Under the pieces are notes generated by a model. It ran no database searches. It worked only from the letters and a program-made list of their open reading frames with translations, and was not told the origin of the DNA. This document shows positions 1 through 64,000 of a stretch of DNA of 64,000 nucleotides, in pieces; positions within the stretch are counted from its first letter, which is position 1; each line of letters begins with the position of its first letter. Source of the DNA: Acidobacteriota bacterium (GTDB taxonomy: Bacteria > Acidobacteriota > Thermoanaerobaculia > Gp7-AA8); assembly GCA_021781455.1 (NCBI GenBank), contig JAJXWV010000030.1:124001-188000 (forward strand), in the 5' to 3' direction. The translations under genes and the position numbers were made by a program.

Positions 1-1499
1 GCGCCACGGCTCAGCTCCGCGAACGGCGCGGCCGCTCGGATCGCAGCGAACAGATCGTCGGCATTCCAGTCGTCCATCGAGACCATGGCCACGATCTGCT
101 GGGCCAGGACGTCGAGCGGATTGCGCGGATAGCGCGTCGGCTCGATTCGGCCGTCGTGCATGGCCCGCGTGACCGCCGCGCAGGCCACCAGATCGCCGCG
201 GAACTTGGGGAAGATGATTCCTTCGCTCACCGCGCCGACCTGGTGGCTGGCCCGGCCGATGCGCTGCATGCCGCTGGCAATCGAGGGCGGTGCCTCGATC
301 TGGATGACCAGGTCGATGGCCCCCATGTCGATCCCCAGCTCCAGTGACGACGTGGCCACGAGTGCCGGGAGCCTCCCCGACTTGAGGTTGTCTTCGATCT
401 CCACCCGCTGCGCCCGGGCAATCGAGCCGTGATGGGCCTGCACCAGGATTTCGCCGGCCAGCTCGTTGAGCGAGCCGGCCAGGCGTTCGGCGAGGCGCCG
501 CGAGTTCACGAAGATCAGAGTCGAGCGGTGCTCGCGGATCAGCTCGAGCAGCCGCGGGTGAATGGCCGGCCAGATCGAGGCGCGAGCCGGGCCGCTCCAG
601 GCCGGACCGCTGGCAATGCCGGTCGCTTCCCCGAGCTTCGCCATCTCCTCGACCGGCACTTCCACGCGGATGGAGAGCTGCTTCTTCTCCTCGGTGTTGA
701 TGATCGAGACGGCGCGGAAGTGCGTCTTCTCGGTCGTCGCGAACTCGTCGTGGACGGCGTCGGCAGGGTTACGCGGTTCCGCGGTTGCGCGGTTCCGCGG
801 TTTCTTCTCCACCTGGTGGCCTCGCAACCTCGTGACCTCGCAACCGCCGAGGAAACGCGCCACCTCATCGAGCGGCCGCTGCGTTGCCGAGAGACCGACG
901 CGTTGCGGCGGCGTTTCGCAGATCCGCGCCAGGCGTTCGAGCGAAAGCGCCAGGTGCACGCCGCGCTTGTTCGGAACCAGCGCATGGATCTCGTCGACGA
1001 TGACGGTCTCCACGGCCCGCAGTGATTCGCGGGCGCTCGACGTCAGCATCAGGTAAAGCGACTCCGGCGTGGTGATCAGGATGTCCGCCGGCTGGCGGAG
1101 AAAACGCGCCCGCTCGGCCTGTGGAGTGTCACCCGTTCGGATGGCGATCTCCGGCATGACGAAGGCCTCGTTGCGAGCGGACGCCAGGTTCGCGATGCCG
1201 GCCAGAGGTGCGCGCAGGTTCCGCTCCACGTCGACGGCCAGAGCCTTGAGGGGCGAGACGTAAACGACCCGGCAGCGCCGCTCCTTCTTCGGGATCGGAG
1301 CGAACATCAGCCGGTCGAGAGCCCAGAGAAACGCCGTCAGCGTCTTCCCGCTACCCGTCGGCGCGAAGATCAGGGTCCAATCGCCGCCGGCAATCGAAGG
1401 CCACCCCAGCTCCTGCGCGCGCGTGGGCGCCGCGAACGAGCCGGTGAACCACTCGCGCACGGCAGGATGAAAGCGGGCAAGAACTGATGGTGTCGGCAT
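1..1499 (-). CDS. lhr: Lhr-type DEAD/DEAH superfamily 2 helicase (3' end outside window)
   Basis: Continuous minus-strand reading frame starting at the ATG at 1499 and running off the left edge, so only the first ~499 residues are seen. It shows a Walker A motif APTGSGKT (residues 46-53), a DEIH Walker B box, a PESL motif, LSAT, HHGS and an IGRAS-type motif VI, in the order of the Lhr helicase core. Lhr proteins are 3'-5' DNA/RNA-DNA helicases linked to repair. After the EVARFLGG stretch there is an extra segment of about 30 residues rich in Arg, Pro and Asn, encoded by a hairpin repeat (767-846). The winged-helix and C-terminal Lhr domains would lie outside, so Lhr-Core versus a shorter Lhr-like helicase cannot be settled. 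The stretch 1500-1686 upstream holds no gene. Confidence 0.9.
   Translation of the reverse strand, partial: MPTPSVLARFHPAVREWFTGSFAAPTRAQELGWPSIAGGDWTLIFAPTGSGKTLTAFLWALDRLMFAPIPKKERRCRVVYVSPLKALAVDVERNLRAPLAGIANLASARNEAFVMPEIAIRTGDTPQAERARFLRQPADILITTPESLYLMLTSSARESLRAVETVIVDEIHALVPNKRGVHLALSLERLARICETPPQRVGLSATQRPLDEVARFLGGCEVTRLRGHQVEKKPRNRATAEPRNPADAVHDEFATTEKTHFRAVSIINTEEKKQLSIRVEVPVEEMAKLGEATGIASGPAWSGPARASIWPAIHPRLLELIREHRSTLIFVNSRRLAERLAGSLNELAGEILVQAHHGSIARAQRVEIEDNLKSGRLPALVATSSLELGIDMGAIDLVIQIEAPPSIASGMQRIGRASHQVGAVSEGIIFPKFRGDLVACAAVTRAMHDGRIEPTRYPRNPLDVLAQQIVAMVSMDDWNADDLFAAIRAAAPFAELSRG
767..846. repeat. Octamer hairpin module inside the helicase gene
   Basis: Units of the type GCGGTTCC/GCGGTTGC (767-803) are followed after ~16 bases by inverted units CTCGCAAC/CTCGTGAC (820-846). 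The module lies within the helicase frame and is translated without a stop. The same unit family occurs at 5947-6034, 34346-34424 and 46050-46114. Confidence 0.75.
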
Positions 1500-1548
1500 A
1501 CGAGCACGTCGGGCAGGAGCTGCAGAAATGCGGCCCGATTGTCCTCCC

Positions 1549-1600
1549 CGCTACCCGCTACACGCTATACGCTCCGTTCGGTTTGCCGCAAAACGGAGCG
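1549..1600. repeat. Heptamer arm plus hairpin between helicase and phosphodiesterase genes
   Basis: A short run of the GCTACCC heptamer (degenerating to GCTACAC and GCTATAC, 1549-1573) runs into a 9-bp perfect stem, CGCTCCGTT at 1570-1578 with its complement at 1592-1600. It sits between divergently transcribed genes. It is related to the GGGTAGC heptamer modules elsewhere, but the opposite arm is missing or diverged. Confidence 0.5.
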
Positions 1601-1686
1601 CGTGACTGGCCTCACGTTGCTGGACAACACTTCTGGTGACTGCAACAATACTGGGACTCTCCACACGGGCAGACTAAAGGTAGCGA

Positions 1687-2451
1687 ATGCGGCTCAAAGT
1701 GCTCGGCGCGTACGGCGCGTCAGATGCGGAACATAACCTGACGGGGTATCTCCTCGACGATTGGCTGGCCGTCGACGCCGGCACAATGACGTCGAAGCTC
1801 TCGCTTGCGCAGCAGGCGCGCATCCAGGCTGTGTTCATCACGCACTCGCACGCCGACCACATCCGTGACCTTCCCCACCTGATCCACAACCGCTTCAGCC
1901 AGAGCGCTCCGCCGCTGATTCTCTTTGCCGCCCGGCACGTGATGGACATCCTCTGCAAGAACGTCTTCAACGGGCTGGTGTGGCCAGACTTCTCGACCAT
2001 CACCGCGCCGCAGACCGGAAAGCCGGTCGTCGAATACCGCGCTCTCATGCCCGGCCGCAAGATCACGTTCAACGGCGTCGGCATCACTCCGGTGCTCGTC
2101 GATCACCAGATTCCGGCGGCCGGCGCGATCATCGAGATGCACGGACAGGCCATCACCTTCACCGGCGACACCGGACCCACTTCCGAGATCTGGAAGCGGA
2201 CGAACAAGACTTCGAACATCGTCGCCGTGGTCACCGAAGCGTCGTTCCCGAACGATCAGCAGGCCCTGGCCGACGAGACTGCGCATCTCTCGCCCGAGAC
2301 ACTCGGCCACGAACTGAAGAAGATCATCGTCGACGCTCCGGTGTACGCCTCACATCGCAAGACGCCGTTCGAGCGGGACATCGAATCGCAGATCCGCAAC
2401 CTGCGCGATCGCCGGGCCCGAGTGCTGCTCGAGAAGAACTACACCTTGTAG
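1687..2451 (+). CDS. Metallo-beta-lactamase-fold hydrolase, class II cyclic-nucleotide phosphodiesterase-like
   Basis: A 254-residue cytoplasmic protein without a signal peptide. It has the metal-binding box THSHADH, a later TGDTGPT segment that supplies a metal-bridging Asp, a TEASFPN stretch, and a late His in ASHRKTPF. This order fits the cAMP phosphodiesterase class II branch of the metallo-beta-lactamase superfamily, which hydrolyses 3',5'-cyclic nucleotides. The class II pattern itself is only loosely matched, so another phosphoester substrate is possible. The start at 1687 has an AAAGG stretch ~6 bases upstream. The gene stands alone and diverges from the helicase gene. Confidence 0.85.
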   Translation: MRLKVLGAYGASDAEHNLTGYLLDDWLAVDAGTMTSKLSLAQQARIQAVFITHSHADHIRDLPHLIHNRFSQSAPPLILFAARHVMDILCKNVFNGLVWPDFSTITAPQTGKPVVEYRALMPGRKITFNGVGITPVLVDHQIPAAGAIIEMHGQAITFTGDTGPTSEIWKRTNKTSNIVAVVTEASFPNDQQALADETAHLSPETLGHELKKIIVDAPVYASHRKTPFERDIESQIRNLRDRRARVLLEKNYTL

Positions 2452-2526
2452 CCACGACTCGGGTCCGATCTCATCCTGACGACTGATCTGAAGAATCTTC
2501 GGGCCACGCGAAGATTCCGCGAACTG

Positions 2527-2630
2527 CCCCCTCATCCGCCTTCGGCACGTTCTCCCCCGCGTCGGTTCGCGCAGAACGAGCGGTCGGCAATGTCAGAGCG
2601 GGGAGAAGGTGCCGAAGGCGGATGAGGGGG
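2527..2630. repeat. REP-like inverted repeat with ~32-bp arms
   Basis: CCCCCTCATCCGCCTTCGGC begins the left arm (2527-2560), and the near-perfect inverse ends at 2630 (right arm 2599-2630). It lies between convergent genes, so it could fold into an RNA hairpin and act as a bidirectional terminator. A second copy of the core is at about 23160-23217, so it is a dispersed family. Confidence 0.75.
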
Positions 2631-2709
2631 CGAGCTCGCGCTGACAGTGGAGCGGCGGAGGCCGGCGAAGGGTATCCCGCAATCTCATCACGGGCCGGGC
2701 GGTGGAAAC

Positions 2710-4722
2710 TCACCGCACGCCCAACGCCGCGTACACATCCTTCGACGAGAACAGCAAGCCATCCTTCACCACCCACACCGGCTTGCGCACGTCGCTGATG
2801 TTTGTCGTCGGGTCACCGTCGATGACGACGAGATCGGCGATCTTGCCGGGCGCAACAGAGCCGAAATCGTTCTCGCGGTGCATCACCGTTGCTGCGCCGA
2901 GGGTGGCGATGCGCAGGACTTCCGGCGCCGGAATCCCAGCCTGAACATAGAGCTCCAGCTCGCGATGGAGCGTGAACCCGGCCAGTCCGTCGGTGCCTGC
3001 GACGATCGGAACGCCCGAGTCGTGGAGCACCTTCACGAGCTCGAGCATCTTCTCGAACGAGGCGCGGTATCGCTGATCCTTCCCCTCCGGCACCGGCAGG
3101 CCTCCGGCTAAAAACGCGCGCCGGATCTGCGGTGGAAATCGATCGGCCACCGCGGCGTACGACGGAGAAATGACTCCGCGGCGCGCCTCGAACATGTTCT
3201 CGAACACGCTGACCGTGGGATCCACGACCGTGTGGTGCCGGAGCAGAAGGTCGATGAAGCTGCGCACTTCCGGCGAGGCAAGGTCGATACCGGCGGCGCG
3301 ATCAGCCACAGCCGTGAACCGTATCGGCGTGTTGGTCTCCTTCACGTCCGGCATGAAGTTCAGCAGCAGCATGTTGATGTGCTGGATCTCGTCAAATCCG
3401 TCCCGCACGGCGTCGGCCGCGGTCATGTACGCCGGAACATGCCCGCTGACGCGCATCCCTTTCTCGTGCGAGTAGCGCGCAATGAAGGGCACGAGCTCCG
3501 GCTTGATCGAGCTGTAGATCTTGGTCTGGACGTAGCCGTGGGAAGCAAACGTATCGATGGCTTTGCGGGCCTGCTCCTCGTTGTCGACGAGGAACTTCGT
3601 TGGTCCGGCGTACGGTCCCGGACCGTCGACGAGACCGGCCAGGATGACGTGCGGGCCGACGGCGGCGCCGGCGGCGAACTGCTTCTGCAGGGCGAGCGCG
3701 TAGTCGAGGTCGTTGCCGAGGTCGCGGACGTCGGTGATGCCGCTGGCGATGTTCAGCAGGCCGTCCTCGTCGCCGAGGTGGACGTGCATGTCCCACAGGC
3801 CGGGGATCACCGTCTTTCCGGCGGCGTCGATGCGCTCCGCACCCGCCGGGATCGCAACGTCGGTCCCGACGGCTTCGATGCGATTGCCGCGCACGACGAT
3901 GGTCGTTCCGGGAATCACGCGAAGAGTGACCGGATCGAACAGCCGCGCATTCGTGATGGCCAGAACGGCCGGCCGCTTCGTCAGCGACGCGGCGGCATCG
4001 GCCGCCCGCTTCTTCCCCGCGACGTCCTGCGAGTCGATGAGCTTCGGCAACGCTCCTTCCCATCCCGTGCGGATGCAGCTCAACCATGACGAGGCAGTCG
4101 CGAAGAGCTCATCGTTGTCGTCGAGCCAGACGTCGGTCGGCGAGAAGCCGAGGCCGGTGATCGCGTACCGGGTCACGCGTGCCTGCCGGCCGTTCGCCTC
4201 GAGGGTGAGCTCCTCCCCTTTTTGGATCGATGCTTCACCCGCCGGCAGGAGCGACAGATGGCCACCGTTCCGCAACAGCGCTCTCGAAAGAATCCCGATC
4301 TCCTCGGGCGCGCCATACATGCTGACGAAAAACGCGTGCGCCTGTCCGTCGCCGGATTCGGAGCCGTTGTCCCAATGCGCGCGGCCGTTTGCGACCGTCA
4401 GCCGCTCGTTCACCGCGGACTTGAGATAGTCCACGCCGGTCGTGTGCAGCCCCACCGGAATGCCGGCTGCGCTCAGCGTCGTAATCGTCCGCGTCTTCGG
4501 TCCGCGCCCGCGGTCGTTGTACGCGAAATCGATCTGACGATCGTTGCCGTTCGTCGTGACGGTCTCCGTCCCGGCGGTACCGCCGCCCATGACCATCGCG
4601 TAACTGCGGACTTCTCCAGTCCCGAGTGCTGAGTCCTGAATCCTGGGCGGCTGTTGCGTCTGCTGCGCAACATGCGCGCAGGAAGCAAACAGGAAGAGGG
4701 CGAGAACGGATCTGGTGCGCAT
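2710..4722 (-). CDS. Secreted amidohydrolase-family protein (prolidase/imidazolonepropionase-like), putative lipoprotein
   Basis: About 670 residues. I chose the ATG at 4722 over an upstream TTG at 4746 because it places a signal sequence (MRTRSVLALFLFASC) at the N-terminus; the FASC ending is a plausible though imperfect lipobox. Residues ~40-230 form a domain of unknown function. The rest is a metal-dependent amidohydrolase barrel: metal box HVH, further ligands in SGHVPA and QHIN, the catalytic Asp in AGTDGLAG, and a C-terminal beta-sandwich signature APGKIADLVVIDGDP. The family includes Xaa-Pro dipeptidases and other C-N hydrolases; the substrate cannot be read. A repeat-derived segment (4619-4655) lies just after the signal peptide. 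Confidence 0.88.
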   Translation of the reverse strand: MRTRSVLALFLFASCAHVAQQTQQPPRIQDSALGTGEVRSYAMVMGGGTAGTETVTTNGNDRQIDFAYNDRGRGPKTRTITTLSAAGIPVGLHTTGVDYLKSAVNERLTVANGRAHWDNGSESGDGQAHAFFVSMYGAPEEIGILSRALLRNGGHLSLLPAGEASIQKGEELTLEANGRQARVTRYAITGLGFSPTDVWLDDNDELFATASSWLSCIRTGWEGALPKLIDSQDVAGKKRAADAAASLTKRPAVLAITNARLFDPVTLRVIPGTTIVVRGNRIEAVGTDVAIPAGAERIDAAGKTVIPGLWDMHVHLGDEDGLLNIASGITDVRDLGNDLDYALALQKQFAAGAAVGPHVILAGLVDGPGPYAGPTKFLVDNEEQARKAIDTFASHGYVQTKIYSSIKPELVPFIARYSHEKGMRVSGHVPAYMTAADAVRDGFDEIQHINMLLLNFMPDVKETNTPIRFTAVADRAAGIDLASPEVRSFIDLLLRHHTVVDPTVSVFENMFEARRGVISPSYAAVADRFPPQIRRAFLAGGLPVPEGKDQRYRASFEKMLELVKVLHDSGVPIVAGTDGLAGFTLHRELELYVQAGIPAPEVLRIATLGAATVMHRENDFGSVAPGKIADLVVIDGDPTTNISDVRKPVWVVKDGLLFSSKDVYAALGVR
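4619..4655. repeat. ACTCAGG-type repeat arm within the amidohydrolase N-terminus
   Basis: The sequence here is nearly identical to the left arm of the hairpin at 23991-24061 (agtcc-gagtgctgagtcctga). In the amidohydrolase frame it encodes the linker IQDSALGTG just after the signal peptide. No opposite arm is present here. Confidence 0.6.
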
Positions 4723-4794
4723 CGCCAGAGTGTAACGAAGTCGCAATGAGGACGGTCACCACAGAACACAGCACGACGAGCCCGCAGCCAAACT

Positions 4795-5035
4795 CCGGCG
4801 GCGCAGTCGCCGTTAGGCGGCGTAGCCGCCGTAAGAATTTGGCGGCGGCCGTCAGGCCGCCGGAGCAAGAGATCGCGTCAGCGTACGAGGGCGCGAAGCG
4901 CCCGACAGAAGAGCGGCGAAACAGGCCGAGGATCTGTCGCGCGCTCCGCGCGCTCGGACGCTGGGTCGGGCCGATCGGGCGGACTGACGGCCGCCGCTAC
5001 TGTAAATTGTGTCGGGGGCTCCGCCGCCTCGACAA
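4795..5035. repeat. Compound GC-rich element with AATTT-centred inverted ends, copy 1
   Basis: The element starts with a GGCGGC...GCCGCC palindrome next to AGAATTT, then a GGCGGCC-GTC-GGCCGCC hairpin, then GGGCGCGAAGCGCCC and GCGCGCTCCGCGCGC hairpins. It ends with the inverse of the first block (around GTAAATT, 4998-5035). Copies are at 9478-9722 and 39458-39650. This fills most of the gap between the amidohydrolase and glycosyltransferase genes; I see no gene in it. Confidence 0.7.
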
Positions 5036-5086
5036 AGCCCCACCCATGTTCCAGAACGCGAAGCGGAAGGCCACGCCCGCTTCGGC

Positions 5087-5092
5087 TAAACT
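5087..5092 (+). promoter_or_regulatory. -10-like box TAAACT, 8 bases before the glycosyltransferase ATG
   Basis: TAAACT ends 8 bases before the ATG at 5101, and no Shine-Dalgarno site is present. With the usual 6-7 base distance from the -10 box to the start of transcription, the mRNA would be leaderless or nearly so. The same arrangement recurs before several other genes in the window. Confidence 0.45.
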
Positions 5093-5100
5093 CCCCGGCG

Positions 5101-5949
5101 ATGGCGCGCGTCCCTGTCTCCGCAGTCGTCCACGTGTTCAACGAGATCGACAACATCGACGACTGCCTGGCCTCGGTGGAGTGGGCGGACGACATCTACG
5201 TCGTCGATTCTTTCTCGACCGACGGCACCGTGCAGCGCATTCGCGAGCGCTTTCCGCTCGTCCGCCTCGAGCAGCGCGAATACCTCGGCGCCGCATCGAC
5301 GAAGAACTACGCAATCGATCGAGCCACCCATGACTGGATCTTCGTCCTGGATGCCGACGAGCGCGTGACGCCGCAACTCCGCGACGAGATCCTGCGCACT
5401 CTTTCGGGAGATCTGCGGTACTGGGCCTACTCGGTCGGCCGGCTGAACTTCATGCTCGGCAAGCCCGTGCGATTCAGCGGCCTGCAGCGCGATCGCGTCA
5501 CCCGCCTGTTTCATCGCATGCACGCCCGATATCCGAACCGGCGCGTCCACGCGGACCTCCTCGTGGACGGCGAGACCGGCGTGCTTCGGCACAAGATGGA
5601 CCACTACTACATCCGGACCTTCGACCACATGATCGCCAAGATGACCCGGTACGCCGACTGGGCCTCGGCCCAGATGTTCATCGACGGCAAGACCACCAGC
5701 GCCTCCGGAATCTTCGGCCATTCGGTGGCGAAATTCGTCCGCGACTACTTCGTCAACTTCGGTTTCCTCGACGGCGCGCGCGGCCTGATCTCGGTCGGCA
5801 TGCACGTCTACTACACGTTCCTCAAGTATTCGAAGCTGTGGGAGCGTACGGAGCTGAAACGTCTGGGCAAGCCCGTCCCGTTGCCAAAGCTCGACGAGGA
5901 TGAAGGACGGTGGGAGCTGCCTTGGGAGAGAAAGTCAGAGGGGCATTGA
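5101..5949 (+). CDS. Family 2 glycosyltransferase (WaaE/KdtX-like)
   Basis: A 282-residue cytosolic GT-A-fold enzyme. The N-terminal part VVHVFNEIDNI and the DSFSTDGT segment bind the nucleotide; LDADERVTP contains the metal-binding D-x-D. The overall layout resembles WaaE/KdtX-type enzymes that add glucose or heptose to the lipopolysaccharide core, with a C-terminal amphipathic region likely to touch the membrane. Sugar and acceptor cannot be read from sequence. It is alone in its orientation, between two repeat elements, and appears to have its own leaderless promoter. Confidence 0.88.
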   Translation: MARVPVSAVVHVFNEIDNIDDCLASVEWADDIYVVDSFSTDGTVQRIRERFPLVRLEQREYLGAASTKNYAIDRATHDWIFVLDADERVTPQLRDEILRTLSGDLRYWAYSVGRLNFMLGKPVRFSGLQRDRVTRLFHRMHARYPNRRVHADLLVDGETGVLRHKMDHYYIRTFDHMIAKMTRYADWASAQMFIDGKTTSASGIFGHSVAKFVRDYFVNFGFLDGARGLISVGMHVYYTFLKYSKLWERTELKRLGKPVPLPKLDEDEGRWELPWERKSEGH

Positions 5950-6034
5950 TTCGGTTGCGCGGTTCCGCGGTCTCGCGGTTGCGCAGTTTTCAAACCGACT
6001 GAACGATTGCTCACCGCGCAACAGCGCAACCCCT
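5947..6034. repeat. Octamer hairpin module between glycosyltransferase and nfeD
   Basis: The left arm carries CGGTTGCG/CGGTTCCG units (5954-5991). A shorter right arm with GCGCAAC units ends at the nfeD stop codon (6016-6034). It lies exactly between two convergent stops, where it could act as a bidirectional terminator. Confidence 0.65.
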
Positions 6035-7304
6035 ACTCGGCAGCTTCCACGACCAACCGCAGCCCGTTCACGGCGGCGACGCGGATGCGAGTTCCTTCCG
6101 CGAGCGGCGCCCTGGCCGTGGCGTTCCAGATCTCGCCGTGCACGAAGACCTTTCCCTCCGGCCCGAGCTGTGTGCGCGCCACACCGATCTCGCCGATCAT
6201 CCCTTCGGTTCCGGTGACGATGCGGTTTCTCCTGGCCTTGAGCACGATGCCCATGAGGAAAATGGCAATGATGCCCAGCGGGATGCTGACGCTGAGCGCC
6301 GTCAGCAGGTGAACGCGCATCTCGGGGATGGGCCCGTCGACGAGGAAGAGCGCGCCGATGACCATGGCGATGATCCCTCCGATTCCGAGGACTCCGTGCG
6401 TGGCGAATTTCGCCTCCAGCGCGAACAGGACGAAGGCCGCCAGCAGCAGCGCCATGGCTGCGAAACGGGTGGGAAGCAGGTTCAGAGCGAAGACGGCGAG
6501 AAGTATGGATATCAAGCCAACGACTCCCGGCAGGACTGCGCCCGGATGATTGAACTCCGCCCAGAGCGCCAGGCCGCCCAGGGCGAACAGGATGAAGGCC
6601 ACATTCGGATCCATGATCGTCGAGAGCAGGCGCTCCTTGAGCGTCATCTCGTAATCGACGACCGGCTTTCCGGCGACGTGCAGCGTGGTCGTCGAGCCGT
6701 CGAAGCGGCGCAGCGTCCGGCCGTCGATCGCTTTCAGCAATGAGGGAATGTTGGGGGCGATGATGTCGATCAGGTGCTGGCTGAGAGCCTCCTGCTCGGT
6801 GAAGGACTTCGACTGCCGGACCGCGCTCTCGGCGACGGCCACGTTGCGGGAGCGGCGCTGGGCAATCGTCCGCATGAAGGCCGCGGCGTCGTTCTCCACC
6901 TTGGCCTTCATGACGTCGTCCATCTTCTCGCCGCCCAGTGTGACCGGATGCGCCGCACCGGTGTTCGTGCCCGGAGCCATCGCTGCGATGTCGGCCGCTT
7001 CCAGGATGAAGAAGCCGGCCGAGGCGGCACGGCTGCCACTGGGCGCGACATAGACGATGACCGGAACGGGCGAGCGGAAGATCTTCTGCACGATGTCGCG
7101 CATCGAATCCTCGAGGCCGCCCGGCGTGCGCAGCTCGATCAGAACGGCGTCCGCGTGCCTCTGCGCCGCGGCATCCAGGCCACGCCCGATGAACTCGTCG
7201 CTGATCGGGTGGATCATGTCGTCGACCTTCAACCGCACCACCTCGGCCGATGCGGCGGCGGCGATGGAGAACATTGCCACTGCGAACAGCAGAATCCGTT
7301 TCAT
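6033..7304 (-). CDS. nfeD: NfeD-type membrane serine protease (ClpP/crotonase-fold protease plus OB domain)
   Basis: 423 residues from the ATG at 7304, chosen because GAGGAG lies 8 bases upstream and the protein then begins with a clean signal peptide (MKRILLFAVAMFSIAAAASA). Residues ~21-200 are the ClpP-like protease domain; S95 in SRAASAG matches the nucleophile of archaeal NfeD proteases, with a Lys ~40 residues later as the expected partner. Next come four or more hydrophobic segments (~225-355) and a C-terminal OB-fold (~370-423). Family members cleave stomatin/SPFH membrane proteins; no such partner gene is adjacent, so the substrate is unknown. Confidence 0.88.
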   Translation of the reverse strand: MKRILLFAVAMFSIAAAASAEVVRLKVDDMIHPISDEFIGRGLDAAAQRHADAVLIELRTPGGLEDSMRDIVQKIFRSPVPVIVYVAPSGSRAASAGFFILEAADIAAMAPGTNTGAAHPVTLGGEKMDDVMKAKVENDAAAFMRTIAQRRSRNVAVAESAVRQSKSFTEQEALSQHLIDIIAPNIPSLLKAIDGRTLRRFDGSTTTLHVAGKPVVDYEMTLKERLLSTIMDPNVAFILFALGGLALWAEFNHPGAVLPGVVGLISILLAVFALNLLPTRFAAMALLLAAFVLFALEAKFATHGVLGIGGIIAMVIGALFLVDGPIPEMRVHLLTALSVSIPLGIIAIFLMGIVLKARRNRIVTGTEGMIGEIGVARTQLGPEGKVFVHGEIWNATARAPLAEGTRIRVAAVNGLRLVVEAAE

Positions 7305-7517
7305 GGTTCGCTCCTCGAGCGGCCGCAACGCGTGCGTGCCGGTCAGTCGTTTCAACGCTGGTTCGGACCACCTCTATTTTCGGTCAGGTCGGCGTCGTGG
7401 GCCTCTGCGGCTGCGGTCCAGGAGCAGGGTACGCTCAACGGCTCGCGTCGAGCTGCGGGCTGAATCACCTGTTCGGAATGCGCACCGCACGCTGTGGCCT
7501 GCTGCGGGCGTGACGCC

Positions 7518-8111
7518 TCAGTGCGCGTGCGTCGCGGCGGAGGTAAGCCGTGTCGCCTGAGCCTTGAACTGCCGCTCCGCTTCCCGTTTCACGGCTCGCA
7601 GAAGCAACCGGCGGATCAGCGGCACGCCCGGTGAAAAGCGTCGCCAGTACGCGGCAAACTCCCGCCTGGCTTCACCGTCGCAGGCCATGACCCGCGTCTG
7701 AGTCCGCAATCGCGTGATCGTTTCCGTCATCGGCTCGGCCTGGACAGACCATGCCATTTTCACGGTGTCCGGTCCTGCGGCGCTCAGAAAGCCGTCGGTC
7801 GAAATCGCCTCGATTTTCAGCTCACCCGCCACCTTCGCAACGGCTCCCATGACGAGCTCGCGGCGTTCTGTCGATGCCAGCGGCACCCAGCCGAGCTGCT
7901 TCATCGCCTCGAACAGGCCGCCGTGCATCGGGCTGTGGGGAGCACCGAGGATCTTCGCACGGAACCAGGCGATGGCCCGGACGGCGTGAACGGACTCGAT
8001 GTCGAAGTGCGCCGCCGCCTCGAAGACAACCGAGGCCGGCGCGTCGACGATGATCTCGTGCGAATCGCGGATGTCTCCGACGGGGATGAAGCGATTGATC
8101 GACTCGCTCAT
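7518..8111 (-). CDS. SRPBCC-like protein of unknown function
   Basis: 197 residues, no signal peptide. The segment DAPASVVFEAAAHFDIES matches the start of an SRPBCC/START-like ligand-binding fold, and the C-terminal part is Arg-rich and helical. Related hypothetical proteins are common in Actinobacteria and Acidobacteria; no reaction is known to me. A GAGGTG ribosome binding site lies 7 bases before the ATG. It is followed by about 210 bases without a gene before nfeD, in which I see nothing. Confidence 0.75.
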   Translation of the reverse strand: MSESINRFIPVGDIRDSHEIIVDAPASVVFEAAAHFDIESVHAVRAIAWFRAKILGAPHSPMHGGLFEAMKQLGWVPLASTERRELVMGAVAKVAGELKIEAISTDGFLSAAGPDTVKMAWSVQAEPMTETITRLRTQTRVMACDGEARREFAAYWRRFSPGVPLIRRLLLRAVKREAERQFKAQATRLTSAATHAH

Positions 8112-8203
8112 GAAAGCACCTCGAGAGTTTCATCGAGCCGAACGGCGGCCGAGGCCGTGCCACGCGCCACGAACAGGCGTGATCGCGTTCTAAATCGAGC
8201 CGC

Positions 8204-8276
8204 AGGGACGCGCAGCAGCGCGTCCGCAACTCTCGTCGTCCCCCCGGGGGTTGCGGACGCGCTGCTGCGCGTCCCT
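8204..8276. repeat. Perfect 27-bp inverted repeat overlapping a stop codon
   Basis: Arms 8204-8230 and 8250-8276 (starting AGGGACGCGCAGCAGCGCG) are exact inverses, with a 19-base loop. The right arm runs into the TAG stop of the phosphatase gene (8275-8277). A transcript would form a very stable hairpin. There is no T-run, so this is not a standard intrinsic terminator. Confidence 0.8.
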
Positions 8277-8709
8277 ACGTCAGCTGGCGCAGGTGTTTGG
8301 CGAAGGCCTCGTTGAACAACGCGCCGGGCCGCCGCTCGCGAAGCCGTTCGACGACCGCTTCGCCCGGCATGCCCAGTCGATGAAGAATCCGTCCGGCCAC
8401 CAGCGCGGAACGATTGAATCCCATTCCGCAGTGCGACAGCACGCGATGGCCGGCACCAACAAGATCGGCGCCGAGCCGAGCCACCGCATCGAGCTTGGCG
8501 AGATCGGGCAATTCTTCGTCGTCAATCGGGAAGTAGATGTACAGGCACTCGTTCGGAACAGTCGGAATGCACTGGTCCAACCCTCCTTCGAGATCGATGA
8601 TCGTGTCGACGCCGTACGAGGAGACGATGCGCCAGTCGGTGATCACCGGCGAAATGAAGAGTCGTCCGGCGTCGTCGACCTGATAGAGCCGGGAGAGATC
8701 GAGAAGCAT
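8275..8709 (-). CDS. Dual-specificity-type protein phosphatase
   Basis: 144 residues. The signature HCGMGFNR (H93, C94, R100) is the C-x5-R loop of the cysteine-dependent phosphatases; C94 would form the phospho-enzyme intermediate. An Asp pair in PIDDEEL (about 62-64) is placed to be the general acid. Such small cytosolic phosphatases remove phosphate from Tyr/Ser/Thr or from small molecules; the target here is unknown. The gene appears to be transcribed from a leaderless promoter (TAGAAT at 8720-8725). Confidence 0.85.
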   Translation of the reverse strand: MLLDLSRLYQVDDAGRLFISPVITDWRIVSSYGVDTIIDLEGGLDQCIPTVPNECLYIYFPIDDEELPDLAKLDAVARLGADLVGAGHRVLSHCGMGFNRSALVAGRILHRLGMPGEAVVERLRERRPGALFNEAFAKHLRQLT

Positions 8710-8719
8710 GGAGAGCGTG

Positions 8720-8725
8720 ATTCTA
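8720..8725 (-). promoter_or_regulatory. -10 box TAGAAT, 10 bases before the phosphatase ATG
   Basis: On the minus strand, TAGAAT lies 10 bases upstream of the ATG at 8709. No Shine-Dalgarno site is present, so the transcript would have a leader of only a few bases. No convincing -35 box is visible. Confidence 0.45.
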
Positions 8726-8736
8726 CGGCGGCGTGC

Positions 8737-8936
8737 TCAACGCGGCCACAGCCAACCGAACGTGCCGGCGGTCAATAGTGCGTAGATCAGACCGTCGACC
8801 GTCGTCTTCGTCGTGGTCAGCCAGGAGCGTCCGTACCAGATCGACATCTGCCAGAGCGCAGCCGCGTAGGCGATGAAGGCCGTTGCTCCGACGAAGCGGA
8901 ATACCCCGACAGCCAGAGCGCGCTGAGAGCGGTCAT
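8737..8936 (-). pseudogene. Small two-helix membrane protein, frameshifted in a GGGG run
   Basis: The ATG at 8936 has a strong GAAGGAG site 8 bases upstream, but its own frame soon loses protein-like character. One base over, beginning at a GGGG run about 30 bases in, an excellent hydrophobic frame appears. It contains [17 protein letters not shown] and [18 protein letters not shown] and stops at 8737. One extra G would join both into a ~66-residue protein with two membrane segments. It is either a sequencing or assembly error in a homopolymer, a genuine frameshift mutation, or -1 slippage. The function is unknown. Confidence 0.55.
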
Positions 8937-9079
8937 GAACGTCTCCTTCAACGTGTGGGGCGGGTCGCGTAAAAACTGCCGATGAGAAGCAGGCATTGTA
9001 GCGCCCGGCGGCCGAGACACGGACCCATCAAATCTTACGTAACATATTGCTATCTCATGACTTGACAGCGCTGGTCCCG

Positions 9080-9093
9080 GGCACCCTTTTCGC
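9080..9093 (+). promoter_or_regulatory. Candidate sigma-54 promoter (GG-N10-GC)
   Basis: GGGCAC followed by TCGCA gives the -24/-12 pattern, with GG at 9080-9081 and GC at 9092-9093, exactly ten bases apart. It lies ~30 bases before the ATG at 9123, leaving room for the start site and the ribosome binding site. A TTGACA at 9062-9067 is nearby but has no good -10 partner at 16-18 bases. Confidence 0.35.
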
Positions 9094-9122
9094 ACTGATC
9101 AGAGGTGGACAAGGAGGTCACC

Positions 9123-9401
9123 ATGACCAGGCAAATCCAGGCAGCCGTGCTGAGTCTAGCGTTGCTCATGCCCGCGACTTCAGCATTTGCGGTCACGCAT
9201 CATCATCACCACTACTACCGCACCCGGACTCACCACACCTACTACACGCGCCGGCCGCATCACTACAGCCAGACGCGAGGCGCGATCGTGGGCGGCGTCG
9301 CCGGAGCGGTCATCGGTCACGGGGTGAAAGGCGCGCTGATCGGTGCGGCAATCGGCGATGCGGTTCAGTACGAGCGCAACCGCGAAGCGCGAAGACATTA
9401 G
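9123..9401 (+). CDS. Small secreted His-rich protein with glycine-zipper motif
   Basis: 92 residues from the ATG at 9123, which has an AAGGAGGT site at ideal distance; the longer frame from 9105 lacks one. A signal peptide (MTRQIQAAVLSLALLMPATSAFA) is followed by a His/Tyr-rich stretch (five consecutive His, then HHTYY and HHY). Next is a GAIVGGVAGAVIG glycine-zipper segment and a charged tail. It is likely periplasmic or outer-membrane associated; the His cluster suggests metal binding, which is inference. A sigma-54-like promoter precedes it and a clear terminator follows. Confidence 0.8.
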   Translation: MTRQIQAAVLSLALLMPATSAFAVTHHHHHYYRTRTHHTYYTRRPHHYSQTRGAIVGGVAGAVIGHGVKGALIGAAIGDAVQYERNREARRH

Positions 9402-9432
9402 ACGAGCAGACAGATCGCCCGATCGATCGACG

Positions 9433-9464
9433 AACGCCCCGGTATCGCCGGGGCGTTTCTGTTT
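9433..9464 (+). terminator. Intrinsic terminator of the His-rich protein gene
   Basis: A perfect 10-bp stem (AACGCCCCGG at 9433-9442, inverse at 9448-9457) with loop TATCG is followed by a T-rich tract (TTTCTGTTT). It starts 32 bases after the stop codon. Confidence 0.85.
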
Positions 9465-9477
9465 ACCGCAGGGATGG

Positions 9478-9722
9478 GCTCTCGAGGCGGCGCAGCCGCC
9501 GACAGAATTTAGCGGCGGCCGTGAGGCCGCCGTGCGACAACCCAGCGCAGCGTCCGAGCACGCGAAGCGCGCGACAGATCCATGTGACCAGCCTTCTGTC
9601 GGGCCCTTCGTGCCCTCGTACGCTGATGCGATCGCTTGCTCCGGCGGCCTCACGGCCGCCGCTCCGGCGGCCTCACGGCCGCCGCTAAATTCTTACGGCG
9701 GCTACGCCGCCTGCCTCCATGT
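9478..9722. repeat. Compound GC-rich element with AATTT-centred inverted ends, copy 2
   Basis: It opens with GGCGGCGCAGCCGCC-GACAGAATTT and ends with TAAATTCTTA-CGGCGGCTACGCCGCC. Internal CGCGAAGCGCGC and CCCTTCGTGCCC hairpins lie between GCAGCGTCCGAG and TCGTACGCTGATGCG blocks. Relative to copy 1 (4795-5035) the internal blocks are inverted. The stretch 9465-9816 contains no gene besides this element. Confidence 0.7.
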
Positions 9723-9816
9723 TCGATTTCCGCGTCCGAACTAGTACTAGTTCCTCCCCCGCACCGGACGCTGGCGAATCGGCACCGCCGGTCACAGAGG
9801 GATCAACAACGTCACT

Positions 9817-10557
9817 TCACCGAGCGTGCGCGTGCTCGTGATGGTGATGCGTTGCCGGAGCCGATGAAGCCAGCTTCGCCCGGCGCTGCTCGAGCCAGCG
9901 CAGCCACTGGGTCATTCCCGAGTCGTTGATCGCGGCGATCGTGAAGACCTGCGGATCGGGCATGACCCGCGCCAGCGCGTCATAGATCTTCGTCACGCGG
10001 ATGTGAGGCAGATGGGGAAGGAGGTCGGTCTTCGTCAGGAGTACGAGATCCGCCTTCTGGAACATGGTCGGGTACTTGAGCGGCTTGTCCTCTCCTTCCG
10101 TCACCGAGAGCGCCACGACGTTCGCAGCCTGGCCGAGGTCGTAGACGGCCGGGCAGACGAGATTGCCGACGTTCTCGATGAAGAGACACTCGACATCGTC
10201 GAGGTCAAACCCGTGGAGCGATCGATGAACGAGCTCGGCGTCGAGATGGCAGGCCTGGCCGGTAGTAATAGCTCGCGACCGGATGCCGGCCGCGCGCAGC
10301 CGATCCGCGTCGTTCTCGGTGGCCAGGTCGCCCGCCAGCGCGGCAAACGCGCGCGGGTTTCCGGCGGCGCGCGCAGTCGCCTCGAGCACGGCCGTCTTTC
10401 CCGCGCCGGGCGATCCCATCAGGTTGATGCAGAGGATCGAGTCCGCCGAGAAATGCTCACGATTGTGAATCGCCGTTTGATCGTTCCGCTCGAGGATCCG
10501 GTGCTGCACCTCGATCGGAACCAGATTGGGATCACCACATCCGCAGTCCTGACACAT
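9817..10557 (-). CDS. hypB: Hydrogenase nickel incorporation GTPase HypB
   Basis: 246 residues. HypB is the GTPase that, with HypA, inserts nickel into the [NiFe] hydrogenase large subunit. Visible are an N-terminal metal motif MCQDCGCG (C2, C5, C7), Walker A GSPGAGKT (about 48-55), the conserved ATENDADR region, a Cys-His metal site in GQACHLD, and the TKTD base-recognition motif. The C-terminus carries a His-rich tail HHHHEHAH; most His-rich HypB proteins carry this near the N-terminus. Its ATG overlaps the hypA stop as TGATG, so the two are translationally coupled. It is the last gene of the hydrogenase locus. Confidence 0.96.
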   Translation of the reverse strand: MCQDCGCGDPNLVPIEVQHRILERNDQTAIHNREHFSADSILCINLMGSPGAGKTAVLEATARAAGNPRAFAALAGDLATENDADRLRAAGIRSRAITTGQACHLDAELVHRSLHGFDLDDVECLFIENVGNLVCPAVYDLGQAANVVALSVTEGEDKPLKYPTMFQKADLVLLTKTDLLPHLPHIRVTKIYDALARVMPDPQVFTIAAINDSGMTQWLRWLEQRRAKLASSAPATHHHHEHAHAR

Positions 10558-10898
10558 CAGGCCACCTCCATCTCGACTCGCCTCAGGAGAATTTCGTCGC
10601 CGGCGGCGAGTTTCGCCGGCTCGTTGCAGGACGGGCAGCGGAGGATCTCTCCGCGCCGGATGGCGAGATGGCAGTGAGGGCACTCCCATTGCGCCGCAAT
10701 TCGTTCGATCGTCAGCGGTGCGTCCTGGCAGATCGTTCCCTCGCGAAACGTGTCGTAGGCGGTCTGCAGCAGGTCGCAGTCCACTCCGGCGAGCTCGCCG
10801 ATGTCGACGTACACGTGATGCACCGATCCGCCTTCGTACGGCCGGGCCACCGATTCCACCGAGTCGACCAGCGACTGAACGATCGAGTACTCGTGCAT
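10557..10898 (-). CDS. hypA: Hydrogenase nickel chaperone HypA
   Basis: 113 residues. H2 (MHEYS) is the conserved N-terminal nickel ligand. The zinc site is C73-P-H-C76 and C88-P-S-C91. HypA delivers nickel to the large-subunit precursor with HypB. Its ATG lies only 5 bases after the stop of the enoyl-CoA hydratase-like gene, and its stop overlaps the hypB start, so all three are probably on one mRNA. Confidence 0.96.
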   Translation of the reverse strand: MHEYSIVQSLVDSVESVARPYEGGSVHHVYVDIGELAGVDCDLLQTAYDTFREGTICQDAPLTIERIAAQWECPHCHLAIRRGEILRCPSCNEPAKLAAGDEILLRRVEMEVA

Positions 10899-10903
10899 GT
10901 CGC

Positions 10904-11791
10904 TCAGGAGCGGCCTTTCGCCGGCCCCGCCTCCGCCATGTCCCGGACCGACTTCGCCACAGCCGCTTGAAAATCCGGCTGCCGTTTCTCGAAGAATGCA
11001 GCCAGGCCTTCCGCAAACGCAGCACCGTTGGTGATGCGCGCCAGGTTCTCCAGCTCGCGGTCGAGATGAACGTCGAGTCGATCCATCCCCGCGGACTCGT
11101 TCATCAGATTCTTGGCGATCCCCAGCGCCTCGGTCGGCCCCTGCGCGATCTGACGCGCGACCGCCAGCACCTGCTCGTCGAAGCCTTCGACAGGCAGCAC
11201 GGCGGTGATCAGCCCGTACTCGAGCGCTCGATGCGCGTCGAGCCGCGGATTGAGGAACAGCATCTCCATGGCCCGGCGGAAGCCCACCAGCCGCGGCAGA
11301 AAGAACGTCGAGCTCTCCGCGCCCGTCAGCCCGGTCTTCGAATAGGCCCATTCGAACGTCGACCGCTCGGAGGCGATGACGAGATCGCAGCAGATCGCCA
11401 CGCCGAGTCCGCCGGCGGCCGCGACTCCGTCGACCGCGGCGATGAACGGCTTCGGCGCGCGCCGGATCTCCGAGATCGTGCTGTGGATGTACTCGAGGAT
11501 CTGTTTGAAGATCTCGCCGTAACCGGGGCCGACTTCGCGCGACGACGGCTGCAGGTAGCCCAGGTCCTGCCGGTCGCCGCCGTTGCGGATGTACTTCAGA
11601 TCGGCGCCACTGCAGAAGATGCCCGGGATGCCTTTCAGGATCACGGCGCGGACCTGGTCGTCACGCGCCATCTGCAGTCCGGCCTTGCGGAGATCGCGGG
11701 CGGTCTCGACGTCGAGCGAGTTGAATCGCTCCTTCCGGTCGATGGTGATGATGCCGACGCCGTCGCGGATTTCGGTTCGGATGAAGGTCAT
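10904..11791 (-). CDS. Enoyl-CoA hydratase/isomerase family protein embedded in the hyp operon
   Basis: 295 residues of the crotonase fold. The CoA/oxyanion-hole segments are GIFCSGADL and AAVDGVAAAGGLGVAICCD; the C-terminal helical region (about 230-280) is present. Family members hydrate, isomerise or cleave acyl-CoA esters; the sequence most resembles generic EchA/PaaG-like enzymes. It is inserted between hypE and hypA and lies 5 bases from hypA. No role for a crotonase in hydrogenase maturation is established, so its place here is either a chance operon insertion or a lineage-specific link. Confidence 0.9.
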   Translation of the reverse strand: MTFIRTEIRDGVGIITIDRKERFNSLDVETARDLRKAGLQMARDDQVRAVILKGIPGIFCSGADLKYIRNGGDRQDLGYLQPSSREVGPGYGEIFKQILEYIHSTISEIRRAPKPFIAAVDGVAAAGGLGVAICCDLVIASERSTFEWAYSKTGLTGAESSTFFLPRLVGFRRAMEMLFLNPRLDAHRALEYGLITAVLPVEGFDEQVLAVARQIAQGPTEALGIAKNLMNESAGMDRLDVHLDRELENLARITNGAAFAEGLAAFFEKRQPDFQAAVAKSVRDMAEAGPAKGRS

Positions 11792-11793
11792 GA

Positions 11794-11909
11794 GGACTGT
11801 GGGCGTCCCGCCCGCCTGCGGACGGGCATCCTGCCCGGCCCGGTCATTTCCACGTGTTCAGTCGCCGGGCTGGAAGGCCGGCGACAGGCGGGCGAGACGC
11901 CCGCAGTCC
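11794..11909. repeat. Long inverted repeat between hypE and the crotonase gene
   Basis: The left arm 11794-11820 (starting GGACTGTGGGCGTCCCGCC) and right arm 11882-11909 are near-perfect inverses. Inner smaller hairpins pair GACGGGCATCCTGCCCGG and CCGGGCTGGAAGGCCGG. It fills the only sizeable gap in the hyp gene series. It might reduce readthrough into the crotonase-hypA-hypB part. Confidence 0.75.
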
Positions 11910-11915
11910 GGTTCG

Positions 11916-12956
11916 TCAACATATTCTCGGCAGCGGCTCGCCTTCCGGCTCGGCCAGCAGCCTCTTTCCGAATCCCGTATCGAGGATGATCGAGCCCGGG
12001 CGCTCGCTGATGCAGGTACCGATGATCGCCGCCTGCCGTCCGAGCGGGTGTGTGCGCAGCGCGGCAACGAGCGCTTCGGCGGATTCAGGGCGGACGCCGA
12101 TCAGCGCCTTTCCTTCATTGGCGACGTGGAGAGGGTCGATGCCGAGAATCTCGCCGCTCGAACGAACGGCATCGGTCAATGGGATGGAGCTTTCCCTGAT
12201 CACGACCCCGACGTTGCTCTTGGAGGCCATCTCGTGGAGCGAGCTCGACACGCCGCCGCGGGTCGGATCCTTCATCGCCGAGATCGCATCGCCTGCTGCC
12301 TGGAGAGCCACCTCGATGAGGCCGTTGATCGGGGCGACGTCCGAGCGCAGGTCGCCCTCCAGCTCGAGGCCGTGGCGAGCGGCCATCACCGCCAGCCCGT
12401 GGTCGCCGATCGTGCCGGTGACGATGATCCGGTCGCCGGGGCGCAGTCCGTTGTCGCGCACGACGCGCCGAGTGATCGCCACACCCGTCGTGTTGATGAC
12501 GATCCCGTCCACCTCGCCGCGTCCCATGACTTTCGTGTCGCCCGTGACCACCACCGTGCCGGCTTCGCGGCAGGTGTCGACGAGCGACTTCTGGATGGCT
12601 TCGAGCTTCTCGATGTCGAAGCCTTCCTCGAGAATGACGCCGCAGGTGAGACCGAGCGGACGGGTCGCCCCCATCATGGCCAGGTCGTTCACCGTGCCGC
12701 TGACGGAAATGCGCCCGATGTCGCCGCCGGGAAAGAAGATCGGATGGATGACGTGCGAGTCGGTCGTGACGATGAGGAACTGGCCATCACCGATCGGGAT
12801 TGCCGCGCCGTCGTCCATCGCCGCGAGGCCCACGCCGTCGAACGGCTGCGAGGCAAACTCGCGGATGAACAGGCGCTCGATGAGATTGCGCATGGCGCGC
12901 CCGCCGCCGCCCTGCTTGAGCGTGACCCGTCCGAGGATCGGTGCCGCGGCGGTCAT
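11916..12956 (-). CDS. hypE: Hydrogenase maturation protein HypE
   Basis: 346 residues. HypE carries the carbamoyl group received from HypF on its C-terminal cysteine and dehydrates it to thiocyanate, the source of cyanide ligands for the active-site iron. The protein ends in PRIC, the expected terminal Cys. The ATP-binding AIRS/PurM-like fold is indicated by DDGAAIPIGDGQ, VTTDSH and MKDPTRGG. Its ATG overlaps the hypD stop in an ATGA arrangement. Confidence 0.97.
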   Translation of the reverse strand: MTAAAPILGRVTLKQGGGGRAMRNLIERLFIREFASQPFDGVGLAAMDDGAAIPIGDGQFLIVTTDSHVIHPIFFPGGDIGRISVSGTVNDLAMMGATRPLGLTCGVILEEGFDIEKLEAIQKSLVDTCREAGTVVVTGDTKVMGRGEVDGIVINTTGVAITRRVVRDNGLRPGDRIIVTGTIGDHGLAVMAARHGLELEGDLRSDVAPINGLIEVALQAAGDAISAMKDPTRGGVSSSLHEMASKSNVGVVIRESSIPLTDAVRSSGEILGIDPLHVANEGKALIGVRPESAEALVAALRTHPLGRQAAIIGTCISERPGSIILDTGFGKRLLAEPEGEPLPRIC

Positions 12957-14080
12957 GCCGGCACCTCGCTGAGGTCGGGGACGCCGCCGTAGAGATGCCA
13001 GATCTTGCAGGTCCCTTCGTTGGAGACCATGCACGCGCCGACCGGGTTCTCCGGCAGGCATTCCTTGTTGAAGAGCTTGCAGTCGTACGGGTTGCGGATG
13101 CCGGCCATGATGTCGCCACAGATGCACTGATTGGCCAGATGCGGCGGCGCGTAGTCCCACAATTTCGTGATGTCGATCTTGAACCGCCGGCGCGCGTCGA
13201 CGTGCGCGTACTCGTCGCGAAGCCGCAGATTTCCGTTCGGCACGTGCGCGATCCCGCGCCAACGCCCGCCCAGCGGACGGAAGACGCGCCACAGTTCGGC
13301 CTGCGCCGCGCGATTCCCCTCCCGCGTCACGCAGCGCGGAAAGGTGTTCACCACTCTGGGAGTGCCTTCCTTCACCAGCTCGACGAGCTCGACCAGACCG
13401 GCCAGGATGTCGAGTGGCTCGAATCCGGCGACAACGACCGGGATCTTGTGACGCTCCACGAAAGGCTCGAACACGGCCCAGCCGGTGATCGTCGCGGCGT
13501 GTCCTGCCGCCAGGAATCCTTCCACGCGCGATTCCGGCATCTCCGCCACGATCTCCATGACCGGCGGGATGTACTTGTGCGCGGAGAGAACCGAGAAGTT
13601 CTTCGGCGGGTTGTCCACGATCACGGCTGCAGTGACAACGGCCGTGGTCTCGAAGCCGGTTGCGAAAAAGACCACCTCTTGTTCCGGCATCGAACGAGCC
13701 AGCTCCACGGCCTGCGCCGGGCTGTAGACGACGTGGATCTTCCCGCCGAGAGCCTGCGCGTCCGCGAGCGAGCGAACCGTGCCCGGCACCTTCAGCATGT
13801 CGCCATACGTGGCGATGTGGACTCCCTGCTCCGCGAGAACGACGCCTTCGTCGACTTCCGGGACGTCGGTCACGCAGACCGGACAACCCGGGCCCATGAT
13901 CACGGTCAGCGCTTTCGGAAAGAGCGAACGCAGCCCGAATTTCGCGATGGCCTGCTCGTGGCTGCCGCAGACGTGCATCACCGACACCGGACGGCCGATC
14001 TCGGTCATCTGGTGCGCGAGCTTTGCCGCCAGCGCCCTGGCAAGCTCGGGATCGCGAAACTTCAGGGCCTCGCCGGTCAC
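12953..14080 (-). CDS. hypD: Hydrogenase maturation Fe-S protein HypD
   Basis: 375 residues with a GTG start at 14080 overlapping the hypC stop (GTGA). HypD is the [4Fe-4S] scaffold that works with HypC to assemble the Fe(CN)2CO group. The CGSHEQ motif, GPGCPVCV, GFETT, and the C-terminal cluster cysteines in CICGDI, DCKLFNKEC and GACMVSNEGTC are all present. Length and order of motifs are normal for the family. Confidence 0.97.
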   Translation of the reverse strand: MTGEALKFRDPELARALAAKLAHQMTEIGRPVSVMHVCGSHEQAIAKFGLRSLFPKALTVIMGPGCPVCVTDVPEVDEGVVLAEQGVHIATYGDMLKVPGTVRSLADAQALGGKIHVVYSPAQAVELARSMPEQEVVFFATGFETTAVVTAAVIVDNPPKNFSVLSAHKYIPPVMEIVAEMPESRVEGFLAAGHAATITGWAVFEPFVERHKIPVVVAGFEPLDILAGLVELVELVKEGTPRVVNTFPRCVTREGNRAAQAELWRVFRPLGGRWRGIAHVPNGNLRLRDEYAHVDARRRFKIDITKLWDYAPPHLANQCICGDIMAGIRNPYDCKLFNKECLPENPVGACMVSNEGTCKIWHLYGGVPDLSEVPA

Positions 14081-14376
14081 GCGCGCCCTTTCTCCGGCGC
14101 CATGGCCGAAGCCGCGGCGATCTCGCCCCTGATGTCCGAAGTCATGGCGTCATCGGCCGCTTCCGCCATCAGCTGTTCGTACAGCGAGAGCGTTTCCGCG
14201 ACTGACTCCTCCGGGATGCGGCGGATCGCGAAGCCGACATGATTGAGGATGTAGTCGCCGACGGCCGCAGGCTCGTCGATGATGTCGAGTCGCACCTGAC
14301 GGCGCACGCCCCAGAAGTCGACCGTGGCGATGTCACCGTCGATGTCGACGATCTTTCCCGGAACACCTAGACACAT
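14077..14376 (-). CDS. hypC: Hydrogenase assembly chaperone HypC
   Basis: 99 residues. It begins MCLGVPGKI; C2 is the residue that contacts the iron and the large-subunit precursor. The OB-like core ends near residue 80 and is followed by a longer than usual Ala/Glu-rich tail. GGAGG lies 7 bases before the ATG at 14376. It overlaps the hypF stop by 10 bases upstream and the hypD GTG start downstream, giving a compact hypF-C-D-E cluster. Confidence 0.96.
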   Translation of the reverse strand: MCLGVPGKIVDIDGDIATVDFWGVRRQVRLDIIDEPAAVGDYILNHVGFAIRRIPEESVAETLSLYEQLMAEAADDAMTSDIRGEIAAASAMAPEKGRA

Positions 14377-16694
14377 GTGGGAACCTCCAGGCGAGAAGTG
14401 GATCCGCGATTGGCGGCCTGACGTCGAGCGACGGCCGCCGCGACGAGCGCCTGGCCCAACGCCAGGCCGCCATCGCCCGGCGGGACCTCGTGGTGGATGT
14501 ATACGCGATTGGCTGCGCGAAGCGGTTTCACGATGCTCTGGGTCAGGCGGACGTTCTGGAAGCATCCGCCGCTGAGGACGATCGGCACATTGCCCGCCGC
14601 TTCTGCGGCCGCGCGTGCGACTTCGACCGTCACCTCGGCGAGCGTGTTGTGGAAGCGCGCGGAGATGAAGGCCGGCGATTTCCCGGCAATCAGATCCTCC
14701 ACTGCCGCCTTCACGAGCGGTCGAAGATCGATCTCCCACGGCGAGAGACCTTCGTGCACGATGACCGGATATCGCCCGAGCTCCTGCTCGTCGGCGGCAA
14801 CGTTCCACTGGAAGGCTACCTCGCCCTCGTAGCGCGTTTCCGGAACAGCCAGACCGATTGCGCCGAGAGCGTCGAAGTAGCGACCGACGCCTCGGGCCAG
14901 AGGCGCGTTCAGTCCGGTGGAGATCATCCGCCGGACCGATTCGATGACCCGCCGATGCACCGCGCGGAAAAGAGGAATGGCATTGAGCGGCGGCCGGCCT
15001 TCGAAGGCGTCGTCGAGCAGCGCCAGGGCAATCCGCCAGACCTGCCGGATGGCCTGATCTCCACCCGCGAGCGGGATGCCCCGAAAGGTGGCAAAGCGTT
15101 CGAATCCCTCGAAGGTCGCGATGAGGATCTCGCCGCCCCACGCCGTGCCGTCGGCACCGTAGCCCGTCCCGTCGTAGGCCACTCCCACGACCTTTTCGTC
15201 GAGGCCGTGCTCGGCCATGACCGAAGCGACGTGGGCGTGATGATGCTGGACGCCGATGGTCTCGACTCCGCTCTGGGCGAGCGCATAACGCGTCGAGAAA
15301 TAGTCGGGATGCAGATCGTGGGCGAGCAACTTCGGCTCGACACCGATGAAGCGCTTCATCTTCTCGATGGCGTGCTCGTAGGAGCGGAGCGTCTCGAGAG
15401 TCTCGAGGTCGCCGATGTGCGGACCGAGGAAGGCGGCGTTGGAGACGCCGATACAGAAGGTGTTCTTCAGATGTGCGCCGCAGGCCAGCAGAGGCTCGGG
15501 AAACTCGCCGGCGATCTCGATCCCGCGCGGCACGTAGCCGCGGGCGCGGCGGAACATCGTGGCGCGGCCGTCGATGACGCGGAGGACGGAATCGTCGATG
15601 CGCGACTCGATCTCGCGGTCGTGAAGAAGGAAGACGTCGGCGATGCCGCCGAGCTGCGCCAGGGCTTCGTCGTTCCGATAGGCCATCGGCTCGTCGGAGA
15701 CGTTGCCGGAGGTCATCACGATCGGCACGTCGCATTCGCGGAGCAGGATGTGGTGCAGCGGCGTGTAGGGGAGAAAGACGCCGATCAGCGGGTTGTCGCC
15801 CATGACTTCGCGGGAGATCGTGCTGCTGGTACTGCGCTGCGCCAGGACGATCGGCCGCTCGACGGAAAGGAGCAGGGCTCTTTCCGTATCGGTGAGCTCC
15901 ACGATTTCTTCGGCCGCGGCGAGGTCGCGCACCATCACGGCCAGCGGCTTCGCTTCGCGGCGTTTGCGCTCGCGCAGGCGATGGACCGCCATCATCGAGG
16001 TCGCGTCGCAGGCGAGGTGGAAGCCGCCTAATCCTTTGACGGCTACGACGAGCTGCGAGCGGATGGCCGTGGCCACGAACCGGATCGCGTCGTCGGTCTC
16101 AATCTCATACCCCGCGGCCGTGACCGCCGTTACGCGCGGCCCGCACTTCGGGCAGGCATTCGGCTGCGCATGAAAGCGGCGATCGCGCGGATCGTCGTAC
16201 TCGCGGCGGCAGTCGTCACACATCGCGAACGGCGCCATCGTGGTCTTGTCGCGGTCGTAGGGAATGTCGCGGACGATCGAATAGCGCGGCCCGCAGTTCG
16301 TGCAATTCGTGAACGGGTAGAGGTAGCGCCGATCGGCCGGGTCGAACACTTCCCGGAGGCAGTCGTCGCAGGTGGCGAGCTCCGGCGGAATGGTCACGCG
16401 CCGGACGGCGGACGGCTCGGAATTCGCGATGGTGAAACCGTCGATGCTGACCCAGGGGATGGAACGAGCCTGGAACTCGCGGATCCGCGCCGCAGGCGGC
16501 GGATTGCGCACGAGGTCGGCCTCGAAGCCGTCGAGCGATGCGTCCTCGCCAAACGCATCGATGATCACGCCGGTGGAATCGTTGCGGACATCGCCCGACA
16601 CACCGTGGCTGTGCGCGATCCGGTAGACCCAGGGGCGGAAGCCGACGCCCTGGACTACGCCGCGGATCTCGATGTGCCGGCCGTTGAGTGCCAC
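14367..16694 (-). CDS. hypF: Carbamoyltransferase HypF
   Basis: About 775 residues. HypF turns carbamoyl phosphate and ATP into carbamoyl-adenylate and passes the carbamoyl group to HypE. Domains in order: acylphosphatase-like (GVVQGVGFRPWVYR), two zinc fingers (CDDCLREVFDP...CTNCGPRYS and CDDCRREYDDP...CPKCGP), a YrdC-like nucleotide domain, and the Kae1-like transferase domain with HHHAHVASV. I take the GTG at 16694 as the start; a TTG at 16718 would add eight residues. The gap 16719-16808 before it holds nothing recognisable. Confidence 0.95.
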   Translation of the reverse strand: MALNGRHIEIRGVVQGVGFRPWVYRIAHSHGVSGDVRNDSTGVIIDAFGEDASLDGFEADLVRNPPPAARIREFQARSIPWVSIDGFTIANSEPSAVRRVTIPPELATCDDCLREVFDPADRRYLYPFTNCTNCGPRYSIVRDIPYDRDKTTMAPFAMCDDCRREYDDPRDRRFHAQPNACPKCGPRVTAVTAAGYEIETDDAIRFVATAIRSQLVVAVKGLGGFHLACDATSMMAVHRLRERKRREAKPLAVMVRDLAAAEEIVELTDTERALLLSVERPIVLAQRSTSSTISREVMGDNPLIGVFLPYTPLHHILLRECDVPIVMTSGNVSDEPMAYRNDEALAQLGGIADVFLLHDREIESRIDDSVLRVIDGRATMFRRARGYVPRGIEIAGEFPEPLLACGAHLKNTFCIGVSNAAFLGPHIGDLETLETLRSYEHAIEKMKRFIGVEPKLLAHDLHPDYFSTRYALAQSGVETIGVQHHHAHVASVMAEHGLDEKVVGVAYDGTGYGADGTAWGGEILIATFEGFERFATFRGIPLAGGDQAIRQVWRIALALLDDAFEGRPPLNAIPLFRAVHRRVIESVRRMISTGLNAPLARGVGRYFDALGAIGLAVPETRYEGEVAFQWNVAADEQELGRYPVIVHEGLSPWEIDLRPLVKAAVEDLIAGKSPAFISARFHNTLAEVTVEVARAAAEAAGNVPIVLSGGCFQNVRLTQSIVKPLRAANRVYIHHEVPPGDGGLALGQALVAAAVARRQAANRGSTSRLEVPTCV

Positions 16695-16808
16695 TGGTGG
16701 AGAACCTCGCCTGGTCAAAGTAGGGGATGGCAGAACATGGTGTGATGACTCGTCGCACGTGGGCGCGTGATACCAGTCACGACATCACAAAGCGTTGCGA
16801 CGTGGGCG

Positions 16809-17327
16809 TTAAGCCGCTTGCCACCAGAGGTCTGGCGCCCGTGGCGTCTCGCGGCGGGTCGCCGTGAATCCGATTTCGGCGAGCTGTGCGACCACGGCTT
16901 CAGCTGCCGGCCTCAGCGAGGCGCGCACCTCGTCCGAAAGGCCAACACCCATCTCTGTGAGCTTCGCTACGACACCGACCAGCAGCAGATCGGCCGGCGC
17001 TTCGCCGGTCAGGTCGAGCAGCATCAGCGTCTCCTTCAGCGCCGGGTCGTGCGGGCTGAGGCGGAGCCCGGGCGGGTGGCGGAGGATCTCGTCGCGGCGG
17101 TAAATGCGAATCGTTCCGGCCGGGGCATCGGCCTTCACGGCATCGACCAGGATCACGCGGTCGTAGCCGGCCAGATGCGTCGGCAGCTCCAGCGCCGGAG
17201 TGCCGAGGTCCTCGACGACGACTTCGGGCGGGAAGACCCAGTGTGCATCGAGCAGGCGCGCCACCGACGGGCCGACGGCATCGTCGTGGGCGAGAACGTT
17301 TCCGATTCCGAAGATGGCGACCCGCAT
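16809..17327 (-). CDS. hybD: [NiFe]-hydrogenase large-subunit maturation protease
   Basis: 172 residues of the HycI/HybD/HupD endopeptidase family. The nickel-sensing residues are placed as expected: an acidic residue after GIGNVLAHDDAVG, Asp in VDAVKADAP, and His in SPHD. The enzyme removes the C-terminal extension of the large subunit after nickel insertion; the substrate would be the adjacent hybC product, which carries a 15-residue tail. No Shine-Dalgarno site is obvious. A heptamer hairpin separates it from hybC. Confidence 0.93.
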   Translation of the reverse strand: MRVAIFGIGNVLAHDDAVGPSVARLLDAHWVFPPEVVVEDLGTPALELPTHLAGYDRVILVDAVKADAPAGTIRIYRRDEILRHPPGLRLSPHDPALKETLMLLDLTGEAPADLLLVGVVAKLTEMGVGLSDEVRASLRPAAEAVVAQLAEIGFTATRRETPRAPDLWWQAA

Positions 17328-17341
17328 GCGAGGGTTCCCGG

Positions 17342-17396
17342 GGAAGCGGGCAGCGGGCAGGAGGAAATGTCTCCTGCCGGCTGCCCGCTGCCCGCT
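17342..17396. repeat. GCGGGCA heptamer hairpin between hybC and the protease gene
   Basis: Units of GCGGGCA (17345-17364) face inverted TGCCCGC units (17371-17396) across a loop of ~7 bases. The right arm ends one base before the hybC stop codon. It has the same architecture as the GGGTAGC and ATTGAAA modules but a different unit. Confidence 0.75.
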
Positions 17397-19097
17397 CTAC
17401 AGGACCTTCACCCTGGCGATGTTGTTTCCCTCGGCATCGAACGTGTGGACCGCGCACGCCATGCAGGGGTCGAACGAATGGATGGTGCGGAGGACTTCGA
17501 GTGGATGCTCGGCGTTCGCCACGGGATTCCTGAGCAGCGCGGCCTCGTAAGGACCGATCTGCCCCTTCTCGTCGCGCGGGCTGGCATTCCAAGTCGTCGG
17601 AACGACCGCCTGGTAGTTCTTGATCTTGCCGTTGTCGATGACGACCCAGTGCGACAGCGCCCCACGTGGCGCCTCGTGGAAGCCGACGCCTTCGATCGTG
17701 CCTGTCGGAAACGTCGGCGGATTGAAGATCGTCGTATCGCCCTTGAGGATGTTGTCGATGAGAAGCTGCAGGTGCTTCGTCGCCAGCTCCGACATGACCG
17801 CCGTGCGGATGGCGCGCGCACCGTGGCGGCCGAGGGTCGAGTGCAGGTGGGCGGGTGTGGCTTTGATCTTCGCAACCGCCGAGATGGTGTCGAGCGCCCT
17901 GGTGGCCCACTTCACCATCAGCGGATTGCCGGCAGCAACGCCGCAGAGAACGTTGGCCAGGGGGCCGACCTGCATCGGCTTGCCTTCGAAGCGGGGCGAC
18001 TTCACCCAGGAGTACTTCCCGTCGGCCTGCCAGTCGGTGAAGTCAGGATCGGTCTCGCCCTTGAAGGGATGCAGCGGATCCGAGCCCTTGTAGTACGAGT
18101 GCGCGGAGGACTCGGTGACGCCCTTGCGCCAGTACTCGTCCTTCTGTCCCTGGATCGGCTTGTAGCTGGCGAGATCGCCGTTGAAGATCGTGCCGCCGGG
18201 CAGGTCGTACTGGGTCGACTTCGTGTCGAGCGGCAGGTCGGGAACCGACAGGTAGTTGGTCACGCCCGCGCCGTAGCCGAACCACTCCGGGTACATGCCT
18301 GCGATCGCGCAGACATCGGGGAAGTAGACCTTCTGCACGAAGGGGATGACCTTGTCGAGCACGGCCTTGATCTGGAAGAGGCGATCGACATTCAGCGTCG
18401 CCTGGCTGTCGAGGTTGATGGCGTTGGCGACGCCGCCGACGGCGACGTTCTGGATGTGCGGCGTCTTGCCGCCGAGCATGGCCACGGCCTGGTTCGCGTA
18501 GCGCTGGTATTCGAGCGCCTGCAGGTAGTGCGCGACCGCGAGCAGGTTGACCTCGGGCGACAGCTTCATGGCCGGGTGGCCCCAGTAACCATGCGCAAAG
18601 ATGCCCAGCTGCCCGCTGTCGACCAGAGCCTTGACCTTGTTCTTGACCGCGGCCATCTGTTCCTTGGAGTTGCCCGGCCAGTCGGAGAGGCTCTCGGCGA
18701 TGGCGGCGGCCTTCGCGGGATCGGCCTTCAACACCTGCGTGACGTCGACCCAGTCGAGCGCCGACAGCTGATAGAAGTGGACGATGTGATCGTGCAGCGC
18801 GTGCGAGAGCATGATCACGTTGCGGATGTACTGGGCGTTGAGCGGCACCTCGAGGTTGAGCGCGTCCTCGACGGCGCGAACGCTCGTCAGGGCGTGTACC
18901 GTCGTGCAGACGCCGCAGAACCGCTGCGTGAAGAGCCAGGCCTCGCGGGGATCGCGGCCCACCAGGATCTTCTCGATGCCGCGCCACATCGTGGAGGAAG
19001 CCCAGGCCTTCTGCACCTGCCCTCCGTCCACATCGACGTCGATGCGGAGGTGACCTTCGATTCGGGTAATGGGATCAACGGTTATGCGCTGGGACAC
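17397..19097 (-). CDS. hybC: [NiFe]-hydrogenase large subunit (group 1, Hyb type)
   Basis: 566 residues with a GTG start at 19097 and GGAGGAA upstream. The nickel ligands are C61 and C64 in RFCGVC, and C545 and C548 in DPCMAC. H551 marks the maturation cleavage point, leaving a 15-residue tail (TFDAEG...VKVL). The N-terminus TRIEGHLRI is typical. The subunit holds the Ni-Fe(CN)2CO site and oxidises H2 in the periplasm. The ribosome binding site overlaps the hybB stop codon, so translation is coupled. Confidence 0.97.
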   Translation of the reverse strand: MSQRITVDPITRIEGHLRIDVDVDGGQVQKAWASSTMWRGIEKILVGRDPREAWLFTQRFCGVCTTVHALTSVRAVEDALNLEVPLNAQYIRNVIMLSHALHDHIVHFYQLSALDWVDVTQVLKADPAKAAAIAESLSDWPGNSKEQMAAVKNKVKALVDSGQLGIFAHGYWGHPAMKLSPEVNLLAVAHYLQALEYQRYANQAVAMLGGKTPHIQNVAVGGVANAINLDSQATLNVDRLFQIKAVLDKVIPFVQKVYFPDVCAIAGMYPEWFGYGAGVTNYLSVPDLPLDTKSTQYDLPGGTIFNGDLASYKPIQGQKDEYWRKGVTESSAHSYYKGSDPLHPFKGETDPDFTDWQADGKYSWVKSPRFEGKPMQVGPLANVLCGVAAGNPLMVKWATRALDTISAVAKIKATPAHLHSTLGRHGARAIRTAVMSELATKHLQLLIDNILKGDTTIFNPPTFPTGTIEGVGFHEAPRGALSHWVVIDNGKIKNYQAVVPTTWNASPRDEKGQIGPYEAALLRNPVANAEHPLEVLRTIHSFDPCMACAVHTFDAEGNNIARVKVL

Positions 19098-19109
19098 GGC
19101 CTCTTCCTC

Positions 19110-20297
19110 CTAGTCAACGGCTGTCGGCGACGTTTCTCTGACGCCGCTGAGAATGGGAAATGTCTTGACGATGGCGATATAGGCAGCGAGCTCGACGGCC
19201 ACGAGGCCGACGCTCACCAGAATCTCGGGAACGGACGGGAAGTAGTGCCAGCCGCGGCCCGGGTTGAAGCCGACCAGGAACGTGTCGAAGCGGTAGAGCG
19301 TCCCGCCTAACGCAAGAAGAACTGCGCTGCGGAACAGGGACCCGAGACTGACAACTCTCTTCTGCGCGACCATCAGCACCGGCAGCACGAAGAGCACGTT
19401 CTCGATCCAGAAGAGGATCGCCGGCAGGTCGAGCTGGAAGACCTGGCCCATGACCCCGCGCAGGCCGAGATCGACGAATCGGAACCCGACGACGACGGCT
19501 GCACCGATGGCAGCCACGCGCTGAATGGAGCCGAGAATGCGCAGGTCCTTGGGCAGCCCGAAGGCCAGTGACGAGAACGTGGTCTCGAACACGACGGCCG
19601 CGTAGCCCATGCACACCGAGGTGATGAGGAACAGCATCGGCAGGAAGGGCGTGTTCCAGATCGCATTGAGCTTCGGTCCGGACAGCAGCATCAGCGTTCC
19701 GAGCGACGACTGATGCATCGTCGGGAGGAGGATGCCCAGCGCCGTGATCCAGATCAGCGCGCGGTCGAGGCTGGGACGGATCCGCTCGGCGCGCCGCCGC
19801 AGCTGCTCCTGGCCGCTCTGGCTCCAGCGGTCGAGCAGCGCCGGGGTCAGCTCGATCCACAGCACCACCACGTAGGCCATGATGCAGACCGCGACCTCCA
19901 GCAGGACCGAGTTCACGTTCCAGCGCCAGATCATCACAGGCACTTTCCAGAGCAGCCACGGACGGCCGACGTCGATGGCAACGGCCAGGCCGGCCAGCGA
20001 GTAGCCAAGGGCGCTCGTCAGGATGGCCGGCCGGATCAGCGGGTGGTACTGCCCGCGGTTGAAGACGTACAACAGGATGGCGATGGCATACCCGCCGCAG
20101 GCCAGCGCGGTTCCGACGACGACATCGAAAGCGATCCAAAGTCCCCACGGATATCCGTCGGAGAGGGCCGTCGTCGCGCCGAGTCCGGCGGCAAAGCGCC
20201 AGATGATCGTGGCCACACCGATTGCGGCGATGAGAAGGATCACTTTGTATGACGGCGTGAGAAGCCGGCCGCCAATCGGCTTTGCATTCGCTCGCAT
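19110..20297 (-). CDS. hybB: Hydrogenase integral membrane subunit HybB (NrfD family)
   Basis: 395 residues, with about 9-10 hydrophobic helices across the chain and short polar loops. It belongs to the NrfD/PsrC family, which passes electrons from the periplasmic Fe-S subunit to the quinone pool. It follows hybA by 4 bases, with GAGGAG just before its start. Length is close to E. coli HybB. Confidence 0.94.
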   Translation of the reverse strand: MRANAKPIGGRLLTPSYKVILLIAAIGVATIIWRFAAGLGATTALSDGYPWGLWIAFDVVVGTALACGGYAIAILLYVFNRGQYHPLIRPAILTSALGYSLAGLAVAIDVGRPWLLWKVPVMIWRWNVNSVLLEVAVCIMAYVVVLWIELTPALLDRWSQSGQEQLRRRAERIRPSLDRALIWITALGILLPTMHQSSLGTLMLLSGPKLNAIWNTPFLPMLFLITSVCMGYAAVVFETTFSSLAFGLPKDLRILGSIQRVAAIGAAVVVGFRFVDLGLRGVMGQVFQLDLPAILFWIENVLFVLPVLMVAQKRVVSLGSLFRSAVLLALGGTLYRFDTFLVGFNPGRGWHYFPSVPEILVSVGLVAVELAAYIAIVKTFPILSGVRETSPTAVD

Positions 20298-20301
20298 CGC
20301 C

Positions 20302-21195
20302 TCACTTCTCCTCGTCGGTCAGCGACCCATCGACCGAACCTTTACCGCGATTGCGGAACACCACCGTGCCGAGAACGGCGTAAAGCGCCGCCGGCACCAG
20401 GAAGCCCTGGTAGACGCCGTGCTGGATGAGGTGCTGAACCTTCGGCACCGCATCCGTGGAATCGAAGCGGAAGCCGAGCTTCTCGAACGGCACATGGGAG
20501 AGATAGAGCACCTGCGTCCCGCCGAGCTCGTGCTCGCCGTAGACGGTCTTCACGTACTGGTCGGGTTCGCTGGCCAGCCGCCGGTGCGCCTCGGCCAGGA
20601 GATCCTCGCGCTTGCCGAAGATGACGGCCTGGCGCGGGCAGACGTCGGTGCAGGCGGGCTGCTTCCCCTCGGCCAGGCGATCGCGGCAGAGCTCGCACTT
20701 GACGATCTTCGGCGCCTTCTTGGACCACTCGAACTGCGGCACGCCGAAGGGGCAGGCGGTCTGGCAGTAGCGGCATCCGACGCAGCGGCTGGCGTCCCAG
20801 CTGACGATTCCGTGTTCGCGCTTCTTCAGCGCGCCCAACATGCAGCCGGCGGCGCAGGCGGGATCGATGCAGTGCATGCACTGCTTCTTCACGAACGACT
20901 GCTCGTTGCCTTCCTTGTAGAGCTGAATGACGGTCTTGGTGCGCTCGTTCAGCCCCGCCGGAGCGTCGTAGAGACCGTCGCCGTACGTGGTCGTGTCGGC
21001 AGGAAGGTCGTTGGCCTCCTTGCAGGCCACCACGCAGGCGCGGCATCCGATGCAGCGCGTGGCGTCGTAGAGCAGTCCCACTGCGTCGCTCGGAGCGGAG
21101 GGTGTCTGCCGCGCCAATGCCGGCACAGCAGGCAGTGCAGCCGCCGCCGCGGCGGCGGCCAGGCCCTTCAAGAGAGCTCGACGGTCGCTTGCCAT
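20302..21195 (-). CDS. hybA: Hydrogenase Fe-S electron-transfer subunit HybA
   Basis: 297 residues. The N-terminus SDRRALLKGLAAAAAAAALPA is a Tat-type signal. Four cysteine groups follow for four [4Fe-4S] clusters: CIGCRACVVAC, CMHCIDPACAAGC, CVGCRYCQTAC, and CELCRDR...CTDVC. A hydrophobic helix near the C-terminus (about 265-285) would anchor it. It connects the HybO/HybC dimer to HybB. AAGGAG precedes the ATG, three bases after the hybO stop. Confidence 0.95.
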   Translation of the reverse strand: MASDRRALLKGLAAAAAAAALPAVPALARQTPSAPSDAVGLLYDATRCIGCRACVVACKEANDLPADTTTYGDGLYDAPAGLNERTKTVIQLYKEGNEQSFVKKQCMHCIDPACAAGCMLGALKKREHGIVSWDASRCVGCRYCQTACPFGVPQFEWSKKAPKIVKCELCRDRLAEGKQPACTDVCPRQAVIFGKREDLLAEAHRRLASEPDQYVKTVYGEHELGGTQVLYLSHVPFEKLGFRFDSTDAVPKVQHLIQHGVYQGFLVPAALYAVLGTVVFRNRGKGSVDGSLTDEEK

Positions 21196-21198
21196 GGG

Positions 21199-22347
21199 CT
21201 ACTCCTTCCCGTCGTTCTGAGACGAGTCGCCGTTGTCGTCGAGCTTCCGCGATCCGATGAATGCGGCGCCCACGAGCGCGCCGCCGATCACGCCGGCCAC
21301 GCCTGTCGCCATCGGGCTGATGCCCTTGTGCTCGGGAGAGACGGCCGCGTAGGTCTCGGGCGGCGTGGGATGCTCGATCTCCACCGTGTCGTAGATCGGA
21401 ATCGTGAAGCCGACGTGCTGCTCGGTGCAGCCGACGCACGGATGGCCAATGCCGATCGGCCAGGCGTCGACGACCTCGTTGAACTGGCGGGTCGAGCAGG
21501 AGGCATGCGTGACCGGGCCCTTGCAGCCGAGCCGGTACAAACACCAGCCCTGCCGATGACCCTCGTCGCCGAACTGCTTGGCGAACCGCCCGCCGTCGAA
21601 ATGCGCGCGGCGCGGGCACTGGTCGTGGATGTGGCGGTCGTACGCGAACTTCGGCCGATGCTGGTCGTCCAGCGCCGGCACTTTGCCGGTGGTGGCGTAC
21701 TCGAGCACCGTGGCCAGAAGGATGTAGGGATTCGGCGGGCAACCGGGGATGTTGACGACCGGCTTGTTCTTCACGAGCTGGTCGACGCCGGTGGCACCCG
21801 TGGGATTCGGTCCCGAAGAGGGGACGCCGCCCCACGACGCACACGAGCCCATTGAGATGACGGCTGCGGCGCGCGAGGTGACTTCCTGCAGGACCTGCAG
21901 GCCCGGCTTACCCGCGAGGTAGAGGTACTTTCCGTCGTTGCCGGTGGGAATGGAACCTTCGACGACGCAGACGAACTTGCCGTCATTGGCGTCCATGGCG
22001 TCCCTCAACGCGGCCTCGGCATCCTTGCCCGAGGCGGCCATGACCGTCTCGTGGTAGTCGAGCGAGATCACGTCGAGGATCAGGCTGGCGAGGTCGGGTT
22101 GCGAGGTGCGCAGGAGCGTTTCGGTGCAACCGGTGCAGTCCTGCATGTGCAGCCAGATGACGGAAGGGCGTCTGGCGGCGCCGACCGTCGCAGCGACGGC
22201 CTCGGGGCTGAGCTTGCTCGTGATGGCGAGGCCCATCGGAGCGATCACCATCAACTTGCCACAAAACGTCAAAAAATGGCGGCGATCTACGCCGGAGCGT
22301 TCGAGCCTTTCGGCAATCGTCTCCGGAGGAATGCGTGATGCGCTCAT
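21199..22347 (-). CDS. hybO: [NiFe]-hydrogenase small subunit (Hyb type)
   Basis: 382 residues. The Tat motif DRRHFLTFCGK lies about 20 residues in. Fe-S cluster ligands include DCTGCTE, GSCASWGG and PGCPPNP (proximal), HDQCPRR and the GWCLYRLGCKGP region, and HPCVGC. A C-terminal hydrophobic helix (SPMATGVAGVIGGALVGAAF) anchors it in the membrane with periplasmic orientation. It is first in the operon, with AAGGAG 6 bases before the ATG. The regulatory region shared with the divergent MerR gene lies upstream. Confidence 0.96.
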   Translation of the reverse strand: MSASRIPPETIAERLERSGVDRRHFLTFCGKLMVIAPMGLAITSKLSPEAVAATVGAARRPSVIWLHMQDCTGCTETLLRTSQPDLASLILDVISLDYHETVMAASGKDAEAALRDAMDANDGKFVCVVEGSIPTGNDGKYLYLAGKPGLQVLQEVTSRAAAVISMGSCASWGGVPSSGPNPTGATGVDQLVKNKPVVNIPGCPPNPYILLATVLEYATTGKVPALDDQHRPKFAYDRHIHDQCPRRAHFDGGRFAKQFGDEGHRQGWCLYRLGCKGPVTHASCSTRQFNEVVDAWPIGIGHPCVGCTEQHVGFTIPIYDTVEIEHPTPPETYAAVSPEHKGISPMATGVAGVIGGALVGAAFIGSRKLDDNGDSSQNDGKE

Positions 22348-22452
22348 GCGCTCTCCTTCCCGGTTTCCATTTCCAATTGCTGGGAGCCGAGGTCACGCGA
22401 CTGTAGAGTTACCGCAACGACGACTCGGTGGCGGAAGTCACCTCTGCTTTGG

Positions 22453-22476
22453 ACACAAAAACATGTGTCTTTGTGT
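22453..22476. promoter_or_regulatory. 24-bp dyad between the hydrogenase operon and the MerR gene
   Basis: ACACAAA-N-ACA-TG-TGT-N-TTTGTGT: eleven bases on each side, of which ten form complementary pairs. If the MerR transcript starts near 22526, the dyad centre (22464.5) is at -61.5, a classical activator position. It lies ~106 bases upstream of hybO on the other strand. The binding protein is not known; FNR and CRP consensus sites do not fit well. Confidence 0.5.
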
Positions 22477-22513
22477 GTTTAGTCACCCGCAATGAGCGTC
22501 GCCGCCTGCGGCC

Positions 22514-22519
22514 TATAAT
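22514..22519 (+). promoter_or_regulatory. Perfect -10 box TATAAT, 7 bases before the MerR ATG
   Basis: TATAAT ends 7 bases before the ATG at 22527, with no Shine-Dalgarno site between, so the mRNA is probably leaderless. The region 17 bases upstream shows no good -35 box, which fits a promoter that needs an activator. Confidence 0.6.
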
Positions 22520-22526
22520 CGTTGCG

Positions 22527-22928
22527 ATGGCGGAAATGTCTGAATCGAAACGGCTCTACAAGATCGGTGAGGTGTGCCGGATCGCCGACGTCCAGCCGTA
22601 TGTCCTCCGCTACTGGGAGACGGAATTTGCGGCGCTCGCTCCGAACAAGAGCGGCGGCGGCCAGCGGCTCTACACGCAGCGCGAGATCGACCTCATTCTG
22701 CGGATCAAGCAGCTGCTCTACTCGGAAGGCTTCACGATCGCCGGAGCGAAGAAGAAGCTCGACACGGAGATCGCCGGGGGAACCGAGGTGCCCGCCGCGA
22801 CCACTCCATCTTCAGTGAGTCCCGCTCCATCGAAAGCCGCGCAGCCGCCCGCGGACGACCCCGCTCGGAAGGCGCTCCATCGCGTGAAGAAAGAGCTCGC
22901 CGCGATTCTGGAGCTGCTGGCGCGATAG
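22527..22928 (+). CDS. MerR-family transcriptional regulator without a large effector domain
   Basis: 133 residues from the ATG at 22527; a longer frame from 22428 would cross the promoter and dyad and is unlikely. The winged helix-turn-helix is [20 protein letters not shown] with the wing GQRLY (residues ~10-75). A short Ala/Pro-rich linker follows, then a C-terminal helix ([17 protein letters not shown]) likely to dimerise. There is no metal-binding cysteine set. It faces the hydrogenase operon across a shared regulatory region, so control of that operon is possible but inferred. Confidence 0.88.
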
Positions 22929-23035
22929 GTTGTTAGGCGCGATCGCGAGCTCGCGAGTCATCCCCAGCCGGCGGAACCGCGCGCTCGCGTCACTCTGAGA
23001 GGCTGTGCAGAAATCGAGAAAGCGTGGACGCGCTA

Positions 23036-23368
23036 CTTGTCATTCCGAGCGCTCGAATCGCGCCGACGCGACACCGGAGAAAGGAAACGTTCGATCGTTT
23101 CCCCTCTCCCCGCCGCAGCGGGGAGAGGGCCGGGGTGAGGGGTCTCGTTCTCGATCAAAAGGGCCCCCTCATCCGCCTTCGGCACCTTCTCCCCGCTGCG
23201 GCGGGGAGAAGGGCAACGAACGCCAGAGCCCGCATAAACACTGGGAGTTTCTTCGAAGGTCAGCGAGGAATCCGGGAGGGCCGAGGCGTGCCACCTGCGT
23301 GGTTTCAGCACACTCAGCGCGCCGCCCTTTCCCCCAGATCCCTCGCTGACGCTCGGGATGACACTGTT
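23036..23368. repeat. Cluster of intergenic repeats between merR and the sulfoxide reductase gene
   Basis: The outer ends are inverses of the TGTCATCCCGAGCG-type repeat (TGTCATTCCGAGCG at ~23038; CTCGGGATGACA ending ~23365), also seen at 29560-29622. Inside are two CCCTCTCCCCGC...GCGGGGAGAGGG hairpins and a copy of the CCCTCATCCGCCTTCGGCAC repeat of 2527-2630 (23162-23217). The stretch 22929-23366 contains no gene that I can support. Confidence 0.65.
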
Positions 23369-23969
23369 AGGCGGAGGCTTTCCCGAACAATCCCACGATC
23401 CGCTCCAGTCCCACTCGATCGGTCTCGTCGAAGGCGTCGAGTTGATCGGAGTCGATGTCGAGCACCGCGATCAGCTCACCTTCGGGACCGGGCACCGGCA
23501 CGACGATCTCCGAGCGCGAAGCCGCATCGCACGCGATGTGACCCGGAAACTGATTCACGTCAGCCACGATCAGCGTTTCGCCCTGCGCGGCGGCCGTGCC
23601 GCAGACTCCCTTGCCGAACTCGATCTGCAGGCAGCCCACCGTTCCGATGTACGGGCCGACCACCAGGCGCTCTCCGCAGACGCGGTAGAAGCCCGTCCAG
23701 AAGTACTGCGGAAAACGGTTCGCCAGGACCGAGTTGATCGTCGCCATCAGGGCGATGTCGTCGAGGGTGTTCCCGCCTTCATCACGCCAGATGGCGACGA
23801 TCGCGTCAAAGCACTCCTGGTACGCTGAGGCTTTCAGCGTCGTTTGCGATCGATGCGAACCGGCTGCGGCGCCGGCCGCCTGGCGCGGCTTGCTGCCAGC
23901 AGCAGGAGCCCGGCCAGTGCGACGAATACGAGAGTCATGCCGTGGTCCTCCTGGTTTCTTCTTCTGCAT
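23367..23969 (-). CDS. msrC: Free methionine-(R)-sulfoxide reductase (GAF-domain fRMsr)
   Basis: The GAF-fold core begins around KASAYQECFD and contains the catalytic cysteine pattern VGC...GKGVCGTA...GHIACDAASRSEIV, as in E. coli MsrC/YebR. The enzyme reduces free L-methionine-(R)-sulfoxide with thioredoxin electrons. The ATG at 23969 gives 200 residues, with a ~44-residue Arg/Ala-rich N-terminal part not expected in the family. A CTG at 23837, overlapping the stop of a small upstream frame as CTGA, would give 156 residues, the usual length. Function is secure; the start is not. Confidence 0.85.
   Translation of the reverse strand: MQKKKPGGPRHDSRIRRTGRAPAAGSKPRQAAGAAAGSHRSQTTLKASAYQECFDAIVAIWRDEGGNTLDDIALMATINSVLANRFPQYFWTGFYRVCGERLVVGPYIGTVGCLQIEFGKGVCGTAAAQGETLIVADVNQFPGHIACDAASRSEIVVPVPGPEGELIAVLDIDSDQLDAFDETDRVGLERIVGLFGKASA
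23834..23938 (-). CDS. Possible 34-residue membrane peptide nested upstream of msrC
   Basis: An ATG at 23938 with AGGAGG 8 bases upstream opens a 34-residue frame: MTLVFVALAGLLLLAAS followed by a basic Arg/Pro-rich tail. It ends with TGA overlapping a CTG in the msrC frame. The strong ribosome binding site, single membrane helix and positive tail look like a genuine small protein, possibly coupled to msrC translation. It overlaps the doubtful N-terminal extension of msrC in another frame; only one of the two readings is likely right. Confidence 0.4.
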   Translation of the reverse strand: MTLVFVALAGLLLLAASRARRPAPQPVRIDRKRR

Positions 23970-23990
23970 CGCGGGTGCCACTCCTTTTCG

Positions 23991-24061
23991 AAGTCCTGAG
24001 TGCTGAGTCCTGAGTGGATCGCGCGCTGGTACTCAGGACTCAGGACTCAGGACTCAGGACT
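23991..24061. repeat. ACTCAGG heptamer hairpin between glgA and msrC
   Basis: The left arm AGTCCTGAGTGCTGAGTCCT (about 23992-24017) faces a right arm with four ACTCAGG units (24030-24061) that runs into the glgA stop. The left arm is nearly identical to 4619-4655. Confidence 0.75.
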
Positions 24062-25528
24062 TCAAATCGTTCGTGCTCGTTCGTAGACGTCTTCGTATTC
24101 GTGCGCGGAGCGGTCCCATGAAAAATCGACGGCCATTCCGTTGCGCTGAAGCTGCTTCCAGGTTTTCGCATCCCGATAGTTGAGGATCGCCAGCCACGTC
24201 GCGGCGAAGAGCTCATCGCTGCTCGGCGCCGCGAATCCGAAGCCGTTCGCCACGTCTCCATTGCTGCCGTCGAACGGGTGCACAGTATCGACGAGGCCGC
24301 CGGTCAGCCGCACGACCGGCACCGTTCCGTAACGCAGCGCGTACATCTGATTGAGCCCGCACGGCTCGTACATCGACGGCATCAGGAGGAAGTCGGCTCC
24401 GCCGTAGATGCGGTGCGCGAGAGCGTTGTCGAAGCCGATCCAGACGCGACAGCTCTTCGGATTCTCCGCCTCGGCCGCGCGAAATCCGTCTTCGATCGCC
24501 GCCTCGCCGCTGCCCAGAACGACGGCCTGCGCTCCGAGTCGCAGCAGGCGGGTCAATATCGGGATGAGCAACTGGAAACCCTTCTGGTCAGCCATGCGCG
24601 ATACGACGGCCATCAGCGGAGTTCTGGCCCGATAGGCGAGCTTCGCCTCACGCAGCAGGGCGCGCTTGCTGAGGTTCTTTCCCGCCAGCCTCTCCGCGCT
24701 ATAGGTGGAGCGAAGGTGCTCGTCGCTCTCGGGATTCCACTCCTCCACGTCGATGCCGTTGAGGATCCCGGTCAGCTTGAACGACAGGCTGCGCAGGATA
24801 CCGTCGAGGCCCGCGCCTAACACGGGCGTCTGGATCTCCCGCGCATAGTTCGGCGACACCGTAGTCACCTGGTCCGCGAAGAGAATGCCGGCCTTCATCG
24901 GGTTGACCTGGCCCCAGTGCTCGACCGCGTCCGGCCGCCAGTACCGGCTGTGCAAGCCCGTGATCGAAAAGGCGTTCGCCGCCGCCACCCCCTGGTAATT
25001 CAGGTTGTGAATCGTGTAGACGGAGCGCGTGGCGCGGAAGGCGGGATTTCCCCGCAACCCTGAATCGAGATACACCGGCATCAGCGCCGTGTGCCAGTCG
25101 TGCGCGTGCAGGATGTCGGGAGCGATGCCGAGTGTGCTGCAACCGTTGATGACGGCGCGGCAGAAGAACGTATAGCGGAGGAGGAAGTCGTCGAAGCCAT
25201 CGTCGCGTGTCGCGTAGATCTGCCGCCGGTCGAAGAAAAAATCGTTGGCGATCAGATACAGCGGCACGTCGCTGCCCGGCAGAGTCGTCGTCAGCACGGT
25301 CGACTCGGCCGACCAGTTCGCCCAGATCACCTGGGTCGTCGGCACCGCGACCTCGGGAACGACCCCGTTTGCCTCGAACCATTCCCGGGCCTGCCGGTAA
25401 TACGGCATGAACACGATCACTTCGTGACCGAGGGCGGCCAGCGCTTTGGGCAGCGAGCCGCAGACGTCTCCCAGGCCGCCGGTCTTGGCGATCGGAGCAA
25501 CCTCGGCAGTGGCGAAAAGGACGCGCAT
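24062..25528 (-). CDS. glgA: Glycogen synthase (ADP-glucose type, GT5)
   Basis: 488 residues from the ATG at 25528. K15 in KTGGLGDVCGSLP is the conserved ADP-glucose-binding lysine. The GT-B C-terminal lobe shows VSRMADQKGFQLL, GSGEAAIEDGF and the EPCGLNQMYALRYGTVPVV nucleotide-sugar signature. It elongates alpha-1,4-glucan. No other glycogen genes are next to it. A TAAACT box 13 bases before the ATG suggests a near-leaderless transcript, and GGGTAGC heptamers lie just upstream of that box. Confidence 0.95.
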   Translation of the reverse strand: MRVLFATAEVAPIAKTGGLGDVCGSLPKALAALGHEVIVFMPYYRQAREWFEANGVVPEVAVPTTQVIWANWSAESTVLTTTLPGSDVPLYLIANDFFFDRRQIYATRDDGFDDFLLRYTFFCRAVINGCSTLGIAPDILHAHDWHTALMPVYLDSGLRGNPAFRATRSVYTIHNLNYQGVAAANAFSITGLHSRYWRPDAVEHWGQVNPMKAGILFADQVTTVSPNYAREIQTPVLGAGLDGILRSLSFKLTGILNGIDVEEWNPESDEHLRSTYSAERLAGKNLSKRALLREAKLAYRARTPLMAVVSRMADQKGFQLLIPILTRLLRLGAQAVVLGSGEAAIEDGFRAAEAENPKSCRVWIGFDNALAHRIYGGADFLLMPSMYEPCGLNQMYALRYGTVPVVRLTGGLVDTVHPFDGSNGDVANGFGFAAPSSDELFAATWLAILNYRDAKTWKQLQRNGMAVDFSWDRSAHEYEDVYERARTI

Positions 25529-25541
25529 CGTGCGGTGGCGG

Positions 25542-25547
25542 AGTTTA
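25542..25547 (-). promoter_or_regulatory. -10-like box TAAACT before glgA
   Basis: On the minus strand TAAACT ends 13 bases before the glgA ATG (25528), with no Shine-Dalgarno site between. The expected leader is ~6 bases. Confidence 0.35.
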
Positions 25548-25551
25548 CCCG

Positions 25552-25660
25552 AGCGGGTAGCGGGTAGCGGGTAGCGGGTAGCGGGTGGCGGGTAGGAGAA
25601 AGGCCCGCCCAGATGGTTCTCCCGCAAGCTACCCGCTACACGCCCCACGCTACACGCTCG
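25552..25660. repeat. GGGTAGC heptamer hairpin upstream of glgA
   Basis: About six GGGTAGC/GGGTGGC units (25552-25595) face inverted GCTACCC/GCTACAC units (25627-25660). The right arm ends directly at the stop codon of the Memo-like gene. It fills the gap between that gene and glgA. Confidence 0.8.
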
Positions 25661-26476
25661 TCAGGCCACGAGCATCGCGGCGTAGCCGACGACGTGCGCG
25701 TAGTCGTGGTTGATGTCGCCGGAGGTGGCATGCTTGAGAAGCTCGGCGGTCCTCGCGCCGAGCTGGTTTGCGGCGATCAGCATCGTGGTGGTCGGTATGA
25801 AGCCGCACATCGACACGTCGAACTCATCGACGACCCGCCACAGCTCGCGCGGATCGAGCTTCAAGACCTCCCCGATGGCCAGCTGATCTTTTCGAAGCGT
25901 GGTCTGCTGGTCTTCGTAGTGGTTCAGATCCGAGCTGGCCAGGATACCGACGGGTTCCCTGCTCCCGGTGATCACCCGTGCGATGGCATGCCCGATGTCT
26001 TCGCAGTAATCGTAGCGATGGGCACCGAGGCAGATGGGGACGAACGTGAAGTCCGGAATCAGCATCTGCAGAAACGGAAGCTGGACCTCGAGGGCGTGCT
26101 CGCGTGCGTGAGCACGCCAGTCTTCGGCAAGGATCTCCGAGTGCGACATCAGGGCATCGGCGAGGAGCGTGTCGATGGGGACCTCACCTAACGGCGTCTT
26201 CCACGCACCCTCGCGGTTGATGGCTGCGAAGTGCCCGAACCCGGTGTGGTTGGGGCAGAGAATGATGAAGCGCTTCGGCAGCTCGGCTCGCGAGTAGAAC
26301 GCCGCGGCGACGTGGCCGCTGTACATCAGGCCGGCATGAGGGACGACACCGCCGACGAACCGCTGCTTCGATGGCGCGGGCGGATTCGCATCGAAGCATT
26401 CCTGGACCTGCGCCCGCAGGCCCTCGGCCGTCCCTTCGTAGAAAGCTCCGGCAACGGCAGGCGGTCGAACGTTCAT
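25661..26476 (-). CDS. Memo-like protein (AmmeMemoRadiSam system protein B)
   Basis: 271 residues, starting MNVRPPAVAGAFYEG as the family does. Conserved His and Cys positions VPHAGLMYSG, CPNHTG, REHALEVQLPFLQ and SSDLNHYE match the MEMO1/dioxygenase-like fold; the histidines may bind metal. Bacterial homologues usually occur with an AMMECR1-domain protein and a radical SAM enzyme; neither is next to this gene. The biochemical role is not established. A TAAGTT box lies 6 bases before the ATG, with no Shine-Dalgarno site. Confidence 0.88.
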   Translation of the reverse strand: MNVRPPAVAGAFYEGTAEGLRAQVQECFDANPPAPSKQRFVGGVVPHAGLMYSGHVAAAFYSRAELPKRFIILCPNHTGFGHFAAINREGAWKTPLGEVPIDTLLADALMSHSEILAEDWRAHAREHALEVQLPFLQMLIPDFTFVPICLGAHRYDYCEDIGHAIARVITGSREPVGILASSDLNHYEDQQTTLRKDQLAIGEVLKLDPRELWRVVDEFDVSMCGFIPTTTMLIAANQLGARTAELLKHATSGDINHDYAHVVGYAAMLVA

Positions 26477-26514
26477 GAGCCCAACTTAGTGCGAACGATG
26501 CGGATTCGTCATCC

Positions 26515-26642
26515 CTAGCGGGTAGCGGGTAGCGGGTAGCGGGTAGCGGGTAGCGGGTAGCGGGTAGCGGGTAGCGGGTAGCGGGTAGCGGGTAGCGGGG
26601 GATTCCCTCCGTCCTACCCGCTACCCGCTACCCGCTACCCGC
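26515..26642. repeat. Largest GGGTAGC heptamer array with inverted right arm
   Basis: About twelve consecutive GGGTAGC units (26515-26600) face about four inverted GCTACCC units (26613-26642) across 12 bases. Runs of GGG every seven bases give a potential G-quadruplex on the plus strand. It lies between the stop of the M14 peptidase gene and the start of the Memo-like gene. Confidence 0.85.
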
Positions 26643-26649
26643 TTCATCC

Positions 26650-29220
26650 TCACATGCGGCGCGGGAACGACGGCGAATACAGAACCGCGTTGAGGAACAA
26701 CGGGAGCGTGGCACGCCAGAAGAGACGGAAGTGCGGCTCGTCGGCGAAGGTGATCACGTTGCCGCGTCCGAACGGTTCGCTCACCAGGTAGACCGAGCCC
26801 CTGATCTTGTCGAGCGATTCGGGCCAGGCCACGCCGGCGACGAGCGGATCGCTGGTCTCGATCGTGATGATGTTGTCGACCTTGTGCGCGACCGGGCGGT
26901 ACGCGGCGGTTCCTTCGATCAGAACGTCAGGAGCGCGCGGCACACCGAACGTCAGATACGTGCGTTCGTTCATGGCCGTGCGGAAGGCGGCGCCGGGAAC
27001 GCGGTATTCGTTGTAGCGCTGCTCCGGCGTCTGTGCGGCGGCGTCACCGCTCTTCGCCTCCGAGTCCTTCTTGGGTGCTTCCCACGGCTTGAGCTTCGAC
27101 ACCTCGAGGTCCTTGCCGCGGAGAAAGGCGGAGGCGCCCTTGACTGCCACGACGGTGCCGCCGTCGCGGATCCAGCTCTGCAGCTTCTCCATTCCGCGCT
27201 TGCCGAGCCGGTCGGCGTAGGCGCGGCCATCAGGGAGCACAAGCACGCGATAGCGGCCGAGGTCGACGTTGGCGAGCGACTCCAGCGCGATGGTCGTATG
27301 CGGAATGGGCGTGTCGATGTCGAGGGTGTGCCAGAGCATGCCGTACGACGTGGCAGAGACTCCCGGCCCGCCGACCAGGGCGATCTTCGGATCGCGGACG
27401 TAATGGATCCGCTCGGACCCGAATGCCGTGCCGCCGGTCCAGCCTGATTCGAGAGCGACAAGGTGCGCTCCGCTGCTCTGAACAATGCGCCGGAGAGTGG
27501 CATCGAGATCCGCGGGGTTGTTGCCCTTGAGCACGACGAGGCTGCCGCGCGAGAAGGTTCGATCGCCGACGATGACCTTGTCTTCGCTGACGCTGAAGTT
27601 CACGTTGTTGGCCAGCAGCTGGCCTGCGAGCAGATAGAGCTCCGGATCGAGCCCGTCGACGAGATAGCCGTAAGCGGCTGGCTGGAACGTCGTCGCCGCT
27701 TGGGTGGCGAACGGCTTCACGTCGGCGGCAAGCGGCGCCGGCACCGCGAAGGCCTGGACGTTCATGGCCAGCGGGAGCGCCCAGGAGGTGAGGTCGTAGA
27801 ACTCGTCCGGCTCGTCGGCCTGAGTGCGGGCGCGCTGCTCCTCGAGAAATCCGGGCGTGAATGCCGGCGACTTTTCGAGCAGGGTCTGGGCCAGACGGCC
27901 GAGGGGCTGGCGCGTGGTGATCACGGCGGTGCCCGCCGGAAAGGCGTGCTGCTCCGCGACTCCACCATCGATGGGCGTGGCGCGGACGTTCAGCGCCGCA
28001 CTGAGCATGTCCACGCGAACACCGTCGCGCTGCAGCGTGGCCACGAGAGCATCGAAATTCGGCGAGCCGCTCTCCACGAGATAGACGCTCTTGCCGCCTT
28101 CGATCTGCGCCCGCGCCGAGTCGTACATGTAGCGCAGAAGCTGCTCCCGGTTGGCGGCGGCGGTGCGCAGCGTGGTCATGCCCGTGGTGTAGTGCTCGTC
28201 GATGCGATGGGCGAGCGTTAGGTCGGTGCCGTCCTCGCGCCGCACGATCGTGCCCCCGCGGCCCCCTCCGGCGACTTCATAAGTCATCCCGATGGCGCCG
28301 TGGAGCGAGGGCCAGGAGTCGCCGTAGCCGGGATAGAACAGGTCGAACACCTCGCCGACGAAGAACGGCCAGCCTCGCTTCGTGAATGCTTCGGCGTTGG
28401 CGCGGCCGAACACTCCCAGCCACTTCTCCACGTCCTTCGGCAGGTTCGAGTTGATCGGCTTGGCGTCGGGAGGGAAGAAATAAGTGGAGTTCGTCCCCAT
28501 CTCGTGAAAGTCGACGAACACCTCCGGGTTCCAGCGCTGGTACTGGGCGACGCGGGCGCGGGTCTCGCGCTGTGAGGTCCAGGCCCAGTCTCGGTTCATG
28601 TCGATCAGGTAATGGTTGAAGCGGCCGCCCGGCCACGGCTCGGCGTGCTCCGCCGCTTCGGGGCTGTCGCTGGGCTGCGCGCCGCGGGTGCGCTGGTACC
28701 ACTGCACATACCGCTCGCGTCCGTCGGGATTCTGCAACGGGTCGATGACGACGACCAGATCGTCGAGGAGCTTCTGCGACTCGGGATCCCTCAGCAGCGT
28801 CGACGCCACCTCCATGGCCGCCTCGGAGGACGACGACTCGTTGCCGTGGACGCCGAAGGCGAGCCAGGCAACTGCGGGCGTCGATTGCGCAATCGCCGCG
28901 GCGCGGCCGGGATCGACGCTTCCGTTCGCCAGCGAGGCCACGTCGGCGCGGATCGACTCGAGCGCAGCCCGGTTCTTCGGCGACGTGATCACCGCCAGGA
29001 CCAGCGGGCGGCCTTCATAGGTCTCGCCGATCTTCTCGATTGTGATCAGATTGGAGTGCCTGGTCAGCTCGCCGAAGTAGTCGAGGATGCGATCCCACGA
29101 CGTAAAGCGGTCGCCGAGCTTGTAGCCGAGAAACTGCTCGGGAGTGGGGACGGCGGCCTGGCCGAAGGCAACGGAAGCAGAAGCCAGCAGCAGGATAACG
29201 ACGAAGAACTTACGCAGCAT
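26650..29220 (-). CDS. Secreted M14-family zinc carboxypeptidase-like protein
   Basis: 856 residues with a signal peptide (cleavage near AFG-QAA, residue ~20). The M14 domain spans about 25-400. The zinc ligands are H125 and E128 in HGNE with a later His in VDFHEMGTN; the catalytic Glu is probably that of TYEVAGG. The substrate pocket Arg is probable in DMNRDWAW. A long C-terminal half (about 400-856) has no clear family name. Such proteins cleave C-terminal residues from peptides outside the cytoplasm. GGTTCC rather than a strong ribosome binding site precedes the ATG. Confidence 0.9.
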   Translation of the reverse strand: MLRKFFVVILLLASASVAFGQAAVPTPEQFLGYKLGDRFTSWDRILDYFGELTRHSNLITIEKIGETYEGRPLVLAVITSPKNRAALESIRADVASLANGSVDPGRAAAIAQSTPAVAWLAFGVHGNESSSSEAAMEVASTLLRDPESQKLLDDLVVVIDPLQNPDGRERYVQWYQRTRGAQPSDSPEAAEHAEPWPGGRFNHYLIDMNRDWAWTSQRETRARVAQYQRWNPEVFVDFHEMGTNSTYFFPPDAKPINSNLPKDVEKWLGVFGRANAEAFTKRGWPFFVGEVFDLFYPGYGDSWPSLHGAIGMTYEVAGGGRGGTIVRREDGTDLTLAHRIDEHYTTGMTTLRTAAANREQLLRYMYDSARAQIEGGKSVYLVESGSPNFDALVATLQRDGVRVDMLSAALNVRATPIDGGVAEQHAFPAGTAVITTRQPLGRLAQTLLEKSPAFTPGFLEEQRARTQADEPDEFYDLTSWALPLAMNVQAFAVPAPLAADVKPFATQAATTFQPAAYGYLVDGLDPELYLLAGQLLANNVNFSVSEDKVIVGDRTFSRGSLVVLKGNNPADLDATLRRIVQSSGAHLVALESGWTGGTAFGSERIHYVRDPKIALVGGPGVSATSYGMLWHTLDIDTPIPHTTIALESLANVDLGRYRVLVLPDGRAYADRLGKRGMEKLQSWIRDGGTVVAVKGASAFLRGKDLEVSKLKPWEAPKKDSEAKSGDAAAQTPEQRYNEYRVPGAAFRTAMNERTYLTFGVPRAPDVLIEGTAAYRPVAHKVDNIITIETSDPLVAGVAWPESLDKIRGSVYLVSEPFGRGNVITFADEPHFRLFWRATLPLFLNAVLYSPSFPRRM

Positions 29221-29312
29221 CAGCGGAACCTCTCGATCGTGGGATGGATGCGGAGTCGAGTGCCGGCAGTCGCGTTCGCGGCTGCCCTACTTCACAAACG
29301 GCAGGGAATTCT

Positions 29313-29555
29313 ATGGCGTATCAGATCGTGTCGCTCGTCGGAGCGATTCTCATTCTCTCCGCTTTCGGCGCGCAGCAGCTCCGGAAACTCGACGCGTCCG
29401 CGCCCGCGTACCAGGCGTTGAACCTTTTCGGCGGCGCCTGTTTGTGGATCTCGGCCATCGCGGCACGGCAGTACGGGTTCATTCTTCTCGAGGGATCGTG
29501 GACCATCGTGAGCGCGTACGGTTTGTGGGTGGTGATACGGGAGTCGAGGGCGTGA
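29313..29555 (+). CDS. Small two- to three-helix membrane protein (CBU_0592-like)
   Basis: 80 residues from the ATG at 29313; an earlier in-frame ATG at 29244 adds a hydrophilic stretch without protein character. Hydrophobic segments at about 4-20, 38-52 and 57-75 (SYGLW-type end) match a small inner-membrane protein family named after Coxiella CBU_0592. No function is known. The frame lies between divergent and convergent neighbours and has no operon partner. Confidence 0.7.
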   Translation: MAYQIVSLVGAILILSAFGAQQLRKLDASAPAYQALNLFGGACLWISAIAARQYGFILLEGSWTIVSAYGLWVVIRESRA

Positions 29556-29559
29556 GCCA

Positions 29560-29622
29560 CTTGTCATCCGTGCGCCACCCGCACTCCCAGATCCCTCGCT
29601 CACGCTCGGGATGACAGGGGCC
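29560..29622. repeat. TGTCATCC...GGATGACA inverted repeat
   Basis: TTGTCATCC near 29561 and CTCGGGATGACAGG near 29607-29621 form the ends of a hairpin located between two convergent stops. Related copies bracket 23036-23368. Confidence 0.65.
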
Positions 29623-31046
29623 TACTCTGCGACGGGCACTTCGTCATCGACGCCGGCGGTGGAGCGGGCGTGGATACCGAGGCGCTTCATCATCTCGTTC
29701 AGCGTCGACGGCTTGAGCTGCAGAAGCTCCGCGGCCTTCTTCTGGACGCCGTTGGCAAGCTCCAGCGACTGCAGGATCATCGTCCGCTCGTACCGCGAGA
29801 CCGCATCCTTGAGCGAGACGCCCTCGGCCGGAACGACCATCGATGGCTGATCGGTGTTCACCGGATAGCGCAGGTACTCCGGCATCAGCTCCGTTCCGAT
29901 ACGGTCGGCTGTGGACAGCACCACGGCGCGCTCGATGGTGTTCTCCAGCTCACGGACGTTGCCCGGCCAGGAGTGGTCCATCAGCACGCGCATGGCGTCA
30001 GGGGTGATCTCCTTGACCTTGCGCTTGTTCTCGTCGCTGTATTTCTGGAGAAAGTGGTTGACCAGCAGCGGGATGTCCTCGCGCTTGCGGCGCAACGGCG
30101 GCAGGGTGAGGGTGATGACGTTCAGGCGATAGAAGAGATCTTCCCGGAAGCGGTTATCGGCCATCAGCTTCTGCAGGTCGGCGTTCGTGGCGGCGATGAT
30201 GCGGACGTCGACCTTGATGGTCTCGACCGATCCGAGGCGCATGAACTCTTTTTCCTGGATGACGCGGAGCAACTTGGCCTGCGTGTCGAGGTTGATGTTG
30301 CCGATCTCGTCGAGGAAGATCGACCCGCCGTCGGCGACTTCGAAGAGCCCGCGCTTGGTGGCGATGGCGCCGGTGAAGGCGCCCTTCACGTGTCCGAACA
30401 GCGACGACTCCAGCAGCTCCGGCGGGAGCGATCCGGAGTTCACGGTGACGAAGGCGTTGCGCGCGCGTGGGCTGGCGTGATGGATCGCTTTGGCCACCAG
30501 CTCCTTGCCTGTGCCGGACTCGCCGAAGATGAGGATGTTGGATCGCGACGGCGCGGCCAGGCGGATGAGGTCGAACACCTTCCTCATCGACTCGCTCTTT
30601 CCGATGATGTTCGAGTAGGCGTATTTCTCGGAGAGCTCGGCCTTGAGCCGCTCGTTCTCGCGCGAGAGGCGCCGCTGCTCGAGGGCCTTGTTGACCGTCA
30701 GGACGACTTCCTCGTTCTTGAACGGCTTGGGGATGTAGTGGAAGGCGCCGCGCTTCATGGCCTCGATGGCGCCGTCGATCGAAGAGAAGGCGGTGATCAC
30801 GACCACCGGCAGCTCGGGATTGGCAATGCGGATGGCGCGCAACGTGTCGATGCCGCTGATGCCGGGCAGCATGACGTCGAGGATGACGCAGTCCACTTCC
30901 TCGGTGTCGAGCACGCTGAGCGCCTCTTCGCCGCTGGCGGCGAGGACGACGTCGAAGCCTTCGCGGCGCAGCACGGCCTCGAGGACGTCGCGCAGGACCT
31001 CCTCGTCATCGACGATGAGAATACGCAGTGATCTGGGCTCGGTCAT
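29622..31046 (-). CDS. NtrC-family sigma-54-dependent response regulator
   Basis: 474 residues. The receiver domain (1-120) has the phospho-acceptor D57 in VILDVML and a Lys in IPKPFK. The AAA+ domain (about 145-385) has GESGTGKE, the sigma-54 contact loop GAFTGA and DEIGNI. A Fis-type helix-turn-helix ends near residue 460 (KKAAELLQLKPSTLNEMMKRLGI). Its start overlaps the stop of the kinase gene by four bases (ATGA), so the kinase is almost certainly its partner. Targets may be on sigma-54 promoters such as the one proposed at 9080. Confidence 0.95.
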   Translation of the reverse strand: MTEPRSLRILIVDDEEVLRDVLEAVLRREGFDVVLAASGEEALSVLDTEEVDCVILDVMLPGISGIDTLRAIRIANPELPVVVITAFSSIDGAIEAMKRGAFHYIPKPFKNEEVVLTVNKALEQRRLSRENERLKAELSEKYAYSNIIGKSESMRKVFDLIRLAAPSRSNILIFGESGTGKELVAKAIHHASPRARNAFVTVNSGSLPPELLESSLFGHVKGAFTGAIATKRGLFEVADGGSIFLDEIGNINLDTQAKLLRVIQEKEFMRLGSVETIKVDVRIIAATNADLQKLMADNRFREDLFYRLNVITLTLPPLRRKREDIPLLVNHFLQKYSDENKRKVKEITPDAMRVLMDHSWPGNVRELENTIERAVVLSTADRIGTELMPEYLRYPVNTDQPSMVVPAEGVSLKDAVSRYERTMILQSLELANGVQKKAAELLQLKPSTLNEMMKRLGIHARSTAGVDDEVPVAE

Positions 31047-33826
31047 TCGGGGCGCAGCAATTGTCGAACTGCGGCTTCGCTATTCTCTCTTCCTGCGCAG
31101 GGAACCAAAGGCAAGGAGATGGAAAACTCCGCGCCGTGGCCCGGTGTGCTCTCGACCTCGATGTCGCCATCCGACGCATTCACGATGCGCCGCGTGATGG
31201 CCAGTCCGAGGCCCGTGCCTCCCTGGCCGCGCTTGGTCGTGACCAGCGGCTCGAAGATCCTGCCGAGCAGTTCCGGCGGAATGCCCTTGCCGTCGTCTTT
31301 GACGCGGATGACGACCTGCTCCCCATCCACCCCGACCCGGATCCAGATGTTGCCACCATCTGCAACCGCATCGCGAGCATTGATGAGAACGTTGGTGAGA
31401 ACCTGCTGCAGGTCGTGAAAGTTCCCGCGCACCTGGAGATCGCCCGTCGTCTCCACGTGCATCGAGACCGATTTGGCTTTCAGAAGATCCTCGTGCAGGG
31501 CCACGGTGGCCTGCACGAGCTCGTTGACGTTCACCAGCTCCCGCGTGCGCGGGCGGCTGGCGATCAGGTCGAGAAGGCTGTTGACCAGATTCGAAGCGCG
31601 GAACGTCTGCTGCTCCATTTTCTTGAGGAGCTTGTATTTCGGATCGTCCGGCGACGTCTCGGCCAGCAGGAGCTGCGCGTAGGAGGAGATGCCGGTCAGC
31701 GGCGTGTTGACTTCGTGGGCCACGCCCGCGGCGAGCAGCCCGAGCGACGCCAGACGCTCCTTGTCCTGCAGCTCGCGCTCGAGCCTCACGCGGTCGGTGA
31801 TGTCGCCAATGACCAGCACCCGCGCACCGTCGTCGTCGCCGGCGTTCAGGGGGCTCGAGGTCACCGTGACTTCCTTTTCGACGCCCTGCTGATTGACGAA
31901 GTTGGTGCCGATCGAACGCGCGTTCGACCGGCGAAGCTCCTCGTAAGGCGGGAACAGCTCGGCAACGGACTGCTCCTCGTGGCCGTAGCCAACCAGGTCC
32001 CAGAAGGCCTGGTTGGCCGTGAGCACGCTGCCGTCCGCAGCCACCACCGCGATCGCCGATGACGACGACTCGATGATGTTCTCGTTGTACTCCTTGAGTG
32101 CGCGGATCTCGTCCAGCTGCCGGCGCAGGCGCCCGTACAGCCGCGAGTTCTCGATGGCCAGAGCCACTGCGGCGGTCAACGATTCGAGCAGGTGCAGGTC
32201 GTCGCGCGAGAGTGGCTCTTCGCCGCGCTTCGTCCCGAGCAGTAGCAGCCCCTGCAGCTCGCCGCGGTTGCGCAGCGGAAAGACGTATCGATATCCGGCG
32301 CGCAGAAGCTCCCACGGCAGATCAGAGGCATCGGGCAGACGCGGCTCATTCAGGATCAGCGGCGCGTTGTCGCGCAGGCCTCCGAAATCGGCGGCCGCCG
32401 CGCGATGGGGAATCCCCTCCTCGGGCTGGTAGATGACGTACGAGCTGCCGTCGCGGGTGAAGAGGTTCATCTTCTCGATGTCGAGGGCCGCGCGCAGCCG
32501 CTCGCGCATCATGGCGATCAGGTCGTGAACGTCGTGGAAGGTGGCCAGCTCCTGCGCAAAGTCCGCCATGGTGCGGCGATGGCGATAAGTCTCGCGGTAG
32601 AGGATCCGCTCGATCACCGACTCCACCCGCCCCTTTACCGGAATCAACACGCCGGCAATGAACAGGCCGGAGGTGAAGGCCAGGAAGTTTCGCTCCATCG
32701 CCGAGCGCTCTTCGATCAGATGCGACAGGATCAGGTTGATCGTGGAGAAGGCGATGATCCCGAAGACGAACGTCACCGAGTACGCCAGCACTTCCTTGAT
32801 CACGACCTCAACGTCCCACAGCTTGTACTTCAGAATCGAGACCGCGAAGGCCAGCGGTATGAACGCCAGCGGAATGATCGAGATCGTGGCGACCACCGAG
32901 TTCACGCGCGGCATCGCCCCGACCAGCGACGGCACGATGTAGATCGCCAGGAACGGCAGGAAGCCCGCCGCCATCCCCAGATAGATCCACTTGATCTGCT
33001 TCTTTCCGACAACCGGAGCCCTGCGGTACGTGTACGCCAGGGCCACGATGGCCAGCGTGAAGTAGACCCCGAAGTCGAGCAGCTCCCACCGCTCGATGAA
33101 GGCAAACGATCGCAACGCCGGGGCCAGCGCAACACGGTTTCCGAAGATCAGCAGGTCGAGGTTCCACAACGCCAGCAGCGCCGGCGGCGTGTACATCAGC
33201 GCGATCAGACGGCGGTCGCGCAGCACGGGACGCGGAAACAACAGAAAGAAATGAAGAGCCAGCGGCGGGAGGAGGATCATCGCCAGCTCCTCCACGCTTT
33301 GCAGCACTTTGTAGGTAAGGTCGATGTCCCCGGCCCGCGTGTAGACGTAGACGATGAACGAGAGCAGCGTGACGAAGTAGAACATCACGCTCTCGGTCGT
33401 CTCGCCGCGGAACAGCGTGAATAAGCCGATGGCCAGATAGAGGAACCCGATGAAGCTGAGAATCAGGTACGGGTAGTCGATCTTCAGTTCCGGTACGCGG
33501 TACGTCGTGGTGAAGGTGCGGCCGCCGCGGGCCACGAGCATCGGCACGGTCTGGCCGATCCGCCGCAAGGTCTTCTGCAGGCCTTCGATCTCGGCGGTGG
33601 GCGTGTCGCCGATCAGCCAGATCTGGTCGCCGGAACGGAGGCCGGCGCGCGCCGCACCGCTTCCGCTTTCCACATCCTTGACCACGATCACGCCGTTGCT
33701 GCGCGTGAACGTGAAATCGATCCGTTCGAATGAGGAGCGCTTCCGCTGAAACGAGGCGAATGCGCCGATGATGATCGACACGGTCAGCAGACCCACGATC
33801 GTGTTCGTCAGGACCGAACGGCGCAT
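31043..33826 (-). CDS. Membrane sensor histidine kinase with N-terminal PDZ domain
   Basis: 927 residues. After a first helix (about 8-25) comes an extracytoplasmic PDZ-like domain (about 40-105: ESGSGAARAGLRSGDQIWLIG). About seven further hydrophobic helices follow (120-385). Then come a GAF domain (about 435-570), a PAS domain (about 595-690) and a HisKA box AHEVNTPLTG, with the phospho-accepting His near residue 703. The ATPase motifs are NVLINARDAV, DDGKGIP and GGTGLGLAI. A PDZ sensor in front of a 7TM-like region is uncommon and may bind peptides or protein C-termini in the periplasm. Co-translated with the NtrC-type regulator. Confidence 0.93.
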   Translation of the reverse strand: MRRSVLTNTIVGLLTVSIIIGAFASFQRKRSSFERIDFTFTRSNGVIVVKDVESGSGAARAGLRSGDQIWLIGDTPTAEIEGLQKTLRRIGQTVPMLVARGGRTFTTTYRVPELKIDYPYLILSFIGFLYLAIGLFTLFRGETTESVMFYFVTLLSFIVYVYTRAGDIDLTYKVLQSVEELAMILLPPLALHFFLLFPRPVLRDRRLIALMYTPPALLALWNLDLLIFGNRVALAPALRSFAFIERWELLDFGVYFTLAIVALAYTYRRAPVVGKKQIKWIYLGMAAGFLPFLAIYIVPSLVGAMPRVNSVVATISIIPLAFIPLAFAVSILKYKLWDVEVVIKEVLAYSVTFVFGIIAFSTINLILSHLIEERSAMERNFLAFTSGLFIAGVLIPVKGRVESVIERILYRETYRHRRTMADFAQELATFHDVHDLIAMMRERLRAALDIEKMNLFTRDGSSYVIYQPEEGIPHRAAAADFGGLRDNAPLILNEPRLPDASDLPWELLRAGYRYVFPLRNRGELQGLLLLGTKRGEEPLSRDDLHLLESLTAAVALAIENSRLYGRLRRQLDEIRALKEYNENIIESSSSAIAVVAADGSVLTANQAFWDLVGYGHEEQSVAELFPPYEELRRSNARSIGTNFVNQQGVEKEVTVTSSPLNAGDDDGARVLVIGDITDRVRLERELQDKERLASLGLLAAGVAHEVNTPLTGISSYAQLLLAETSPDDPKYKLLKKMEQQTFRASNLVNSLLDLIASRPRTRELVNVNELVQATVALHEDLLKAKSVSMHVETTGDLQVRGNFHDLQQVLTNVLINARDAVADGGNIWIRVGVDGEQVVIRVKDDGKGIPPELLGRIFEPLVTTKRGQGGTGLGLAITRRIVNASDGDIEVESTPGHGAEFSISLPLVPCAGRENSEAAVRQLLRPE

Positions 33827-33944
33827 GTGTGGATTGAGTTATTCAACGCAGGTGCCGCGGACAAATTGAGCTAACTACCTGATTCCAAAAGTGGAAAGTC
33901 ACCCAACGGCATTCCTGCGCGGCGCTTTCTTCAATTACTTGGAT

Positions 33945-34880
33945 TTATGTGACCGGAAATCTGCACGTATCGCGCAGAAGGCAGACGTCGCAGTTTGACT
34001 TCCGCCTCACACGACTGCAGAGGTCGAGGATGCCGAGGCGGCAGAGCGCGAAGTCATAACGGACTGGATCGGCCGGATCGAGGCGGGCGAGCCGATCGGT
34101 CAGCAGCCGCGCCGTTTTCCAGTCTGCGGACTTCCGATCGTTCAATCCGAGAAACGTGGCGATGCGGTGGACATGCGTGTCGAGCGGAATGACCAGCTTT
34201 GCCGGATCGACGAAGTCCCAGAGGCCGAGATCGGGCGCGCTGCGGCGAACCATCCAGCGCAGGTAGAGGTTCATCCGCTTGCAGGCGCTACCGTCTGCGG
34301 GAGAGGAGAGGAGGTACTCGAGCGTCTTCGCCGTTTTCGGGGGCACGGGGTTGCGAGGTCGCGAAGTCGCGAGGCCACGTGCACCTCGAAATCTCGAAAC
34401 CTCGCGACCTCGTGACCCGGACCGGCCGATGACGGCGTTCACGAACCGATCGAGGCTCGGACCGATATCCGGCTCTTCCGCGTCGTAACAGATCCGGAAG
34501 AGCTCGCCTAACGAGCCGTGCTCGCTGATCACCGACGCGATGCGTTCCAGAAACGCGACGAGCTCGGCAGTTTTGTGGAACCGATGCGAGAACCCGCGAA
34601 AGCGCTTCCCCCCTTCTTGCGCATCGAACGCGGCGAGGTATGCAAACGGAGACGGGCCCATCGAGTCCAGCAGCGCACCGATGTTGGAAACGATGATGTC
34701 CGCGCGGCCATACGCGAATGCGGCGGCGATCAGACCGGCGACTTCCTGGTCCAGCGGATGGCCGTAGCGGAGCACCAGTTGCAGCGGGTCGGGCTCGATC
34801 GTCGAGACGTCGAACGTTTCCACGAGTACGTCGAGGCGTTCGCGAAGAACGTCCTCGGACACAGGCTTGCGCAGCCTCAT
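33945..34880 (-). CDS. TIGR02757-family conserved hypothetical protein
   Basis: 311 residues. The stretches FAYGRADIIVSNI, GSACKRMNLYLRWMVR, VIPLDTHVHRIATFLGL and a C-terminal set CDVCLLRDTC match a conserved family with an endonuclease-III-like helical layout and late cysteines. No reaction is established to my knowledge. About 25 residues (SRGREVSRFRGARGLATSRP and neighbours) are encoded by a hairpin repeat at 34346-34424 and would not be expected in the family. Its ATG overlaps the stop of the upstream lipoprotein gene (ATGA). Confidence 0.85.
   Translation of the reverse strand: MRLRKPVSEDVLRERLDVLVETFDVSTIEPDPLQLVLRYGHPLDQEVAGLIAAAFAYGRADIIVSNIGALLDSMGPSPFAYLAAFDAQEGGKRFRGFSHRFHKTAELVAFLERIASVISEHGSLGELFRICYDAEEPDIGPSLDRFVNAVIGRSGSRGREVSRFRGARGLATSRPRNPVPPKTAKTLEYLLSSPADGSACKRMNLYLRWMVRRSAPDLGLWDFVDPAKLVIPLDTHVHRIATFLGLNDRKSADWKTARLLTDRLARLDPADPVRYDFALCRLGILDLCSRVRRKSNCDVCLLRDTCRFPVT
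34346..34424. repeat. Octamer hairpin module inside the TIGR02757 gene
   Basis: The left arm has TTGCGAGG, TCGCGAAG and TCGCGAGG units (34350-34375); the right arm has inverted CCTCGAAA, CCTCGCGA and CCTCGTGA units (34384-34418). The module is multiple-of-three compatible with the gene and contains no stop in that frame. Confidence 0.75.
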
Positions 34881-35353
34881 GGCTTCTTCGCCGACTCGGC
34901 AACGACCGCGCCGTGCTCCGCGTCGACCCACCGTGCCGCATGAATCGCAGCTCCCGACACGGCGATGACCGTGAACGGCGTGGTCAGAACCTGTGTGGTG
35001 GCCGAGCCGCGCTTCGGCGCGTGCGTAGACACCTTGACGATCGCGGTGTCGCCTTCCATGGCGACGCTGCGCGCTTCCAGCGAATAGCCGCCGGTGTTCC
35101 GCTGCCGATCGAGAAAGAAGACCGCCGTCTCGCGGCTGAAATCGACCTGGGGTGGCGAACCGGATCCGATCAGAATGCCCCAGATCCGGCGATAGGCGTC
35201 AGCGTCTGCGGCGAGAATCACCTGCGGAGCGGACGAGGAGGAAGCGGCATACGCGCCGCTCTTCAGCTCGCGAAAAGTCGCCTTCGGTTGTGCCGCACCC
35301 GCGGTCGTGCAGCCGCCGCAGAGAAGGACAGCCAGCATGAGCATGCGCCTCAT
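34877..35353 (-). CDS. Putative lipoprotein with PrcB-type C-terminal domain
   Basis: 158 residues from the ATG at 35353. A signal sequence ends in LLCGGC, a good lipobox. The rest (about 60-145: VDFSRETAVFFLDRQRNTGG, TTPFTVIAV) resembles the PrcB C-terminal domain, found in proteins that stabilise a PrtP-type protease in Treponema. Whether it binds a protease here is unknown. It is co-translated with the TIGR02757 gene and diverges from the repeat-protein gene across 88 bases. Confidence 0.75.
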   Translation of the reverse strand: MRRMLMLAVLLCGGCTTAGAAQPKATFRELKSGAYAASSSSAPQVILAADADAYRRIWGILIGSGSPPQVDFSRETAVFFLDRQRNTGGYSLEARSVAMEGDTAIVKVSTHAPKRGSATTQVLTTPFTVIAVSGAAIHAARWVDAEHGAVVAESAKKP

Positions 35354-35441
35354 CGATGGCGGCAACAGGGGCCGTTACGAAAGTGTTCCTCGATCAACGG
35401 GAACGAATGTCGGTCGTATGAGTTGGAGACACGGAGGTTCC

Positions 35442-38400
35442 ATGCGCGCACGGCTGCTCGCCACCCTCATTCTGCTCAGCGCTGTTCCGACATTCGCCTC
35501 GATTCGGGGCACGGTGATGAACCGCTCCGGCCAGCCGATTGCCGGGGCGAAGGTGTCGGCGTTCGCGCTCGAGACCGGAGCCGCGCGCCGGGCGAGGCTG
35601 GTATCGAGCACGCCGGAGCGCGTGGCGCTGGCAAGCACGACGACGAACAGCGGAGGAGCTTTCATCCTCGACTCGCCGAAGGATCCCGTTGTCGACGTCC
35701 AGGTCGACGCGAGCGGATTCGCGCCGCAGGTCATTCGCGTCGTCCGCGACGAGGATTCCGCGGTCGTGGCACTCTTCGCCGCAGCGCAGAAGCAGGGGAC
35801 CGTCACTGCCGGCGGAAAACCGGTTGCCGGAGCGAGGGTCATCTGGTGGAACCGCGCCACGGAAGCCGTCTCCACGACCGATTCAGCGGGACATTACTCG
35901 GTTGCCGATCCGTCCTGGGCTGTGCGCGTAGACGTCGTCCATCCCGACTTCGCGCTTTTCGACGAGAGCATCACGCCGCCACAGAAGCCGAACGTCAATC
36001 TGACGCTGGACGCCGGCGCTCCGCTGGCGGGACATGTCGTGAACGGGACTGCGGGCGTGGGCAAAGCCGCTGTCTTCGTCGACGGCTTCCCGATGGCGAC
36101 GACCGCGGACGACGGGTCATTCGTCATCGCCCACGCGCCGCGGAAGTGGCAGCTCGTGCAGGCGCAGGCGGGCGTGTTGGCCGCATCGCTGCCGCATGCG
36201 AAGACCGCCCCGACGCTCAAGCTCGCGTCTCCGGCGACCATCAGCGGAACCGTGCTGGATGCCAAGACGCACCAGCCGGTGCCGAGCGCGGAGCTCGCGT
36301 TTCTGGAGCCGATGGGCCGCCGCCTGCAATTGACCGCCGCCTCGGTCATCACCGATGCGAAGGGCAACTTCAGCACGCCGATCGCGCCCGGCAACTACCA
36401 GATCGTCGGTGTCCATCCTGCGTACGCGATGACGGGCATGCGCGTGGCCATCGGCCCGGGCCAGCACGTCTCGAAGGCCATCGCTGCGGCGCCTCTGGCG
36501 CAGCTGAGCGGCAACGTGGTCGACGACGGCAAGCGGCCGGTCGCGGCGGCGAACATCAGCATCGCCCCGCCGCGCCGCCGCGGCGGCTTCGGCGCGATGA
36601 TGATGAGGGGCCGCGCCGGCGCGGGGGTGAACGCCATGAGCGGACCCGACGGCCGCTTCGTCCTGCGTACACCGATGATGGGCGAGGTGGAGCTCACCGC
36701 CACCAGGAAGGGTCTGCCCGACGCCTCCAGCTCTGCGTTCCACATCGCCGCCGGTGAAAAGAAGAGCGGGTTGACGATCACAGTACCGCGCGGCATCGCC
36801 CTCTCCGGCCGGGTGATCAGCCATGACGGCAAGCCGATCTCCGGCGTCGCCGTCACGACCACCGAGGATGCCGGCGGGGGACGGCCCGGCGCGATCATGC
36901 GCCGCGTGATCATCAATCTCGCGGCCACGATGCAATCCGACCCGGTCACCACCGGAAGCGATGGCACCTTCTCGATCCGTGTCAGACCCGGTTCATACGA
37001 CGTTCACTTCTCGCACGAAGGCTACGCCTCGAAGCTCGTGAAGGTCGACGAAGTCAGCGCCTCGACGAAACCCCTCCAGGTTACCCTCGACCCCGGCGTG
37101 GAGATCTCGGGCCGCGTCACGCGCGGCGGCAACGGCGTCGAGGGTATCGACATCGCCGCCTTCGACCTCGATGCCCAGTCTGCGACTGCCACTGGGCCTG
37201 ACGGCAGCTTCGTCCTGCCCGATCTCGCCCCCGGCTCGTACATGGTCAACCTCTCCAAGCCCGATGACTTCATCCAGCAGAGGCGGACCATCAATGCCCC
37301 GGCGCAGAACGTGTCCATCGATCTTCCCGCCGGAGGCAACATCACCGGACGGGTCGTCGACAAGTCGAGTCATGAGCCGGTCACGGCTTTTCAGGCCGGC
37401 ATCAGCAACTCCAGAAGCGGAGGCGGAAGGATGATCATGATGCCGCCGGCGCTGAAGAACTTCACCGCCGACGACGGGAGCTTCACGCTCGAGAACGTTC
37501 CCTCCGGTCCGACTCAACTCGTCGTCTCGGCCGCCGGCTACACCACCGCGCACGTGCCTAACCTCGTCGTCGAGGAGGGCAAGACGCTCTCCGACATCGA
37601 GGTCGATCTCGACACGGGCGTGCGGCTGGTCGGGCATGTGACCGGTCCCGACGGTGCGCCGGTCAGCGGAGTCGCGGTGCGGCCGGCCGGTGCGGGCGCG
37701 ATACGAATGCCGGGCATGTTCGGCGATTCCGTGGCCACCACCGATGCCAACGGCGACTACGTGCTCGATTCACTCGAGTCGGGGGACAACAAGACTTTCT
37801 CGTTCATGCTCACCGGGCTGCTTCCTGCCGATCGCACGGTCAACCTCTCCGGCCGTGAGACGCGGCTCGACGTGCAGCTCAGCGGCGGCCTGACCGTCAC
37901 CGGCCAGGTGGTCTCCGACGCAGGCGTTCCGGTGCCCGATGCCGACGTGCGAGCCACGTCCGCGGCCGCAGGGGCAACGCCGAAGGCCAGCCAGACCGAT
38001 GCCGGCGGCATGTTCACCTTCGATGCGATGGCGCCGGGCCACTACACCTTCAGCGCCTTCAAGCAGGGCTTCACAAACGGGCAACTGGCGGACTTCGACA
38101 TCACCGGCGGCGCTCCTCCGCGAGTGGTCCTCGAGTCAGGCGGAACGCTGTTCGGTCACGTCAGCGGAGTGGCCGACGCCGATCTCTCCAAGGTGACGGT
38201 CACGGCGAGGAGCTCGTCGGGCTCGAGCGAGGCAACGGTCGACGCGGCCGGCAACTACCGCATGGACGGCGCGCCCACGGGCACGCTGCGAGTCTCGGCG
38301 ATGCTGATGCGTTCATTCGACGACGTCCGCTCGACAAACGTTCAGTCGGTCGATCTCGCGGCGGGCGGGTCGGCGCAGCTGGACCTGCAGTTCGCCACCG

Positions 38401-39413
38401 ACACCACGATCACCGGCCACATCAGCCGCAACGGCGTGCCGGCCTCCAATTCCACGATCAATTTCTCGCCGCGCGGAGGATCGATCCAGACCCGCGCCGC
38501 CGGACCGACCGACGACAACGGCAACTACAGCGTGGGCGGCCTCTCCGACGGCGACTACACCGTCACCGTCGTCGACATGCAGAGCCTGAACGCCTACACC
38601 ACGACCTATTCGGTCCACGGTTCGGGCAACTTCGACATCGACATCAAGAGCTCCGCGCTCCGCGGCCACGTCGTCGATCGCGGCGACAGCAGCCCGATCA
38701 GCGGGGCAACCGTGCAGGTGCGACGGACCGATACGCACAGTGCGATGTCGAACATCGTGACCACGTCCGACGACAACGGCGCCTTTCTCATCGACGGAGT
38801 GACCGGTGGCTCGTACACGGTCAGCGCCAACAAGGACGGCTACGGCAACGTCGTGAAGGGCGTCTCCTTCACCGACAGCGCGCCGCAGGACCTGACTCTC
38901 GATCTGGCTCGCAATGACGGCATCACCCTGCGCGTGGTCGACGGGCGGGATGGCACGACGCTCAATCCCAACCTCGCCGTCTACGACTCCCAGAACCGGC
39001 CGGTCTACAGCACGCCGCGGTTCGGTTTCGGAGGCGGCTCGGATTCCGAGCGCATCCCGGTGGCGGCGGGACAGTACCGCGCCGTCATCGCCGCAAACGG
39101 ATATGCGCCGAAGACGGTGACGCTCATGTCGCCCTCGTCCCAGACGGTATCGCTGACTCCCGGTGGCTCGCTCGTGCTGCACTCGAAGAGCGCCACGGCA
39201 CGCCGGGCAGTGCTCGTCGACGCAGGCGGCACGCCGTACACGCGGCCTTACGCCACCGCTCCGTCGTTCATCATTCCGATCGGCGACACGCGCCTTCCCA
39301 ACGTCGCTCCCGGCCAGTACACGCTGCAGATCTTCGCCCCCGACGGCAGTGTCGCGACGACTTTGACGGTGGTCGTCGTCGAAGGCCATGAGACTGCCCT
39401 CGACGTCGGGTAG
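35442..39413 (+). CDS. Giant secreted protein of tandem carboxypeptidase-regulatory-like (Ig-type) repeats
   Basis: 1323 residues from the ATG at 35442, which has GGAGG 6 bases upstream and gives a clear signal peptide (MRARLLATLILLSAVPTFAS). The mature chain is a series of about a dozen 75-100 residue beta-sandwich repeats of the CarboxypepD_reg/Cna-B type, each with a G-x-V...G-x-P-V-x-G-A start and a DG-x-F/Y...PG-x-Y end. No catalytic domain, TonB-receptor barrel, LPxTG or C-terminal anchor is visible. Likely an extracellular or surface scaffold or adhesin; ligand unknown. Confidence 0.85.
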   Translation: MRARLLATLILLSAVPTFASIRGTVMNRSGQPIAGAKVSAFALETGAARRARLVSSTPERVALASTTTNSGGAFILDSPKDPVVDVQVDASGFAPQVIRVVRDEDSAVVALFAAAQKQGTVTAGGKPVAGARVIWWNRATEAVSTTDSAGHYSVADPSWAVRVDVVHPDFALFDESITPPQKPNVNLTLDAGAPLAGHVVNGTAGVGKAAVFVDGFPMATTADDGSFVIAHAPRKWQLVQAQAGVLAASLPHAKTAPTLKLASPATISGTVLDAKTHQPVPSAELAFLEPMGRRLQLTAASVITDAKGNFSTPIAPGNYQIVGVHPAYAMTGMRVAIGPGQHVSKAIAAAPLAQLSGNVVDDGKRPVAAANISIAPPRRRGGFGAMMMRGRAGAGVNAMSGPDGRFVLRTPMMGEVELTATRKGLPDASSSAFHIAAGEKKSGLTITVPRGIALSGRVISHDGKPISGVAVTTTEDAGGGRPGAIMRRVIINLAATMQSDPVTTGSDGTFSIRVRPGSYDVHFSHEGYASKLVKVDEVSASTKPLQVTLDPGVEISGRVTRGGNGVEGIDIAAFDLDAQSATATGPDGSFVLPDLAPGSYMVNLSKPDDFIQQRRTINAPAQNVSIDLPAGGNITGRVVDKSSHEPVTAFQAGISNSRSGGGRMIMMPPALKNFTADDGSFTLENVPSGPTQLVVSAAGYTTAHVPNLVVEEGKTLSDIEVDLDTGVRLVGHVTGPDGAPVSGVAVRPAGAGAIRMPGMFGDSVATTDANGDYVLDSLESGDNKTFSFMLTGLLPADRTVNLSGRETRLDVQLSGGLTVTGQVVSDAGVPVPDADVRATSAAAGATPKASQTDAGGMFTFDAMAPGHYTFSAFKQGFTNGQLADFDITGGAPPRVVLESGGTLFGHVSGVADADLSKVTVTARSSSGSSEATVDAAGNYRMDGAPTGTLRVSAMLMRSFDDVRSTNVQSVDLAAGGSAQLDLQFATDTTITGHISRNGVPASNSTINFSPRGGSIQTRAAGPTDDNGNYSVGGLSDGDYTVTVVDMQSLNAYTTTYSVHGSGNFDIDIKSSALRGHVVDRGDSSPISGATVQVRRTDTHSAMSNIVTTSDDNGAFLIDGVTGGSYTVSANKDGYGNVVKGVSFTDSAPQDLTLDLARNDGITLRVVDGRDGTTLNPNLAVYDSQNRPVYSTPRFGFGGGSDSERIPVAAGQYRAVIAANGYAPKTVTLMSPSSQTVSLTPGGSLVLHSKSATARRAVLVDAGGTPYTRPYATAPSFIIPIGDTRLPNVAPGQYTLQIFAPDGSVATTLTVVVVEGHETALDVG

Positions 39414-39457
39414 TGCGGCCGCCTCCCGGGAGCCCGGCTCTCGCTCCTTTGTCGGGA

Positions 39458-39650
39458 CGATTGAGAGGCAGCGGCGCCGCCGACAGAATTTAGCGGCGGC
39501 CGTCAGGCCGCCGCGGGAGCGATCGATCGCCAGCGTACAAGGACACGAAGTGCCCGACTGAAGAGAGAGACAGCAGGATCTGTCGCGCGGTCGGACGCTG
39601 CTCTGCGCTGATTGGGCGGAACCGCCACTAAACTCGGCCGCGTCGAGTGT
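39458..39650. repeat. Compound GC-rich element with AATTT-centred inverted ends, copy 3
   Basis: It contains GCGCCGCCGACAGAATTTAGC, the GGCGGCCGTC-AGGCCGCC hairpin, CAGCGTACAAGGACACGAAG, GATCTGTCGCGCGGTCGGAC and a final diverged CCGCCACTAAACTC block. The order matches copy 1. It fills the gap 39414-39660, where I see no gene. Confidence 0.65.
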
Positions 39651-39660
39651 CCATTGCGGC

Positions 39661-40284
39661 TCAGGACTCGTGCGGCTCGTCGTCCTCGCCTTCCATGGCC
39701 GGAGGCTCGGGGATATCGCCGACGGCCTCGAGCGAGATGCGGTCCGGCCGCGGCCCGATGGCATCGCTGGCGAAGAAGTTCTTCCGGTATTTTTCGAGAC
39801 GCTTGAAGAGGTGGTGGAGGTCGTAGGTCAGCCGCATCACCGTGCGCCGCAGCTTGTATTTGACGCGCTTGAACCCTTCCAGGTCGTCGCTGCGGAGGAT
39901 GGGCAGAAACGACTGGATCTCGGCGATGCGCTTGCGCACCTTCTCCAGATCCTTGTCCTGAACGTTGAGAAACAGCTCCTGCTCGTCGATGAGCAGCGGC
40001 TCGGTACCGCTCATCTGGTCGTCGAACCAGCGCCAGAGCTGGATGATGTCGACGCGGCGGCCCTTCGACAGGAACCGCGTTTCCAGCAGATCCTGCCGGA
40101 AGTAGCCGAGGAGCTTGCGGTCATCGGCGTGGTTGAACTCGTCGTCCGTGAGGTTGCGGATGTTCCACACGCCATAACGCATGACGTCATTGCGCGTCGA
40201 GCGGAGCTGGCGAAGGACCTCTTCGAGCTGCTTCAGCGGAAGCGCTTTGAGGTCGTGCGGCTCCGGGAGCGTCTGGGTGGGCAT
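39661..40284 (-). CDS. Helical protein of unknown function
   Basis: 207 residues with no signal or membrane segment. The N-terminal half includes the well-conserved-looking stretch VMRYGVWNIRNLTDDEF. Most of the rest is charged and likely helical or coiled coil (about 100-175). The tail is acidic. I do not recognise the family. A TATCCT box 9 bases before the ATG suggests a leaderless transcript. It is followed by a compound repeat. Confidence 0.75.
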   Translation of the reverse strand: MPTQTLPEPHDLKALPLKQLEEVLRQLRSTRNDVMRYGVWNIRNLTDDEFNHADDRKLLGYFRQDLLETRFLSKGRRVDIIQLWRWFDDQMSGTEPLLIDEQELFLNVQDKDLEKVRKRIAEIQSFLPILRSDDLEGFKRVKYKLRRTVMRLTYDLHHLFKRLEKYRKNFFASDAIGPRPDRISLEAVGDIPEPPAMEGEDDEPHES

Positions 40285-40351
40285 GGCCGGCGAAGGATAA
40301 GGATTTCAGGACTTTGGCGCAAATAACCGGTGGTTCGTGGCGCTCCGGCAC

Positions 40352-43300
40352 CTACTCCGCCGGGATGATGACCGGATCCTGTGTCTTGTTGTCGACGACC
40401 GAGGCGTAGCCGGCGATCCTGCCGCCGCTCATGACTTCGAACCGCACGCGCCCATTCGTCACGATACCTCCGTAGATCGCGGCAATCGGAATTTGAATGC
40501 TGCCGCGAGGTGCGAGAGAACGCGTGTCGGTCGCGAGCACCCGTCCGGCATCGTCGAACAGAGTCATGCGCACGACTGTCAGCGTGCCGTCGAGTGCCGC
40601 CAGCCCGATGTTTGTTCGCGCTGCCGGCGTCGACTCCACGTGAACGACGTCGAGTGTCGACGATGAGCTCACAGCGGCGCCCGCACGATCTCCGACCGTG
40701 CCGCGACCGCTGCCTGGCGTGTACGTCCGCGCGACGATGAGCGCCCCCGCGGGAACAGCCGCATCGATCTGACCGATCGCGTTCGTGTCAATCCGGAAGA
40801 CCTGCGGAACGACAGCGGACGTATGCGTCGGGGATGGAAAGTTCTCGACCGCCGGCGGCGTGGCCGAATCGGCCGGATAGAAGGCGATCCACGCGGAATT
40901 CGGTGACGAAGCGCCGGGCGTCGCATACCACAGCTCCGTATCCCACTGCATTGCCCCGCCGCCGGCAGCGTGACCGACTGCCGGAAGTGTGATCGTCTGA
41001 GGTGCGGCCGTCGGCGCCGTCGCCGGAACGAACATGGCGTCGCCCGAACGAGGGTCGACCAACGACTCGTACGCAAGAATCCGCGCGTTGCCCGAAACGA
41101 CTGCAAACTCGATGAGGTCCCACGCGTCGGCCGACAGAACCGGCATCTGGATCTGGCTGAATGGCGCGATCGGCACGTCGACGCTGCTGACAGCCTCGCC
41201 GCCCGGACGGAGCAGCGTCACTCGCACGGTTCCCGCAGCGCCGGAGGTTTCGACTGCACCCGCGTTGGTCCGGGCCGACGGCGAGGTCACGACCGGGAAG
41301 GCGTAGAGCAACGGATCGCCGGCGCCCGCGGCAGCTTCCGCCGGCAGCGCCGGAATCGCCTGCGCCACGGTTCCGGCCGGCGTCGCATTCGATGTCACGC
41401 TCGTCGCCACGATGCTCGACAGATCGCCTTGAATCTCGAGCGATCCGACGCCAGTTATACCGAACGTGGCACTCACCACGTCGTGGAGAGCGATGCCCTG
41501 GGCCGCGGCGATCGAAACCTTTTCGGCCGCGAAGGCGCTCGTTCCGTCCGCGCCGGCGGGTGTGAAGATCATCATCAGCTCCGCCGTGCGGCTTCCGCGA
41601 TTCAACAGGTAGAGGTCGCTCGTGTACGCGGTTCCGGCGGCTCCCGTCGCGTGTGCAACGGCAGGAATGATCCTGCGTAACAGCGAAGTCGAGGGACGAG
41701 TCACCGCGGGAGCGTCCCCGGCAAAATCGATCAGCAGGTTCCAGCCCTGCAGCACTCCGACATCGCCGGCGTACACGTCGCTGACGACGAGATTCCAGGT
41801 TCCGCCTGCGGACTGGCCGTTGAACGCATCGAGCGGGTCGACCGTGGGAGCGTCGACCCCGAACGTGGCGTGCACGTCCGGCGTGCGGTCGGTCTGCGAC
41901 GAGTCTTTGAGCTTCACCGTCGTCCCGTTCGGCGCGACGAGGGTGATCACGAGATCGCCGCGCGAGGCGTGCGCGATGTCGACGCGCACGGCGACCTTCG
42001 CAATGGCGCGCGTGTCGCCGATGGTCAGCGATGACGTCATCGAGCCCGTGCCGTCCGGAATCGCGGCCTGCCGGTCAGGGCTCTGGAACAGCGTCCACTC
42101 GCCGCGGGGAGCGTTGCCGCAGTCGCCGGCGGAGAAGATCCCGCGCGCCGTCATCGCCGAGCAGATCAGGTCGACTTCACTGCCATTTCGCAGCTGCCGG
42201 TCGGCCGTGATCATCGACTGCGCCACGGTGCGGAAGTCGGGGCCAGGCGGCAGGCCGAACAGCGACTCCAGCACGATCGTGTCCGCGATCCGCTTGCCCT
42301 GGTCGACCCCGAGCTGTCGCACCAGCGTCATGAAGATCTCGCGCAATGCCGACGACCAGATCATCCCGTTCTTGTGCTCGGTACCGGCGTCGTTCGAGTT
42401 GATGAAGTCCGCGATCGTCTTCGTGCTGTCGACGCGCCGGAGGCAGTCGGCGCCGGCCGGATACCCGCACTGCCTCGAGGGATCGTCACCCGCGCAGCGG
42501 GCATCCCAGTCGGCAATGCAGAACGGATCGCGCCCCGACGCGATCGTGGGCGCGTAGGTCGAGGAAAACGACCAGTAATCGCCGAAACCCTCGCTCAGCG
42601 CTCGCGCCTGTGACGACGATGGGCCGGTCAACGCGCCCGGAATGATCCAGTCGTGAATGGCGTGCCCGAACTCGTGCAGCATGATGTCCGAGTCCTCGGC
42701 ATCCTCGGTTCCCCCGTCGCCGAAATACAGCGTGCCACGGCCCGGCGGCGATCCCTCGATGTAGTAGGAGTTGTCCGTGCCGTTCGCCGCGTGGGCGTCG
42801 ACGGGAATCGAGTAGGCGACGAGCTGCCGGGCGCCGGTGTAGCCGAGCGACTGCAGATAGCGCTGGGCCCGGTCGATCTGAAAATAGGCGTTCACTTCCT
42901 CGAACTGCGGCTGACTGCGGTCGAAGTCGAGCGATTGCGACGCATCCGCACGTGGCGTGAACGGCGCTTCGATGTCGACGATCTGCACGTTAGGCCCGCT
43001 CAGCAGACCCGAAGGCGCAAGACCGGGCAGATCGACTTCGCTGTACGCCGCGGCCGGCACCGCCGCAGCGGAATCGTCGTCGTCTCTCAGCGAAGGGTCG
43101 TTCAACCTGGCGACGGGATTGACGTCGAAGACTCGTCCCTTCGCGGTGTAGAAGAGAGGCTCGTCTCGCAGCACGACGCCGGTAACCGCGTCGAGGTATC
43201 GCGCGTGCGGCTCCAGCCTTCGCTCTTCGACGATCACGCGGCGCGCCAGGCGGGCCTGGCCGTCGACATTGACGTAGACGAGACCGGCCTTCGACGCGGC

Positions 43301-43567
43301 AGCGATCGTCGCCTCGGCCGACACGCGGCTGGCCGGAAGGCGCGCCGACCGGTCGAAATCGACGCGAATCTCGCCGGCCGGCAGAAGCGTCTCCGCGCGT
43401 TCGCCTCCCACGACCTCGATGCCGTTGATGAACTGCCGGTAATGCCGATGCGTGCCCGTGAGCGACTGGCGAACCCGGTCGAGCCGAAATTCGGAGACCG
43501 GCTGCGCCTGCGCGGTGAAGGCCACCGCCAGGATCGTCACCAGCGCGGCCGCCCGGAGCTTGATCAT
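40352..43567 (-). CDS. Secreted M36 (fungalysin-like) metalloprotease with P domain
   Basis: 1071 residues from the ATG at 43567. Signal peptide (MIKLRAAALVTILAVAFTAQAQ), then an FTP/PepSY-type propeptide (HYRQFINGIEVVGGER). In the catalytic domain, H298-E-F-G-H302 binds zinc and E326 in ALSEGFGDYWS is the third ligand. A proprotein-convertase P/Homo-B beta-sandwich follows (about 560-680: ASRGDLVITLVAPNGT, GTWNLVVSD). The last ~390 residues form beta-rich repeats. It probably degrades extracellular protein. The gene starts 10 bases after the kinase gene. Confidence 0.92.
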   Translation of the reverse strand: MIKLRAAALVTILAVAFTAQAQPVSEFRLDRVRQSLTGTHRHYRQFINGIEVVGGERAETLLPAGEIRVDFDRSARLPASRVSAEATIAAASKAGLVYVNVDGQARLARRVIVEERRLEPHARYLDAVTGVVLRDEPLFYTAKGRVFDVNPVARLNDPSLRDDDDSAAAVPAAAYSEVDLPGLAPSGLLSGPNVQIVDIEAPFTPRADASQSLDFDRSQPQFEEVNAYFQIDRAQRYLQSLGYTGARQLVAYSIPVDAHAANGTDNSYYIEGSPPGRGTLYFGDGGTEDAEDSDIMLHEFGHAIHDWIIPGALTGPSSSQARALSEGFGDYWSFSSTYAPTIASGRDPFCIADWDARCAGDDPSRQCGYPAGADCLRRVDSTKTIADFINSNDAGTEHKNGMIWSSALREIFMTLVRQLGVDQGKRIADTIVLESLFGLPPGPDFRTVAQSMITADRQLRNGSEVDLICSAMTARGIFSAGDCGNAPRGEWTLFQSPDRQAAIPDGTGSMTSSLTIGDTRAIAKVAVRVDIAHASRGDLVITLVAPNGTTVKLKDSSQTDRTPDVHATFGVDAPTVDPLDAFNGQSAGGTWNLVVSDVYAGDVGVLQGWNLLIDFAGDAPAVTRPSTSLLRRIIPAVAHATGAAGTAYTSDLYLLNRGSRTAELMMIFTPAGADGTSAFAAEKVSIAAAQGIALHDVVSATFGITGVGSLEIQGDLSSIVATSVTSNATPAGTVAQAIPALPAEAAAGAGDPLLYAFPVVTSPSARTNAGAVETSGAAGTVRVTLLRPGGEAVSSVDVPIAPFSQIQMPVLSADAWDLIEFAVVSGNARILAYESLVDPRSGDAMFVPATAPTAAPQTITLPAVGHAAGGGAMQWDTELWYATPGASSPNSAWIAFYPADSATPPAVENFPSPTHTSAVVPQVFRIDTNAIGQIDAAVPAGALIVARTYTPGSGRGTVGDRAGAAVSSSSTLDVVHVESTPAARTNIGLAALDGTLTVVRMTLFDDAGRVLATDTRSLAPRGSIQIPIAAIYGGIVTNGRVRFEVMSGGRIAGYASVVDNKTQDPVIIPAE

Positions 43568-43577
43568 CGGCACAATT

Positions 43578-45887
43578 CTACGTACGCACTGCCTGCGGCG
43601 GTTGTGTCGTTGCCGGAACGTCCGCCACCGGAAGTGAGAAGTAGAACGTCGTGCCTGCGCCTTCTTTGCTGTCGACCCAGATCGAGCCGCCGTGCCGTTC
43701 GACGATCTGCTTGGTGATGTAGAGACCAAGGCCGAGGCCGCCGTAGTTGGTCGACGAGACCTGGCGGCCGCGGTGGAAGCGTTCGAACACCTGTGCCAGC
43801 TCGTCGGCCGGAATGCCGATGCCGTGATCGGCGACGGCGGTCACGAGGTGGTCGTTCCGATCCTCCACGCTGACCGAGATCTCGCTGCCGTCCGGGGAGT
43901 ACTTGATGGCGTTCTCGAGGAGATTTCCGAGGACCTGCTCGAGGCGATCGCGATCGCCCGTCACGACCCGGTGATCACATGCAACGTTGAGGTGGAACCG
44001 ACGGTCGCTGACGGCTGTGTGATGCCGGTGCACGACGTCCCGGACGAAGTTCGACCACGGGATCGGTTCACGCCGGATCTCGAGCCGGCCGGTCTCGATG
44101 CGCGACACGTCGAGCAATTCGAGAATCAGCCGCGACATGCGATCGATCTGGTCGAGTGCGATGTCCAGATACTCCTCGGATGTCGCCAGGTCGCCCTCGC
44201 GAATGAGGCTCTTGGCCAGCTGCGTGTAGCCCTTGATCGAAGTGACCGGCGTGCGCAGCTCGTGAGAAGCGATGGAGAGAAACTCGTCCTTCAGCCGGGA
44301 AAGATCCTCGACCTTCCGCCGCGCTTCGACCTGCTCGGTGTAGAGCTTCGCGTTCTCGATGGCCAGGGCGGCCCGCTCGGCCAGGATCTCCGCGAGCGGC
44401 AGCTTGTCGTCCGTCATCGCGCGATCGGGATCATTGGCGGCGATCACCAGCGCGCCCAGCATTTCCCGTCGCGTGCGAAGGGGGAGAATCAACAGAGAAG
44501 CGAGCTTCATCGGGGTAGCGCTGGCCGCCGCTCCGACGCGATAGGCCTCGCCCGAATGCGAGCCACCGACGTTTGCGGTCAGCGACGGGAATCCCGTGGC
44601 CACTACCTGTCCGATGATGCCCTCGCCGGTCACCAGCGGCTGACGGTAGATGTAGGACCAGGCCAGACCGAGGGAGGCCATGTCACGGTGGTAGATCGAC
44701 GCGACGCGAAGCTCGCTCGAGTCGCCCGATTTCAGGATGACGGCGGCCCAGTCGCCGAGAACTTCGGCGACCCGTTCGGCGATCGCCTGCGTCACCCACA
44801 CCGGGTCGATGTTGCTGGCGAAGAAGGCTCCGGCGTCGGCAAGCGTTTGCGCGCGCTCGGCCTGCGCCTGCAGTTCCTCCTCCAGGCGCTGGCGCTCGGT
44901 GACGTCGCGAAACGTGACCAGAACTCCTGTGGTTCGCCCCTCCTCGCGAAGGGGCGTGGCATTCATGGAGATCGCGAACTGGCGATCGGCACGCTTGATC
45001 AGCATGGTCCGCTCTTCGACCGAGCGTCCCGTGGCCAGTGCCTGCGCGGCCGGCAGCTCCGTCGGCTCGAGGGGGGCGCCCTCTTCGCTGCGGAGGTGGT
45101 AGACGCTGGCGTGCTTGTCGATCGGGATGGCGGTCTCGTTGGTCCCCAGCAGCTTCTGGCCGGCAGGGTTGACGAAGACCGTCCTTCCCTCGCCGTCGAC
45201 GAGCATCACGCCGTCCGCCATTCCGGCGATCATCGTCTCCGTTCTGCGGACCTGGCGGACGATGGACTTGCCGAGGGAGCGCTCGATGCGCGACACCGCG
45301 AATGCCGCTCCCACAATCACGACGAATCCGGCAATGACGATCCAGAGCGTCAGCCACTGGCGGACGTAATCCATCCGCTTCACCTCCAGCTGCTGCGCGC
45401 TGCGATGGTTTTGCGTGATCGTGCCGGCGTAGTCGGGCGCGGTACTGCGCAGGTGAGAGGCGGCGAGCATGAACTCGACCCCGTTGGCGGCGCGGCCCTC
45501 TTTCGCCAGCGCCATCTGCTGGTCGGCAAGGCGCTTCAGCTCGAGGAACGTTCGGCGGAACTCGTGAACCAGCCGCGCGTCGCGGGGATCCGACGCAAAC
45601 TGAACAGCCAGCGAAGACGACTTGTCGAAGTCGCGCAGCGCGTCGTCGTACTGCTGCAGGTACTCGGTCTGCTGGCTCAGCAGATAGGCTCGAGAGGCCG
45701 ACAGAATGCGGTTCGTGTCCGCGTCCATGTCGTTGACGGCGTCGATCAGCGGGGTAGCGCTCTGCAGGTCGGACTCCTGCCGCTGCTCGAGGCGGAGAAT
45801 CGACACATTGAGGCTCAGACCAACGAGCACCAGCACCAGCAGTGCTGCAAAGGTTCCCCACAGCATTCTGCGAATGGAAGACACCAT
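43578..45887 (-). CDS. Membrane hybrid-sensor histidine kinase (CHASE3-like, PAS, GAF)
   Basis: 769 residues from the ATG at 45887. Two membrane helices (about 10-30 and 185-205) bracket a helical periplasmic sensor of the CHASE3 type. Then come PAS (about 225-345), GAF (about 370-515) and a HisKA box ASHELRTPVTSIKGY with the phospho-His near residue 540. ATPase boxes are NLLENAIKYS, DHGIGIP and GLGLGLYI. No response regulator is adjacent. It is directly upstream of the fungalysin gene, suggesting joint expression. Confidence 0.93.
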   Translation of the reverse strand: MVSSIRRMLWGTFAALLVLVLVGLSLNVSILRLEQRQESDLQSATPLIDAVNDMDADTNRILSASRAYLLSQQTEYLQQYDDALRDFDKSSSLAVQFASDPRDARLVHEFRRTFLELKRLADQQMALAKEGRAANGVEFMLAASHLRSTAPDYAGTITQNHRSAQQLEVKRMDYVRQWLTLWIVIAGFVVIVGAAFAVSRIERSLGKSIVRQVRRTETMIAGMADGVMLVDGEGRTVFVNPAGQKLLGTNETAIPIDKHASVYHLRSEEGAPLEPTELPAAQALATGRSVEERTMLIKRADRQFAISMNATPLREEGRTTGVLVTFRDVTERQRLEEELQAQAERAQTLADAGAFFASNIDPVWVTQAIAERVAEVLGDWAAVILKSGDSSELRVASIYHRDMASLGLAWSYIYRQPLVTGEGIIGQVVATGFPSLTANVGGSHSGEAYRVGAAASATPMKLASLLILPLRTRREMLGALVIAANDPDRAMTDDKLPLAEILAERAALAIENAKLYTEQVEARRKVEDLSRLKDEFLSIASHELRTPVTSIKGYTQLAKSLIREGDLATSEEYLDIALDQIDRMSRLILELLDVSRIETGRLEIRREPIPWSNFVRDVVHRHHTAVSDRRFHLNVACDHRVVTGDRDRLEQVLGNLLENAIKYSPDGSEISVSVEDRNDHLVTAVADHGIGIPADELAQVFERFHRGRQVSSTNYGGLGLGLYITKQIVERHGGSIWVDSKEGAGTTFYFSLPVADVPATTQPPQAVRT

Positions 45888-46006
45888 GACTGAAGCGATG
45901 CAACTCGATGCAAATTCGGGGCCGCGCTCGCGCCCGACCACCTCGCAAGTCATGGGATCTGCTGAACTTCCGGCGAACGCGGATGGAACGGCAGGTGCAA
46001 TTGGGG

Positions 46007-46114
46007 AGGTCACCAGGTCACCAGGTCACCAGGTCACCAGGTCACCAGTAAGCTACGCCTCGCAACGCAACCTCGTGACCCGGTACACCTCGCGACCTCG
46101 CAACCTCGCAACCC
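46007..46114. repeat. GGTCACCA octamer array and CTCGCAAC module upstream of the phosphoesterase gene
   Basis: About five tandem GGTCACCA units (46007-46050; the unit itself is nearly palindromic) are followed by CTCGCAAC/CTCGTGAC/CTCGCGAC units (46057-46114). It ends ~16 bases before the ATG at 46130. It occupies most of the gap 45888-46129. Confidence 0.7.
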
Positions 46115-46129
46115 GGTTCGAAAGCCGCC

Positions 46130-46960
46130 ATGTCCGACCTTCTGAAGAAATACCGCTCGATGCGCCGCTTCCAGGAGACTCCGGAACCGTCCGGAGCGAA
46201 AACTCGCGGCAAGGCGAAGCTCCCGATCTTCGTGATCCAGAAGCACCACGCCTCCCACCTCCACTACGACTTCCGCATGGAAATGGAAGGGGTGCTCAAG
46301 TCGTGGGCTGTTCCAAAAGGTCCTTCGTACGATCCCGGCATCAAGCGGCTGGCGATGATGACGGAGGATCACCCCTACGATTACGCGGGCTTCGAGGGGA
46401 TCATCCCGCCGGGAAACTACGGCGCCGGCAACGTGATCATCTGGGACCAGGGCACATGGGAGTTCATCGAGCCTGGCAACGATCCGGTCAGGGCGTTGGC
46501 GGCCGGCAAGCTGACCTTCCGCCTCTACGGCAAGAAGATGTTCGGAGAATGGGCGCTCGTGAAGATCAAGGGGCGCTCGCCGAAAGGGAACGAATGGCTT
46601 CTGCTGAAGCACCGCGACGAGTTCGCGAACGCGAAGGTCGACGTCACCGCGGTGGCGCCGCGGAGCGTCGTGTCGAACCGCCTGGTCGACGACGTCGATC
46701 CGCGAAACGAGTGGCAGAGCAACCGTCCGGCGGCGCGCACGAAGCGCGGCCTGACCGTGGCGGCGACACTGGGGGAGGAGAAGCCCAAAGGAAAACCACC
46801 CCGGACGCGGATTCCCGCGGCTAGCGCGAAGACTCGAGCCCTGCGCTCGGCAAAGCGATCTCACGCTGCGCCATCTCGAGCAGCTTCTTCTCGGAGTCGA
46901 AGCTCGCGCGCTCGATCGCTTCCGAAAGCTCGACCCACTCGACGTCGTCGACCTCGCTGA
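46130..46960 (+). CDS. Stand-alone LigD-type DNA 3'-phosphoesterase (PE domain)
   Basis: 276 residues. The N-terminal ~165 residues match the PE domain of LigD. H39, H45, D47 and R49 in KHHASHLHYDFRM, and a later His in TEDHPYDYAGFEG, are the expected metal and phosphate ligands. Such domains trim ribonucleotides or phosphate from 3' ends during non-homologous end joining. Neither ligase, polymerase nor Ku is encoded here. From about residue 225 the chain becomes a basic Arg/Ser/Ala tail, and its last 140 bases overlap the Nudix gene antisense; the tail may be real or an open-frame artefact. Confidence 0.85.
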   Translation: MSDLLKKYRSMRRFQETPEPSGAKTRGKAKLPIFVIQKHHASHLHYDFRMEMEGVLKSWAVPKGPSYDPGIKRLAMMTEDHPYDYAGFEGIIPPGNYGAGNVIIWDQGTWEFIEPGNDPVRALAAGKLTFRLYGKKMFGEWALVKIKGRSPKGNEWLLLKHRDEFANAKVDVTAVAPRSVVSNRLVDDVDPRNEWQSNRPAARTKRGLTVAATLGEEKPKGKPPRTRIPAASAKTRALRSAKRSHAAPSRAASSRSRSSRARSLPKARPTRRRRPR

Positions 46961-47282
46961 GCTGCGGGGTCAGCTCGCCGGCGACATAATCCATCAGATA
47001 AAAATCGACGCGCTTGCGGATCAATGAGCCCGCCGCGCGGAAGAAGTACTCGATCGTGTCGAGAGACTTGACGACCTTCGCCTCGAGGCCGGTTTCTTCC
47101 TTCACTTCCCGCAAAGCGGCCTCTTCCGACGTTTCCCCCTCAGCGACCGCCCCTTTCGGCAAGCCCCAGCGGGTCTTCCCGCGGGTGGCGATCAGCGCGA
47201 CAAAGGGAGTGCGATCGCGGAACGTGATCACCGCACCGCCGGAGGAGTGCTCATTGCGAGTCGGTCGCCGCTGCTGCAGCAT
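46821..47282 (-). CDS. Nudix hydrolase
   Basis: 153 residues. The Nudix box G44-x5-E50-x7-REVKEETGL is complete, with glutamates placed to bind Mg2+. Upstream GLPKG fits the fold. Nudix enzymes hydrolyse nucleoside diphosphates linked to another group; the substrate cannot be told, though diadenosine polyphosphate or oxidised nucleotide hydrolases are the closest style. Its transcript appears leaderless (TAGAAT 7 bases before the ATG). Its 3' end overlaps the phosphoesterase gene convergently by 140 bases. Confidence 0.9.
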   Translation of the reverse strand: MLQQRRPTRNEHSSGGAVITFRDRTPFVALIATRGKTRWGLPKGAVAEGETSEEAALREVKEETGLEAKVVKSLDTIEYFFRAAGSLIRKRVDFYLMDYVAGELTPQLSEVDDVEWVELSEAIERASFDSEKKLLEMAQREIALPSAGLESSR

Positions 47283-47289
47283 CCGTCAC

Positions 47290-47295
47290 ATTCTA
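47290..47295 (-). promoter_or_regulatory. -10 box TAGAAT, 7 bases before the Nudix ATG
   Basis: On the minus strand TAGAAT ends 7 bases before the ATG at 47282, without a Shine-Dalgarno site. This is the same spacing as the MerR promoter. Confidence 0.5.
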
Positions 47296-47389
47296 GCGGT
47301 GGCGCTCCTCCCTAGTGCTTTTTTCCGAAAGAGCGTACATTTTTCGTGCAGCCTTTCAAGCAGAACAGGCGTCTTTGAGGAGGACCACC

Positions 47390-47824
47390 ATGGATTCGGT
47401 CGGTATCATTACCGTCGTTGGTCTCGTCGTTCTCGCTGTCCTGATCTGGCTGTTCCTCAGGACCCGCTCACGAGACCTCATCGCCGACATGATGGCGAAA
47501 CGGAAGGCGACATCGAAGCTCGTCAGCCGCGCCGACTACGTTGAGGGGATGGAGCACATCCAGGTCGCGTTGTCGCTCACCGACGATTCGTTCTACTACG
47601 AGAATCCCGACCTGCAGGCCTCGTTCGAGCTGAAGCACGTCGACGAGATCGAGTACGACAGCGAGCTCGCCACCGGAAAATCGCTCGAGCACGGGACACG
47701 CGCCCTTCGCCTGCGATCGCATGGAACGGCGTTCGAGTTCGTCCTCGATCCGGCGCAGAGCAAGTTGTGGGAGGCGATGCTGCCGCCTCGCCGTGCCGGT
47801 GAGAACGCCGCGCGCGCGTCGTAG
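47390..47824 (+). CDS. Membrane-anchored hypothetical protein
   Basis: 144 residues from the ATG at 47390, with GAGGAGG 6 bases upstream. A single N-terminal helix (about 5-24: [18 protein letters not shown]) is followed by basic residues and a soluble domain of about 110 residues facing the cytoplasm. No known motif. It is followed directly by the tRNA cluster. Confidence 0.75.
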
Positions 47825-47880
47825 CGACCGGAATGCCCCCGCGGGACACCCTGTTCCTCAGGTTCTGCCGTGGGTCGCGT

Positions 47881-47958
<78 letters not shown>

Positions 47959-47970
47959 ATCGGCTTTGCC

Positions 47971-48077
47971 GAATTGAAAATTGAAAATGCAAAATTGAAA
48001 GAGCCCTGGAGCACAGGGTCTCAGCCTGTTTCTCCTCGTTCAGGCTTTTCAATTTTCAATTTCTCATTTTCAATTTC
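47971..48077. repeat. ATTGAAA heptamer hairpin between tRNA-Pro and tRNA-Arg
   Basis: Four ATTGAAA-type units (47972-48000) face inverted TTTCAAT units (48047-48077), across a ~45-base loop with its own small hairpin (CCTG...CAGG). It is strikingly AT-rich within GC-rich DNA. A second copy lies between the tRNA-Ser genes at 49599-49690. Confidence 0.8.
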
Positions 48078-48090
48078 GGTTCTCACCTTT

Positions 48091-48167
48091 CTCCCCGTAG
48101 CTCAGCTGGATAGAGCAACAGCCTTCTAAGCTGTGGGTCGCGTGTTCGAGCCACGCCGGGGAGACCA
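48091..48167 (+). tRNA. tRNA-Arg (anticodon TCT)
   Basis: Acceptor CTCCCCG pairs with CGGGGAG. The anticodon stem ACAGC/GCTGT holds loop CTTCTAA (TCT at 34-36). T loop GTTCGAG. CCA is encoded. Confidence 0.95.
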
Positions 48168-48181
48168 CCCCCCGCTCGTCT

Positions 48182-48628
48182 TCAATTCCGCTTCTCGCCC
48201 AGCCGCCCCACGGCCTGCCGGACCGCGGCGTGTTCCATGGCCACGTCGACGCTGCGCTGAAGGATCGGAACGTAGTGCGTGGAAAAATCGCCGCCCTTGC
48301 CGTCGAAGAGGTCCTCGACGCGCTCGGCGATCCTCGCTGCGTCGGCGGCCTCGAAGTCGGCGCGCGCCATCTCGTCGATGTCGACGATCAGCGAGGTCAC
48401 CGGCTTGAGCCAGGCGAAGAACGGATCGTCGCCGAGCAGCCGCATCAGCTGGGTCGGACCGCCGACCGGGCCGTGAGCGAACGCGTACTCCTCGCGGGCG
48501 ACCTCGATCAGGTTCCGGTGCAGCGGGATCAGCGCTTGCGACAGGTCGCGCAGAGCCTCGCGAAGACGGGCACGGGCGGGATCGTCCGGCGTGTGCATGG
48601 TGCGGTTGTAGAAGGCCGTCTTGTCCAT
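48182..48628 (-). CDS. Conserved helical hypothetical protein
   Basis: 148 residues, all-helical in appearance, with no signal, membrane helix or known catalytic motif. The segment RDLSQALIPLHRNLIEVAREEYAFAHGPV is the most conserved-looking part. The alternative start at 48595 (MHTPDD) would shorten it by 11 residues. It is transcribed against the tRNA genes on both sides. Function unknown. Confidence 0.72.
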   Translation of the reverse strand: MDKTAFYNRTMHTPDDPARARLREALRDLSQALIPLHRNLIEVAREEYAFAHGPVGGPTQLMRLLGDDPFFAWLKPVTSLIVDIDEMARADFEAADAARIAERVEDLFDGKGGDFSTHYVPILQRSVDVAMEHAAVRQAVGRLGEKRN

Positions 48629-48687
48629 TGGAGGTCGGAGTCCAGCAGGATCGGCGCCGCTTTCGCCGGTCCGCGCAGAAAAATCAC

Positions 48688-48777
48688 GCCTCCACGGCTG
48701 GCTGGGGAAGGGTTGGATAGGCAGTAGCCAGCCGTGGAGGCAGTGACAACTTGCTCTCGAATTCCGAGAGCAGCAAG
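48688..48777. repeat. Two adjacent hairpins in the gap before tRNA-Arg(ACG)
   Basis: First: perfect 16-bp arms GCCTCCACGGCTGGCT (48688-48703) and inverse (48726-48741). Second: CTTGCTCTCG (48750-48759) pairs with CGAGAGCA-gc-AAG (48765-48777) with a 2-base bulge. The gap 48629-48909 otherwise contains only the promoter at 48816-48844. Confidence 0.7.
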
Positions 48778-48815
48778 TCTACCGCAAGTGATGTGCCGTC
48801 TACCAGATTGGCCGC

Positions 48816-48844
48816 TTGCGGAGCGCGGAACCGGCAGCTAGAAT
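48816..48844 (+). promoter_or_regulatory. Sigma-70-type promoter of tRNA-Arg(ACG)-tadA
   Basis: TTGCGG (48816-48821), a 17-base spacer and TAGAAT (48839-48844). The expected transcription start is ~48851, about 60 bases before the tRNA. Confidence 0.55.
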
Positions 48845-48909
48845 GCGCCTCCGCCCGGCGTTCCCGCGCGGAATTCCGGTTCCCCGGTGGCGGTTAGGAG
48901 TCGCTGCTC

Positions 48910-48986
48910 GCACCCATAGCTTAATTGGATAGAGCATCTGACTACGGATCAGAAGGTTGCAAGTTCGAGTCTTGCTGGGTGCACCA
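48910..48986 (+). tRNA. tRNA-Arg (anticodon ACG)
   Basis: Acceptor GCACCCA pairs with TGGGTGC. Anticodon stem TCTGA/TCAGA with loop CTACGGA (ACG at 34-36). CCA encoded. A34 of this tRNA is the usual target of the deaminase TadA, whose gene starts 54 bases downstream. Confidence 0.95.
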
Positions 48987-49039
48987 ACCGACAACGAATG
49001 AACGGCGGGCAACGAGCCCGCCGTTGGTATCTTTGAGAA

Positions 49040-49519
49040 ATGAATCAGGCGCAGTGGATGGAAGAAGCGCTTGCGCTCGCCGCCGCGGCGGCCGCCGAGG
49101 GTGAGGCGCCGGTGGGTGCCGTCATCGTCGACGGCGAAGGACGGATCATCGGCCGTGGCCGCAACCGCCGCGAATCGGGCGATCCGCTCGGTCATGCCGA
49201 GCTGATCGCCATCGCCGAGGCGGCCCGGGCGGTCGGGGGCTGGAGGCTGGAGGGAACGACCATGGTCGTCACCCTCGAGCCGTGCGCGATGTGTGCCGGA
49301 GCTCTGGTGAACGCCCGCGTGTCGAAGCTGCTGTTCGCTGCCTTCGATCCGAAGGCGGGGTTCTGCGGCTCCCTCGGCAACCTCGTGCAGGACGCGCGGC
49401 TGAACCACCGGCTGGAAGTGGAGGGGGGCTTCATGGAAGAGCGCTCCCGCGATCTTCTGCAGGCTTTTTTTCGCGAGCTGCGCCAACGCGATCGAACGGA
49501 GAGGTGGCAGAGTGGCTGA
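49040..49519 (+). CDS. tadA: tRNA adenosine(34) deaminase TadA
   Basis: 159 residues. Zinc ligands and proton shuttle: H52-A-E54 and P81-C82-A-M-C85. It converts A34 to inosine in tRNA-Arg(ACG), allowing CGU, CGC and CGA to be read. It follows that tRNA gene and has a TATCTT box 6 bases before the ATG. The last 22 bases of its frame (from 49498) are also the 5' part of tRNA-Ser(CGA), so the C-terminal residues are fixed by tRNA sequence. Confidence 0.95.
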   Translation: MNQAQWMEEALALAAAAAAEGEAPVGAVIVDGEGRIIGRGRNRRESGDPLGHAELIAIAEAARAVGGWRLEGTTMVVTLEPCAMCAGALVNARVSKLLFAAFDPKAGFCGSLGNLVQDARLNHRLEVEGGFMEERSRDLLQAFFRELRQRDRTERWQSG

Positions 49520-49587
49520 ACGCGGCGGTCTCGAAAACCGTTATACCTTTACGGGTATCGAGGGTTCGAATCCCTCCCTCTCCGCCA
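49498..49587 (+). tRNA. tRNA-Ser (anticodon CGA)
   Basis: Acceptor GGAGAGG pairs with CCTCTCC. Anticodon loop CTCGAAA (CGA). Long variable arm (GTTATACC...GGGTATCG) typical of serine tRNAs. CCA encoded. It overlaps the 3' end of tadA by 22 bases. Confidence 0.95.
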
Positions 49588-49598
49588 GGATCGTCAGG

Positions 49599-49690
49599 AG
49601 AATTGAAAATGAAAAATTGAAAATTGAAATCGTCATCCTTTAGCGCTGACGATTTGTTGTCAATTTTCAATTTACAATTTTCAATTCTCA
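49599..49690. repeat. ATTGAAA heptamer hairpin between the tRNA-Ser genes
   Basis: ATTGAAA/ATGAAAA units (49601-49629) face inverted TTTCAAT/TTTACAA units (49660-49689); the inner loop carries its own hairpin CGTCA...TGACG. The right arm ends four bases before tRNA-Ser(GGA). Confidence 0.8.
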
Positions 49691-49693
49691 ATC

Positions 49694-49784
49694 GGAGAGA
49701 TGGCCGAGTGGCTTAAGGCGCACGCTTGGAAAGCGTGTGTACGTTAATCGCGTACCGTGGGTTCGAATCCCACTCTCTCCGCCA
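49694..49784 (+). tRNA. tRNA-Ser (anticodon GGA)
   Basis: Acceptor GGAGAGA pairs with TCTCTCC. Anticodon stem CACGC/GCGTG with loop TTGGAAA (GGA). Variable arm TGTACGTTAATCGCGTACC. CCA encoded. Confidence 0.95.
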
Positions 49785-49796
49785 GTACCGACACCA

Positions 49797-49926
49797 GGCT
49801 CGCTGGAAGGAGCCCGGGTCCTGTGCAGCGGGCGCACCGAACCTCGTCAGGTCCGGAAGGAAGCAGCGATAAGGTGCTCAACCTGCGTGACACAGTCCGG
49901 CCTGGGCTCTTTCGAGCGAGCCTTTT
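49797..49926 (+). ncRNA. ffs: Signal recognition particle RNA (4.5S/SRP RNA)
   Basis: The conserved tetraloop/Ffh-binding segment GTCAGGTCCGGAAGGAAGCA (49846-49865) and the matching asymmetric loop side are unmistakable. The core helix runs from about 49811 (AGCCCGGGT) to 49909. An extra outer helix pairs GGCTCGCT (49797-49804) with AGCGAGCC (49915-49922), followed by TTTTT. The RNA pairs with Ffh to target membrane proteins. The exact ends are uncertain by about 15 bases. Confidence 0.92.
49902..49926 (+). terminator. Terminator hairpin at the 3' end of SRP RNA
   Basis: GGCTC...GAGCC closes a short hairpin around TTTCGAGC, followed by TTTTT. It may alternate with the outer helix of the RNA. 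Confidence 0.5.
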
Positions 49927-49930
49927 TATC

Positions 49931-50016
49931 CAGCGGGCAGCAGGTAGCCAGTCGCGGGCAGGGCGAGAACAACGTCCCTACCCGCTACCCGCTACCCGCT
50001 ACCCGCTACCCGCTTC
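49931..50016. repeat. GCTACCC heptamer module upstream of dnaX
   Basis: A degenerate left arm (GCGGGCAG, GGTAGCC, 49931-49961) faces a right arm with about five GCTACCC units (49978-50014). The right arm ends just before the -10 box of dnaX. Confidence 0.7.
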
Positions 50017-50018
50017 GC

Positions 50019-50024
50019 TATACT
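50019..50024 (+). promoter_or_regulatory. -10 box TATACT, 10 bases before dnaX
   Basis: TATACT is followed after 10 bases by the dnaX ATG (50035), with no Shine-Dalgarno site. The -35 region would fall inside the GCTACCC heptamer array. Confidence 0.45.
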
Positions 50025-50034
50025 CCACGCACCC

Positions 50035-51636
50035 ATGGCCTACCAGGCACTCGCGCGGAAATACCGTCCGCAGCGCTTCGAAGACATCATCGGACAGGAC
50101 ACGGTCGTTCGCACCCTGCAGAACGCCATCGAGTCCGGTCGGATCCACCACGCTTATCTCTTTTCCGGTGTTCGCGGCATCGGAAAAACCACCGCGGCGC
50201 GCATCCTGGCCAAGGCCCTCAACTGCGTCAAAGGCCCTACCACCGAGCCCTGCAATGAGTGCACGGCCTGCCTCGAGATCACCGAAGGCATCGACATGGA
50301 CGTGCGCGAGATCGACGCCGCCACGTACACCGGGGTCGACAACATCCGCGACCTGCGCGAGGTCACGCAGTTCCAGCCGGCTCGCGACCGCAATCGAATC
50401 TTCATCATCGACGAGGCGCACATGCTCTCCACCGCCGCGTGGAACGCCCTGCTGAAGATCCTCGAAGAACCTCCTCCGCACGTGGTGTTCATGTTCGCCA
50501 CGACGGAAGTGCACAAGGTCCTGCCGACGATCCTGTCGCGCGTGCAGAAATTCGCGCTTCGCAAGATCACGCTCGAGGAGCTCATCGCGCGCCTCCAGCA
50601 GATCTCTGACGAGGAGAACATCACCATCGACCGCGCGGCGATCGAAGTCATCGCCCGGCGCGGAGAGGGAAGTGTTCGCGATTCGCTCTCGCTCCTCGAC
50701 CAGGTGATCGCGTTCAGCGGCCGCAACATCAGCACGACCGACGTGGCCACCGTCCTCGGCCTCTCCGAAACGGTTTTCTTCGCGCGGCTGGTCGGGCTCA
50801 TGGCAGACGGGAATCACTCCGGCATTCTGGAAGCGCTGCAGGAAGCGGCGGACACAGGTCGCGATTTCAAGATGCTCTATCGCGATTTGCTCAACTTCAT
50901 TCGCAACCTGCTGCTGATTGCGGGTGGCGCGAACGAAGCCATGCTTTCCGCTTCCCCCGAGGATCTGGTCACGATCCATTCGGTGTCGGATCGTTTTTCG
51001 TACTCGGAGCTGCTGCGCATCGCCAACCTTCTGCTGCGCGACGACGACACAGTCAATCACGCCGAGCATCAGCGGCTGGCGGTGGAGATCGCCCTTCTGA
51101 AAGCGGCCACCTACCCGCGCCTCAAGGCGGTGGAGGACGTGCTGTCCGCCGGCGGCGGAGCGCAGCGGGCCAGCAGCGAGCGCCGGGCGGCGGCAACCGC
51201 TCCGTCGCGCACGGCCCAGGCGCCAAAGCAGGAGACTGCTGAGCCGCCGCGAACCGCGAAGGCTTCGTCGCCGGCCCCTCGCGCGGCGGTGAGCGGTGAG
51301 CTCAGCAGCGTGGTCGAGCGTTTGCAGAAATCGAAACCGCGGATCGCCAGCTATGTCGAGCACGCGAAACACGTGCAGAAGGAAGGCAACCGCATCGTCT
51401 GGACGTTTACCGATGCGTACTACGCCGAGGCGGTGACTGAAGCGCGTGGCGTCATCGAGTCGATCGCATCGGAGATTTTCGGCATGCCGACGACGATCGA
51501 AGCGAAACTCGACGAGCCGCAGGCCGGCGGCGGCAAGCGTGCTTCTGATCAGCCGTCCGCGCTCGGCGACGATCCCGTCGTCCGCGCCTTTCAGAAGCAC
51601 CTCGGCGGCGAGATCATCGACTCGAAGAAGCGGTAA
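50035..51636 (+). CDS. dnaX: DNA polymerase III subunit gamma/tau
   Basis: 533 residues. Walker [10 protein letters not shown] (45-53), a four-Cys zinc module ([18 protein letters not shown]), DEAH (about 127-130) and the sensor region ILSRVQKF. Domains I-III form the clamp loader up to ~360. An Ala/Pro/Ser linker (about 370-425) and a C-terminal tau-like domain follow. It loads the beta clamp and joins polymerase cores. First gene of dnaX-ybaB-recR. Confidence 0.97.
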
Positions 51637-51646
51637 GGAGCCCCTT

Positions 51647-51946
51647 ATGAATCCGAAGCAGCTCATGAAGCAGGTCCAGCAGATGCAGGAGCAGATGCAG
51701 CAACGCATGGCCGAGCTGCGCGTCGAGGGAAGCGCCGGCGGCGGGATGGTCAAGGCCACCATGAACGGCTCGAAGGAGCTGCTCGGCGTCGTGATCGACA
51801 AGGAAGCGGTCGATCCCAACGACGTGGAGATGCTGCAGGACCTGGTCGTGGCCGCGGTGAACGAAGCCTCGCGCAAAGTCGACGAAGAAATGCAGGGGCA
51901 GATCGGAGCCATGACCGGCGGCATGAAGATCCCCGGACTTTTCTGA
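51647..51946 (+). CDS. ybaB: YbaB/EbfC nucleoid-associated protein
   Basis: 99 residues. An N-terminal Gln/Met-rich helix ([18 protein letters not shown]) and the core [16 protein letters not shown] and [12 protein letters not shown] are typical of this small dimeric DNA-binding protein. It lies ten bases after dnaX (with AAGGAG in between) and before recR, the usual arrangement. Confidence 0.95.
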
Positions 51947-51951
51947 ACTTG

Positions 51952-52036
51952 AGCGGGTAGCGAGTAGCGGGTAGCGGGTAGGAGAACGAACCTTCACTTT
52001 CCACCTACCCGCTACCCGCTACCCGCTACCCGCTTC
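51952..52036. repeat. GGGTAGC heptamer hairpin between ybaB and recR
   Basis: About four GGGTAGC/GAGTAGC units (51954-51981) face about four inverted GCTACCC units (52004-52034). It starts just after the ybaB stop and ends ten bases before the recR ATG, within what is otherwise a tight operon. Confidence 0.8.
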
Positions 52037-52045
52037 ACGGTAGAC

Positions 52046-52639
52046 ATGACAGCACCGCCACTCTCGAATCTCATCAACGAGCTGACCAAGCTTCCCGGGA
52101 TCGGAGGGAAGTCGGCCTCGCGGCTGGCCTACTGGATCCTGAAGCGCACGCGTGCGGAAGCAGAGGCGCTGGCCAGCGCCATCGTGGACGTGAAAGAGAA
52201 GATCTTTCGCTGCTCGGTCTGCAACAACATGACGGACGTCGATCCCTGCGCGATCTGCAGCGATCCGCGGCGTGATCCGTCGGTCGTCTGCGTCGTGGAA
52301 GAGGCGTACAACATCGCCACCATCGAGCAGACGCGCGAGTTCAAGGGGATGTTCCACGTCCTGCTCGGCGCACTGTCGCCTCTGAAGGGAATCGGACCGC
52401 TGGACATCGACGTGGCCGGGCTGGTCAAACGCGTGCAGGCCGGGGGTGTGCGCGAGGTGATCATCGCCACGAATCCGAACGTGGAGGGAGAGGCCACGGC
52501 GCTCTACATCGCCCAGCAGCTCCATCCGCTGCAGGTGAAGGCCACGCGGCTGGCGTTCGGGCTGCCGGTCGGCGGCGATCTGGAGTACGCCGATCAGGTC
52601 ACGATGGCGAAGGCGCTGGAAGGGCGTCGCGAGATTTAA
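52046..52639 (+). CDS. recR: Recombination mediator RecR
   Basis: 197 residues: N-terminal helix-hairpin-helix ([16 protein letters not shown]), zinc finger (CSVCNN...CAIC), Toprim domain ([10 protein letters not shown]) and the C-terminal [19 protein letters not shown] segment. It helps load RecA with RecO/RecF. Last gene of the dnaX-ybaB-recR group. Confidence 0.97.
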
Positions 52640-52707
52640 ACTTAGGTGCTTAAGTCGCTATCATGCTATACATTTGCGTCCCGCCCACGGGCAACTGGTG
52701 ACAATCG

Positions 52708-53208
52708 ATGGCCTCTCCTGATCTCGTGATGTACGAGGAGGAGTACCAGCAGATCAAGGACACTCTCCATCGTCTGCAGGTCGACTCCAACTCAAAAATC
52801 GTCTTTCTGGTCGACAAAAACGGCCAGCAGATCGCGTCGCAGGGTGACATGCGGGGCGTCGATGCCACGTCACTGGCCTCCCTGACCGCCGGCAACGTGG
52901 CCGCCACGGACGGGCTGGCCAAACTCATCGGTGAAAAGGAGTTCTCGATCCTTTTCCACGAAGGCGAGCGCGACAACATCCATATTTCCCTGGTGGCCGA
53001 GCGCGTGATTCTCGTTGTCATTTTCGACGAGAAGTCGTCGCTCGGCCTGGTGCGGCTGCGGGTCAAGAAGGCTTCACAGGAGCTCGAGCGAACGTTCGAG
53101 CAATTACTGAAGAAGGCCGAAGCGGACCGGGGCAGTCTGGCAAATCGCTTCGACTCGCCGTTCGCTGAGATCACAGACGAGGACATCGACAGCCTGTTCA
53201 GCGAATAG
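52708..53208 (+). CDS. mglB: MglB-like roadblock/LC7 GTPase-activating protein
   Basis: 166 residues. The roadblock fold (about 10-130) shows KIVFLVDKNGQQIASQGD, SLTAGNVAATDGLAKLIG and EFSILFHEGERDNIHISLV. MglB stimulates GTP hydrolysis by MglA and sets cell polarity in Myxococcus. The C-terminal ~35 residues are extra. mglA starts three bases after its stop. TATCAT/TATACA boxes at about 52658-52676 lie ~35-50 bases upstream. Confidence 0.92.
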   Translation: MASPDLVMYEEEYQQIKDTLHRLQVDSNSKIVFLVDKNGQQIASQGDMRGVDATSLASLTAGNVAATDGLAKLIGEKEFSILFHEGERDNIHISLVAERVILVVIFDEKSSLGLVRLRVKKASQELERTFEQLLKKAEADRGSLANRFDSPFAEITDEDIDSLFSE

Positions 53209-53211
53209 CGC

Positions 53212-53796
53212 ATGACTTTCATCAACTACGCGGCCCGAGAGATCAACTGCAAGATCGTTTACTACGGTCCCGGACTGTGCGGAAAAACGACCAACCTGCA
53301 GTGGATCTACGACAAGACCAACCCGCAGGCCAAGGGGAAGCTGATCTCTCTCGCCACCGAGACTGACCGCACCCTGTTCTTCGATTTCCTTCCTCTCGAT
53401 CTCGGCACGGTCCGCGGCTTCAAGACCCGCTTCCACCTCTACACCGTCCCCGGCCAGGTCTTCTACGACGCCTCGCGCAAGCTGATCCTCAAAGGCGTGG
53501 ACGGCGTCGTTTTCGTCGCCGACTCGCAGGAGCCTCGCATGGAGGCCAATTCCGAGTCGCTCCTGAATCTCGAGAAGAACCTCAAGGAGCAGGGATACGA
53601 CCTGCGCAGCGTCCCGTACGTTCTGCAGTTCAACAAGCGCGACCTGCCCACGGCGGTTTCGGCCGAGGATATGTACCGGCAGCTGAACTTCAAGGGCGAG
53701 CCGACCTACGAGGCCGTGGCCATGAACGGCACCGGCGTGTTCGACACACTGAAGGCCGTCGCCAAGCTCGTGCTCACCGAACTGAAGAAGAAGTGA
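53212..53796 (+). CDS. mglA: MglA-like small Ras-family GTPase
   Basis: 194 residues. P loop GPGLCGKTT (19-27), switch-region [24 protein letters not shown], base recognition NKRD. MglA is the polarity switch that controls gliding and type IV pilus position in Myxococcus; homologues also occur in non-motile bacteria. It is co-transcribed with mglB. The motility machinery itself is not in this window. Confidence 0.95.
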
Positions 53797-53800
53797 TCAC

Positions 53801-53906
53801 GAGATCGCAGAGGGCAGATCGCAGGCGGTCCGCGTTGTCTTGGTGGAGAGCACTGACCAGTAGCGCGGAGTCACCTGCGATCCGCGATCTGCCATCTGCG
53901 ATCTCC
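53801..53906. repeat. TGCGATC heptamer hairpin between mglA and the acetyltransferase gene
   Basis: GATCGCA/GATCGCAG units (53802-53825) face inverted TGCGATC, CGCGATC, TGCCATC, TGCGATC units (53875-53904) in strict 7-base register. It ends five bases before the ATG at 53911. Confidence 0.78.
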
Positions 53907-53910
53907 AGAG

Positions 53911-54381
53911 ATGATCGTCCGACGCGCCACCCACTCCGACATCTACACGATCGCCCGCATCCATCAGCGCGCGATTCGGAGCACGACCTCCTTCTACTCG
54001 GTGGCGCAGATCGAGTCGTGGGCGGCGCACATCGTTCCGGAAGCCTATCTGCCGTACATCGCCGCCACCGATTTCTTCGTCATCGTGGACGGCGAGAACG
54101 GCGTCATCGGCTTCGCCTCGCTCGACCGCCATCACGCGGAGGTGGCCTCGATCTACGTCGATCCGGCGCACGTTCGCCGCGGTGCGGGGAGACGACTCAT
54201 CGACGCGATCGAAGCCTCCGCGCGCCAGGCGGACATCATCCGTTTGCATGTCACGGCCTCGCTGTACGCGATGCCGTTCTACCACGCCGTCGGCTTCGAT
54301 CTCGTCGAGCACGCCACCTCGCGCACGCGCGGCGGCGTCGAGATGCCGTGCGCTCGGATGGTCAAGAATCTTGCGGACTGA
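53911..54381 (+). CDS. GNAT-family N-acetyltransferase
   Basis: 156 residues. The acetyl-CoA-binding segment VRRGAGRRLIDAIE (R/Q-x-x-G-x-G/A) and the preceding strand EVASIYVDP define the GNAT fold, and FYHAVGF is the usual late motif. The acceptor is unknown. The start abuts a hairpin repeat, and no ribosome binding site is apparent. Confidence 0.9.
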   Translation: MIVRRATHSDIYTIARIHQRAIRSTTSFYSVAQIESWAAHIVPEAYLPYIAATDFFVIVDGENGVIGFASLDRHHAEVASIYVDPAHVRRGAGRRLIDAIEASARQADIIRLHVTASLYAMPFYHAVGFDLVEHATSRTRGGVEMPCARMVKNLAD

Positions 54382-54429
54382 TTTGGCCGCAATTGGCCTG
54401 CCCTCTGCTCTCTCGGCGCTGCGCTCCGA

Positions 54430-54435
54430 TAGAAT
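54430..54435 (+). promoter_or_regulatory. -10 box TAGAAT, 9 bases before yvcK
   Basis: TAGAAT is followed after 9 bases by the ATG at 54445; no Shine-Dalgarno site is present, so the leader would be ~3 bases. Confidence 0.5.
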
Positions 54436-54444
54436 CCCCGGCCA

Positions 54445-55488
54445 ATGCGTCAGGGCTTGAACATCGTCGCGATGGGAGGCGGCACCGGGTTGTCGACGCT
54501 GCTGCGCGGGCTGAAGACCCATGTCGAAGCCGACGGCGCCTGGTCGATCGCTCGCCTGGTCGCCCTCGTCACCGTCACGGACGAGGGCGGATCGTCGGGG
54601 GTCCTGCGCCGGCAGTTCGGGATGCTCCCCCCGGGCGACGTGCGCAACTGCATCGTCGCTCTCGCCGAGGAAGAGCAGCTCCTGTCGCAGGTCTTCAACT
54701 ATCGGTTCGCAGGCGATTCGGAGTTCAAGGGACATTCGCTCGGGAACCTCCTGCTGATGGCGATGACCGACATCACCGGCAGCTTCGAGGACGCAGTGCT
54801 GGCAGCCTCAGAGGTCCTGGCGATCCGCGGCGAGATCTTTCCCTCGACCCTTCAGGACGTCCGTTTGCGCGCCACTCTGGAAGACGGCTCCGAGCTCGTT
54901 GGCGAGGTCGCCATCAGCGGTTCGTTCCTCGGCGAGAAAGCGAGCACGAAACCGCGCCACGCCCGCATCGCCTCAATCGCCATCGATCCCCCGGACGCCA
55001 CACCCGTGGCACGGGCCCTCGAGGCCGTGGCCGAAGCGGACCTGATCATCGTCGGCCCCGGCTCGCTGTACACCTCCGTTCTACCCAATCTCGTCATCAA
55101 GCCGCTGGCCGAAGCGCTGAGGCAATCGCGCGCCCTGCGCGTCTACATCTGCAATGTCATGACCCAGCCTGGGGAGACCGACGACTACGCGGCCGAGGAT
55201 CACCTCAGCGCGATCATCGAGCACGCCGGCCTCGTCGTCGACGTCATGGTCATCAACGGACGAAAGCCGTCCGAGCCGATCATCGCCGCGTACGCAGTCG
55301 AGAATCAGCATCCGGTGCCGTTCGACGTCGGCAGAGTCCGCGAGCTCGGCGTGACGCCGTTTTTCGGCGACATCATCTCCGAGGGCAACTATGTCCGCCA
55401 CGATTCCCGCGCCCTGGCCGATACGATCTTCCGGCTGTACGACCGCTACGGACGAGCGCGCGAGCGGATGCGACGCGGCGAACCCTGA
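54445..55488 (+). CDS. yvcK: YvcK/CofD-family gluconeogenesis factor
   Basis: 347 residues. MGGGTGLSTLLRGLK, TDEGGSSGVLRRQF, PPGDVRNCI, GPGSLYTSVLPNL and CNVMTQPGETDDY are characteristic. YvcK binds UDP-GlcNAc and is needed for cell-wall balance and growth on gluconeogenic substrates in Bacillus. Its location just before glmU, the UDP-GlcNAc synthase gene, fits this link. Confidence 0.95.
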   Translation: MRQGLNIVAMGGGTGLSTLLRGLKTHVEADGAWSIARLVALVTVTDEGGSSGVLRRQFGMLPPGDVRNCIVALAEEEQLLSQVFNYRFAGDSEFKGHSLGNLLLMAMTDITGSFEDAVLAASEVLAIRGEIFPSTLQDVRLRATLEDGSELVGEVAISGSFLGEKASTKPRHARIASIAIDPPDATPVARALEAVAEADLIIVGPGSLYTSVLPNLVIKPLAEALRQSRALRVYICNVMTQPGETDDYAAEDHLSAIIEHAGLVVDVMVINGRKPSEPIIAAYAVENQHPVPFDVGRVRELGVTPFFGDIISEGNYVRHDSRALADTIFRLYDRYGRARERMRRGEP

Positions 55489-55495
55489 GGCGACG

Positions 55496-55525
55496 TCTGG
55501 CACTGACACTCTTGTCTGTGCCAGA
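55496..55525 (+). terminator. Hairpin between yvcK and glmU
   Basis: An 8-bp stem TCTGGCAC (55496-55503) / GTGCCAGA (55518-55525) starts eight bases after the yvcK stop. No T-run follows, so it may be an attenuator or merely an RNA structure rather than a terminator. Confidence 0.35.
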
Positions 55526-55581
55526 GTTTGATCCGAGCCGCACAGACAGCAGTGCCACTCCGCTCATGCTCGAGGAAAGAC

Positions 55582-57000
55582 ATGCCCCACAACCTTGAAG
55601 TCATCATTCTGGCCGCGGGTCTCGGCACGCGGATGAAGTCGGCCACCATCAAAGTGCTGCACCGTGCCGCCGGCCGCCCGATCATCGACTACGTCCTCGA
55701 TCTCGCCGCAGATGTTTCCGAACGACCGCCGGTCGTGGTCGTCGGCCACCAGCGCGAGGCGGTTCAGAAGGCGATCGGCGAACGGGCGCGCTTCGCGGTC
55801 CAGGAGCAGCAGCTCGGAACCGGCCACGCTGTGATGCAGGCGGCCCGGTTCCTGGAGCACGAGGACATGGCCGGGCGCAACGTGCTGATCCTGTCGGGAG
55901 ACGTCCCACTGACCCGCCCGGAGACACTTCGCGGTCTTGCCGCGCAGCACGACCGCGAAAGGAACGCCCTGACGCTGCTCACTATGAAGCTCGAAGATCC
56001 CGGCATGTACGGCCGGATCGTGCGCGACCGCGACGGCGCGGTCGTCCGCATCGCCGAGGCCAAAGACACCAGCGCCGGCGAGAAGGCCATCGACGAGGTC
56101 AATGCCGGCATCTACCTGTTCAACGCCGCGGACCTCTTCGCCAACCTGCGCAACCTCTCGACGAACAACGCCCAGGGCGAGTACTACCTCACCGATCTCA
56201 TCGCCATGCTGCGCGACTCCGGCAAGCGCGTGGGCGCGTTGGTGGCCGCCGATCCCATCGAGGCCATCGGCGTGAATTCACGAGGCGAGCTGGCGGTGGT
56301 CGAGGCAGAGATTCAGAGACGGGTCGTGCAGCGGCTCATGACCGACGGAGTGACCTTCCGCAACCCGAACACGGTGGTCATCGATTCGACGGTGAGCATC
56401 GGCGCGGATACGGTGGTCTATCCCTTCGTCACGCTCGAGGGCAACACGCGGATCGGCGAAGGTTGCGTGATCGAGCCGGGCGTCCATCTGGTCAACACGA
56501 CGGTGGGCGACGACGTGCACGTCAAGAGCGGCACGGTGGCCGAGGAAGCCACGATCGGGGACGAGGCCAGCGTCGGTCCGTATGCGCACCTTCGTCCGGG
56601 GACGAATCTGGGCAAGCACGTGAAGGTGGGCAATTTCGTGGAGACGAAGAAAGCCGTCTTCGGCGAAGGCTCGAAGGCTTCCCACCTCTCGTACATCGGT
56701 GACGCCGAGGTGGGGGCGAACGTGAACATCGGCGCCGGGACGATCACCTGCAACTACGACGGCGTCCGAAAGCACAAGACCGTTCTGGAGGACGGCGTCT
56801 TCATCGGATCGGACACGCAGCTGGTCGCACCGGTGCGCGTCGGCCATGGGGCCTACGTGGGTGCCGGATCGACGATCACCAAGGACGTGCCCCCCGACGC
56901 CCTCGCTCTCAGCCGTGTGCCGCAGCGGAACGTGGAGGGTTGGGCCACGAAACGCCGCGCGGAAATGGCGAAGAAGAAAGAGGACGGCCAGGCCAAGTGA
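55582..57000 (+). CDS. glmU: Bifunctional GlcNAc-1-P uridyltransferase/GlcN-1-P acetyltransferase GlmU
   Basis: 472 residues from the ATG at 55582, chosen for GAGGAA 6 bases upstream and because homology begins here; an earlier ATG at 55528 adds 18 unrelated residues. The N-terminal uridyltransferase domain has LAAGLGTRMKS, GTGHAV and GDVPL. The C-terminal left-handed beta-helix (about 250-460) carries the acetyltransferase site (NFVETKK, NYDGVRKHKT). It makes UDP-GlcNAc for peptidoglycan and lipopolysaccharide. Confidence 0.97.
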   Translation: MPHNLEVIILAAGLGTRMKSATIKVLHRAAGRPIIDYVLDLAADVSERPPVVVVGHQREAVQKAIGERARFAVQEQQLGTGHAVMQAARFLEHEDMAGRNVLILSGDVPLTRPETLRGLAAQHDRERNALTLLTMKLEDPGMYGRIVRDRDGAVVRIAEAKDTSAGEKAIDEVNAGIYLFNAADLFANLRNLSTNNAQGEYYLTDLIAMLRDSGKRVGALVAADPIEAIGVNSRGELAVVEAEIQRRVVQRLMTDGVTFRNPNTVVIDSTVSIGADTVVYPFVTLEGNTRIGEGCVIEPGVHLVNTTVGDDVHVKSGTVAEEATIGDEASVGPYAHLRPGTNLGKHVKVGNFVETKKAVFGEGSKASHLSYIGDAEVGANVNIGAGTITCNYDGVRKHKTVLEDGVFIGSDTQLVAPVRVGHGAYVGAGSTITKDVPPDALALSRVPQRNVEGWATKRRAEMAKKKEDGQAK

Positions 57001-57021
57001 CGGCCTAACGAGTCGCCGTCA
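56998..57021. terminator. Hairpin between convergent glmU and protease-like genes
   Basis: TGACGGC (56998-57004, including the glmU stop) pairs with GCCGTCA (57015-57021) around a loop of ten bases that contains the opposite gene's stop. The two stops are only four bases apart, so this may serve both strands. Confidence 0.4.
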
Positions 57022-58363
57022 GGGCGTTCGGCGGCGGAACGACGAGCGCCGAGTTGCCGCGCACGAGGTCGACGCGCATCCGGCCGTAGTCGATGATCAC
57101 GCGGAAGTGCTTCAGGAAGTTTTCGCCGATGATCCCGGCGGCGTTCTCCTGTTCGCCCGACGAGTACATCGGCACCGAGCGGAAGGTGCCCGCCCAGCGG
57201 TCGATGCCGATCTCCACGTCGTCGATCCTGCCGCCGCGCTTCTGCGAGCCACCCAATCCCTGCAGGAGAGCACTGTGCACACGAGGCGCGATCTGCGAGA
57301 TCGGCAGGTTCATGATCTGCTTCTCGTTGAGGAACGTGATCTCCGATCCGGTGTCGAGCACGAAGACGTACCAGCCGTGGCCGTTCATCGTGCCGCGCAC
57401 GAACGGCCGGAAGCTCTGGATGAACAGGTTCTGATTCGGAGCCGGATGGCGGTCGGCGGGCGTCAGGCGCTTGAACGTGACCACCGAGCGCGCGAAATCG
57501 AGATCGGTCCGGAATTCCTTGAGGAAGTTGGCTCCGAGAAGGAAATCGAGCTTGAACTCGCGGCGGCCGTTGACGACGAATTGCATCTTGTCGTCGGGCA
57601 TGATCGCGATGGGAACGTTCTCCACGACGATGTCGCCCACGGTGACCGAGTCCAGCAGCGCGAACTCCACCGGGATCGGCTCGCCCAGCAACCCGTAGAA
57701 GGTCCCCCGAACGCCAGGCAGGGTGCGAAGCGACAGCTCGTCGGCGAGCCGCTGCGACGCAATCGAGGTCACCGCCCCGGTGTCGATCACGGCGCTGACC
57801 GTCTTATGGCCGTTCAGGCGCACCTCGATCCGCGGCACGTCCGGCCGCGAGTAACGCATCGCGATCTGCGAAGAGGCCAGCCCGGAGGCGCGGTAGATCT
57901 GGACTCCGGAGAGTGCGGCCAGATAGTCCTGATGCCACTGCTTGACCGTGAGGCCGTGCGCGGTGGCCGCTTGAGCCCAGTCGAGGCTGGCCGCGTAATT
58001 GTTCGTCAGGTATTCGAGTTGCGAGAGCGACCACTCGATGTGCGCCCGGGTCTCCCGGAACGGCTCCTTGTCGATCGCGGCGCGAAGGTGCCGGCGCGCC
58101 TCGTCATAGCGGCCCGCAATCAGCTCGGCATTGCCCAGGGCCTGCAGGTCGACGACGGATTTCCGCTGGCGCGCTTCGATCGTCGGCTCGAATTCGATGG
58201 CCCGCAAATAGTCCGACTTGTTGACCATCGACTGCAGATCGGAACCACGGTCGATCTGCATCGGATTGATGTTGAGAGGCGAAATGGACACGTCGGAATA
58301 GAGGGAGCATCCCGCCAGCAGGAGCACCGGAAAGCAGAAGACGAGCGTGCCACGAAAACGCAT
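57005..58363 (-). CDS. Lipoprotein with two tandem retropepsin-like aspartic protease domains
   Basis: 452 residues. Signal sequence ending LLLAGC (C19) marks a lipoprotein. Residues ~45-165 are helical and TPR-like. Two aspartyl-protease half-domains follow, each with its own D-T-G: D194-T-G in AVIDTGAVTS and D337-T-G in FVLDTGSEIT, each followed by a hydrophobic LLG/GIIGENFL strand. A retropepsin needs two such halves, so this chain could form a complete active site by itself, like pepsin. Substrate unknown; no close family name beyond retropepsin-like. Confidence 0.85.
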   Translation of the reverse strand: MRFRGTLVFCFPVLLLAGCSLYSDVSISPLNINPMQIDRGSDLQSMVNKSDYLRAIEFEPTIEARQRKSVVDLQALGNAELIAGRYDEARRHLRAAIDKEPFRETRAHIEWSLSQLEYLTNNYAASLDWAQAATAHGLTVKQWHQDYLAALSGVQIYRASGLASSQIAMRYSRPDVPRIEVRLNGHKTVSAVIDTGAVTSIASQRLADELSLRTLPGVRGTFYGLLGEPIPVEFALLDSVTVGDIVVENVPIAIMPDDKMQFVVNGRREFKLDFLLGANFLKEFRTDLDFARSVVTFKRLTPADRHPAPNQNLFIQSFRPFVRGTMNGHGWYVFVLDTGSEITFLNEKQIMNLPISQIAPRVHSALLQGLGGSQKRGGRIDDVEIGIDRWAGTFRSVPMYSSGEQENAAGIIGENFLKHFRVIIDYGRMRVDLVRGNSALVVPPPNALTATR

Positions 58364-58494
58364 ATCCAGTTAATGACTAAGTCGATTTTACGCTGCGGCC
58401 CATGGGTAACCGACGGCAGAGTCCGCTTCCTCACAGGGCAGCAACGCCTTCGCCACAAAGCCGTTGGAAGTTCGTTACAACGGGGCGGGCGCGG

Positions 58495-61400
58495 TTACGA
58501 CGTCGGGTGCGCGCGGGCCTTTCCGACCAGGATCCCGAGCTCGCGGATCTGATAGCCGAGGGCCTGCCGGGAGATCTTGAGCATGGTCGCGGCGCGGTTC
58601 TGGTTGCCCTTCGCCTCGCCGAGCGCACGCTCGATGAGATCGCGCCGGAAACGCGCCACCGCATCCTGGTAGGAGCCGGGAGCGGTCCGCGTGGCCACGA
58701 CGCTGCGCAGCCGGTCCGGCAGGTGCTCGATGGCGATCTCCTGCGCGTCACCGGCGACGGCATGCGCGCCGCGCACCGCGTTCTGCAGTTCACGAACGTT
58801 GCCGGGCCAGCCGTATGCCGCCAGAAGCGACTCCACTTCCGAAGAGAAGTGGGCCGGACCCGATCGATGACGGTCGTGCTCCATCGCCAGGAAGTGCGAC
58901 GCCAGCGCCAGGACGTCGTTGCCCCGCTCGCGCAGCGGGGGCAGAAGAATCTCGATTCCGGCGACGCGGTAGTAGAGGTCTTCCCTGAATTTTCCGCCCT
59001 CCACCGCCTCGTCGAGCTTGCGATTCGTAGCCGTCACGATGCGCACGTCCGCGGCGCAATTGGCGGTCTCGCCGACGCGACGGAACTCTCCCTCCTGCAG
59101 AAAGCGAAGGAGCTTGGCCTGCGCGAGCAGCGGCATTTCGCCGATCTCGTCGAGAAACAGCGTTCCGCCGTCACTCGCTTCGATCAGTCCGGCCCGGTCG
59201 CGATCGGCTCCGGTGAACGCGCCGCGCACGTGTCCGAAGAGCTCGCTCTCGATGAGATTCTCGGGGAGCGCACCGCAGTTCACGGGCGTGAACGGCTTGT
59301 GCCGCCGCGGCGATCCCGCGTGGATGGCACGAGCGACGAGCTCCTTTCCGGTTCCGGACTCGCCGAGGATGCACACCGCGACATCGCGCCGGGCCACGAG
59401 AGCCGCGCGCTCGATGACGCCGCGGATGGCGGGCGAGTCGCCGACGATGCCGGTCAGCGACGGCCGCTGCGCGGACGTCGTCGATTGCTCCTGTTCCGCG
59501 ACTTTTCGCAGGCGGTGCAACTCGGCGCGCGTGCGAAACGCTGCGCCGACCGCATCACGTCCCTCGGTCGTCCAGCCGCTCATGCCTTCCAGGTAGAGCA
59601 GCTCGCGGTCGCTGCAGGCCATCCAATCCTTCGCCGAAGCGCCGGCGATCTCGTCGAGCTGCGCCTGCGGCAGCGGCGGGAGCGAGCCGATCTCGCTCCA
59701 TTGGCCGAGGCGGTTGCGCACTGCATAGCGCCACGGGCAGTCGATGTCGTGGGGTGCGAACGGATAGTCGCGGACGACGACAGCCCTCAGCACGCGTTCC
59801 GCGCCGTCAGGCTCGCCCTTCGTGGAGCCCTCGTCGGCCTCGATGTGCATGGCCTCTGCGATCTGCGCTGCGCGATCGAGCAGAGCGGCGTCACGACGCT
59901 TCCGGCCTAACGAAAGCAGCGACCGGTAGAGCTTGAGCCTGTCGGAGCCGTTTTCCGCTTCGGGAACTGCCCCTCCGCCGCGCTCCCAACGCGAAAGTGC
60001 AGTATTGAACGATCCCGCACATGCCGGCGCCTGGCGACCTCTCCTGGCAGCCATGAGGCGGATGCGGTCGGCGAACTCGGCATTGCCCGATGTCGTTTCA
60101 GGCGGCACAACCGTCTCGCGCCCCGCGAGCCAGTCGGCTTCGTCGATGATCAGCGCCGCCGCGACTCGGATCGGCTCGTCCTGCGCCGGAGAGACCAGTG
60201 GCAATGCCACGCGGCGCGATGCCTCGAACCGGCCGCGAGAGAACTCCAGGTGAGCGTTGAGCAGATCGAGCTCGCCCAGATGCCGTTCGTCGCGCGTGCC
60301 GCCGTAGAAGTGCCTCAGCCGTCCGATCCGTTGTGAGGCGTGCGCCCACTGGCCATCATCAGCGGCCAGGTACGCCAGAAGGAACAACAGACCTCCCGCC
60401 GCCCGATCGCCCTGCGTCTCCTCCACGACCGCCAGCGCCTCGAGCGCCGCACGGCGCGCCTCTGCCCAGCGCCCTGCCGAGAAAAGCGCGAAGACCTGGT
60501 CCATCAGCACATCCACTCGTTCGACCACAGAGGTGGAGGCGGCGAGCGCAACGGAGACGGCACGGAGCGCCGCCTCGATATCGCCGGCGTCCAGTGCGCG
60601 GTATGTCTTCAGTCTGGCGGCGTAGTAGCCGGCCGGCGGCGAGGACAATTCCATCCATGATTCGTCCGCCGCTGCGCCGGCCAGGCAGCGCGCGTAGCCG
60701 AGCCGAATCCGCTCCTCGTCATTCGAAGCGACGCTGGTCCGAAGCAGCTCCGCGGCCTCTTTCTCCCGCCTTTGAACGGAAAGGATCTCGGCACGCAACA
60801 AGTCGGACTGGCAGGTTCGCGGCATCCGCTCCAGGCGGCTGAGGCTGGACGCGTAATCGCCGGTGCGTCGTTCGATCGACGCCAGAACGAGATCGCGGTC
60901 GCTCGCCTCGAGTGCGTCGACGAGCGCTCGCGCGTCGCTGTAGCGGGCGGCGCGAAAGAGGGCGCCGGCGTAACGTGAGGCCAGGCGAGGGGAAGCCGTC
61001 AGAGCCCTGCCGGGCAGAGCGTCCAGGGCGGCGATGAGCTCGGCATCGCTCTTCCAACTCACCGCATCGAGCACGTTCACCGCTTCGCGGATCTCTCCGG
61101 CGTCGAGGAGGAGCGCAGCGGCGCGGACGGAGTCGTCTGCTCCGGCTGCGATCGCCGCGGCCACACGGCAGATCGCCGCGCGTGAGGCCTCCGGAATCAG
61201 CTGCGCCACCGCGCGCCGCACCGCCTCGGAGGCGAAAAGAAAAGACTCATTCTCGATCCGCGTCACGCCGTCGATCACGAGCTGGTCGAGTGGCTGCTCG
61301 TACATGAATTCCGCGAGGAGACGGCGCGCATGAGCGAGCGGAATGGAGTCTCCGAGCAGCGCCAGGGCCGCGATGTAGGACCGCACCGGCTCGCTGATGC

Positions 61401-62484
61401 TCTTCAGCCGCGCGTCGCCGATGGTCAGCAGGCCTCGATCCAGCAGTTCCCCAAGTGCCGACCCGCCGAGGAACGCCTCGAGCGCCGCTTCGCATTCATT
61501 GCCTGCGAGCAGCCGCTGTTCGAACTCGCGCACCGTGGCCAGCCGCGGTGCGACCACGTACCACCGCGTGCGAGGGAGAAGGCCCGGCTGCGATGGTGTG
61601 AGCCATATGCCGTCCCCTACGCTTCCCAGCAGCTGCACCACACGTGAGGAAGCGCGGTCGAACGACTGCGGCTCGGCGACTGCGAAGATGACTGGCCGAG
61701 AGGGGAGAACCGCCGCCACGCGTTCCGCGATCTCGCTTTCGGTCAGCCGCTCGAAATCGCCGATCCCGAGGACGCGCAAGCCGTCGAGCGCGCCATACCG
61801 CGTGATGCCGCGCCCGCGCAGAACCACGATGCGCAGCGCGGGATCGAGTGCGCCCAGAGACTCGAGCGCGTCGACCGTTGCGACATCGGCATAGGAGAAG
61901 CGCTTTCCCCGCTGCGCGGCGATCTCCCGCAGGGCTTCTGCACCCGGGGCCAGGATCGATCCCACGGCGGCGCGGCGCGTCCAGGAAAGGTCGACGGCGG
62001 CATCCTCACGCAGGTTCTTGAAGATCTCGGCGTAGAGCGCCTCGGCACGAGCCCACGATCGCCGCAGCGTTTCGAGCGGCGGCGCCTGTACGAAATCTGC
62101 GAACTCCTGGATGACGGTGAGCGCCGGCGGAGCGTCGTCTGTCGCCGCGGATCGGGCCGAGACACGAAGCAGACGGCAGTCCGCTCCGCGCTTCTGGATG
62201 ACCGCCCATTCGCCGGGATCGAATTCGCCGTCGGCCACTCCGGCGAACCGAAGCAGACCCTGGTGCGCCGCGAACTGCGCAAGCAGGGACAGCCGGTCGC
62301 GCCGTCCCAGCTGTCCCGTCCCGGTGAGGAGCGTGGCCCTGATCGAGACATCCGGAGCCACCACACCGCTCCATGGCAACGTGGAGTGTCGAAGCGTCGC
62401 GATTGCGCAGCGATCCCATTCGAATGCACGCGGCGAAATGCTGATCGCATCGGCCGCACGGCGGGACCCGCCTCTCATGGGCAT
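58495..62484 (-). CDS. Giant sigma-54 activator with a ~980-residue TPR-like sensor region
   Basis: 1329 residues. No receiver domain is present. Residues ~1-350 are of unknown fold. From ~350 to ~900 the chain is Ala/Leu/Arg-rich helices resembling TPR arrays of the MalT type. The AAA+ domain starts near residue 985; GESGTGKE is near 1035, then GAFTGA and DEIGEMP. A Fis-type helix-turn-helix ends the protein (NQNRAATMLKISRQALGYQI). It would open sigma-54 promoters in response to a ligand or protein sensed by the N-terminal part. It lies 51 bases after the TPR/kinase-like gene. Confidence 0.9.
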   Translation of the reverse strand: MPMRGGSRRAADAISISPRAFEWDRCAIATLRHSTLPWSGVVAPDVSIRATLLTGTGQLGRRDRLSLLAQFAAHQGLLRFAGVADGEFDPGEWAVIQKRGADCRLLRVSARSAATDDAPPALTVIQEFADFVQAPPLETLRRSWARAEALYAEIFKNLREDAAVDLSWTRRAAVGSILAPGAEALREIAAQRGKRFSYADVATVDALESLGALDPALRIVVLRGRGITRYGALDGLRVLGIGDFERLTESEIAERVAAVLPSRPVIFAVAEPQSFDRASSRVVQLLGSVGDGIWLTPSQPGLLPRTRWYVVAPRLATVREFEQRLLAGNECEAALEAFLGGSALGELLDRGLLTIGDARLKSISEPVRSYIAALALLGDSIPLAHARRLLAEFMYEQPLDQLVIDGVTRIENESFLFASEAVRRAVAQLIPEASRAAICRVAAAIAAGADDSVRAAALLLDAGEIREAVNVLDAVSWKSDAELIAALDALPGRALTASPRLASRYAGALFRAARYSDARALVDALEASDRDLVLASIERRTGDYASSLSRLERMPRTCQSDLLRAEILSVQRREKEAAELLRTSVASNDEERIRLGYARCLAGAAADESWMELSSPPAGYYAARLKTYRALDAGDIEAALRAVSVALAASTSVVERVDVLMDQVFALFSAGRWAEARRAALEALAVVEETQGDRAAGGLLFLLAYLAADDGQWAHASQRIGRLRHFYGGTRDERHLGELDLLNAHLEFSRGRFEASRRVALPLVSPAQDEPIRVAAALIIDEADWLAGRETVVPPETTSGNAEFADRIRLMAARRGRQAPACAGSFNTALSRWERGGGAVPEAENGSDRLKLYRSLLSLGRKRRDAALLDRAAQIAEAMHIEADEGSTKGEPDGAERVLRAVVVRDYPFAPHDIDCPWRYAVRNRLGQWSEIGSLPPLPQAQLDEIAGASAKDWMACSDRELLYLEGMSGWTTEGRDAVGAAFRTRAELHRLRKVAEQEQSTTSAQRPSLTGIVGDSPAIRGVIERAALVARRDVAVCILGESGTGKELVARAIHAGSPRRHKPFTPVNCGALPENLIESELFGHVRGAFTGADRDRAGLIEASDGGTLFLDEIGEMPLLAQAKLLRFLQEGEFRRVGETANCAADVRIVTATNRKLDEAVEGGKFREDLYYRVAGIEILLPPLRERGNDVLALASHFLAMEHDRHRSGPAHFSSEVESLLAAYGWPGNVRELQNAVRGAHAVAGDAQEIAIEHLPDRLRSVVATRTAPGSYQDAVARFRRDLIERALGEAKGNQNRAATMLKISRQALGYQIRELGILVGKARAHPTS

Positions 62485-62535
62485 GACTGCCTGGGCGCTC
62501 CTGGCGCCCGTTCCTAACGAGAAGTCCCGGAGAGA

Positions 62536-64000
62536 TCAGATACCGATGCGCTTCACCATGGCCACGAAGCGCGGATCGGAGCGGACGCTGTCCAGAGTCG
62601 GATCGACGGTGAGCCAGACGACCGATTCGGAACGCTCAGCGTAAAGCATGCTGAGCTGACGCAAGGCTTCTTCCTTGTTGCCGAGACCGGCATAGATTCG
62701 GGCTAAAAAGAGCGGAAGGGTGTACGTGGGCGAGGCCTTGAGCTCCTCGATCGTGGCCAGGGCCACTTCGCGATTGCCGGCCAGGCCGTTGGCATAGCCC
62801 CACATCGCCAGGAAGAGTGGCTTGCGCCCACCTTCCTGCATGGTTTTCTCGAGCAGGGGGAGGGCGTCGTTGAGGCGATGCTGTTGAATGGCGATCTGCG
62901 CCCGAATCCCGTAAGCGACAGGGAAGTGGGGATCCATCTGGAGCGTGCGCCGGATTTGCTGTTCCGCTTCGGCATAGCGGCCGGCGAAAAAGAGGGCCCT
63001 GGCTACATCGAAACTGGCGGGGACGGAGAGGGGATCGAGCTGCTCGGCCAGGCGCTTTTCGGCAATGGCGCGGTCGAACTGCCGTGTCACGATCAGGAAG
63101 TCGCCGTAGAAGCGGTGGGCCTCTGCGTCATTGGGATTGAGGAGCAGGGCACGCCGGAATTCCTGCTCACCAGCCGCAAAGTCCCAGTCGTACCACGTGC
63201 GAACCAGGCCCAGGGTGGCGTGTGCGTCGGCGGAATGATCGTCGATCCGCACCGCGTGCTCCGCCGCCTCGCGCGCAAGCGGCATCGCTTCACGCGGAGC
63301 CATGTACTGATTGGAGAGGTAGTAGTAAGCGCTGGCCAGACCGGCGTACGCGGCGGCGTAGCTCGGATCGGCCCGCACAGCTTCGCTGAAAAAAGTCACG
63401 GACTTCCGGACCGACTCTTCGGTGTACGTGTTGTAGAAGAAGAGACCCTTCAGATATGCCTGATAAGCGGCGGGGTTCTCGGGCGCGGCCTGCATCAACC
63501 GCTTCTTCTGGTCGCCGCTGAGTTTGACCTGCAGCTCGTTCGAAATCTGCTCCGCCATCTCCTGCTGCACGGCGAGGACGTCAGCCATTTTCCGGTTGAA
63601 CTGCTCTCCCCAGACCTGGGTTCCCTTGTCGACGTCGGTGAGATCGGCCCGGATGACGAGCGTTTCTCCGTTCCTGAGCAGCTGCCCCGTCACCACGGCG
63701 CGCACGTGCAGATCGCGGCCGACCTGCAGCGGGTCGGCGTTCCTTCCTTTGTACCTGGCGGCGGTGCTGTGTGCGATCACCTGCAGCTGCGGGATCTGGG
63801 CAAGAGTATCGGTGACGCTCTCGGCGATCCCATCGCTGAGGTATTCGCTGGCCTTGTCGCCCGTGGCATTCTCGAACGGTAGAACGATCACCGAGTTGAT
63901 GGGATGGTCCGCGAAGGCACCGTTGCGCCCGATGGTGTACGCGATGATGGAGGCCAGCAGCAGGAGCACGACGACGACCGAGAGCTGGCGCAGGGTCACT
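62536..64000 (-). CDS. TPR membrane protein, probable C-terminal part of a Ser/Thr protein kinase (5' end outside window)
   Basis: The frame stays open to the right edge, giving ~487 residues. A membrane helix (LSVVVVLLLLASIIAYTIG) is followed by a TolB/FlgO-like domain (IAVLPF-type: SVIVLPFENATGDKASEYLSDGI and EALVTG-like AVVTGQLLRNG). At least five TPRs then extend to the C-terminus. In Acidobacteriota this TM-TolB-like-TPR arrangement commonly follows a cytoplasmic Ser/Thr kinase domain, which would lie beyond 64000; a GTG at 63999 is unlikely to be the true start. It is directly upstream of the sigma-54 activator gene. Confidence 0.85.
   Translation of the reverse strand, partial: VTLRQLSVVVVLLLLASIIAYTIGRNGAFADHPINSVIVLPFENATGDKASEYLSDGIAESVTDTLAQIPQLQVIAHSTAARYKGRNADPLQVGRDLHVRAVVTGQLLRNGETLVIRADLTDVDKGTQVWGEQFNRKMADVLAVQQEMAEQISNELQVKLSGDQKKRLMQAAPENPAAYQAYLKGLFFYNTYTEESVRKSVTFFSEAVRADPSYAAAYAGLASAYYYLSNQYMAPREAMPLAREAAEHAVRIDDHSADAHATLGLVRTWYDWDFAAGEQEFRRALLLNPNDAEAHRFYGDFLIVTRQFDRAIAEKRLAEQLDPLSVPASFDVARALFFAGRYAEAEQQIRRTLQMDPHFPVAYGIRAQIAIQQHRLNDALPLLEKTMQEGGRKPLFLAMWGYANGLAGNREVALATIEELKASPTYTLPLFLARIYAGLGNKEEALRQLSMLYAERSESVVWLTVDPTLDSVRSDPRFVAMVKRIGI

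Follow-up and report, generated by a model that had tools for sequence, protein, structure and literature searches.

The locus holds an intact gene of the TIGR02757/DUF2400 family, read from the minus strand of the 64-kb window (the whole stretch of DNA analysed), with an inverted array of octamers inside its reading frame. The features are as follows.

33945..34880, minus strand: host gene, TIGR02757/DUF2400 family protein (profile match and open frame)
34341..34424, minus strand: inserted segment, 84 nt encoding the 28 residues RSGSRGREVSRFRGARGLATSRPRNPVP (translation and ortholog alignment)
34341..34374, plus strand: left arm, GGGCACGG (degenerate) GGTTGCGA GGTCGCGA AGTCGCGA GG
34375..34383, strand not assigned: unique spacer, CCACGTGCA
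34384..34417, plus strand: right arm of inverted octamers, CC TCGAAATC TCGAAACC TCGCGACC TCGTGACC

The host protein has 311 aa from a likely ATG at 34880, or 328 aa from an upstream GTG. It scores 185 bits against TIGR02757 (cut-off 139) and 226 bits against DUF2400, with matches flanking the segment on both sides within a single open frame, and its C-terminal part (residues 242–323 of the 328-aa form) resembles endonuclease III (E 5e-4). The inverted repeat pairs arms at 34349–34374 and 34384–34417, with an 18-nt core at 89%; the outer octamer at 34341–34348 is more degenerate than the rest of the left arm. Arms, open frame and profile matches agree with the initial annotation, which described an inverted octamer module in frame inside a TIGR02757-family gene, and the translation places the segment where it had been put, in mid-protein just before KTAKTLEYLLSSPADGSACKRMNLYLRW, which directly follows RSGSRGREVSRFRGARGLATSRPRNPVP. 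The same annotation spoke of about 25 Arg/Ser-rich residues; the composition stands (a basic peptide with R or S at 13 of 28 positions), and the length is corrected to 28 residues (84 nt, 34341–34424). RNA of the gene strand is predicted to form a long hairpin across the segment (−47.7 kcal/mol, z −3.7), a stability reached by 0 of 200 shuffles.

An alignment of the family with and without the segment had been proposed, with conservation of the segment at protein level in genomes lacking the repeat as the finding that would speak against an insertion. Among 15 aligned family orthologs, 14 have no segment, including the one from the same genus; in these the residues flanking it are adjacent or separated by a few variable residues. 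At the same junction, the fifteenth (L048, genome G002) has CHPERSEGPVWAGG...RYARDDK in frame, the product of another palindrome, almost perfect and unrelated to the octamer array. Structure prediction of the host protein from its single sequence gave a pLDDT of 36 and was uninformative, so it is from the alignments that the segment is read as an exposed loop. The segment probably forms an extra, harmless loop, at residues 153–180, on a TIGR02757 protein that would still work.

The segment belongs to a dispersed family. With its region as query, 65 further genome matches were found at E≤0.001, a count that includes cases where both strands of one copy are represented, and a paired octamer pattern matched 39 times in the source genome, with 0 matches for the reversed control. 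Together with the fold (0 of 200 shuffles as stable), these matches rule out a chance inverted repeat. The common plan is (GGTYRCGA)n, GG, spacer, CC, (TCGYRACC)m, the G-rich arrays always facing each other. We collected at least 70 arrays in the source genome and 46 in its same-genus relative, from a catalogue that is incomplete. Two contigs of the source genome (C43 and C3) end within octamer arrays of 14–15 units (L121, L124); assembly thus seems to fail at long arrays, which makes the copy counts minimum values. Across 74 paired copies, arms mostly have 3–5 units each and spacers span 2 to 69 nt (median 25). Octamer positions 1–3 and 6 are conserved at 98–99%, a figure partly built in by a detector that favours these positions; C and T are about equally frequent at position 4, and position 5 is mostly A or G. 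At the variable positions, the two arms of one copy are about as alike (0.28) as arms of different copies (0.25). Copies start with GGT and finish with ACC, and none bears a GTAG or CGTC tag. Flank repeats over the 74 copies stay at the level of shuffled partners, with no target duplication above it, and orientation relative to element-free gaps showed no clear bias of the kind expected for a terminator or 3′-end role. The window also holds an intergenic copy and a weaker array.

46008..46113, strand not assigned: intergenic copy with a second inner array
5953..5984, plus strand: weaker single-arm array of four octamer-like units

The octamer family is narrowly distributed. The inverted pattern, with 39 matches in the source genome, had 0 in 395 further genomes sampled from the phylum. 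Tandem octamers gave 82 forward and 80 reverse matches in the source genome and 44/44 in the sole other genome of its genus (Thermoanaerobaculia), and a pattern search found them in none of the family's 16 remaining genomes. Scanning 84,980 species for the inverted pattern returned the Thermoanaerobaculia MAG Chersky.15_12, taken as the same-genus relative, the ‘Opitutae’ MAG KR3_bin-0468 and one match in a haloarchaeon. Spread to Opitutae was rejected, the KR3_bin-0468 matches being an unrelated palindrome, GTAGCAGCCGAGGTCACGAGGCTGG, that happens to contain GAGGTCACGAGG; the lone haloarchaeal match is taken as chance. The KR3_bin-0468 palindrome (GTAGCAGCCGAGGTCACGAGGCTGG..., L090–L115) is itself dispersed and GTAG-tagged, and fits the Opitutus REPs of PMC3733652. 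Within the genus, few of the collected copies occupy matching sites in the two species, as far as the incomplete catalogue goes. The genes beside one copy of the same-genus genome (L166) adjoin two different copies in the source genome (L013 and L014, 4 kb apart), an apparent rearrangement with copies at its edges.

Only 10 of 116 scored arrays from both genomes fall within predicted genes (called with a home-made codon-usage script), in sampled DNA that is 86% coding. In-gene copies are thus far rarer than the coding fraction predicts, which supports the view that they are tolerated, and we infer that most insertions inside genes are removed by selection. Elements inside genes have on average 3.2 of six frames open, against 2.2 of six between genes. 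One of the ten, in the gene of an FHA protein (L122), was dropped for its doubtful start codon. In-frame copies occur in at least eight conserved genes: those for TIGR02757, an Lhr-type helicase, RecJ, an AddB-like PD-(D/E)XK nuclease (PDDEXK_1), E1 dehydrogenase, a sugar nucleotidyltransferase, a glycosyltransferase (in both species) and the error-prone polymerase DnaE2, where the source genome also has an array at the DnaE2 site. The second independent in-frame case that the initial annotation invoked is confirmed in the window.

767..845: copy in frame within the gene of an Lhr-type DEAD helicase (3–1460, minus strand); the same site is filled in the same-genus relative

Most of the octamer host genes have orthologs with an empty site. 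Insertions are common to both species in the glycosyltransferase, Lhr and DnaE2 genes; of the two species, only the source genome has the TIGR02757 and nucleotidyltransferase sites filled; and in RecJ, E1 and AddB the second species of the genus has a different insert at the same junction. An assembly artefact is unlikely, since three genes have their site in common between both species of the genus.

The linkers hit by octamers are also hit by other repeats. Different inverted arrays stand at octamer junctions in RecJ (G013 and G015), E1 (G007 and G013), the glycosyltransferase (G007), DnaE2 (G004), AddB (G013) and TIGR02757 (G002). The unit is GGTTGCTS in RecJ of G015 (a unit found mainly in G008 and G015), a GGGAGTC-type heptamer in E1 and the glycosyltransferase of G007, and an ACTCAGC heptamer in DnaE2 of G004; AddB of G007 has an insert nearby, not at the identical place. 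From the alignments, these linkers are recurrent tolerated sites, interrupted in other genomes as well. Palindromes of an HPERSEG...ARDD type (GTCATCCCGAGC...) are translated in frame in TIGR02757 of G002 (L048) and AddB of G013 (L222), and both inserts share junctions with octamer copies of the source genome. In the E1 dehydrogenase of the source genome (L022), an inverted array of the heptamer GGTGTCG encodes a second in-frame insert, SGGGSQVSGPPPANEQAPPDTRHPTPDTR.

A search without preset units recovered inverted arrays with units of 7, 8 and 9 bases in samples from several family genomes. Seven inverted repeats with tandem arms occur in the window, and five simulated sequences contain none. 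The octamer family is therefore one of a class, inverted arrays of other units being present in both the window and the relatives. Rfam scanning of the 64-kb window found tRNA and SRP RNA only. The other repeats of the window are these.

25550–25660, 26517–26643 and 51952–52034: inverted AGCGGGT heptamer arrays that share the build of the octamer family
23990–24063, 47978–48076 and 49598–49689: inverted heptamer arrays of GAGTCCT type and AATTGAA type
2526–2631 and 23095–23219: a different palindrome, CCCCCTCATCCGCCTTCGGCAC..TTCTCCCC, in at least two copies

The arrays at 47978–48076 and 49598–49689 stand among tRNA genes. Elsewhere in the source genome, two RAYT-like genes (L242 and L243) each lie near paired copies of their own short palindrome, unrelated to the octamers.

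We conclude that the segment is very probably a copy of a palindromic repeat, lineage-specific and non-autonomous, that is translated and tolerated. The array would have entered the TIGR02757 gene once the genus had split into its two known species, or been lost from the other species. The reading frame is kept and the array has no stop in it, so the ribosome would read it through as a basic, Arg/Ser-rich surplus loop; insertions that break genes would be lost. For the spread itself, we favour a route by which the spacer is left behind and the target is not duplicated. Apart from about two pairs, spacers of different copies resemble each other no better than shuffled sequences do, an unexpected finding if the element is copied. 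Candidate routes would be an activity in trans that recognises the hairpin, or gene conversion that maintains the likeness of the arms; neither an autonomous element nor an enzyme for the spread was found.

More speculatively, and in our judgement unlikely, the arrays would be made afresh at each site by an activity that writes one 7–9-base unit on either side of a short stretch, local or filler. The units would differ from genus to genus, and a few fixed linkers in conserved proteins would be recurrent landing sites for whichever array the lineage currently produces. A reverse transcriptase as the writer was rejected, RVT_1 being present in only 6 of 18 family genomes and absent from the array-bearing G015.

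Growth in place is quite unlikely. Here slippage and hairpin-primed template switching would lengthen a short quasi-palindrome in an already variable linker, a process that many genomes would undergo with different 7–9-base units. The unrelated spacers fit this, as do several unrelated units of the same inverted-tandem build in related genomes and the fact that some linkers are variable anyway; neighbouring octamers, moreover, are more alike at their variable positions than chance allows (0.37 against 0.24), a sign of local expansion. However, one genome has the same octamer at about 70 sites and 16 relatives lack it altogether, which requires copying or a shared template.

That the octamers are a REP/RAYT-type element mobilised by a Y1 transposase of the genome is decidedly unlikely. 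The genome has 14 Y1_Tnp matches, and HUH transposition predicts the lack of target duplication, but the octamer copies have neither GTAG nor CGTC tag. At the four best of these loci, which we inspected, the RAYT-like genes have other palindromes and no adjoining octamer array; the sole array near one of the four is about 1 kb away, within DnaE2.

Selection for the inserted peptide itself, for instance as a basic loop that binds nucleic acid in hosts of which many act on DNA, is very improbable. The insert is basic, and five of the eight host genes (TIGR02757, RecJ, AddB-like, Lhr and DnaE2) have the look of DNA repair or recombination, a small number that nonetheless matches the leaning of REPs elsewhere (PMC3733652). 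Peptide selection is not supported, because copies encode different residues and orthologs sharing a site (glycosyltransferase, Lhr, DnaE2) show little residue conservation; in addition, other genomes place quite different peptides in the same linkers, and the gene set is small. Of the two options in the initial annotation, in-frame insertion tolerated or selected, the depletion in genes and the reused linkers speak for the first, and the varying residues speak against the second.

A brief literature search found no report of such repeats in Thermoanaerobaculia. The octamer family and its build appear to be undescribed, and the habit of translating palindromes is known from Rickettsia and a few other bacteria. 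Translated palindromic repeats are best known from Rickettsia, which live as obligate intracellular bacteria; our observations add an acidobacterial lineage, in which the elements are built differently. They also provide a natural protein series (RecJ, DnaE2, E1, AddB and TIGR02757) in which some 20–80 extra residues were repeatedly gained at one linker, useful for studying loop gain in proteins. For annotation, such segments would otherwise resemble lineage-specific domains, and the spacer puzzle turns the mode of spread into a testable question.

Eukaryotic foldback elements have inverted ends of short tandem repeats around an unrelated middle, are far longer and make target duplications. 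The octamer family resembles them in its inverted tandem-repeat ends and unrelated middle, but is shorter; the target-site duplication that marks foldback elements and MITEs of DDE transposases was not seen over 74 copies. The arms also resemble the cyanobacterial STRR sequences (PMC2670836), short-unit arrays able to form a hairpin that are mostly intergenic and also occur inside a functional gene (RNase P RNA; Vioque 1997, by its title as listed in PMC2858038). STRR units are usually 7 bp, whereas those of the octamer family are 8 bp with a degenerate YR centre, have inverted partner arrays and enter protein genes; true 7-bp arrays of octamer-family build do occur in the source genome and its relatives.

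In several bacteria, GTAG/CGTC REPs occur within ORFs, and many of these serve DNA repair; DnaE2 and recB are named (PMC3733652). Like the octamer copies, REPs are mostly intergenic and in some cases lie in frame in ORFs, where they encode 20–30 residues, and the repair-gene leaning of five in eight hosts agrees with theirs, small as that number is. The octamer family differs in having no GTAG/CGTC tag, no linked tyrosine transposase and arms of tandem octamers.

A further likeness is to the Rickettsia palindromic elements (RPEs; Ogata et al. 2000/2002), the standing example of palindromes translated inside genes according to PMC10969869 and PMC3767692, the latter of which already discusses insertion hotspots filled by different RPEs. 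Both are dispersed palindromes of about 100 nt found in frame within unrelated conserved genes, a gene for the DNA polymerase III alpha chain is among the targets of each, and orthologs may fill the site with another repeat. Octamer copies lie within pre-existing ORFs with the frame kept, as RPEs do. RPE families are described with a conserved encoded peptide, whereas octamer copies have no element-wide conserved sequence or peptide, only the octamer units in common and unrelated spacers, and they belong to another phylum, Acidobacteriota. Comparing known RPE families by their descriptions, we suggest that the octamer element works like an RPE.
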